Positions 1 to 30,466 of a DNA stretch of 30,466 nucleotides are shown in pieces. The first letter of the stretch is position 1; each line of letters opens with the position of its first letter. The notes beneath the pieces were generated by a model. It searched no databases, was not told where the DNA came from, and saw nothing but the letters and a program-made list of their open reading frames with translations. The stretch comes from a virus, in IMG/VR virus record IMGVR_UViG_3300030107_007601, positions 1 to 30,466 of that record; one strand, 5' to 3'. Made by a program: the position numbers and the translations under genes.

Positions 1-2
1 AA

Positions 3-203
3 GCGGCAAATCAGATGACAGCAGAAATGTTGCATCATGGGGAGGATTTTGAAAGTTCTATTGATCAATACGAAAGAAATTTAGCAAATTATAAAGAAAA
101 AGGATTTAATAAACATGCTGCACAAGCAATGGCGGTTGAGAGTCTTGAAACAGGCAAAAATCCAGCAGAAAGTACACGTTTTGCAAGAATATACGAAGTA
201 TAG
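3..203 (+). CDS. C-terminal end of an unidentified gene (cut by window edge)
   Basis: The reading frame is open to the left edge of the window, so this is probably the tail of a longer gene, although an internal ATG at 15 could start a 62-residue protein. The visible part is hydrophilic and probably helical, rich in Glu, Lys and Ala, with no motif I recognise. It ends with a TAG at 201-203, about 50 nt before the LysM gene on the same strand. By position it could belong to the head or tail gene set, but nothing in the sequence proves that. Confidence 0.55.
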   Translation, partial: AANQMTAEMLHHGEDFESSIDQYERNLANYKEKGFNKHAAQAMAVESLETGKNPAESTRFARIYEV

Positions 204-221
204 ATATTAACTCATTACTGT

Positions 222-227
222 TAAAAT
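222..227 (+). promoter_or_regulatory. -10-like box TAAAAT before the LysM gene
   Basis: TAAAAT lies 25 nt before the ATG at 253, the same geometry seen before many genes here. No -35 box is evident. The spacing favours the ATG at 253 over the GTG at 247 as the start of the next gene. Confidence 0.35.
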
Positions 228-252
228 ATAAACATTATGTCATCTAGTGACT

Positions 253-1056
253 ATGTTTGACAATTTACGAGATCGAGTTAGTCGAGCATACGAACAGTTT
301 GATAAAAACTATGGAAAAGGGTTTCTGCCTGGAGGTGCTGCTCCGATTCTAAATGATACCGAACTTGGAGGCTATTTGTTAGCTGCACAAGAAGCGATTC
401 CTGCAGTTGCGACAGGTGCGTTACGTTTAGGAGATAGATATGACAGATCAATAGACCCTAGAATGAAAAGTGGATTGATTGATGCGTATAAAACTGCTAA
501 ACTGCGAGGCGCTCCTAGGGTTAGATATCAAGATTATAATACAGAAACTGTTGGTGGACAGGCAGCGAAGCTTACTTTTGGAGATGTATCTTATGATGAT
601 TTCAATGTTGACCCGGACGGGAACCTAATCGGGTTACGACCTCATGCTTACGATACAAATAAAACTGTTGATGAACTTACCGAAGAAATTAACAACGGCG
701 GAAAGCCGTATAAGATAATGGAACGTGAGTTAGCACGTGTTCAAGACGGAGGTACTGTTTATCATGAATTAGATTTGAATGATCCTGAGGTATTTACGAA
801 GCCCACAGTAGTCCCTTCAAACATGCTACGTGGACGTAGACGTATACGTAAGGCAGGAGAGGTATTTACGAAGCCCACGGCAGACATTACTGTAAATAAT
901 ACTGCTGTACCTGGACCAGCTACTGACTATGCAGTGCAAGCTGGTGATACTTTAACAGCAATTGCTGCTGATCTCGGCACAACTGTAGATGAACTTGTAA
1001 GACGCAATAATATTGAAAATACAGATTTAATTCAAATTGGACAAATAATCCGATAA
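253..1056 (+). CDS. LysM-domain protein, probably virion or lysis associated
   Basis: Protein of 267 residues from the ATG at 253; a GTG at 247 would add two residues. The last 43 residues form a typical LysM domain, beginning YAVQAGDTLTAIAADLGTT and ending near NTDLIQIGQII, a fold that binds peptidoglycan or chitin-like glycans. The N-terminal 200 residues match nothing I know, and I see no signal peptide, membrane segment or lytic catalytic motif, so an enzyme is not supported. A seven-residue segment EVFTKPT occurs twice, 24 codons apart, flanking an Arg-rich stretch. Its place before the sigma factor and capsid genes fits a virion protein that contacts the cell wall during entry or assembly; that role is inferred. 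Confidence 0.7.
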   Translation: MFDNLRDRVSRAYEQFDKNYGKGFLPGGAAPILNDTELGGYLLAAQEAIPAVATGALRLGDRYDRSIDPRMKSGLIDAYKTAKLRGAPRVRYQDYNTETVGGQAAKLTFGDVSYDDFNVDPDGNLIGLRPHAYDTNKTVDELTEEINNGGKPYKIMERELARVQDGGTVYHELDLNDPEVFTKPTVVPSNMLRGRRRIRKAGEVFTKPTADITVNNTAVPGPATDYAVQAGDTLTAIAADLGTTVDELVRRNNIENTDLIQIGQIIR

Positions 1057-1058
1057 CA

Positions 1059-1187
1059 ATGCTAGATGATGCAATTGCTCAATTACAAGCGAAACATCCT
1101 TGGATGACTTTCGCGGAAGGGTTTGCATTAATGATTGATGCATATCAGCGTGCATTGCCTCCACCAGATAATATCAAGAGTAATTGA
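1059..1187 (+). CDS. Small hypothetical protein, 42 residues
   Basis: A short ORF starts 2 nt after the stop of the LysM gene and ends 48 nt before the sigma factor start. The product (MLDDAIAQLQAKHPWMTFAE at the N-terminus) is amphipathic and helical, with a Pro-rich end (LPPPD). The tight spacing suggests translational coupling to the LysM gene. No function can be assigned, and the call rests on spacing and protein-like composition only. Confidence 0.45.
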   Translation: MLDDAIAQLQAKHPWMTFAEGFALMIDAYQRALPPPDNIKSN

Positions 1188-1207
1188 CTCTTAGACCTCT
1201 TTATTGC

Positions 1208-1213
1208 TAGTAT
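1208..1213 (+). promoter_or_regulatory. -10-like box TAGTAT before the sigma factor gene
   Basis: TAGTAT lies 22 nt before the ATG at 1236. A TAAGG ribosome-binding site follows at 1225-1229. This is a weak member of the recurring promoter pattern. Confidence 0.3.
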
Positions 1214-1235
1214 TAAGTATCAAGTAAGGTTGCAT

Positions 1236-2177
1236 ATGTCTCAAACAAAAACAACAGGCGACTCAGTACGCTCGTATTTACGAGATATTGGAAGAATTCC
1301 ACTATTAGGTAACGAAGAAGAGATTTTACTTGGCAGGAAAGTTCAAGATTTAATGGATATTGAAGAAAAAAGGGCTAAATTAGGTGATATTAACGATGAA
1401 GATCTAGCAATGAGGTTAGGATATACCATAAAAGAGTTAAAATCCGTAATTCGTGAAGGAGTAAAGGCTAAAGATAAGATGGTAACTGCTAATTTACGAT
1501 TAGTTGTAAGTGTTGCTAAGAAATATACAAAAAGGAATATGGAGCTGCTTGATATCATTCAAGAAGGAACAATAGGACTTGTTCGTGGTGTTGAAAAGTT
1601 TGATCCAGGCCGAGGTTATAAGTTTAGTACTTATGCTTATTGGTGGATACGTCAAGGTATTACTAGAGCGATTGCGGAAAAGTCCCGTGCTATTCGACTT
1701 CCCATACATGTCACAGAAAACCTTAATCGTTTAAAGAAAGCACAACGTGAACTTTCTCAAATAAACGGTCAAATGCCTAATGTGTTTGATTTAGCAGATT
1801 ACTTAAAATTAAGTGTAGATGAAATAAAAGATTTAATGTGTAAGGCTCGTCAACCTGCTTCATTAGAAATTAAAATTGGAGAAAATCGTGATACTTCCTT
1901 ACTTGATTTATTAGAAGATGAAACTCAATTACCTGAAGTATTATTAGAGAAGGTATTTCTAAAAGAAGATATACAGGAAGTTATTAATGATCTTCCTGAG
2001 ATGCAAGCAGCTGTAATTAGCATGCGTTATGGCATAGGGGAGGATATTTTGGAACCGCTTTCAATGACAGCAATTGGTCAAATTTTAAATATGTCAAGAG
2101 ATCGTGTTAGGACTTTAGAGAATAAAGCTTTAAAAAGTCTAAGAGAAAGCTCTAGAAGAATCAGTGCTTATCTTTAA
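1236..2177 (+). CDS. RNA polymerase sigma-70 family factor, cyanobacterial group 1/2 type
   Basis: A 313-residue sigma factor that would direct RNA polymerase to promoters. Region 1.2 is seen at about residues 8-40 (SVRSYLRDIGRIPLLGNEEE, very like cyanobacterial SigA and group 2 factors). Region 2 spans about 80-155 and includes FSTYAYWWIRQGITRAI, which keeps the Gln and Thr that read the -10 element. Region 3 follows, then region 4 at about 245-305 with the helix-turn-helix MSRDRVRTLENKALKSLR. There is no long acidic region 1.1. ATG 1236 is chosen because TAAGG sits 6 nt upstream; a TTG at 1230 is less likely. Cyanophages usually carry T4 gp55-type late factors, so a host-like factor beside virion genes is unusual. 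It may drive the -10-only promoters in this window (inference), and is probably a captured host gene. Confidence 0.93.
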   Translation: MSQTKTTGDSVRSYLRDIGRIPLLGNEEEILLGRKVQDLMDIEEKRAKLGDINDEDLAMRLGYTIKELKSVIREGVKAKDKMVTANLRLVVSVAKKYTKRNMELLDIIQEGTIGLVRGVEKFDPGRGYKFSTYAYWWIRQGITRAIAEKSRAIRLPIHVTENLNRLKKAQRELSQINGQMPNVFDLADYLKLSVDEIKDLMCKARQPASLEIKIGENRDTSLLDLLEDETQLPEVLLEKVFLKEDIQEVINDLPEMQAAVISMRYGIGEDILEPLSMTAIGQILNMSRDRVRTLENKALKSLRESSRRISAYL

Positions 2178-2183
2178 TACAAT
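2178..2183 (+). promoter_or_regulatory. -10-like box TACAAT before gene at 2207
   Basis: TACAAT starts immediately after the sigma factor stop codon and ends 23 nt before the ATG at 2207, matching the common spacing in this window. Confidence 0.38.
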
Positions 2184-2206
2184 AAAGAAAAGCTTCTAGT
2201 TTAATA

Positions 2207-2884
2207 ATGGATGTAACTCAAGAGATTAGAAAAAATCATGCGAAGTATGGTAGTAGTGATTTAACAACAGCTTCTACCTTGGCTTCAAGTAAATCCTTGA
2301 ATTATAGCTCAGGTGCTACGATAACAAAACCAGAAGAAAATCTTATTACACAAGTTCCTAGAATTATAAATTATCAAGATACTGTAGGTCTCTTTGGAGT
2401 TGAAAATCATTTTGTTAAAATCAGCATTGAGGCAGAAGGGAACTTTTTAGCAACTTCCTATGAAGAAGAAGGTTGGTCATCTGCAACTATTGTTTTTGAA
2501 GAACTATCAGGAGATTATATAACAGCAAGCATTAATCGATCTGTAGGTACTGAAGTTGACAATACTTTTGTGCCTGCAACGGATGAAAGTAATCCTCTTC
2601 CATCAGGCGGCACTAAATATGCACTAAGTGTTGAGTTGATAAATAATAAGACAGGAAATAAGTATATAGACTCTTGGTTAGATGTTCGATTATATAATTC
2701 AGATAAAGAAGAGCATCCATTTGACACAATGTATGTTAAAACAGATGCTATTTTTTATATAGGGTTTCATGCACGTAATACCAGAAGACTTCCTTATAAC
2801 GTTAGTTGTACTGTAGGTCGTGAGTTTCGTGAAGTTAATTCAATAAAAGACAAAAGTTATATTGCAAGAAATTTCTTTAACTAA
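2207..2884 (+). CDS. Hypothetical protein, 225 residues, probable structural protein
   Basis: The product has a Ser/Thr-rich N-terminal segment, followed from about residue 60 by alternating hydrophobic and polar residues suggesting a beta-rich fold. No signal peptide, membrane segment or known motif is visible. It is preceded by a TACAAT box 23 nt from the start. Its last 8 nt overlap the end of the converging gene on the minus strand. It sits between the sigma factor and the capsid operon, so a minor virion or neck protein is possible, but I do not recognise the family. Confidence 0.65.
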   Translation: MDVTQEIRKNHAKYGSSDLTTASTLASSKSLNYSSGATITKPEENLITQVPRIINYQDTVGLFGVENHFVKISIEAEGNFLATSYEEEGWSSATIVFEELSGDYITASINRSVGTEVDNTFVPATDESNPLPSGGTKYALSVELINNKTGNKYIDSWLDVRLYNSDKEEHPFDTMYVKTDAIFYIGFHARNTRRLPYNVSCTVGREFREVNSIKDKSYIARNFFN

Positions 2885-3863
2885 CAGTTATTGAGCCACC
2901 TTCGCCAGAGTGATTAGCACATTGATAAGAGAAAGTGCCTGCTATAGGAGGTTCAAATACTAATTTATTACCTTCTTCATAAACTCCTACAGTAACAAGT
3001 GTAGTTTTATTTGCGTCAGTATATATTTTTATCACATGATTAGTTTCAACAATCCCGCTATAGTCAAATCCAATAGATTGATTACTTGTCATCGTAACTG
3101 CAAGCTGTTCCGTGCCATTTAGTGCTAAAACATTATTACTAAGGGTTACCGTATAAGCGGTATTAACATTTGCGTATCTAGTTGCAAATGTAGTTGTTGC
3201 AGTAGTTACTAATGTACCTGTATTACTTGCAGGTGTTGTTTTAGTTGAAGTAGCAGTAACTTCAATTAAAGTAACACCATCTTCATTAAAGCGAAGTGTA
3301 AATTCTCCTGTATATTTATTTTCAGCAGTTACTGTAGCAGATGCACCTGTAGTTGTAATTGTATAAATAATATCATCTGCGTTACCGGTAATGGAGGCAG
3401 TATAATCAACTTCATTACCTGTTCCAGTATTTACATCTATATCTCCACTTATTACAACATTACCAATTAAAACTTCCTCAGGTAAACTTGTAATTTCTTT
3501 TTTATCAACTTTCTCATAAGATATAGACGGGAATAAATAGTCTGTATACAAAGTTAAATAGTCCGCACTCATTACCGCTGCTTTCTTTATTCCACGATGT
3601 TTTGGAAAAGTAAAGTTACCTTTACCATCATGTAGGATATCTACTTCAGTAGTTTCAGGATCTATAGCTAAAATAAGTTTTAATTCACCAACTGTAGTAG
3701 CGACTGAAAAGATAGCTGCTTCTATATAAACAGCTTTTCCTACTGTCCACCATCTTTTTACTTGGTGTGTATCACCACCTCTACTTGGACGAAGTAGGGC
3801 CAGTTCAGTTCCTGTATGATTAGTAATACTTTTACTTGCTTTATATGTAAGTGAATCAGTCAT
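2877..3863 (-). CDS. Ig-like/cupredoxin-like protein, probable virion decoration or fibre
   Basis: A 328-residue protein on the strand opposite to its neighbours. The first ~130 residues are unique. The middle is Thr-rich and beta-strand-like (for example TGEFTLRFNEDGVTLIEVTA), like bacterial Ig-like repeats. The last ~80 residues resemble plastocyanin-type domains found in marine phage structural proteins, ending GTFSYQCANHSGEGGSITVS. The Cys-x-x-His pair matches type-1 copper ligands, an upstream His occurs in ETNHVIKI, and the usual axial Met is absent. A TAAAAT box lies 23 nt before the ATG. The 3' end overlaps the convergent gene by 8 nt. Copper binding is uncertain; a surface structural protein is the safer reading. 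Confidence 0.65.
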   Translation of the reverse strand: MTDSLTYKASKSITNHTGTELALLRPSRGGDTHQVKRWWTVGKAVYIEAAIFSVATTVGELKLILAIDPETTEVDILHDGKGNFTFPKHRGIKKAAVMSADYLTLYTDYLFPSISYEKVDKKEITSLPEEVLIGNVVISGDIDVNTGTGNEVDYTASITGNADDIIYTITTTGASATVTAENKYTGEFTLRFNEDGVTLIEVTATSTKTTPASNTGTLVTTATTTFATRYANVNTAYTVTLSNNVLALNGTEQLAVTMTSNQSIGFDYSGIVETNHVIKIYTDANKTTLVTVGVYEEGNKLVFEPPIAGTFSYQCANHSGEGGSITVS

Positions 3864-3886
3864 TTTATATGATATTAGTTATTCAT

Positions 3887-3892
3887 ATTTTA
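3887..3892 (-). promoter_or_regulatory. -10-like box TAAAAT for the minus-strand gene at 3863
   Basis: Read on the minus strand, TAAAAT lies 23 nt before the ATG at 3863. This repeats the plus-strand promoter geometry on the opposite strand. Confidence 0.38.
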
Positions 3893-3893
3893 G

Positions 3894-4244
3894 TCATAAG
3901 ATCACCCATTTAAGGTTAGTTGATTTACAATTACATTTATTATTGTCAATGTGAATTATTCTAGAGCATCCTTTATTGCGGCCAGGTGGAGTTAATGGTG
4001 GAGGTAGAAAAGCAAGTGCCACAAGTTTATGTACTGGTACTGTTATTGTTTTTCTTCTTCCAATTCGTTGTGTCAAATTAACTTGAGGATAGCCAGATTT
4101 ATGAGGCTTATGTTTAAGTATTCTCTCAATTTCACCTTTAGTACTTTTAACTTGACCTTGATTATTGACGTAATATTCAATACAGCATTCAAAATGAGAG
4201 AGAGTATGTATAGGAATCCACGTGTGATTGTCAATAAAATCCAT
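3894..4244 (-). CDS. HNH homing endonuclease with NUMOD4-like N-terminus
   Basis: A 116-residue protein from the ATG at 4244; a TTG at 4274 would extend it, but the NUMOD4-like motif WIPI then begins too far in. The order is NUMOD4-like (YYVNNQGQVKS), then an HNH_3-type core with VHKLVALAFL, IIHIDNNKCNCKSTNLKWV and a tail. The core His, Asn and Asn positions of the family are present. Such free-standing enzymes cut DNA and spread themselves into phage genomes. It is inserted on the minus strand directly before the major capsid operon, the conserved kind of target neighbourhood homing genes favour. A TATAGT box at 4266-4271 lies 21 nt upstream. Confidence 0.8.
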   Translation of the reverse strand: MDFIDNHTWIPIHTLSHFECCIEYYVNNQGQVKSTKGEIERILKHKPHKSGYPQVNLTQRIGRRKTITVPVHKLVALAFLPPPLTPPGRNKGCSRIIHIDNNKCNCKSTNLKWVIL

Positions 4245-4305
4245 ACACCTAATATCTTGGGTAATACTATACAAAGTTTAACTATATTCAGTACTATCTA
4301 GTTAT

Positions 4306-4330
4306 GTGACTAAGTCGAAGTCACTATAAA
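4306..4330 (+). promoter_or_regulatory. Capsid operon promoter with inverted repeat
   Basis: A perfect inverted repeat GTGACT-7 nt-AGTCAC (4306-4324) directly abuts TATAAA (4325-4330), which lies 26 nt before the capsid ATG. The repeat occupies the -35 to -12 zone, so it could be an operator or an activator site that replaces a -35 box. No other gene in the window has this repeat. An ACGGAG ribosome-binding site follows. Confidence 0.45.
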
Positions 4331-4356
4331 CCTTTTAGCTTACGGAGTTAATCCCA

Positions 4357-5505
4357 ATGTGGATTGATAATGATTTTCCGAAGCTTCTTGGTGCAGAGCT
4401 TTATAGACCACACCCCGCTTACGTCATTGAAATGGCAGTAGAGCCAGTAGTGGTACATGATTTCTCAAAGCAGCCAGGTCAGACTGTTCAGTTAGACCGT
4501 TATCGCTTCTGGGGCAAGCCCGGCACTAAGGAGTCCCGTGAGCGGACAGCTGATCAAACTTTAGGATCTGCATCCGCCCGAAACATAGTTAAGGACAAAG
4601 TACTCGTGACGCTTCGTGAGTACACTGGTCCCGCTGACTCACGTGATACAGCCGCACCTAGTACTTTTAAGGTTGCTCGTGAGACTCTAATCACAGCCCA
4701 ACGTCTACTGCTTGATACAGGAAACTTGAATGTTTTCCATCAAAGTATCGGTTCATTAACCTTACTAGATGACTATCGTAGATGGCGTGATCGTGTATTT
4801 GCTAATGAATTATTGAAAGCTGAAGGCAACGGTAAAGCTAGTAAAGATCAAGGCGGTTATTATCTACCTGGAGACCAAACTAAAGGTGGAAGTGGAGGAA
4901 CTTTAGGCGTTACATACGCTGCAAATGCTTCCGCTAAATTTGATGTTAAAACTGACTTATTAGAAGTTGTGAAGGACATGCGTAAACGCAATGTCCCAAC
5001 TTTTGCTGATGGTTATTACCGCTGCATTGTGGATCCAACCGCCATGATGCACCTTCGTCAGAATAGTGATTTCAGAGAGATTGCTAGATATCCTGGCCAA
5101 GGAATGATTAATCCGTTGCAACCAAATGCCGCACCTAATGCCAATTTCTATCAAGGCATGGGTCCAGCTTATGGCCAGGCAGGTTTTGTTGCTGGTCAAC
5201 CAGTTATGCCAACAGGCTTCTTATTTGAAGGAGTTCGTTGGTTCGAGTCCACCAACCTACCTGAAACAACATACAACCTAATTGTTACTGATGCAGCTGC
5301 AGGTGCTGCAGATTATACTGCGGCTCAGTTAATTTTCTTTGGACCACAAGCTGTTGGTGTTGGTATAGGTGGAAACAATGCCCAAATCTTGTTAAATAAC
5401 AACGACGATTTTTCACGTTTCGTGATAATGATTTGGTCTTTGTTTGCCGGGTTTGAAGTTCTCAATAAGGACTTCATCACGGTTGGTTACTCTTTCGTTT
5501 ACTAA
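4357..5505 (+). CDS. Major capsid protein (probable)
   Basis: A 382-residue protein with base composition less AT-biased than its neighbours, as expected for a highly expressed gene. It begins MWIDNDFPKLLGAELYR and contains a basic/Arg-rich spine-like helix region (KVARETLITAQRLLL, then LDDYRRWRDRVFANELL at about 140). A hydrophobic beta-rich C-terminus follows (QLIFFGPQAVGVGIGG). Length, conserved-looking layout and the short downstream partner gene fit an HK97-fold capsid protein, possibly related to the N4-gp56/P22 group; I cannot place the family firmly. It has its own promoter with an inverted repeat and is co-transcribed with the next gene to a strong terminator at 6155. Confidence 0.72.
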   Translation: MWIDNDFPKLLGAELYRPHPAYVIEMAVEPVVVHDFSKQPGQTVQLDRYRFWGKPGTKESRERTADQTLGSASARNIVKDKVLVTLREYTGPADSRDTAAPSTFKVARETLITAQRLLLDTGNLNVFHQSIGSLTLLDDYRRWRDRVFANELLKAEGNGKASKDQGGYYLPGDQTKGGSGGTLGVTYAANASAKFDVKTDLLEVVKDMRKRNVPTFADGYYRCIVDPTAMMHLRQNSDFREIARYPGQGMINPLQPNAAPNANFYQGMGPAYGQAGFVAGQPVMPTGFLFEGVRWFESTNLPETTYNLIVTDAAAGAADYTAAQLIFFGPQAVGVGIGGNNAQILLNNNDDFSRFVIMIWSLFAGFEVLNKDFITVGYSFVY

Positions 5506-5519
5506 GGAGGTAACTAACA

Positions 5520-6134
5520 ATGTCCGTAATTTTTCCCGGTAACTACGTTGCCGATCTTAACGCTTACCGTACACAAGGGGTATATGCTATTCCTGGTGTT
5601 GAGTTCTATCAAAAACGTGGTGTAGCTTTCGTAACCGCCGACATAGGTAGTAGCGGATCACTTCCTCTTAAGATCCTGTCTCCTGATCTACGTCCAGATG
5701 ACAAGCCTCGTCTAGATAAAGATTTTAAGATCCTAAGTGGTTCTACTGTTTATCAGACCGCTATCACTGCTGTTAACCTCAAGACTGCTGGTTCTGCGAC
5801 CGTCAGTGTAGATGGTCTGAACAATGGTGATCCCGCTATTGAAGCAACTCTAACTGCTGCTAGTGGTGTATTACCTACAGCCGGTGTAACTACTTCCTTC
5901 GACTTTGCTAGTACCAACAAGTCTGCTGAAGCTTATGCAGAAGACTCTGACGGAAATGTTACTGAAATCTCTATCACTGTTGCACACAGTGGAGCATTAG
6001 AGATTATCAATTCAGCCGAGCGTGCCTATGTAATTGTTGAAGTTTGCTACTTCAAGACAGCATCTGCTGCTCCTGTTGCTGATGATGACAGGATTAACCT
6101 TCCATTCTTAACTGAAGAAGGCTCTGGAACTTAA
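5520..6134 (+). CDS. Capsid-associated protein (decoration/minor capsid candidate)
   Basis: A 204-residue protein starting 14 nt after the capsid gene, with the best ribosome-binding site in the window (AGGAGG at 5507-5512). It is beta-rich with an Ala/Ser/Thr-rich Ig-like middle (AVNLKTAGSATVSVDG, EISITVAHSGALEIINSAE). It lacks a signal peptide and membrane segment. Strong translation, the shared operon and its size suggest a protein made in amounts comparable to the capsid protein, such as a decoration or head-stabilising protein. The assignment is by context. Confidence 0.6.
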   Translation: MSVIFPGNYVADLNAYRTQGVYAIPGVEFYQKRGVAFVTADIGSSGSLPLKILSPDLRPDDKPRLDKDFKILSGSTVYQTAITAVNLKTAGSATVSVDGLNNGDPAIEATLTAASGVLPTAGVTTSFDFASTNKSAEAYAEDSDGNVTEISITVAHSGALEIINSAERAYVIVEVCYFKTASAAPVADDDRINLPFLTEEGSGT

Positions 6135-6154
6135 TTCCATAACTTTTTTCTTAA

Positions 6155-6180
6155 AAGCGCTCCATTAGGGGCGCTTCTTT
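6155..6180 (+). terminator. Intrinsic terminator of the capsid operon
   Basis: A 9-bp GC-rich stem, AAGCGCTCC-ATTA-GGGGCGCTT with one T-G pair, is followed by CTTTAT. It lies 20 nt after the stop codon of the capsid-associated gene and is one of the strongest hairpins in the window. The next promoter starts at 6186. Confidence 0.85.
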
Positions 6181-6185
6181 ATGCC

Positions 6186-6191
6186 TATAAT
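6186..6191 (+). promoter_or_regulatory. -10-like box TATAAT before gene at 6215
   Basis: A consensus TATAAT sits between the capsid terminator and the next gene, 23 nt before its ATG. The position right after a terminator makes it one of the best supported promoters here. Confidence 0.5.
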
Positions 6192-6214
6192 TAGGAAGTC
6201 GGTAACAATAAATT

Positions 6215-6646
6215 ATGTCAAATCTATTTCAAGATACAAAAACAGGCAAATTAGTTGAATTTATCTCGACTCATGACAAAGAATATGCAATGGTAAAAGA
6301 TTCATCCGGTCAAATTAGCTATATGGGTTTAACACAACTGATTCCGTATGATTCTGAAAAAGGGAGACTATCTAAAGTGACTCCATTTTCAATTCCTGTA
6401 GAAGAAGAGGAAAAGATGCCAACAACTACTGTTCCAATTGAAGATACTCGTTTAAATATTAATGCTGCTTCTGCAGAGCAAATTGCTAAACGTCTGCCTG
6501 GTGTAGGTTTTGCTACAGCTAAGAAAATAGTTGAATTAAGAATGTCTTTATCTCAAGAAAGATTTGCTAATTTAAAGCAGCTTGAATCAATTCCACGTGT
6601 CAATTGGGAGCAGTTAATACAAGACGATCTTTTCTTTATTGGTTAG
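6215..6646 (+). CDS. Helix-hairpin-helix protein, ComEA-like C-terminal domain
   Basis: A 143-residue protein. The first ~70 residues are a small beta-rich domain. From about residue 80 there is a double helix-hairpin-helix unit: LNINAASAEQIAKRLPGVGF then TAKKIVELRMSL, as in ComEA/competence and other non-specific DNA-binding proteins. The PGVG hairpin is the sugar-phosphate-contacting turn. The C-terminus (RVNWEQLIQDDLFF) completes the second hairpin. Placed after the capsid operon, it may bind DNA in the head or at the portal; similar small HhH proteins occur in cyanophage structural regions (from memory). Confidence 0.75.
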   Translation: MSNLFQDTKTGKLVEFISTHDKEYAMVKDSSGQISYMGLTQLIPYDSEKGRLSKVTPFSIPVEEEEKMPTTTVPIEDTRLNINAASAEQIAKRLPGVGFATAKKIVELRMSLSQERFANLKQLESIPRVNWEQLIQDDLFFIG

Positions 6647-6680
6647 ACTATAGTTATTGCAATTAATAAAGTGATTTAAA

Positions 6681-7142
6681 ATGCAAATGTTAGCACCTGA
6701 CGAATCATTACTTACTCCATCAGAGATTTTATTATTTAGAGCAGTAAAAGATGAAGAAGAAAGGCAAGCAAATAGAAACCTTGGAGCTATATTAGGTGCA
6801 ACTGGTGGAACTGCTATAGGAGCAGCTGCTGGTACCCCTTTTCATATTCTTGGGAACGCTCTAGGTAATTTACGAAATAAAATCCGTCCAGGAAGAAAAG
6901 CAAATAGATTAGATCCTACTCATAGATTATTTAAGCCTGGTGCTCGTTTTGCAGGAGGACTAGCGGGTTTAATAGCAGGAGGGGGATTAGGAGCAGGAGT
7001 TACGGCAATAGCAAATATGGAATCAAACGGAGCAGCTGAATTATTAGCAAAAATGCAATTAAATGAATTAGATGAAAATGATCTAAATCGCATAGAAAAT
7101 ATTTTAGCTGAAGTTTATACTAATCCTTCTGAACTTTCATAG
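6681..7142 (+). CDS. Glycine-zipper membrane-associated protein
   Basis: A 153-residue protein with two Gly/Ala-rich hydrophobic segments, about residues 33-60 (GAILGATGGTAIGAAAG) and 92-115 (GGLAGLIAGGGLGAGVTAIA). They are separated by a basic loop (NLRNKIRPGRKANR) and followed by an acidic helical tail. This resembles glycine-zipper proteins that insert into membranes, such as ejected internal virion proteins, some holins and tape-measure-like fragments. A TATAGT box lies 26 nt upstream. Between the HhH and adaptor-like genes, a role in DNA entry through the host envelope is plausible but inferred. Confidence 0.6.
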   Translation: MQMLAPDESLLTPSEILLFRAVKDEEERQANRNLGAILGATGGTAIGAAAGTPFHILGNALGNLRNKIRPGRKANRLDPTHRLFKPGARFAGGLAGLIAGGGLGAGVTAIANMESNGAAELLAKMQLNELDENDLNRIENILAEVYTNPSELS

Positions 7143-7153
7143 GTAGCATTATA

Positions 7154-7651
7154 ATGGAATTAAATGATTTTGAAAAATCAAAAGTTAGATACCATTTAGG
7201 TTATAATTCAGGAGCTCAAATTCCAGCTGGAGATAGAGCAAGACTAGAAGAAGCGATGGCTCTTATACCGGATTCATATTGGTATGACGAAATTGTTTAT
7301 CATTTAAAACGATGTAATATTGCATGGAAAGCAAGCGCCGCAATTCCAGATGATTATTTTGATACAGATGGAAGTCGAGTGCTCAATCCATCACGTCAGG
7401 AAATTATTGCAGGAGATGTTTCAAGGACAATTAGTACATCAGATCCTCTTAAAGGTGATGAGTATTTTCGTGAAATATATTTACGTGAGTGTGATCGTTT
7501 AGCTGAAACTTTATACGTAGCAAATTATAGGAGACCAGAAGTACGTCGATATGCATTTGAACGTGCTGGTTCTGAATTCATTATGGCTGTACCTGGTCCT
7601 GCAGATACAGCAGTTGGGACTCGATTGATGTTAGCTAATACATGGAGATAA
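7154..7651 (+). CDS. Head-tail adaptor/head-completion candidate
   Basis: A 165-residue soluble protein that starts 11 nt after the preceding gene, with AGGT upstream. The N-terminus has LNDFEKSKVRYHLGY, a motif I associate with a small structural protein of cyanobacterial phages lying after the capsid gene. The rest is helical with many charged residues and a short Gly/Ala-rich C-terminus. The position after the capsid genes and before the tail genes fits a connector or head-completion factor. No motif gives certainty. Confidence 0.5.
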   Translation: MELNDFEKSKVRYHLGYNSGAQIPAGDRARLEEAMALIPDSYWYDEIVYHLKRCNIAWKASAAIPDDYFDTDGSRVLNPSRQEIIAGDVSRTISTSDPLKGDEYFREIYLRECDRLAETLYVANYRRPEVRRYAFERAGSEFIMAVPGPADTAVGTRLMLANTWR

Positions 7652-7654
7652 GTG

Positions 7655-7660
7655 TAGAAT
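7655..7660 (+). promoter_or_regulatory. -10-like box TAGAAT before gene at 7688
   Basis: TAGAAT begins 3 nt after the stop codon at 7651 and ends 27 nt before the ATG at 7688. The sequence TAGAATAGT is also found before the gene at 18752. Confidence 0.4.
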
Positions 7661-7687
7661 AGTTTTAGGAATACAGTAAAACTAATC

Positions 7688-8161
7688 ATGAATCCTGTAT
7701 CAATAGGAACTGAAAGTTTGGTCATAAGGAAACCAGACAACAGAGAATACGAATCACTGCGTCGAAGTCAATTAGCGCAAGTTGGCCCTCAGGGTAATCC
7801 TTATATGTTTGGAATACAAGAAGGAAAGCAACTTGGAATTCAGGATGTTACACAGGCAGGTATCGGTGAAATGGTGAAGTCTGGTATGGATCCATTAGGT
7901 GTAACAACTACTCCTGTTAATGAAATCATTGGAGGAAGTAATAGTAATTTTAGTCAATCTGGAGATGCAGCAAATGCCCCTCTTGCTAATCCAGCAAATA
8001 CAACTGGAACATTAGAATTAGGAGTATCAAGTACAATAGATCCTCATACAGATCCTTCACAATTAGGGATGAATGATAGATTCATGGAAAAGATGGAATT
8101 ATATCGAACAGCGTCAAGTAATGCTGGTTCTAATTTAAACGGTTTAACAAGAGGTATCTGA
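7688..8161 (+). CDS. Hypothetical structural protein, 157 residues
   Basis: A low-complexity, Gly/Asn/Ser-rich soluble protein without recognisable domains. It has a short charged start (SLVIRKPDNREYESLRRS), and the remainder appears disordered. Its stop overlaps the start of the next gene as TGATG, so the two are probably translated together. Its composition and its link to the PQGMP-repeat protein suggest both belong to one structural unit. Confidence 0.6.
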   Translation: MNPVSIGTESLVIRKPDNREYESLRRSQLAQVGPQGNPYMFGIQEGKQLGIQDVTQAGIGEMVKSGMDPLGVTTTPVNEIIGGSNSNFSQSGDAANAPLANPANTTGTLELGVSSTIDPHTDPSQLGMNDRFMEKMELYRTASSNAGSNLNGLTRGI

Positions 8162-9282
8162 TGACTAATTCTGCTCCACAGAGACGCCCCCAACCTCAGC
8201 AAAGGCGAGCCCCTGGTCCTGGTCAGAGAGCTCCAGGCCAACAAAGAGTCCCACAACAAAGACCACAAGGAATGCCTCCTCAAGGAATGCCTCCAGGAGG
8301 TCCACAAGGTATGCCACCTCAAGGTATGCCACCTCAAGGTATGCCCCAAGGCATGCCACCCCAAGGAATGCCCCAAGGAATGCCACCAGGTGGACCACAG
8401 GGAATTCCACCACAAGGTATGCCTCTTCAGGGAATGCCACCACAAGGAATGCCACCACAAGGAATGCCTCCACAAGGAATGCCTCCACAAGGAATTCCAC
8501 CACAAGGAATGCCTCCAGGAGGTCCACAACAAAGAAAACCTCAGGGTGGACCACAGCAAAGAAGGTCACCAGGAGGTCCACAACAAAGAAGGCCTCAGGG
8601 TGCTCAGCCTCCAAGAATGCCAGGTCAACCCGCTCCAGCATTTCCTCCTGGTGCTTCATCACTACAGCAGAACGCAATGATGCTTGATCCGCAAAGATTT
8701 CAAGTCGCTAAAATGCTATCAGTAGTTCCAGGTGGTCCAAGTAATAATAATCCACAAAATGGAATAGTTGCAACTGACCCAACAATTAATCCTTCACCAT
8801 ATGGAGATATGGGGACAGTCAGTCAACCAATAAATCCTATGATACCTCCTTCACCACAATTGCAGCAGATAGGGCAAGGTGCGGTATCAGGACGAAAGCT
8901 AAATAAAATTCCTTATAATTTACAACAACAGCCTCCAGCTGAAGCTGCGGATCAATTTGAAACTAATCGTTTAAATCAAAAAGCAGCACAATCTGGAATC
9001 ATGCCAAATAGTCCCATGGGTGCCGTAGGTAATCCAGCTCCAATGCCAGGCGCGAGTGGAATGATTCCTCAACAAACTCCAGCAACAATGCCGTTAACTG
9101 CAGGAACTCCTAACGCACAAGTTCCTCCTCAACTGCCTCCTGGTGCTATGAGACAAATGCCACCACAAGGAATGCCTCCTCAGGGTGCGCCTCCTCAAGG
9201 AAGTCAACAAAGAAACGCTCCTAGAGCAGCAAGAGGTGGTGGGCAAGGCGGACTTAATTTAAGAAACGGAAGAAGAGGTTAA
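8161..9282 (+). CDS. PQGMP-repeat protein, disordered, structural candidate
   Basis: A 373-residue protein dominated by Pro, Gln, Gly and Met. After a basic start (PQRRPQPQQRRAPGPGQRAP), residues about 37-120 are near-perfect repeats of PQGMP/PPQGM, then PQQR-type units. A mixed middle follows, and a basic C-terminus (RAARGGGQGGLNLRNGRRG) ends the protein. It is predicted to be disordered with no enzyme motif. Repeats vary at synonymous codon positions, so selection keeps the amino-acid pattern. Large antisense ORFs over this stretch are by-products of the repeat. It starts in a TGATG overlap with the previous gene. A tail-length, scaffold or capsid-interior role is possible; none is shown. 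Confidence 0.8.
   Translation: MTNSAPQRRPQPQQRRAPGPGQRAPGQQRVPQQRPQGMPPQGMPPGGPQGMPPQGMPPQGMPQGMPPQGMPQGMPPGGPQGIPPQGMPLQGMPPQGMPPQGMPPQGMPPQGIPPQGMPPGGPQQRKPQGGPQQRRSPGGPQQRRPQGAQPPRMPGQPAPAFPPGASSLQQNAMMLDPQRFQVAKMLSVVPGGPSNNNPQNGIVATDPTINPSPYGDMGTVSQPINPMIPPSPQLQQIGQGAVSGRKLNKIPYNLQQQPPAEAADQFETNRLNQKAAQSGIMPNSPMGAVGNPAPMPGASGMIPQQTPATMPLTAGTPNAQVPPQLPPGAMRQMPPQGMPPQGAPPQGSQQRNAPRAARGGGQGGLNLRNGRRG
8269..8520 (+). repeat. Tandem 15-nt repeats encoding PQGMP
   Basis: About fifteen copies of a unit like CCACAAGGAATGCCT, with silent third-base changes, and interruptions PGG and LQG. It is unstable by nature and a likely site of length variation between related phages. Confidence 0.85.
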
Positions 9283-9286
9283 AGCT

Positions 9287-9775
9287 ATGGCATCAACTGC
9301 AACAAATAAACAGCCCTTACTAATAGATAGGGTATTACATGAAGTTAAAGATTTAGCTGGAGCGACTGTTCCTGCTAGTTCAGGCGTTTCAATAGCGGGA
9401 ACAAATACAGCAAAAGTAATTGTTGATAGTTCTTCATTAGATGGAGCGATACTTGAAGATATTTACATCATTGCTAGAGATATCAGTACTGGTTATAAAG
9501 TTAATTTATATATAAGTACTGCAAGTGATTATTTAAGGGCACAAGAAGGTATTTATGTTGGAACTATTACTGGTGGAACTGCAGTTGGAACAGTAACTCG
9601 ATTCGATGCAATGCCTAATATTTTAGCTCCTGTTCCAGCAACAGGAAATACAGCTCAATTAAAAGCGTTGTATGTTCCTAAAGGTAAAGTTCTTTGGGCT
9701 GCGGCTGAACAGCAAACATCGAGTGATCTTGCACCTAATGCTCCAATACTAGGAGCACAAGGCGGCTGGTATTAA
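9287..9775 (+). CDS. Structural protein candidate, 162 residues
   Basis: A small beta-rich protein with alternating strands (AKVIVDSSSLDGAILEDIYI, GYKVNLYISTASDYLRAQEG) and no membrane segment. A GAGG ribosome-binding site precedes the ATG, 4 nt after the PQGMP-repeat gene. The stop overlaps the next start as TAATG, a typical coupled arrangement. By size and position it could be a tail-tube, neck or decoration protein. I do not recognise a family motif. Confidence 0.6.
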   Translation: MASTATNKQPLLIDRVLHEVKDLAGATVPASSGVSIAGTNTAKVIVDSSSLDGAILEDIYIIARDISTGYKVNLYISTASDYLRAQEGIYVGTITGGTAVGTVTRFDAMPNILAPVPATGNTAQLKALYVPKGKVLWAAAEQQTSSDLAPNAPILGAQGGWY

Positions 9776-11544
9776 TGCCTCGAAAGCAAAATGGCTGGGG
9801 CAACTCTAAGTCTTTTGCTTTTAAAGGCATAGATACAAAAACAGATCGCAGCAAGAGAAAAGGAGCAGCCGGATATTATCCAAGTGACAGAAGATTTGGC
9901 TCTACAGTAACAAGAACAGCAATTGAGCAGTTTGATTTAGATAGTCATTGGTCAAGATGGCGTAAAGGAATCGAATACTATTCTCAAGCTGCTTATTTAT
10001 CATTTGAAGATTCAAATGCAATTTTATATCAAGGTACTGATTATGAAGTTCCTTTAACATTTAAGGGGTATCGATTTGCCACAAAAAATGCAGATAGCAG
10101 ATCTCACTATGTGATTATTCGTAGTATTACTGAAAATAGAGAGCTTGGCACAATTACGGAAATACATAATAATCCATATGATTATTCAACTAATCAAGCT
10201 AATCGTGAGTTATGGGTAAAAGTCCAAGCAGATAATGCTATGGTTTCAGATAAAATACTTGTTAGATCTGTAGGTGAACGTTTAACGGATAGTGAAGCTT
10301 CTGCATCTGTTAAATGGGTATTAACAGATAATAAACGACCAGCGTCTTATTTAGGTAAAAGTAAAGCTAAGAGTATTTCAGTGACAGTAACGGTACCTTT
10401 AAGTGAAGTATTAGCTACTACTTTCATTCAAAATAATTCAGGAAATACAGGCTCACTAGTTGGTAAGTCTTGTTATATGCCTGATTTTTATGAAGAAAGA
10501 AATATAACTAACTTAGATGTATTTACTGATGAAGTAGATTCGTGGAATGTCAGCCCTAATGAATTAATAACCGGTAAAAAGTTACAAATACTTGATACTA
10601 ACACTACTTATCCACCAACATTAGGACAAGTATCAGATCTAACACCAATATATTCGACAAATTCGTTTAGTTCCGCTAAGTTAAACGGCGAGTTTGTATT
10701 TGAGAAGAATAAGTACCAAAGATTCTTTGGAGCTCAGTATTTAACAGCAGACTTAGTGAAATCAGAAAGTCAATCTTTAGCATATTCAGTTATGCCATTT
10801 ACGATTCTTTCAGTTCTAGAAGATACAGTAAATAATACTTTATCAATTACATCAGAGCCATTTCAGTCAACATTAGAATTATTTACTGCGCCGGCAATTA
10901 ATAGATATATCATATTTAATGACAATAGTTTTACGTTGCAGGCAGTTGATAATAATTCAGACGGAATATATAATCATCCTTTAGAAGTTCCAGGAGTAAA
11001 TTTGTGGCAAAAGTTGAATATCAATATAGACCCTTGGATGGATCAAACATTTATCAGTGGAAGGACTTTAAAGTTTGCTGATTTATATACATGCAGCTGT
11101 CCTTCTTATTTACATGCAAAGATAAGAAGTCCAGAAGTTTTTGATGATACAGGAGGTACATTAAACAGACAGACTCGTGCTCCGATACCTACTGCTAAAA
11201 GTCCAACATCATTTGAATCAACAGGCCTTCAGCAAACCGCCGGTATTGCAGAAAGCTGGGCTACTTCTACTTACAAAAAAGGTTTTAAGATATGTAAGCA
11301 TAGTATTGCATCTATGTTTATAAATAAAATACGAGTACAAGAGCCTAATACGTTTCCAAGTTATAACACTCGTTTAAAATTTGAAGAAAAGTTAGCACAA
11401 GACATTAATGAAGTAGCTGCTGAATTCAGAAGTCAATTAGAACGATCTGAAATTACTACAGTAGAAATAGTCTTTGCATTAGCTGAGGCATTAAATTTAA
11501 ATGACGTAGAGATAGGTTTTGTCTTGTTAACTAGTAGTCATTAA
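9775..11544 (+). CDS. Large virion protein, 589 residues, tail/baseplate candidate
   Basis: It begins MPRKQNGWGNSKSFAFKG and soon has DSHWSRWRKGIEYYSQAAY and LYQGTDYEVPLTFKGYRFAT. I associate this opening with a conserved cyanophage structural protein, but cannot name its role. The middle is beta-rich. Near residue 440 a short Cys-rich stretch (YTCSCPSYLHA) is odd for an extracellular phage protein and might bind a metal. The C-terminal 100 residues are helical. It starts in a TAATG overlap with the previous gene and is followed by the fibre genes, so a tail or baseplate component is likely. Confidence 0.65.
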   Translation: MPRKQNGWGNSKSFAFKGIDTKTDRSKRKGAAGYYPSDRRFGSTVTRTAIEQFDLDSHWSRWRKGIEYYSQAAYLSFEDSNAILYQGTDYEVPLTFKGYRFATKNADSRSHYVIIRSITENRELGTITEIHNNPYDYSTNQANRELWVKVQADNAMVSDKILVRSVGERLTDSEASASVKWVLTDNKRPASYLGKSKAKSISVTVTVPLSEVLATTFIQNNSGNTGSLVGKSCYMPDFYEERNITNLDVFTDEVDSWNVSPNELITGKKLQILDTNTTYPPTLGQVSDLTPIYSTNSFSSAKLNGEFVFEKNKYQRFFGAQYLTADLVKSESQSLAYSVMPFTILSVLEDTVNNTLSITSEPFQSTLELFTAPAINRYIIFNDNSFTLQAVDNNSDGIYNHPLEVPGVNLWQKLNINIDPWMDQTFISGRTLKFADLYTCSCPSYLHAKIRSPEVFDDTGGTLNRQTRAPIPTAKSPTSFESTGLQQTAGIAESWATSTYKKGFKICKHSIASMFINKIRVQEPNTFPSYNTRLKFEEKLAQDINEVAAEFRSQLERSEITTVEIVFALAEALNLNDVEIGFVLLTSSH

Positions 11545-11550
11545 CAAAGA

Positions 11551-11556
11551 TACAAT
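11551..11556 (+). promoter_or_regulatory. -10-like box TACAAT before the first fibre gene
   Basis: TACAAT ends 24 nt before the GTG at 11581, supporting that start over the TTG at 11572, and lies 6 nt after the previous stop codon. Confidence 0.4.
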
Positions 11557-11580
11557 AGATAGTAGTATTGGTTGACTGTT

Positions 11581-13620
11581 GTGACAAACACTTCTGGATT
11601 TACTGGTGTACTTACTGCATTTAATAACTTACGTTTAGCAAACGGTGAGACTCCTAAACAATATTCACCTAATTGGGGAGGATTACTTGAGGCAGTAGTT
11701 GATATAAAAAAAGAATGGTCAACTGCTTCAGTAGGTGAATATCCTCCAGGATGGTCATATTCTATTGCAGATAATGGTGACATAACAAGTGGTTGGGCTT
11801 ACGCTCCGGAAACAGGACACCTTTGGTTTGATGAACGTCAAGGTCGTTTAATGGTGTTCATTAATGACGATTATTATCAAGCAAATGGGGCAGATAGTTT
11901 AGCAGTTATTGCATCTTCAGCTCCAACTGATCCAACAACAGGAGGACTTTGGTTAAATTCAACTAACAATAATCTTTATTTATATAACGGAAGTAGTTGG
12001 ATCCTTGTTAGTTCATCATCCACATCATTTACAACAGATGTCTTATTACTAGACAGTACTAATAAGACATCAATTCAGAATAATAATTCCAACTTAGATG
12101 TATTAACAGAATTCAGTGCAAGTTCAGATAGTGACTATAACCAAGAGAAATTAAATGCTTGGATAATTGCAGCAATGTTAACTATAGATGGTAATTTAAA
12201 TACTATTAATCTTGAGCCAAATATTACTATTAGTGCATCAGCACCATCAAGTCCTATCAACGGCTCGCTTTGGTACGATACTAGTAATAATATTTTAAAA
12301 GTCAGTAATAGTAGTAGCTGGGTAGATGCAGTAAACCTGACAGCAACTACCGCTTCTATAACAACCGTTCAGTCTAACTTAACTGATTATGAAACAAGTA
12401 ATAATACTAGATCAACAACAATTGAAAGTGATATCAGTACACTTCAAAGTAATTTAAGTAATTATGCAACTACTTCTAGTGTTAATACCATTGAAACTTC
12501 ATTACAGAATTCAATAAATACTATAAGTACTCTGGCAAATGGACATACATCTAATATCGATAATGCGTCTACCTTACATGGTGTTGCTAAGGATAGTACG
12601 CATTTGGGGACATTTACTGGAACAACCATTGATGACAACGTAACAATTAAAGCCGCGCTTCAAGCTCTCGAAACATCATTAGATTCATTATCATCTACTA
12701 CTGCAACTGCATCTGTTCAAACAGAAATTGATAGTAATGTTAATGATTTAATTACGTTAACAGGAATTTCCGAAAATACTTCAAATTTGGGTACTTTCAC
12801 TGGAGGTACTATTTCAGATAGTGTGACTATTAAAGCTGCATTACAAGCACTTGAAACGAAAGCAGAAGCAAACAGTACTTCTATAGCCGCAATCTCAGTG
12901 CCAGATATCTCAGGAAAATTAGATACTTCTACACATACTGCATATGTAAGTACTGTAGGATCAACTTATTTACCTTTTACTGGAGGCACATTAACTGGCA
13001 CACTTACAATAAATCCTTCATTATCAAATACTCCAACTTTAGATTTTTCAGCAAATTCTGCGAACGCTCAAGATATTTTAAAATTACAAGCTACTGGAGC
13101 TACAGGTAATTATACAACTCTAGGCACAACTTCTAATAACTGGGAAGTTGCATGGGAATTTAATAGTAATGAAGATTTCTGCTGGGTTCACAATACTAAT
13201 GGGAAAGTATTCAGCATTTCAAAAGATGGACCTATTTGTGAAAATATTACAATAGGAACTTTTGGAACAAATGATTCTGGTGGTGTCGTGGTGACTAATG
13301 AAATTAATGTTAAAAATACGATTACTTCAATCCAATCTGATATTTCAACACTTCAAACAGATGTTACTGCATTGCAGACTACAGATGCTGCGGTTAAAGA
13401 AATTTACTATAGTGATACAGCGCCTACAGGCTCGTCATTAATTAATGGGGATTTATGGTTTGACAGTACAAATTTAAGACTATGTGTAAGGCATTCTGAT
13501 GCTTGGTTATTCTCAGATAGAGTTGAAGATACTGCATTCAAAACAGCTCTTTATAATGCAGTTAATGGTTCAACTGATTATGCATCATTAAAATCAGCAC
13601 TACTAACTGCGTTGAATTAA
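11581..13620 (+). CDS. Tail fibre protein, long, coiled-coil rich
   Basis: A 679-residue protein. GTG 11581 is preferred on promoter spacing; TTG 11572 adds three residues. The order is an N-terminal attachment-like part (NNLRLANGETPKQYSPNWGG), two modules of the type GGLWLNSTNNNLYLYNGSSW and GSLWYDTSNNILKVSNSSSW, and trimeric coiled-coil segments (IESDISTLQSNLSNY). Then come two copies of a module with LGTFTG-TI-D-VTIKAALQALE at about residues 343 and 403, a beta-helical region, and another GDLWFDSTNLRL module before the end. The repeated module also occurs in the gene at 14123. This is the usual architecture of cyanophage tail fibres that bind the host surface. Confidence 0.82.
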   Translation: MTNTSGFTGVLTAFNNLRLANGETPKQYSPNWGGLLEAVVDIKKEWSTASVGEYPPGWSYSIADNGDITSGWAYAPETGHLWFDERQGRLMVFINDDYYQANGADSLAVIASSAPTDPTTGGLWLNSTNNNLYLYNGSSWILVSSSSTSFTTDVLLLDSTNKTSIQNNNSNLDVLTEFSASSDSDYNQEKLNAWIIAAMLTIDGNLNTINLEPNITISASAPSSPINGSLWYDTSNNILKVSNSSSWVDAVNLTATTASITTVQSNLTDYETSNNTRSTTIESDISTLQSNLSNYATTSSVNTIETSLQNSINTISTLANGHTSNIDNASTLHGVAKDSTHLGTFTGTTIDDNVTIKAALQALETSLDSLSSTTATASVQTEIDSNVNDLITLTGISENTSNLGTFTGGTISDSVTIKAALQALETKAEANSTSIAAISVPDISGKLDTSTHTAYVSTVGSTYLPFTGGTLTGTLTINPSLSNTPTLDFSANSANAQDILKLQATGATGNYTTLGTTSNNWEVAWEFNSNEDFCWVHNTNGKVFSISKDGPICENITIGTFGTNDSGGVVVTNEINVKNTITSIQSDISTLQTDVTALQTTDAAVKEIYYSDTAPTGSSLINGDLWFDSTNLRLCVRHSDAWLFSDRVEDTAFKTALYNAVNGSTDYASLKSALLTALN

Positions 13621-13794
13621 GCTAGTTGCAAAAAATTCTTCCATTGCCTGGCAAAATATTTGTTTAAGTTCAGACCTCTCAACATCAGTAAAAACATTTC
13701 GATGGTGAGGTTCGAATGGTGCTTCGACAGCGTTTCCTTTTCGATTAAAACTTAATCCCTCACTGCGTGTTACACCCGTACCTTGTGTATTCAT
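13603..13794 (-). CDS. Small minus-strand protein, 63 residues
   Basis: The product is MNTQGTGVTRSEGLSFNRKG followed by an acidic helical part (DVERSELKQIFCQAMEEFF). Its end overlaps the convergent fibre gene by 18 nt. It looks protein-like and compact; the stretch EAPFEPHHRNVFTDVERSEL reminds me of a small conserved cyanophage protein. The opposite strand here carries no other gene, which supports it. AAAGG lies upstream of the ATG. Function unknown. Confidence 0.6.
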   Translation of the reverse strand: MNTQGTGVTRSEGLSFNRKGNAVEAPFEPHHRNVFTDVERSELKQIFCQAMEEFFATSLIQRS

Positions 13795-13825
13795 GCATTA
13801 ATACCTTTCGTTAAGTTATTTAGTT

Positions 13826-13831
13826 TAGAAT
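13826..13831 (+). promoter_or_regulatory. -10-like box TAGAAT before gene at 13855
   Basis: TAGAAT ends 23 nt before the ATG at 13855, in the gap after the minus-strand gene, so a local promoter is needed here for plus-strand expression if the fibre transcript does not read through. Confidence 0.42.
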
Positions 13832-13854
13832 GATTATAACGTCTAAGTAAGAAT

Positions 13855-14121
13855 ATGGCGCCGTTTGTATTCCCGGATCCAAGTACGACAACTACGGCAA
13901 CTAATCCAGCTACTGGTGATGTATACATTTACCAGGACGGTGTATGGATGATAACGGATCCAGACGATCCAGATGGCTCAATACAGCCAGCTCCACCTTC
14001 AACTGATGCACAGATTATGACAGCATTACGTACAGAAATAGCAGCACTTAAGACGGATATAATAGAGCTAAAGGCACAGATTACTTCTGCCTCTACTAAT
14101 AATTTCCTAGTTTTGGAGTAA
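13855..14121 (+). CDS. Small fibre-associated protein, 88 residues
   Basis: The N-terminal part contains GDVYIYQDGVWMITDPDD, the same 'G-(D/S)-L/V-W/Y-Y' module type repeated in the large fibres. An acidic/Pro-rich linker follows, then a C-terminal coiled coil (ALRTEIAALKTDIIELKAQI). It ends one base before the next fibre gene starts. A short fibre or an adaptor that trimerises with the neighbouring fibres is likely. Confidence 0.62.
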   Translation: MAPFVFPDPSTTTTATNPATGDVYIYQDGVWMITDPDDPDGSIQPAPPSTDAQIMTALRTEIAALKTDIIELKAQITSASTNNFLVLE

Positions 14122-14122
14122 T

Positions 14123-15106
14123 ATGGCTTCGCTCAAAGTTTCAGGTTTATCTGGCGTAACTAGTACAGCTAATGATAGCCTACTTTACGTAGCAGATACA
14201 ACTAATAGTGGTACATCATATGCTTCAAAAAAGATTACAGTTAGTAATTTTTTAAATGGTTATGCCACTGAAACTTACGTTACAACTCAGATAAATAATT
14301 TAGTAGATGGAGCACCTACCGCACTAAATACGCTTAATGAGCTGGCAGCTGCAATCAATGACGATTCGTCAATTGCTTCATCATTAACTACATTGATAAA
14401 TGCGAATGAGACTCATATTGATAATGCTGCAACATTACATGGAATAGCTAAGGATGGTACAAGTTTAGGAACTTTCACAGGGTCTACTATTAGTGACAAT
14501 GTAACCATTAAGGCTGCTTTACAAGCATTAGAAACAGCTGTTGAAAGTGCTAGTGCTTCTGAAGCCGATACCGTTAAAACAATTCAACGGTCAACTGATA
14601 GTACGCATTATCTTACTTTTGTCACTGACGACAATAGCTCTGCAACAGCTGAATCTATATATACAGATAGTGGGATAACTTACAATCCGAATAGTAACAT
14701 ATTAACAGCTACAAAGATTTCTGCTGGAACACATCTAGATACTGCACTACTTAAGATAGGAGGAACAGATGTTACTTCAACAGCAGCTGAATTAAATATT
14801 CTTGACGGTGTCACTTCAACAGCAGCTGAATTAAATATTTTAGATGGTGTAACAAGTACAGCTACTGAATTAAATATTTTAGATGGTGTAACAGCTACTA
14901 CAGCTGAACTTAATTATTGTGATGGAGTTACTTCTAATATTCAAACTCAACTTAATGCTAAAACTACTGACGGTGATAATGTGAATGTTTTAGTAGGTGT
15001 CACTTCAGGAGAAACAGTATCTGATACTGATTATTTATTTCTTGTAGTTCAGAAATCTACAGGAGCTATTAAAGCTATTGATAGGACATTCTTGGAAACT
15101 GAATGA
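14123..15106 (+). CDS. Tail fibre protein with AELNILDG repeats
   Basis: A 327-residue protein. Residues about 90-145 carry the module NAATLHGIAKDGTSLGTFTG and VTIKAALQALETA, nearly the same as in the gene at 11581. Residues about 217-268 are four tandem 13-residue repeats of the type VTSTAAELNILDG, common in cyanophage fibre proteins and probably forming a trimeric beta-structure. The C-terminal 50 residues form a compact end domain. It starts one base after the preceding gene. It likely contributes to host adsorption. Confidence 0.82.
   Translation: MASLKVSGLSGVTSTANDSLLYVADTTNSGTSYASKKITVSNFLNGYATETYVTTQINNLVDGAPTALNTLNELAAAINDDSSIASSLTTLINANETHIDNAATLHGIAKDGTSLGTFTGSTISDNVTIKAALQALETAVESASASEADTVKTIQRSTDSTHYLTFVTDDNSSATAESIYTDSGITYNPNSNILTATKISAGTHLDTALLKIGGTDVTSTAAELNILDGVTSTAAELNILDGVTSTATELNILDGVTATTAELNYCDGVTSNIQTQLNAKTTDGDNVNVLVGVTSGETVSDTDYLFLVVQKSTGAIKAIDRTFLETE
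14771..14926 (+). repeat. Four tandem 39-nt units (AELNILDG repeats)
   Basis: Four in-frame 13-codon units at 14771, 14810, 14849 and 14888. The first three are close copies; the last has diverged to AELNYCDG. Their similarity at DNA level implies recent duplication or recombination. Confidence 0.9.
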
Positions 15107-15160
15107 GTTTCATAAGTATATTATTTTAGCTAATATTAATATGTTGATTATAAATTACTA

Positions 15161-15400
15161 ATGTTTAAAACAGAAGATTTTAATTTGCCACTTGAATCAG
15201 AGTGGAAACTTCGAGTTATTAGAGACGAAGTAGATAATTGTACTGATATTAAGCAATTACAAGAGCAGCTTAAAGGTTCAATTGAGCTTCAATTAAAATT
15301 TCAGCATATCCTTAATAGGATATTAAGAGAGCAAATAGCTGCTAATTTAACTGAATTTGAAGATATGATGCTTAAATCAGTCACACCTGATAATAGTTAA
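15161..15400 (+). CDS. Small conserved-type cyanophage protein, 79 residues
   Basis: The start MFKTEDFNLPLESEWKLRVI and the later KFQHILNRILREQIA resemble a small helical protein I remember from many cyanophage genomes, where it lies beside fibre and virion genes. It is soluble, charged and probably all helical. It is preceded by a TAATAT box 24 nt upstream. Role unknown; an assembly factor or chaperone for fibres is only a guess from position. Confidence 0.62.
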   Translation: MFKTEDFNLPLESEWKLRVIRDEVDNCTDIKQLQEQLKGSIELQLKFQHILNRILREQIAANLTEFEDMMLKSVTPDNS

Positions 15401-15429
15401 AATGAGGAAAGCAGATTTAAGGATTTAGT

Positions 15430-15960
15430 ATGCCTACAGTAGGTGAAACAAAGACAAGATTTAATCGTTCTTATGTATATACTAATCCTGTTATTAATGG
15501 AAGCCTTACTGGAAGTGGGACTTGGAGACTCACTAGCGTAGATACTGTAGGCCTTACTGCTCTTAATTTAACTGCAGTAGTAGATTCTAGTTCATCTACA
15601 ATAGGTGAAAATAGATTAATTTATATAGATACTTCCGGTAAAGCTCATTTAGCTAATGCGTCTGCCCTAAGTACAGCAAAAGTGGCTGGCATAACTATTG
15701 ATTCTGCAGCTGCAGGAGCAACAATTACATATACTAGAAACCAGCCAGTCACGTTATCTAGCATTACAACAATTGTTGATAGTAATTCAAGTGGTAATTT
15801 AACTATTGGGTCATATTATTATCTAAGTGCTTCGACTGCTGGTAATTTGACTGCAACTCCAGATAGCTCTACCTCAGGAGCAGTAGTTATTCCAGTTGGT
15901 TTAGCTATAAGTGCTAGTAGTTTATTAGTTGAAATTCAAGAACCTAAAGTCAACTCTTAA
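15430..15960 (+). CDS. Beta-rich virion protein, decoration/fibre candidate
   Basis: A 176-residue protein rich in Ser, Thr, Ala and Val. The part AKVAGITIDSAAAGATITYT and GSYYYLSASTAGNLTATPD resembles small phage decoration or fibre-tip domains with a carbohydrate-binding beta fold. It contains no Cys, no signal peptide and no membrane segment. It lies between the small helical gene and two S74 fibres, so a fibre component is the most economical reading. Confidence 0.62.
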   Translation: MPTVGETKTRFNRSYVYTNPVINGSLTGSGTWRLTSVDTVGLTALNLTAVVDSSSSTIGENRLIYIDTSGKAHLANASALSTAKVAGITIDSAAAGATITYTRNQPVTLSSITTIVDSNSSGNLTIGSYYYLSASTAGNLTATPDSSTSGAVVIPVGLAISASSLLVEIQEPKVNS

Positions 15961-15979
15961 GGAATAATCAATATTAACT

Positions 15980-15985
15980 TATAAT
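15980..15985 (+). promoter_or_regulatory. -10 box TATAAT before gene at 16026
   Basis: Consensus TATAAT ends 40 nt before the ATG, a longer leader than its peers. CAGG just before the start may be the ribosome-binding site. Confidence 0.4.
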
Positions 15986-16025
15986 AGATCTAGGATTTTT
16001 ATCCAGATAAACACAGGTTATTACC

Positions 16026-16940
16026 ATGAAGATTCAGTTAAAAAGATCAAGTGTACTTGATTCTGGAAGTGCAAAAGTTCCAACAGCTTCTCAAATTGAT
16101 TATGGAGAGATCGCTATAAATTACAATACATCAGATCCAGCTATTTTTATCAAAGACAGCAATAACGCAGTTGTACGTATTGCTGGTGCGAATCATCTAG
16201 GATATGGTCAAGTAGAAGTCCCAAGTACCGCATCACCACCAAGTAATCCAGCAGATGGAAACTTATGGTGGAATCATGATGATGGACGACTATATATTTA
16301 TTACATAGACGATAATTCATCTCAATGGGTGGATGCAAGTCCTGATAGTTGGGATCCTGGTACATACCCGGATACAACTAATAATAATCCTCAAACAGGA
16401 ACAATTGATGATCGATATATAAATACGTATGATAATAACAACACTCAAGCTATTACAGGAACAGGTGGATTAAGTGTTGCAGGTGGAGTATATATCGGTG
16501 CTACTAATGATAACAATAAAATCGACGATGCTAGTACTGGTAGTTCAACAACAACCTTATATATAGGAAATGCTGCAATTCAGGTGTCGTCCGATTTACG
16601 TCTTAAAAAAAATATCACTAATACTCAATTAAATGCAGTTAAAGAGATACAAAAAATTCGTGTTGTTGATTTTGAATGGAATGATCCAACAGATACTTCA
16701 TATAATAATAGAAATGCAAGAGGTAAGTGGACTGGAATTATTGCTCAAGAATTAGTGAATATTTTCCCATTTGCTGTAAATGCTCCTCGTAATCCAGTTG
16801 ATTTATCTATTGATGAAACTAGTGATGAGAAATGGAAAGTTGATCAAGATCAGTTAGTGCCTGTTTTGATTAAAGCTATTCAAGAACAGCAAAGTCAGAT
16901 AGAGATTTTAAAAAGTGAAGTTAGTAGGCTTAGTAGTTAA
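16026..16940 (+). CDS. Tail fibre/spike with S74 intramolecular chaperone domain
   Basis: A 304-residue protein. Residues 1-75 resemble the start of phage fibres (MKIQLKRSSVLDSGSAKVPT, DYGEIAINYNTSDPAIFIKD). A GNLWWNHDDGRLYIYY module follows at about 78. The C-terminal ~115 residues are a peptidase S74 domain starting at SSDLRLKKNI (about residue 188) with the later WTGIIAQELVNIFP and a final coiled coil. In this family the domain helps trimerise the fibre and then cuts itself off just before the conserved Ser-Asp. The cut would release the tail from residue ~189. It is followed directly by a second S74 fibre. Confidence 0.88.
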   Translation: MKIQLKRSSVLDSGSAKVPTASQIDYGEIAINYNTSDPAIFIKDSNNAVVRIAGANHLGYGQVEVPSTASPPSNPADGNLWWNHDDGRLYIYYIDDNSSQWVDASPDSWDPGTYPDTTNNNPQTGTIDDRYINTYDNNNTQAITGTGGLSVAGGVYIGATNDNNKIDDASTGSSTTTLYIGNAAIQVSSDLRLKKNITNTQLNAVKEIQKIRVVDFEWNDPTDTSYNNRNARGKWTGIIAQELVNIFPFAVNAPRNPVDLSIDETSDEKWKVDQDQLVPVLIKAIQEQQSQIEILKSEVSRLSS

Positions 16941-16952
16941 ATAGATTTTAGG

Positions 16953-16958
16953 TAAAAT
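16953..16958 (+). promoter_or_regulatory. -10-like box TAAAAT before the second S74 fibre
   Basis: TAAAAT ends 24 nt before the ATG at 16983, matching the common spacing. Confidence 0.37.
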
Positions 16959-16982
16959 GTAACTATTAGCATGTAAGATGTA

Positions 16983-18707
16983 ATGTCTCAGATTAATTTT
17001 CCAACAGCAACTTCTAATGGACAAACTTTTGAAGCTTCTACTGGAGTTATATATAGATATATAGGAACTCCCCCTAATGGACATTGGTCAGGTACATTTG
17101 CGGATGGTGGTTCAACATCCTTAAATAATACATATGTAAATCTGGATGATAGTGGTGCACAACAAACAATAAAAAGTGGTGGGTTAATAATTACTGATAG
17201 TACATCAAACAATAATATAACTTTCAGTCCAAACGGTACGGGTACTTTTTTAAATACTATAAGCGCTACAGCACTTATTCCTACTGCTAGTTCAGCTCCA
17301 GCTAATGGAATGTATTTACCTGCTGCAAATAGTGTAGGTATCTCAACAAATAGTAATGTAAGAGTAACTATTGATTCAACTGGAAAAGTAGGTATAGGAA
17401 ATACATCTCCTACTAAAGCACTTACAATTGGCGGTAGCGGAGCTGATATTGCCTTTACTGATGGAGGAGAACAAGCAATTATATTTGGCGATTCTGCAGA
17501 TACAGATATTGGATATATTTATTACAACCATGATGCTGAGCAGATGGGATTTGGAGTAAATGCGACAGCGGCACTTACAATAAATTCCTCTGCAGATGCA
17601 ACTTTTGCTAATCGTGCTGCATTCGCTGGATTCAGTTTAAGTGCAGCTAGTAGCAGCACAGGAGTGGGAATTTATGACGGATATCTAGCAGTTACAAATA
17701 CAACTGGTACTGATAGTTTATTTGAAGGCTATCAAACAGGAACTGGAGATCCAACTGTAAAGTTTACTGCTAATGGTACTGGAACATTTGCTGGAGAAGT
17801 ATCAGCAGCCAGTTTAGACATTAGTGGTGACGTAGACATTGATGGAACTCTTGAAGCTGATGCATATACTATTAATGGAACAGCTTTAGATACACATATA
17901 GCTGGTGTTACAGTAACAAATGCAACTAATGCAACTACTGCAACTAATGCAACGAACTCAACAAATGCAACAAATGCCACTAATGCAAGTAATATAACAG
18001 TAGCAGATGAATCAAGTGATACGGACTGTTATCCAGTTTTTGTGACAGCAGATACCGGAACTTTGGCACCTAAAACAGGTAGTAATTTATCATTTAACTC
18101 TTCATCAGGGAATTTATCTGCTTCATCTTTTTCGGGTACGGGAAATATTGAAATGACTAGTAGCACCAATGCTTATGTGCCATTAATGAAATTAGCCAAT
18201 TCCGGCACAGGAGGGTATGGTGGAAAGATAGCGTTTTTTGCAAATTCAACGAATCACCAAGAAGTGACTTCAATTAAATGTTATAGCAATAACACTAGTG
18301 CCGCAGCAGGGGCGGGGACTGGGACAATAGCTATCACAGCTGCTGCTACAACCTGCAGTGGTACTTTATCATGTACCTCATTAAGTGAAACTTCTGACCA
18401 AAAATTCAAACAAAATATCACAGCTGCACGGTCTCAATTAGCAGATGTGAAAGCCTTAGGTGGAATATTAAAGAATTTTGATTGGACAAATGACGCACCA
18501 GTAGATAATAAATCAACACGCTTTCTTGGACTTATAGCTCAAGAAGTTGAACCTATTTCTCCACAAGTTGTAGTCAATACAGTTAGAAAAAATGAAGAAA
18601 CAAATGAGTTAGAAGAGTATAAATCCATAAAAATTGATATTCTTATTTATAAACTATTAGGAGCAGTGGCAGAATTAGAGCAACGTTTAAGTGACGCAGG
18701 GATTTAG
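16983..18707 (+). CDS. Large tail fibre with S74 intramolecular chaperone domain
   Basis: A 574-residue protein. The N-terminus is a short GQTFEASTGVIYRYIGTPPN module. A long beta-rich shaft follows, with motifs seen in S74-class fibres (VGISTNSNVRVTIDSTGKVG, IGNTSPTKALTIGG). At about 312-336 lies a run of (N-A-T) repeats. From about residue 470 is the S74 domain, SDQKFKQNITAARSQLADV, then RFLGLIAQEVEPISPQVV and a last coiled coil (LLGAVAELEQRLSDAG). The S-D dyad for self-cleavage is retained. A trimeric host-binding fibre is expected. Confidence 0.88.
   Translation: MSQINFPTATSNGQTFEASTGVIYRYIGTPPNGHWSGTFADGGSTSLNNTYVNLDDSGAQQTIKSGGLIITDSTSNNNITFSPNGTGTFLNTISATALIPTASSAPANGMYLPAANSVGISTNSNVRVTIDSTGKVGIGNTSPTKALTIGGSGADIAFTDGGEQAIIFGDSADTDIGYIYYNHDAEQMGFGVNATAALTINSSADATFANRAAFAGFSLSAASSSTGVGIYDGYLAVTNTTGTDSLFEGYQTGTGDPTVKFTANGTGTFAGEVSAASLDISGDVDIDGTLEADAYTINGTALDTHIAGVTVTNATNATTATNATNSTNATNATNASNITVADESSDTDCYPVFVTADTGTLAPKTGSNLSFNSSSGNLSASSFSGTGNIEMTSSTNAYVPLMKLANSGTGGYGGKIAFFANSTNHQEVTSIKCYSNNTSAAAGAGTGTIAITAAATTCSGTLSCTSLSETSDQKFKQNITAARSQLADVKALGGILKNFDWTNDAPVDNKSTRFLGLIAQEVEPISPQVVVNTVRKNEETNELEEYKSIKIDILIYKLLGAVAELEQRLSDAGI
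17915..17991 (+). repeat. 9-nt tandem repeat (AATGCAACT type) in fibre gene
   Basis: Roughly eight copies of AATGCAACT with substitutions encode an Asn-Ala-Thr run. It is likely to vary in length by slippage and forms a flexible or beta-helical linker. Confidence 0.8.
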
Positions 18708-18721
18708 TACATAGCTGCTTA

Positions 18722-18727
18722 TAGAAT
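18722..18727 (+). promoter_or_regulatory. -10-like box TAGAAT before gene at 18752
   Basis: TAGAAT ends 24 nt before the ATG, in the sequence TAGAATAGTAGTATTA, similar to that at 7655. Confidence 0.4.
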
Positions 18728-18751
18728 AGTAGTATTACTAATAGCAATTAA

Positions 18752-19033
18752 ATGACTTCAGAAGAACGTAAAGCTTTTTGGGAAGCCGTTGAAACTGGAG
18801 ATAATCCGTTATTATCGGTCATGTCATCCCTTGTTGAGAAATGGGGAATGCCCGCAATAATTATGGCTCTTGGAGATGTTGCTATTGTGTTAAGTGAAGA
18901 TGCAGTAGATGCAAATAACCTTACACCTAATCAACGTGGTTTAGTTATAAATTGTTGTGCTCAAGTTGCTCATTTAAGTGATCTTATGCATGCTGAAATG
19001 GATTTTGTAATGGGAAAGAATGCCAATTCCTAG
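18752..19033 (+). CDS. Small helical protein, 93 residues
   Basis: An all-helical protein beginning MTSEERKAFWEAVETGDNPL. The middle has a hydrophobic helix (WGMPAIIMALGDVAIVLSED) that may be buried rather than a membrane span. The last 14 nt overlap the next gene. It is the first gene after the fibres and is transcribed from its own box. Function unknown. Confidence 0.65.
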   Translation: MTSEERKAFWEAVETGDNPLLSVMSSLVEKWGMPAIIMALGDVAIVLSEDAVDANNLTPNQRGLVINCCAQVAHLSDLMHAEMDFVMGKNANS

Positions 19034-19595
19034 GATTCCAAATCCTGTTGCATTACCAGAACCAGTTTATATACCAAGCATGCCATTAAGCATGCCACGT
19101 GCGGATATACCTACTTGGACTTCAATTCCAATTTATCGTGAAGACATTAAAGATTTAAAATCTAAAGGAGCAAAAGAGGGGTCGAAAAAAGAAGATGTGC
19201 AAGAAAAGGAAAATGAAAAGAATAAAAAAGCAGACAAAGAGAAAGTAGAAAATGGAGAATTAGAATTAGATATAGTTACACCAGATATTGCATTACCTCC
19301 TATTAGCATCCCACAAGTTCCACAATTTAAAGAGGTTAATGTTATTGAAGTGCCTTTTTTGGGTGAAATTCCCATACCTAGAGCTGAAATTCTTGTGACA
19401 GCTACTACAACAGCAGGAGCAGCAGCCGCAGCGTCCGTTGCCGCAACATTGGTAGCGTCCAGTGCTTTCGGTCATATCATGAAAGTATTGAAACCGAGTT
19501 TGAAGTTTGTTTTTCAAAAGTTGTTAAAAAAAGAGAATAAGTTTACTCGTTCGTGGGCAAGGCAGAGGCTAATGGAATCACATCAGCGCAAATAG
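19020..19595 (+). CDS. Proline-rich protein with C-terminal hydrophobic segment
   Basis: A 191-residue protein in three parts: a Pro/Ile-rich N-terminus (MPIPRIPNPVALPEPVYIPS), a very charged Lys/Glu linker (about residues 46-75), and a C-terminal part with an Ala/Val-rich hydrophobic segment (TATTTAGAAAAASVAATLV) before a basic tail. Proteins of this layout, 'MPIPR' start and all, occur beside virion genes in cyanophages (memory). The hydrophobic segment may insert in a membrane during infection. Its start overlaps the gene at 18752 and its end overlaps the convergent gene by 53 nt. Confidence 0.65.
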   Translation: MPIPRIPNPVALPEPVYIPSMPLSMPRADIPTWTSIPIYREDIKDLKSKGAKEGSKKEDVQEKENEKNKKADKEKVENGELELDIVTPDIALPPISIPQVPQFKEVNVIEVPFLGEIPIPRAEILVTATTTAGAAAAASVAATLVASSAFGHIMKVLKPSLKFVFQKLLKKENKFTRSWARQRLMESHQRK

Positions 19596-20112
19596 GAAAA
19601 TATGGTGATTCTTTGCGTATTTTAAACCCACTATTATAAATATTAATACATTCTTTAATCCTAATGATTTCATAATCGAGACGCGCCTTTTCAAGTCTTG
19701 TTTTCCCTAATGCTTTACATAATTCAACTGCTCCACCATCTAGTGGCATTGAAAGGCTTACTTGAGCTCCATAATTATTCGAATTAGAATATGAGCTAGC
19801 ATAATTTTCTGTTGACAAATAATAAGGTGTAAAGCTTAAGACAGCACCATTACAGAAGTGTCCAGGTGCAAAAGATTGCGTACTTAAACTTCCTTGGTTG
19901 ATTTGCACTGCTTGATTAGCGACTGAACCAGTAATAGCAGCTTGAGGTTGAGCACTAACACTAGTTCCTTCATTAGCAGATGCAGAAGGAATTAGTAAAA
20001 TTATTGCGCAAATACTGATAGCGTATTTGTAGTAGTAGTTGTAACAATTGTCCTTGTAATATCTTCTGTTTCTACAATGCCGGCGCTTCGTGAAGTGGTT
20101 TCTAAACTCCAT
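19543..20112 (-). CDS. Secreted or virion protein, second of a cyanophage pair
   Basis: The mature part resembles a protein family of cyanophages that I remember in a fixed pair with the next upstream gene: Q-x-A-x-x-G-S-V-x-N-Q-A-V-Q-I-N-Q-G near residue 60, then LSMPLDGGAVELCKALGK, LDYEIIRIKECI and YFPICADV. A signal sequence (ISICAIILLIPSASA) precedes NEG. The only ATG start, 20112, lies 112 nt inside the upstream gene and gives a 33-residue, Arg/Lys/Tyr-rich leader before the signal core. The real start may be a rare codon (ATC or ATT) near 20020. The gene overlaps the convergent gene at its 3' end by 53 nt. Confidence 0.65.
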   Translation of the reverse strand: MEFRNHFTKRRHCRNRRYYKDNCYNYYYKYAISICAIILLIPSASANEGTSVSAQPQAAITGSVANQAVQINQGSLSTQSFAPGHFCNGAVLSFTPYYLSTENYASSYSNSNNYGAQVSLSMPLDGGAVELCKALGKTRLEKARLDYEIIRIKECINIYNSGFKIRKESPYFPICADVIPLASALPTNE

Positions 20113-20369
20113 GGTAATGACGTATCAACAACGTGAAATTCCGCAGTTGCAGCAGCAATATTAATTGATGCGTCATTAGCATCTACCGCTTTAACATTAT
20201 CTCCGTTCCAAACATTTAAATCTCCTCCAAATCTTTCTATAGCTATAGTTTCGTTAATGGTTTGAGTAGCATTAACGGTCTGGGTCATCGTCCCAGTTGT
20301 GAAATTAGGAGTTACTGACTGTGAATAAACAGGAACACTAATTAGTAATAATAGTAGTAAGTGTTTCAT
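20001..20369 (-). CDS. Secreted or virion protein, first of a cyanophage pair
   Basis: A 122-residue protein with a clear signal peptide (MKHLLLLLLISVPVYSQ). The mature part starts SVTPNFTTGTMTQTVNATQT and ends DITRTIVTTTTTNTLSVFAQ, both typical of a small cyanophage protein I recall beside the partner gene downstream. It is Thr-rich and probably all beta-strand. It reads divergently from the holin-like gene; a TAAAAT box at 20390-20395 on the minus strand lies 20 nt before the ATG. The signal peptide implies export to the periplasm or virion surface; function unknown. Confidence 0.72.
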   Translation of the reverse strand: MKHLLLLLLISVPVYSQSVTPNFTTGTMTQTVNATQTINETIAIERFGGDLNVWNGDNVKAVDANDASINIAAATAEFHVVDTSLPWSLETTSRSAGIVETEDITRTIVTTTTTNTLSVFAQ

Positions 20370-20386
20370 TTCACTTCACTTACGTT

Positions 20387-20395
20387 TACATTTTA
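20387..20395. promoter_or_regulatory. Overlapping divergent -10-like boxes
   Basis: On the plus strand TACATT (20387-20392) lies 24 nt before the ATG at 20417. On the minus strand TAAAAT (20390-20395) lies 20 nt before the ATG at 20369. The boxes overlap, so the two genes may compete for polymerase. Confidence 0.35.
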
Positions 20396-20416
20396 ATTAT
20401 ACATTTACATTGACCC

Positions 20417-20677
20417 ATGGATAACGATTCCCCTAATTGGATGAGAAGTTTAGTCGTTAATTTTGTACCTGCCGGAGTACTCACGTGGGCATTAGCAATA
20501 TTAACAGCCGGTTATTTTGGATATGCTAAGAATGTAGACGCAGCATTTATTTCATCCATTGTTACGACTGTGCTTGCAACATATGGAGTAAGTCGTATCG
20601 AAGAGAAAAAAGAAAAAAATAAAAAAGAGTTAATTACTTCAACAAATAAGAAGAATGAACCATTAGCTAAAATATAA
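20417..20677 (+). CDS. Two-span small membrane protein, holin candidate
   Basis: An 86-residue protein. Hydrophobic spans lie at about residues 17-36 (PAGVLTWALAILTAGYFGYA) and 42-58 (AAFISSIVTTVLATYGV). A strongly basic and charged C-terminal tail follows (RIEEKKEKNKKE). Small size, two spans and a charged tail are what class II holins look like. No endolysin is recognisable next to it, so the label is by architecture only. Confidence 0.55.
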   Translation: MDNDSPNWMRSLVVNFVPAGVLTWALAILTAGYFGYAKNVDAAFISSIVTTVLATYGVSRIEEKKEKNKKELITSTNKKNEPLAKI

Positions 20678-20700
20678 ATGAAGATTTTTTAGAATTTAAA

Positions 20701-20844
20701 ATGCGTATGGCCGGCCAAGCTCTTCAGCCTTATGTAAATACTGGTCAGGGTTGTGCAAAAAGACCTGAAAAGTATCCTGCTAAACCAGCTGGGGGATATA
20801 GTCATGGGCCAGAACTTGGTAAAAGTTATGTGAATATTAGTTGA
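20701..20844 (+). CDS. Small protein, 47 residues
   Basis: An ORF from the ATG at 20701 with TAAAAT 27 nt upstream. The product is Pro/Gly-rich and basic in the middle (KRPEKYPAKPAGGYSHGPE), with no membrane segment, and looks disordered. It ends 2 nt before the next small gene, suggesting an operon with it. Function unknown. Confidence 0.5.
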   Translation: MRMAGQALQPYVNTGQGCAKRPEKYPAKPAGGYSHGPELGKSYVNIS

Positions 20845-20846
20845 TT

Positions 20847-21011
20847 ATGGGATTATTAAAAAGGTTATGGAAGACCCTTACAGATAAGGAGCCTGAGCCT
20901 TCAATACTGATTGATGGTACAAAAGAGGAACCGCTAACTGCTTATGAAAAGGAGCGTCTTAGGCAGTTTTGCATCCTTTATCCAAATCACTATGATTGCA
21001 GAAAACTTTAG
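20847..21011 (+). CDS. Small protein, 54 residues
   Basis: An ORF from the ATG at 20847. It is charged and helical, starting MGLLKRLWKTLTDKEPEP, and ends with a conserved-looking part YEKERLRQFCILYPNHYDC that reminds me of small cyanophage proteins. It follows the previous ORF by 2 nt, so both are probably translated together. Unknown role. Confidence 0.52.
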   Translation: MGLLKRLWKTLTDKEPEPSILIDGTKEEPLTAYEKERLRQFCILYPNHYDCRKL

Positions 21012-21053
21012 CCCATTGATAAGTAAAACTTATTTAAAAAGGTATTGACAGCA

Positions 21054-21176
21054 AATTGTGTAAGCCGTAGCTTGAATAGACAACGCAAATGTCACTTTAC
21101 AAAAAATAAAGTGAAATTTCTTTAGCAAGTGAATCACACAATTGTGGGATTTACAAGCTAAGATACATTTGCGTTG
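21054..21176. repeat. Nested inverted repeats before the integrase
   Basis: Elements occur in the order A, B, C, D hairpin, A', B', C'. A is AATTGTGT (21054-21061), with A' at 21136-21143. B is TAGCTTG (21068-21074), with B' at 21154-21160. C is CAACGCAAATGT (21081-21092), with C' at 21165-21176. D is a hairpin CACTTTA-7 nt-TAAAGTG (21093-21113). Each primed copy is the reverse complement of its partner. The region may hold regulator or integrase arm sites, or a folded RNA. C' overlaps the TACATT box (21164-21169) that is 23 nt before the integrase ATG. Confidence 0.75.
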
Positions 21177-21192
21177 CTTATATCCCAATAGC

Positions 21193-22053
21193 ATGTCATC
21201 TTCTATGAAAGTTTCAGAGCTCCTTGAGCAAGTAAACGAGCTACACCCATGTGCACATAGTACAATAATGGGCCGGCGGTGTGCTTGTAAGCCAATACAA
21301 GATCAAGAGGTTACTAGTATTACAAAACTAACGGCGCGAAAATATTTTAATCAAAATATAAATCATCAATACAGTGATAATTCTGAAGTAAAGCTTACTT
21401 TGAATTCTGGAAGAACTTATATTCGTCACTTAAAAGCAATTTGGAATTATGGTAATAATTCTGGATTGTTTAAAGAAGTATTAGGACATGAAGTAGAAAA
21501 TCCCTGGAAATTATTGTCCTTAGCTCGTGATTTTAAATCAATAGCTAAGATGAAAAAGTATCCAAAACGCGAGTATTCTGATTATTCTTTATATCACCAT
21601 GATCCTTTATTTTTAACGCTATGGTATACCGGTGCACGGATTAGAGAGATTACCGGATTACAGAAGGAAGATATTGTTACGAATGGAGCAATCTGGTATT
21701 TTAATATAAGACCTACTAAGCGTAGACCATTAAAAACCCTTAATTCAGCACGAAAAGTTCCTATACATTCTGCTCTATATGATGTATTAGACGATTTGAA
21801 GATAAATGCACAATTACAGCGTGTTAGGCACCACTGGAGCACGCAATTCCGCATAAACTGTAATCTTGAGCCTAGAGAAGCGGCACATTCGTTACGACAC
21901 AGTTTCCATACGAGAGCAAGAAGAGCAAATATAAATGAGGCGATGATTAGAGAATTGACGGGACATGCACATCCAGTCATAGGTGATTATTATGGAGATT
22001 TTGATTTAGAAACTAAGAAAAAAGCTATTGAGCAGCTTCCTATTGATGAATAG
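21193..22053 (+). CDS. int: Tyrosine recombinase/integrase
   Basis: A 286-residue site-specific recombinase. The N-terminal ~110 residues are an arm/core-binding part. The catalytic domain shows all expected residues: Arg in TGARIREI (about 149), Lys in ARKVPIHS (about 188), H-x-x-R in HSLRHSF (about 231-234), His in LTGHAHPVI (about 258), and the nucleophile Tyr in DYYGDF (about 265-266). ATG 21193 is chosen because TACATT lies 23 nt upstream; a TTG at 21142 would place the start inside the repeats. It is followed by a strong terminator. It implies that this phage, or an ancestor, could integrate, although no attP core can be identified from this sequence alone. Confidence 0.92.
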   Translation: MSSSMKVSELLEQVNELHPCAHSTIMGRRCACKPIQDQEVTSITKLTARKYFNQNINHQYSDNSEVKLTLNSGRTYIRHLKAIWNYGNNSGLFKEVLGHEVENPWKLLSLARDFKSIAKMKKYPKREYSDYSLYHHDPLFLTLWYTGARIREITGLQKEDIVTNGAIWYFNIRPTKRRPLKTLNSARKVPIHSALYDVLDDLKINAQLQRVRHHWSTQFRINCNLEPREAAHSLRHSFHTRARRANINEAMIRELTGHAHPVIGDYYGDFDLETKKKAIEQLPIDE

Positions 22054-22078
22054 TTTTTAATTACCAAGTATTAATTGA

Positions 22079-22118
22079 AGCGTCCGTTATGGTCTAATTA
22101 AGATCTAGGGCGCTTTTT
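22079..22118 (+). terminator. Intrinsic terminator after the integrase
   Basis: AGCGTCC and GGGCGCT form a 7-bp stem with one T-G pair, further stabilised by GGTCT/AGATC inside the loop. TTTTTAAT follows. It lies 25 nt after the integrase stop. Confidence 0.8.
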
Positions 22119-22221
22119 AATGTCTTAGTAAGCATTTAAGGATTATTTATACGCTGTGTTTATATGGTAGTAACAATTTTCTTGTTCAGTATAAAGAAGA
22201 TAGTCTAGTTAAGGGAATTGA

Positions 22222-22227
22222 TACAAT
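22222..22227 (+). promoter_or_regulatory. -10-like box TACAAT before small gene at 22256
   Basis: TACAAT ends 28 nt before the ATG at 22256, after the integrase terminator. It is probably the start of the plus-strand operon running to 24241. Confidence 0.4.
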
Positions 22228-22255
22228 GAATAAAGAGTAGCGTGGTGCATGTAAC

Positions 22256-22429
22256 ATGATTTTTGCTGTCATTCGTCCAATTTTATTTGGGTTTCTAACA
22301 TCTACTAAAGTAAAGCAGCTGATTGTTGATTTATTAACTGCCCTTAGTGAAAAGACAGAAAATAAATTAGATGATTTAGCAGTAAAAGCTGTTAAAGAAG
22401 CACTATTGCCTGAAGAAAAAACCGAATAG
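22256..22429 (+). CDS. Small protein with N-terminal hydrophobic part, 57 residues
   Basis: It starts MIFAVIRPILFGFLTSTKVK and continues as an amphipathic helix (LLTALSEKTENKLDDLAVKA) with an acidic end. I remember similar small proteins in cyanophages beside membrane/coiled-coil genes, as here, where the next gene starts 14 nt later. Membrane association or a lysis-related role is possible; the sequence does not prove it. Confidence 0.6.
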   Translation: MIFAVIRPILFGFLTSTKVKQLIVDLLTALSEKTENKLDDLAVKAVKEALLPEEKTE

Positions 22430-22443
22430 TTTATTGTATTACA

Positions 22444-22677
22444 ATGATTGAATCACTTGTTTCTGCCGTTATAGCATTATTCACTGGTGGTGCGATTCTT
22501 ACCTCACGAACACATGCTCGTATAACTGAAATGGAAAAAAGAGTTGATGCATTTGAACTACGTGTTGCAGAGGATTATTTATCTAAAAAAGATTTTAGTG
22601 GTATATTACAACGTTTAGAAAGAAGTATGGAAAAAATGGATGAAAAGTTAGATAGATTAATATCTTCTAGGTCATAA
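22444..22677 (+). CDS. Membrane-anchored coiled-coil protein, spanin/holin-like layout
   Basis: A 77-residue protein: one N-terminal hydrophobic span (SLVSAVIALFTGGAIL, residues 4-19), then a long coiled coil (RITEMEKRVDAFELRVAEDY and LQRLERSMEKMDEKLDRLI). It has the topology of i-spanin or holin-regulating proteins. Its neighbour at 22256 is also membrane-associated. This may be the lysis segment, but there is no recognisable endolysin. Confidence 0.6.
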   Translation: MIESLVSAVIALFTGGAILTSRTHARITEMEKRVDAFELRVAEDYLSKKDFSGILQRLERSMEKMDEKLDRLISSRS

Positions 22678-22729
22678 ATCTTAGAGACAATAATGCAGTA
22701 GTATGAACATAAGTTGCGAATAACAACTG

Positions 22730-23191
22730 ATGCAGATTGCTAATGACTGGGGAGAACTTCTTTATACCCTAGAGTGCCTTTCTAAAGGTTCTGCAAAACG
22801 CAAATTCCGAGAAATAATTAAATATTCTTGGGGTGGTGTTTGTGCATATTGCCGCTCTAATAGAGCAGATACAATAGACCATATCAAACCAAAATGCCAT
22901 GGTGGAGGCAATTCCTTAAGATCAAATTTATTACCTTGTTGTCAGCAATGCAACCATTCGAAAGGATCTGAAAATTGGCTAGTATGGTTTGAACAGCAAT
23001 CCTTTTTTAATATTACAGCTAAAGAATTGATAGATGAATGGATTGCAAATAAACGTTTTATAGAGGAGCAATTAGATGAGCAACGTCCCGGATCTAACAA
23101 TCGAGCAACGATTCGCGTTGACGAGGGCGCGTTACGAAATTGGCAGGATGAGCCGACCAAATCTGGAAAAAACTGCCTTGCGGTTGCTTAA
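22730..23191 (+). CDS. HNH endonuclease
   Basis: A 153-residue protein with a zinc-bound HNH core: Cys38-x-x-Cys41 (CAYC), DHIKPK at 50-55, NLLPCCQQCNHSKGS at 66-80 with the second Cys pair and final His/Asn. It is the McrA/phage-type HNH and should nick or cut DNA, as a homing gene or as a packaging helper near a terminase; no terminase is in this window. A TAGTAT box lies 25 nt upstream. The last 116 nt overlap the next gene in another frame, and the last ~38 residues look unstructured, so the end may be a read-through extension. Confidence 0.85.
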   Translation: MQIANDWGELLYTLECLSKGSAKRKFREIIKYSWGGVCAYCRSNRADTIDHIKPKCHGGGNSLRSNLLPCCQQCNHSKGSENWLVWFEQQSFFNITAKELIDEWIANKRFIEEQLDEQRPGSNNRATIRVDEGALRNWQDEPTKSGKNCLAVA

Positions 23192-23408
23192 AAGACGAAT
23201 GGAGCAAAAAAATGGAGTTCAACATACGCTATTACAATCTGGTATAGTTATGAAAATTGAGGAATCTCAAAAAGGTTTACCAGAAATAATTAGTGAAGAT
23301 ACATTTATTGAATTCCTGTGCTTGTCTGATGAGACAATGCCAGGAGATATTATGGATTCAGAGTTTGAAAATGAGGATTTAGATGATGATAGTCTTATGA
23401 TTGATTAA
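23076..23408 (+). CDS. NblA-like phycobilisome-degradation adaptor with acidic C-terminal extension
   Basis: A 110-residue protein starting inside the HNH gene, with a strong ribosome-binding site GAGGAG 7 nt before the ATG. Residues 6-57 fit the NblA helix-turn-helix pattern L-T/S-x-E-Q-x-F-x-L ... I-x-x-M-S ... L-L-x-x-x-M ... L-L: LTIEQRFALTRARYEIGRMS, then LRLLKRRMEQKNG and HTLLQSG. NblA makes phycobilisomes accessible to Clp proteases in nutrient-starved cyanobacteria, and some cyanophages carry it. Typical NblA is about 60 residues; here a ~50-residue very acidic tail is added (EFENEDLDDDSLM). If correct, the host has phycobilisomes. Other small helical proteins could mimic the pattern. 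Confidence 0.5.
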   Translation: MSNVPDLTIEQRFALTRARYEIGRMSRPNLEKTALRLLKRRMEQKNGVQHTLLQSGIVMKIEESQKGLPEIISEDTFIEFLCLSDETMPGDIMDSEFENEDLDDDSLMID

Positions 23409-23443
23409 ATTTAGCTAGACTCAATTTAGTTAATTATGTGAAT

Positions 23444-23704
23444 ATGACTGAAGTAATTGTTGGGCCAATATTGACCGCTGCACTTGCATATGGATTACTT
23501 AAAGGTGATCTTAAAAGGTTAAAAAAATCTCTCAATGAGCAGTATGATGAAATTCAAACTGTAAAACAGAATATAGAATTAGTAGATAAAACGTGTCAAG
23601 ATCGAATTGTTGAAACTAACACTAATATGTCAAAAACAGTATTAGCTACACTTACGCCTGTAGCTCAATCAATACAGAAATTAAATGCACAAATTGGACT
23701 CTAA
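23444..23704 (+). CDS. Membrane-anchored coiled-coil protein, 86 residues
   Basis: An N-terminal hydrophobic segment (VIVGPILTAALAYGLLKG) is followed by a coiled coil (LKKSLNEQYDEIQTVKQNIE and onward). The layout is the same as for the gene at 22444, so the two may be distant relatives or partners. TAGACT lies 22 nt before the ATG at 23444; a GTG at 23438 adds two residues. The end overlaps the next gene by 20 nt. Confidence 0.6.
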   Translation: MTEVIVGPILTAALAYGLLKGDLKRLKKSLNEQYDEIQTVKQNIELVDKTCQDRIVETNTNMSKTVLATLTPVAQSIQKLNAQIGL

Positions 23705-23924
23705 ACGTTATCGAAAAATTCGATTATTAAAATTCTTTAAAGCATTTGACGATAGTCCACACCATATAGCAGCAGTAGAACAATTACAATGTGAAATGCC
23801 TGATGAATTATTAAATAAGTTTTCGGATTGGGTTATCTGCTTCGAAGCAAATAAGGAAGTAGATACGTGTGAATATCCAGCTGCCAAGGGATATATAATA
23901 GATACAGATAATATGTTATATTAG
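23685..23924 (+). CDS. Small acidic protein, 79 residues
   Basis: It begins MHKLDSKRYRKIRLLKFFKA, basic, then becomes acidic and contains an amphipathic helix and VICFEANKEVDTCEYPAAKG. Overlap with the previous gene by 20 nt suggests coupled translation. No recognised family. Its role in the small-gene operon is unknown. Confidence 0.55.
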   Translation: MHKLDSKRYRKIRLLKFFKAFDDSPHHIAAVEQLQCEMPDELLNKFSDWVICFEANKEVDTCEYPAAKGYIIDTDNMLY

Positions 23925-23926
23925 CT

Positions 23927-24241
23927 GTGCGAACTTTTGGTGTAAGAACAAAACCTACTGATCGCCGTTATTTAAGTGATCAAGACAAAAGTGATTATAA
24001 CCAAAGTGGTGCATATGCTAATAGAGCTAAAGCTGTAAGTAGAGTTAGAAAACATCGTGGAGATATGGCTTACTCGGCTAATGCACCTATGAATACAACG
24101 ACATTAAATCCAGGCACAGGCGGCTATACACAAGGAATTAGTATGCAACAAGATCGATTACGTCAAATTGGCGATAACAAACGTGCTGCAGAAGCGCATA
24201 GACCTGAAATGAAAAATATATATGAAAATTTATATACTTAA
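23927..24241 (+). CDS. Hypothetical protein, 104 residues
   Basis: Starts at a GTG 2 nt after the previous stop. It is basic and likely disordered (TDRRYLSDQDKSDYNQSGAY, NTTTLNPGTGGYTQGISMQQ), with no Cys and no membrane segment. It ends the plus-strand small-gene run. It may be a minor virion or DNA-binding protein, but no motif is seen. Confidence 0.55.
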   Translation: MRTFGVRTKPTDRRYLSDQDKSDYNQSGAYANRAKAVSRVRKHRGDMAYSANAPMNTTTLNPGTGGYTQGISMQQDRLRQIGDNKRAAEAHRPEMKNIYENLYT

Positions 24242-24258
24242 GTATTGATTGAAAATAA

Positions 24259-24283
24259 GAAAAAAGCCTCCGGTTAGGAGGCT
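24259..24283 (-). terminator. Intrinsic terminator for minus-strand genes
   Basis: A perfect 7-bp stem AGCCTCC-5 nt-GGAGGCT (24265-24283). Read on the minus strand it is followed by TTTTTTC. It ends the transcript of the 35-residue peptide and the porin-like gene; that peptide's stop codon sits at the base of the stem. Plus-strand RNA has the hairpin but no U-run. Confidence 0.85.
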
Positions 24284-24389
24284 ATAGGTGGTATAATTCA
24301 GTGTGATTGGGGAAGGCATTAACCATACCCCAAACAATAAATATGCCAATGGCAAGGAATAAGATAATTGCTTTGATTAATGCTGGCAT
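24282..24389 (-). CDS. Tiny membrane protein, 35 residues
   Basis: The ORF starts at the ATG at 24389 and ends at the TAG 24284-24282. The product MPALIKAIILFLAIGIFIVW with a short polar end NAFPNHTELYHL is one transmembrane helix. It lies 15 nt after the porin-like gene and before a strong terminator, so it is expressed with it. Size and topology recall small photosystem or lysis peptides, but it matches none that I know. Confidence 0.6.
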   Translation of the reverse strand: MPALIKAIILFLAIGIFIVWGMVNAFPNHTELYHL

Positions 24390-24404
24390 ATTAAAAGTAT
24401 AATA

Positions 24405-24785
24405 TTAGAAACTATATTTGATACCTCCTTTTAGTCCTATAGGTAAATCAGTTTTGAAGTCACGAGCATCAGTTTGGAATGCAAACTCTCCATAAGCATT
24501 AAGTTTTTGTGTGAAATCGACTCCAAGACCTGCTTTACCAGAGTATTCAGTTACAAGGTCAGCTGCTCCATCAATAGCAACAAATGAGGGACCACCTTGT
24601 ACATATCCTGTGACATTTGGTGTAAGATTTCCTTCTACACCTAAATGCATATCAGTGATGGCGGAATTGAAATTATTAATGCCGGTATAAGCAGCATTAG
24701 TTTCGATATTTCCGTATACGCCAGAAAAAGCAGGCATAGTGAAAGCTGAGGCAATTATTGAACCAGTTAGAATTTTTGTAATCAT
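24405..24785 (-). CDS. Porin-like secreted beta-barrel protein
   Basis: A 126-residue protein from the ATG at 24785; TTG at 24797 is less likely. It has a signal peptide (MITKILTGSIIASAFTMPAF, cleaved near SGVYG). The mature part has amphipathic beta-strands (GYVQGGPSFVAIDGA, GKAGLGVDFTQKLNAYGEFA) and ends GGIKYSF, with the C-terminal aromatic residue that outer-membrane barrels use for insertion. Such small porin-like proteins occur in marine cyanophages and pelagiphages (memory). It could alter the outer membrane of the infected cell or be virion-bound. The length is short for a full barrel. Confidence 0.72.
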   Translation of the reverse strand: MITKILTGSIIASAFTMPAFSGVYGNIETNAAYTGINNFNSAITDMHLGVEGNLTPNVTGYVQGGPSFVAIDGAADLVTEYSGKAGLGVDFTQKLNAYGEFAFQTDARDFKTDLPIGLKGGIKYSF

Positions 24786-24903
24786 GATTGTAAGCAACTA
24801 GTATATTAGCGGTAAATTTACTTACCACTTCAAAATAATTATACAGAATAAATAGATAAAATAAGACCCCCAATGTTAAGTGAAGGTCAGTATTAAATGT
24901 GGA

Positions 24904-25089
24904 TTATTTAGTGTATGTACGTCCTCGATATACAAATTTCCCATGTATTTCGGGAATATTATCATTATCAAGTATTGTAGGAATACCACGATAAGATGTT
25001 TCACGTAGCCGCAATCGATTTAATTCTTTTTTGGCAACATTAAACTGTTTGCGTGCATTTTTAATCGCACGTGCTTGAGTAGTAGTCAT
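24904..25089 (-). CDS. DUF4278-like small protein, 'downstream peptide' under glutamine riboswitch
   Basis: A 61-residue protein. ATG 25089 is chosen because GGAG lies 6 nt before it; an upstream ATG at 25101 lies inside the regulatory hairpin. The first 30 residues are a basic amphipathic helix (IKNARKQFNVAKKELNRLRL). The rest has two YRG motifs, SYRGIPTI at 32-39 and FVYRGRTYTK at 52-61, the signature of cyanobacterial DUF4278 proteins. As I recall, this group includes PirA, a PII-binding regulator of arginine synthesis; that specific equivalence is an inference. The 5' leader carries a glutamine-riboswitch-like RNA, the control expected for a nitrogen-status protein. It could reset host nitrogen metabolism during infection. 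Confidence 0.6.
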   Translation of the reverse strand: MTTTQARAIKNARKQFNVAKKELNRLRLRETSYRGIPTILDNDNIPEIHGKFVYRGRTYTK

Positions 25090-25090
25090 T

Positions 25091-25115
25091 GGAAACTCCA
25101 TAATGGGCTGTTTCC
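25091..25115 (-). promoter_or_regulatory. Expression-platform hairpin at the start codon
   Basis: GGAAAC (minus strand, 25115-25110) pairs with GTTTCC (25096-25091), with a loop containing the GGAG ribosome-binding site. The hairpin sits directly between the riboswitch core and the ATG at 25089, so ligand-driven refolding could open or hide the ribosome-binding site. Confidence 0.5.
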
Positions 25116-25160
25116 CGTTCCTTCAGGCTCTGCCCTACTTGCGTCCCTAAGGGATGAACG
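25116..25160 (-). promoter_or_regulatory. Glutamine riboswitch candidate (glnA/Downstream-peptide class)
   Basis: On the minus strand a GC-rich 45-nt element stands out in AT-rich DNA. P1 pairs CGTTC with GAACG, and P2 is TCCC-TTA-GGGA. The invariant-looking strand GACGCAAGTAGG follows, P3 is GGC-AGA-GCC, and the 3' strand is TGAAGGAACG. This matches the three-way junction and conserved strings (GACGGAAGTAGG, GAAGGAAC) that I remember for the glutamine-II family. A TACATT box lies ~8 nt before the first base, so transcription may begin at P1. The downstream gene is the small DUF4278-like protein. Only one G in the core differs from the consensus I recall. A covariance search is the decisive test. 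Confidence 0.72.
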
Positions 25161-25202
25161 TTATTTAAAATGTAGCAAATCATACTAGTTCATGGAGAAC
25201 AT

Positions 25203-25208
25203 TATAAT
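25203..25208 (+). promoter_or_regulatory. -10 box TATAAT before gene at 25233
   Basis: TATAAT ends 24 nt before the ATG at 25233. It is divergent to the riboswitch transcript. Confidence 0.42.
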
Positions 25209-25232
25209 AAAAATAACTATTTAAAATTTATC

Positions 25233-25520
25233 ATGTCAAAGTTAAAAAATGTGTTACGTAATATTGATCTTGATAAAAATCCAGAAACATTAGAATATTA
25301 CAATAATGATCCATATGGCCAGATTGCAGCATGGGAAGATAGTATAAGTGAAGTTACTGGACGAAATATTTCAGAAGAATTAAATAATTTAAATAAAAGT
25401 AAAGGAATTATTTCGGATAATCAATTGTTGGATGCTTTATTACTATTAGGCCTTGGAGGCGGCGGTGTCAGTATACTAAGTAATGATAATCCTGAAGTTA
25501 TGTATTTGGAGAACGCATAA
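25233..25520 (+). CDS. Small hypothetical protein, 95 residues
   Basis: A plus-strand gene among minus-strand ones. It is acidic and helical, with a short Gly-rich hydrophobic segment near the end (LLDALLLLGLGGGGVSIL) that may be a membrane contact. Its last 23 nt overlap the convergent gene. It has a TATAAT box. No family recognised. Confidence 0.6.
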   Translation: MSKLKNVLRNIDLDKNPETLEYYNNDPYGQIAAWEDSISEVTGRNISEELNNLNKSKGIISDNQLLDALLLLGLGGGGVSILSNDNPEVMYLENA

Positions 25521-25704
25521 ATGAGAATTCTAATATAGCTCCATTTAGAAACTTCTTTAGATGAAATAACTCTTCTTGATCTAATTCACCTTCACCAGTC
25601 CATTTTTCTAAAGTATAATTAACTGCTTGCGCTAAAGCTTTAACTGCCCGTTCAGGCAGATCAACTGTTACTCCAATTCCATTTTCGTGATTTTCTTCAA
25701 TCAT
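25498..25704 (-). CDS. Small hypothetical protein, 68 residues
   Basis: A helical acidic protein (MIEENHENGIGVTVDLPERA, LDQEELFHLKKFLNGAIL). It starts 12 nt after the DNA polymerase stop and so is probably at the end of that operon. Its end overlaps the convergent gene at 25233 by 23 nt. No motif suggests a function. Confidence 0.55.
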   Translation of the reverse strand: MIEENHENGIGVTVDLPERAVKALAQAVNYTLEKWTGEGELDQEELFHLKKFLNGAILEFSFMRSPNT

Positions 25705-25716
25705 TTATATAGTATA

Positions 25717-27021
25717 TCAATGTGTTGCGGCCCAATTAGCTCCACTAGCTGCTGATGCAGTAATTGGTACACGAAAATCATAGTATTTACCTGATAATGG
25801 AGCTGCAGATTCTAGTAATTGTTTAACTCGATCAACTTCACTTGGTATTACACTTAGTTGAACTTCATCGTGTACATAAGCACAGCGATTATAGTCATTA
25901 GATGTAAGTCCATTTTCTTTTAACAAATCCTCTCCTATAACAACCCAGCGTTTAGATAGTACTGCTCCTGCACTTTGAAGTAGATAGTTCAATGCGGAAT
26001 GTTCAGCTTTACAATAAATTGGTCGTCTATCAATAGCTCTAAGTATTCCGATTTCTCGAACACGGAGTTTAACTGCATTAATTAGTGGTTCTAATCCTGG
26101 AATAGCGTCAAGAAATTTTCGACGTAATTCCTGTCCTAATGTTTTTTTCTGAGCATCACTTAATTCTGGATGCAATGAGTGTCCTAGTTTTTGATCACCA
26201 GCCCCATAAATAAATGCATAAGTAATCTTTTTCACCTCAGTACGAGTGCATCCAACACGATCAGCGTTTTGTTGATGAATATCTCCGTCAAGTACAACTT
26301 GAGCAAATGCTCCGTTATCATATTTTGAAAGATAGTGACCTAAACATCTTAATTCTAATCCTTCTAAATCAGCACCTACCATTACATGACCTGGATGAGG
26401 AATGAATAATTCTCTTGCCCAAGGTGCACTAACTACTTGCCCTAAATTAGGACCTCTATGAGCATTTCGTCCTGTCTGTGTAGCAAGTACACAGGAATGG
26501 TGAATGCAGCCATCGCCCTCAATAGAGTTGAACCATGAATTGCTCCCCTCCGATAACTGCCCTAACCATTTTTGTAGAGTTAATAAGCGAATAAACAGTC
26601 CACACTCATCATGCAGCTGCTTATTTCCTTGAGAGAGTGCATTATCTCGTACTTCAGATAAAGTAGCTTCATCAACTTTAGGTTTACCATTATCAGTAAT
26701 TTTTAAAAATCGAGCACCACGAAAGTTTTGTAATACCCAAGCAATATTTTGCCGGCTTGTTGGATTAAATTCAATTAATTTTGTTAAAGGTGCTCCTGCA
26801 ACATAACCTTTCTTTTTATCAGCACGTCGTGGTGTAAAAACTTTACCAGGCACATAAGTGAAAGTAGAAGTTATTTTATTTACTAACTCATTAAATTCAT
26901 TTTGTAGTTCTTTACGTACACGTGTAGCAGCTTCTGTATCAAATCGAAATCCAGATGCTTCTTGTTCTGCCATTAGTAGAGCAAGCTGCATTTCAAGGGT
27001 TACATAATCAGGAATTTTCAT
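25717..27021 (-). CDS. T7-type family A DNA polymerase, polymerase part (split gene)
   Basis: A 434-residue polymerase of the T7 gp5 class without its exonuclease domain. Motif A is VGADLEGLELRCLGHY (Asp about 217). Motif B is TRTEVKKITYAFIYG, with Arg, Lys and Tyr in the T7 518/522/526 positions. Motif C is AYVHDEVQLSV (Asp about 385). All catalytic residues are present. The start MKIPDYVTLEM lines up with the T7 polymerase region after the exonuclease. Compared with remembered T7 gp5, the segment before YVAGAP that forms the thioredoxin-binding loop is ~40 residues shorter. Start at 27021 overlaps the 79-residue gene by 14 nt; the ATG at 27108 would run through it. The exonuclease is encoded separately upstream. 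Confidence 0.93.
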   Translation of the reverse strand: MKIPDYVTLEMQLALLMAEQEASGFRFDTEAATRVRKELQNEFNELVNKITSTFTYVPGKVFTPRRADKKKGYVAGAPLTKLIEFNPTSRQNIAWVLQNFRGARFLKITDNGKPKVDEATLSEVRDNALSQGNKQLHDECGLFIRLLTLQKWLGQLSEGSNSWFNSIEGDGCIHHSCVLATQTGRNAHRGPNLGQVVSAPWARELFIPHPGHVMVGADLEGLELRCLGHYLSKYDNGAFAQVVLDGDIHQQNADRVGCTRTEVKKITYAFIYGAGDQKLGHSLHPELSDAQKKTLGQELRRKFLDAIPGLEPLINAVKLRVREIGILRAIDRRPIYCKAEHSALNYLLQSAGAVLSKRWVVIGEDLLKENGLTSNDYNRCAYVHDEVQLSVIPSEVDRVKQLLESAAPLSGKYYDFRVPITASAASGANWAATH

Positions 27022-27247
27022 TTTTATCAATAGTTTTAATGAATCCAAATGCATCAGATTGTTCTTTTTCAATAAGTTCGCTGCGTTGTTTATGAGCAAG
27101 TTTGGCAATATTTTCCATAACTTTTAACACATCTTCAATTGTTGAAGTTGAAGGCATTCGTGTTTTAACAATGTCAAAAAGAGGGAAAAATATTTCTGAA
27201 GCATTTTTCATCTCTTCTACAGTTAATGGGTCCTTTTTATTGGGCAT
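27008..27247 (-). CDS. Small protein between split polymerase halves, 79 residues
   Basis: A helical protein (MPNKKDPLTVEEMKNASEIF, SEIFFPLFDIVKTRMP) with an Ala/Gln-rich helix and end AFGFIKTIDK. A similar small protein with an '(P/A)FGFNK' end occurs beside DNA polymerases in cyanophages as I remember. Its start overlaps the exonuclease by 11 nt and its end overlaps the polymerase by 14 nt, so the three are probably translated as one coupled unit. It might bridge the two halves, but no evidence shows that. Confidence 0.7.
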   Translation of the reverse strand: MPNKKDPLTVEEMKNASEIFFPLFDIVKTRMPSTSTIEDVLKVMENIAKLAHKQRSELIEKEQSDAFGFIKTIDKNENS

Positions 27248-27767
27248 AATCTTTCATTCTCCGTGTTAATGTTTCGTATAGTTTAAGTGTGACTAAGGTA
27301 TCAGTGATGCAATAATCAAGCATTTCGGGTGTGTATTTATCCCAAGCTCCGTCATGTTTACCGTAGTCTCCTTTGAAACATTTTAAACGGTAACCCCAGG
27401 CTTCGAGGGAGTGTTTTCCATACAATCGCTGTGGCATTCCCGAAGGGCGACGTGTGTAATCACGATCGATAATATCAGGATAATAAAGCCTTGATAAGAC
27501 CAACGTATCCAACAATTTACCTTTGGGTTTAAAGGTCGGAAATTGTTCTTGTAAAAGAGGAACATCATAAGAAATTATATTGTGGCCGATTAAGGCATCA
27601 GCTGTTTCTAATTGTTTTACACCTTGAATTACAGCTCGTTCAGGTTGATAATCAAAGACTTCAACATTATTTATATCATTTAATTCACGCATAACAATGC
27701 AGTGAATAGTAGAACCTTTTCGAAGTAATCCTGTAGTTTCTATATCAAATAGGTACCTCTTCATCAT
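27237..27767 (-). CDS. T7-type 3'-5' exonuclease, separate polypeptide
   Basis: A 176-residue proofreading exonuclease equal to the N-terminal domain of T7 gp5. DxE motif: FDIETTGLL (Asp8, Glu10). ExoII: HNIISYDVPLL (Asp about 67). ExoIII: MLDYCITDTLVTLKL (Asp about 156). The stretch YGKHSLEAWGYRLKCFKGDYG matches the T7 domain well. ATG 27767 is chosen for AAGGAG located 6 nt upstream; longer starts would run into the upstream gene. It overlaps that gene by 23 nt and the next by 11 nt. The domain ends where T7 gp5 continues into the polymerase, so the chain has been cut at the domain boundary. Catalytic residues are intact. Confidence 0.92.
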   Translation of the reverse strand: MMKRYLFDIETTGLLRKGSTIHCIVMRELNDINNVEVFDYQPERAVIQGVKQLETADALIGHNIISYDVPLLQEQFPTFKPKGKLLDTLVLSRLYYPDIIDRDYTRRPSGMPQRLYGKHSLEAWGYRLKCFKGDYGKHDGAWDKYTPEMLDYCITDTLVTLKLYETLTRRMKDYAQ

Positions 27768-28302
27768 AAATTTCTCCTTTTTCTTGTGGATCGTATTCGT
27801 CAAATTTGAAGTCATTTGAAATTGACGGTTGTTCTTCAATTCCGTCATCGATTGAACTATTTTTTGAGAATCTTGGATCTGATTTTTCATATATAGGTTC
27901 TATAGCAAGTTCTAGTTCACGTGCTAATCGAGCAGCACGTCTAAATTCATCTTTGTAATAAGCTTCCCACTCATGTGGCATGAAGCAAATACGTTTAATC
28001 CCCATTAAATAGCACTGGAATACCGATGCTGAAAAGGGGTAACGTGTACTATAAACGACAGCTCCTACAGTAGGTGTGCCTCGTTTAGATGATACACCAA
28101 TGGCATAAGTTAAACAATCAATTTCGACCTTAGAAGAACATAAAATACTTCTACCAGTACCGATGATTTCTCTATCGCGTACAAGCACGCATCCTCCAGG
28201 AAATTTTGGATGTGTCGAGGCAGATGCAATTGTTTTAGCAATTTGCATGAAATATCTGTCTTTATTTTTTATATACGTTGGGTCTCGTTTTGGTGCATTC
28301 AT
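27745..28302 (-). CDS. dCMP-deaminase-like protein, catalytic and zinc residues lost
   Basis: A 185-residue protein with the deaminase scaffold: DRYFMQIAKTIASAS at 15-29, GCVLVRDREIIGTG at 37-50 and MGIKRICF at 100-107. The zinc/catalytic H-A-E is D62-C63-L64, and P-C-x-x-C is P89-F90-S-A-S93. All three zinc ligands and the proton-shuttling Glu are absent, so it cannot work as a deaminase in the known way. The last ~60 residues are an acidic extension not typical of the family. It sits first in the exonuclease-polymerase operon, overlapping the exonuclease by 23 nt. It may be a nucleotide-binding regulatory or assembly subunit. Confidence 0.75.
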   Translation of the reverse strand: MNAPKRDPTYIKNKDRYFMQIAKTIASASTHPKFPGGCVLVRDREIIGTGRSILCSSKVEIDCLTYAIGVSSKRGTPTVGAVVYSTRYPFSASVFQCYLMGIKRICFMPHEWEAYYKDEFRRAARLARELELAIEPIYEKSDPRFSKNSSIDDGIEEQPSISNDFKFDEYDPQEKGEIYDEEVPI

Positions 28303-28366
28303 ACGTCACATTATCTCTTATTTATATCTATATTAGGTAGTGAAACATAGAGGTGCGACTACAAAA

Positions 28367-28678
28367 ATGGAATACAACAAATTTGTAGATGAAATAAAAG
28401 AATTCAATGGATGGCAAAATGAATGGTCAGGTACAGATGTAATGTTATTTGGCAATAAAAATGAGGATATGGTTAATAGTCCACCACATTACACAGCAGG
28501 TAAGCAAGAAGTAATAGATACAATTGAAGATGCAATTCAAGATGCGCCTAGTGTAAAAAAGGGAATGCTTCAAGCACAAGCTTTAAAGTACCTATTAAGG
28601 CTTTGGAATAAAAGCAATGCAAAAGAGGATGCAAAGAAAGCTGAGTGGTATTTAAGACGTTTAATTGATTCGTTATGA
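28367..28678 (+). CDS. DUF3310 (T7 gp1.7-like nucleotide kinase family) protein
   Basis: A 103-residue protein (112 if the GTG at 28340 is used). It has the DUF3310 pattern: VNSPPHYTAGKQEVIDTIED, then an internal helix LQAQALKYLLRLWNKSN, and EDAKKAEWYLRRLID. The family contains T7 gp1.7, a dGMP/dTMP kinase. The gene is divergent from the replication operon and fits in nucleotide supply for phage DNA synthesis. The N-terminal part before VNSPP is specific to this phage. TATATT lies before the start; ATG 28367 is chosen for the AGGTG site 11 nt upstream, with moderate confidence. Confidence 0.82.
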   Translation: MEYNKFVDEIKEFNGWQNEWSGTDVMLFGNKNEDMVNSPPHYTAGKQEVIDTIEDAIQDAPSVKKGMLQAQALKYLLRLWNKSNAKEDAKKAEWYLRRLIDSL

Positions 28679-28685
28679 TAATAGA

Positions 28686-28702
28686 GCACCCAATTAGGGT
28701 GT
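28686..28702. terminator. Weak hairpin between convergent genes
   Basis: GCACCC-AATTA-GGGTGT forms a 6-bp stem with one G-T pair; ATTTAG follows on plus and TCTATTAT on minus. It lies between stops at 28678 and 28705 and may end both transcripts inefficiently. Confidence 0.45.
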
Positions 28703-28704
28703 AT

Positions 28705-29115
28705 TTAGCACCGTTTAAAATATATTTGGTTTAGCTTTAATTCAAGTAGCTCATGATCTTGGATATGTGGAATAAGTGCATGATATGTTTGATAGTTATC
28801 CAATAGTGAATGTTTAAAGTAAACTGATATCCCTTGATTTAATTCAGAGTCATTAAGAACATACCAATTAATAGGGATTAAACATTCCCAAGGATCCAGA
28901 TCTTGAGATATCCAACTGTTCAGTTCCTCTAGGCGCTGAGCAGTTTTTATTATATGTGCTTCATGAGCTTCATTAATAGGTATAGTAATTTCTCCATTAT
29001 GCAATAATGCATGTTTCCACATTAATGTACCATCTTTATGTATTAATCTACAAGGATGGACATTTTGACCTGAAGGAAGTTTATATAAAGCACTAGGAGA
29101 AATATATTTACTCAT
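28705..29115 (-). CDS. Hypothetical protein, 136 residues
   Basis: It begins MSKYISPSALYKLPSGQNVH and contains HPCRLIHKDGTLMWKHALL, which suggests a small alpha/beta domain. The rest is helical, ending in a short basic tail. It overlaps the methyltransferase-like gene upstream through an ATGA junction, so the two are coupled. I do not recognise the family. It may act with that protein. Confidence 0.62.
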   Translation of the reverse strand: MSKYISPSALYKLPSGQNVHPCRLIHKDGTLMWKHALLHNGEITIPINEAHEAHIIKTAQRLEELNSWISQDLDPWECLIPINWYVLNDSELNQGISVYFKHSLLDNYQTYHALIPHIQDHELLELKLNQIYFKRC

Positions 29116-29786
29116 TGAATTTGCCCTTTAGTCTGCTCGTAATACTCAAGATCTTTTTTCCAATTATCACCAGCGTATTCATTGTATATAATTCGTCCTA
29201 CATCACGGAATGTGTTATAAAATAATGTAATTTTATCAATATCAGAAATAGTAGTTTCTAAAGGAGGACCAAAGAGAAGTAGATTCCAAGTTGACGGACA
29301 AACAGGTTCAAAGCCATTAGATGTAGCTCTTAGCTGCTTGATTCGTCTAAATGGTATACATACTGGATAATCCCAAATTACAGGAGATGCACGAAGCATT
29401 TCAGAAGCACTTGTAAAATATATAAAACTATTGATATATCCACTTCGATATTCATTGATAGTTTTATTTAACCAAATGCGTGAATTCCGTACAGCCCCTT
29501 TTGGAGCTACCCATACGTTTCCATGCCAATGTTCATTTAATGGATTAATTTCAATACTAGGTACGGATGTAGCATCAACAAGTACTTGTTGAACAGGATC
29601 CGACGTGGGATCATAGTCAATACGTCCCATGACTTTTCTAGCTCTCTCAATTAACTGAGGAGTAGGATAAAGCGGAAGTTTTAATCCAGAAGATTTTAAT
29701 TTATCCGCTAAGTTCTTCTGAGAGCGCTCTGAGGCTTTCTTGGCTCCCGCCTGCTTCGACAGCAAATGTTCTTGTTCCTGCATCAC
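29112..29786 (-). CDS. Dam-like DNA adenine methyltransferase homologue lacking the NPPY motif
   Basis: A 224-residue protein (ATG 29783; a GTG just before it also starts). It follows the phage N6-adenine methyltransferase family: YPTPQLIERARKVMGRIDYD then DPTS at 59-62 (family DPAS), HWHGNVWVAPKG at 86-97, IYFTSASEMLRASP, and YPVCIPFRRIKQ. The key N-P-P-Y is A94-P-K-G97, so the residue that contacts the target base amine is missing. Methylation is not expected, though DNA or SAM-pocket binding may remain. Its start overlaps the upstream gene by 86 nt. It may be a decoy or DNA-binding accessory. Confidence 0.72.
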   Translation of the reverse strand: MMQEQEHLLSKQAGAKKASERSQKNLADKLKSSGLKLPLYPTPQLIERARKVMGRIDYDPTSDPVQQVLVDATSVPSIEINPLNEHWHGNVWVAPKGAVRNSRIWLNKTINEYRSGYINSFIYFTSASEMLRASPVIWDYPVCIPFRRIKQLRATSNGFEPVCPSTWNLLLFGPPLETTISDIDKITLFYNTFRDVGRIIYNEYAGDNWKKDLEYYEQTKGQIQ

Positions 29787-30123
29787 TTATTAATGTAATT
29801 AAAACATTTTTAGACCAATCATTGTCGTCAATCTTTTCCAAAAGTTTCCTAAGGAATTTAACTACATCATCATCATCATTAGTTTCTGCTAGCCTTATAT
29901 CTTGTTCAATTTCATGACCAGACATAAATACTGTAGAATCATTGATTAAATTTATTACCAATGAACCAGCACCTTTTTCAAGTATTCCATTAGAGGCAAT
30001 GGTAATAAAATCAGTCAGTATTAATTCAGCAGTTGCTGCAAGAAACTTCTGTTCTTGATCTTTTTCATTTCCAAACTTTGTAGATTGGAGAAGTCGTTGT
30101 AGTAAATCAGATCGTCTAGACAT
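29701..30123 (-). CDS. Hypothetical acidic protein, 140 residues
   Basis: A helical protein starting MSRRSDLLQRLLQSTKFGNE, with AELILTDFITIASNGILEKG and an acidic stretch (ETNDDDDVVKFLRKLLEKID), and a Gly/Ser-rich end. A TATTCT box lies about 20 nt upstream. The last 86 nt overlap the methyltransferase-like gene. No known motif. Confidence 0.58.
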   Translation of the reverse strand: MSRRSDLLQRLLQSTKFGNEKDQEQKFLAATAELILTDFITIASNGILEKGAGSLVINLINDSTVFMSGHEIEQDIRLAETNDDDDVVKFLRKLLEKIDDNDWSKNVLITLISDAGTRTFAVEAGGSQESLRALSEELSG

Positions 30124-30155
30124 AATTATTACAGTCTTTAATAAGAATAAGTTAA

Positions 30156-30466
30156 TTAAAAGTCATTTGTGGGGTTATCGTCAGATTCATCATTATCTGT
30201 TGGCCCACGATGTAATCCTTCAGATTCACTATTTAGTTGGACAACATGCCTACCTTCTAGTAAATCGATCATAACTGCTTCATATCGATCAGTAAATTCA
30301 GTTTCAGGGTTAAGTATTAAATCTTCTCTAGTTTCAATTAATTCATTTTGATCTATTTTTTCCTGCTCTTTTAGTGCTTCTTCCATAATATATTCAGCCA
30401 CACCTTGTTTAAGACTATGAATTTCACAAGCAATTTCAAAACTTTCTATGTAACTATCATGATCAA
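30156..30466 (-). CDS. Acidic hypothetical protein, 5' end beyond window
   Basis: The frame is open to the right edge, so the gene continues upstream; an internal GTG at 30401 gives 81 residues, but the extension (DHDSYIESFEIACEIHSLKQ) looks protein-like. The part seen is strongly acidic (EEALKEQEKIDQNELIETRE) and ends in a disordered tail (GPTDNDESDDNPTNDF). Acidic C-terminal tails occur in phage ssDNA-binding proteins, but no OB-fold can be seen here. Confidence 0.58.
   Translation of the reverse strand, partial: DHDSYIESFEIACEIHSLKQGVAEYIMEEALKEQEKIDQNELIETREDLILNPETEFTDRYEAVMIDLLEGRHVVQLNSESEGLHRGPTDNDESDDNPTNDF

Follow-up and report, generated by a model that had tools for sequence, protein, structure and literature searches.

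In T7, Syn5, S-CBP2, P60, S-TIP28, SS120-1, HTVC019P and CRP-403 the T7-type DNA polymerase is encoded by one gene. Separate exonuclease and polymerase ORFs are annotated in the records of P-SSP7 and S-TIP37, together with a note of a split or frameshift; for P-SSP7, split ORFs or a frameshift are also stated in the literature (PMC3350473). Both ORFs are likewise annotated separately in the records of S-SBP1 and a MedDCM phage. The split itself is therefore not new, being already recorded for P-SSP7, S-TIP37 and S-SBP1, and the new part described here is a junction which accepts genes. We consider it likely that the present locus belongs to an S-EIV1-like phage with a two-chain T7-type polymerase, in which an old split at the domain linker serves as a junction for cargo genes, here a member of PHROG 2171.

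The sequence analyzed (the window) is a 30,466-base IMG/VR virus record, and all genes of the cluster lie on its minus strand. Features are given below in the order of translation.

27745..28302, minus strand: deaminase-fold gene (PF00383, E 1e-6), upstream in the same cluster
27237..27767, minus strand: separately encoded 176-aa 3'-5' exonuclease, equivalent to the N-terminal part of T7 gp5 (DnaQ type) (ATG 27767, stop 27237)
27259..27262, minus strand: GGAG ribosome-binding-like motif read from the sequence, within exonuclease Arg-Arg-Met codons and ahead of the slot-gene start
27237..27247, minus strand: overlap of exonuclease stop and slot-gene start, 11 nt
27008..27247, minus strand: 79-aa middle (slot) gene, PHROG 2171 family (ATG 27247, stop 27008)
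27008..27021, minus strand: overlap of slot-gene stop and polymerase start, 14 nt, with the TGA inside polymerase Pro-Asp codons (CCTGAT)
25717..27021, minus strand: separately encoded 434-aa family A polymerase, equivalent to the C-terminal part of T7 gp5 (ATG 27021, stop 25717)
26806..26856, minus strand: thioredoxin-binding-loop region in its short form (17 aa; residues 56-72 of the polymerase)
25498..25704, minus strand: downstream gene, 68 aa, phrog_628 (family of unassigned function)

The arrangement reported in the first-pass annotation, a split T7-type polymerase with a 79-residue gene between its parts and overlaps of 11 and 14 nt, was confirmed at these coordinates. The end of the deaminase-fold gene overlaps the exonuclease start by 23 nt, giving successive overlaps of 23, 11 and 14 nt among the first four genes, and the polymerase reading frame is open upstream of its ATG as far as a TTG at 27108. 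No phage record was matched when the region was searched by megablast. The deaminase-fold gene is kept upstream of the exonuclease in relatives; its HAE and PCxxC zinc motifs were seemingly absent from the window and from the relatives examined, and its product may be a deaminase that has lost catalytic activity and is linked to the polymerase operon.

The major capsid protein (4357-5505) was 67% identical over its full length to that of S-EIV1, the sole phage record matched, and 92-96% identical to six IMG/VR contigs with the same polymerase cluster, five of which carried a psbA-type gene. Judged by these comparisons, the window phage is an S-EIV1-like marine cyanophage. The polymerase was only 33% identical to the intact enzyme of S-EIV1, below the 43-47% measured to cyanopodoviruses, and this disparity with the capsid suggests that the replication module has probably been exchanged between phage lineages. 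Other genes of the window, all on the plus strand, include a phage-encoded RNA polymerase sigma factor (1230-2177; phrog_351, E 3.5e-81), an integrase with a TTG start (21142-22053; phrog_1), which had relatives at 31-40% identity in four of seven related contigs, and an HNH endonuclease (22730-23191) 45% identical to an S-EIV1 HNH nuclease gene.

The two polymerase halves and the origin of the split

The exonuclease aligned to residues 4-186 of T7 gp5 (E 1e-15) and matched phrog_17 and phrog_403 ('DNA polymerase exonuclease subunit'), while the polymerase half matched the C-terminal part of T7 gp5 through its C-terminus (E 9e-58) as well as the stand-alone phrog_15971 (E 2e-99). A structural model of the polymerase half was matched to T7 polymerase structures by Foldseek (E 5e-29). 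Alignment with T7, Syn5 and P60 (T7 numbering) demonstrated conservation of the exonuclease acidic residues D5/E7 (DIE), D65 and D174, and of polymerase residues D475, R518/K522/Y526/Y530 and D654. The claims that both halves keep their catalytic residues and meet at the T7 domain boundary were thus borne out, as all T7 catalytic residues checked were retained and the break lies in the linker joining the two T7 domains. A four-acidic-residue 3'-5' exonuclease domain of the T7 gp5 type is present, but on its own polypeptide. The two halves would probably assemble into a gp5-like enzyme.

Relatives were gathered with each of the three proteins as query, giving 107 non-redundant viral loci with both halves, window included. 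The single continuous chain of T7 gp5 was found neither in the window nor in any other of these loci: a fused exonuclease-polymerase gene, the kind of close relative for which the first-pass annotation had proposed a search, was seen in 0/107. In a tree of the polymerase domain, a branch with 99/87 support, recovered in 100% of bootstrap trees, separated all split enzymes from the intact Syn5, P60 and T7 enzymes. The window shares with the P-SSP7 type separate ORFs broken at the domain linker and a place on this polymerase branch, but the direct 40-nt overlap of exonuclease and polymerase seen in that type was not found, as the 79-aa gene intervenes.

We propose that the split arose in an ancestor common to the window lineage and the P-SSP7-type cyanopodoviruses. 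Two independent splits at the same linker, one in the P-SSP7-type and one in the S-EIV1-like lineage, would fit the differing overlap and frame relation (40 nt in the P-SSP7 type versus 8, 11, 14 or 17 nt in the window lineage). We regard this as unlikely, however, given that the branch described above unites all split enzymes in every bootstrap tree and that the exonuclease end is free to change frame once split. A replicative polymerase that is naturally in two parts is an old and stable feature of widespread marine cyanophages.

The junction as a gene slot

The 79-aa family lay between the halves in 72/107 loci and was missing from that position in 35/107, numbers which should not be read as frequencies in the population, as some of the loci were collected with the 79-aa protein itself as query. 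Most contigs are fragments, and absence of the slot gene refers to the junction, not to whole genomes. By parsimony the slot-gene state changed 14 times, with at least seven changes forced by strongly supported branches; the 79-aa gene has thus been gained or lost repeatedly. Other genes also occupied the slot, namely 58-aa and ~42-50-aa 'WxxxCP' proteins, a 102-aa membrane-type protein and a 187-aa protein. A second small family, with a WxxxCP core, recurred in the slot, alone or behind the 79-aa gene (L066:5841-6017, L036:1786-1914, L093:2944-3081). The membrane-type protein of ~100 aa (L040:5700-6008, L050:6408-6644, L051:7621-7881, L110:7898-8101) occupied the slot in certain phages but followed the polymerase in others, which indicates that cargo genes hop between junctions.

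The edges of the junction had a recurring geometry. Where the slot gene was absent, exonuclease and polymerase overlapped by 14 nt (15 loci), 8 nt (10 loci), 17 nt (one locus) or a few other values; where it was present, its overlap with the polymerase was 14 nt in 31 loci, 17 nt in 12, 11 nt in 10 and 8 nt in seven, making 14 nt the commonest step in both groups. The stop of the upstream gene lay within the first polymerase codons in most loci examined (CCTGAT or CTTGAT, Pro-Asp or Leu-Asp), whatever that gene was, and the terminal Arg-Arg-Met codons of the exonuclease often encoded a GGAG-type motif. Ribosome-binding-like motifs preceded the slot gene in 29/31 loci and the polymerase in 22/28 slot-less loci; no recognizable motif was found ahead of the polymerase start of the window itself.

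These observations are consistent with a T7-type polymerase whose proofreading and polymerizing parts are translated separately and function as distinct chains, cut at the natural domain linker. Through the split, the junction would have become a boundary of overlapping genes like any other, open to small cargo genes. The last codons of the exonuclease would supply a ribosome-binding motif to any next gene and the first codons of the polymerase a stop codon to any preceding gene, so that a small gene could be inserted with the translational chain unbroken. The first-pass annotation had taken the overlaps to imply coupled translation and not decay; the overlaps do look coupled and decay did not hold up, while translational coupling of the exonuclease, 79-aa and polymerase genes is something we infer from their arrangement. 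The junction, as a site of insertion at which the overlap steps on either edge stay the same regardless of the gene held, offers a natural experiment, with proofreading and polymerizing chains that could be mixed and with related phages that have or lack the small gene.

The 79-residue protein, the short loop and alternative readings

Residues 5-78 of the 79-aa protein matched positions 2-73 of the 78-position phrog_2171 profile (E 1e-20), a family of unassigned function. Pfam and NCBIfam held no family for it, and neither a PDB profile search nor fold searches with its model gave a credible match save to its own cyanophage relatives. The AlphaFold2 model is a helical hairpin (helices 10-30 and 37-70, pLDDT 85) and, together with a 42-member alignment, indicated a conserved FGF motif followed by an acidic tail that is disordered or modeled with low confidence. 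Values of dN/dS among relatives were mostly 0.03-0.11, with one pair at 0.37, and on these values the family is under strong purifying selection. In other, T4-like cyanophages the PHROG 2171 gene lies after thyX (S-CAM1 and metagenomic contigs L014, L018 and L023), gp32 (S-SM1) or a late sigma factor (Sf-FR1) and, in S-E7, before endonuclease V, often with short overlaps. It is absent from the complete split-polymerase genomes of P-SSP7, S-TIP37, S-B28 and S-SBP1. The cargo in the window would accordingly be described as an independently selected small cyanophage protein, found elsewhere behind replication and transcription genes, and its function appears to be independent of the polymerase.

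The loop before YVAGAP had been described as about 40 residues shorter than in T7 gp5. This was upheld in the alignment with T7, Syn5 and P60, where 58 residues separate the pre-loop TF from YVAGAP in T7 and 18 in the window; the long thioredoxin-binding loop of the T7 type is thus lacking, and the polymerase model had low pLDDT at residues 64-79, in the loop area. The loop was 17 aa in all split cyanophage polymerases aligned, slot gene present or absent, and also in the intact enzymes of Syn5, P60, S-CBP2 and SS120-1 (18 in S-EIV1). A search for a phage-encoded thioredoxin gave weak, below-cut-off matches in relatives and none in the window. In related contigs a thioredoxin-like protein with CNPC (L171:1450-1845; below the Pfam cut-off) is encoded at a distance of two genes from a MazG-like gene, and this protein could be a phage-encoded polymerase partner.

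The 79-aa protein might instead be a subunit of the split polymerase which bridges the chains or replaces thioredoxin at the shortened loop, and the latter role, as a processivity factor, had been suggested in the first-pass annotation. Its position between the halves in so many loci, its purifying selection, its small helical form with FGF motif and acidic tail, and the co-expression suggested by the overlaps would all suit such a subunit. We find this reading improbable nonetheless. Loop length was unaffected by presence of the gene and equally short in fused cyanophage enzymes, which left replacement of thioredoxin without support; nor does the gene always accompany the polymerase, as it is missing from complete split-polymerase genomes, has been repeatedly gained or lost, and in T4-like cyanophages has homologues adjoining thyX, gp32, sigma or endonuclease V genes. 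A more general role, in which PHROG 2171 is a small replisome adaptor of cyanophages docking through its FGF motif and acidic tail on replication and transcription proteins, and in the window lineage regulating handover between the polymerase and proofreading chains, is a speculative and rather doubtful idea. If true, it would explain why the gene lies beside exonuclease/polymerase, gp32, thyX and late sigma genes.

Ribosomal frameshifting that joins the halves into one chain, which has been suggested for P-SSP7, would agree with the possible frameshift noted in the records of P-SSP7 and S-TIP37 (for P-SSP7 also PMC3350473) and with the different frames of the overlapping genes, but it is most improbable here: two shifts would be needed, the chain would contain the 79-aa protein, and in several relatives, including L036, L040, L045 and L093, an upstream stop of its own closes off the polymerase frame, which starts 100-300 nt past the end of the preceding 79-aa gene. 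A single frameshifted chain, which the first-pass annotation had named as evidence against a true split, can therefore not be general. As frameshifting is excludable for several members of this sister lineage, the 'frameshift or split' annotations of the P-SSP7 type more likely denote a true split. Decay was ruled out by the catalytic residues, the lack of fused loci and the low dN/dS, in agreement with the earlier view of a functional split, and a chance arrangement by the gene order recurring in relatives together with the dN/dS of the middle gene.

Comparison with known systems

The OM43 phages MEP401 and MEP402 (PMC10580990) likewise have two polymerase ORFs with a small unknown ORF between them, but there the break is within the polymerase domain and an intron was suspected by the authors. 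T4-like cyanophages (S-SM2, S-CAM1, S-SM1) have the small PHROG 2171 family in common with the window, although in the records examined it adjoins thyX/PhoH, gp32, late sigma or endonuclease V genes, with no T7-type polymerase as neighbor. S-EIV1 represents the same phage lineage, with a capsid and several other genes homologous to those of the window; unlike the window it has a continuous polymerase, 33% identical, and no PHROG 2171.

With respect to the enzyme itself, T7 gp5 and the polymerases of Syn5, P60 and S-CBP2 have the same domains, catalytic residues and fold as that of the window, but on one continuous chain. The thioredoxin-binding loop of T7 is longer by ~40 residues, and Syn5 and P60 share the short form. 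Among the split enzymes, those of P-SSP7 (ORF17A/17B), S-TIP37, S-B28 and S-SBP1 resemble the window in their separate overlapping ORFs, break at the same linker, polymerase branch and short loop. They differ in having a direct 40-nt overlap, another frame relation and nothing between the two ORFs, and in being carried on small podovirus genomes.
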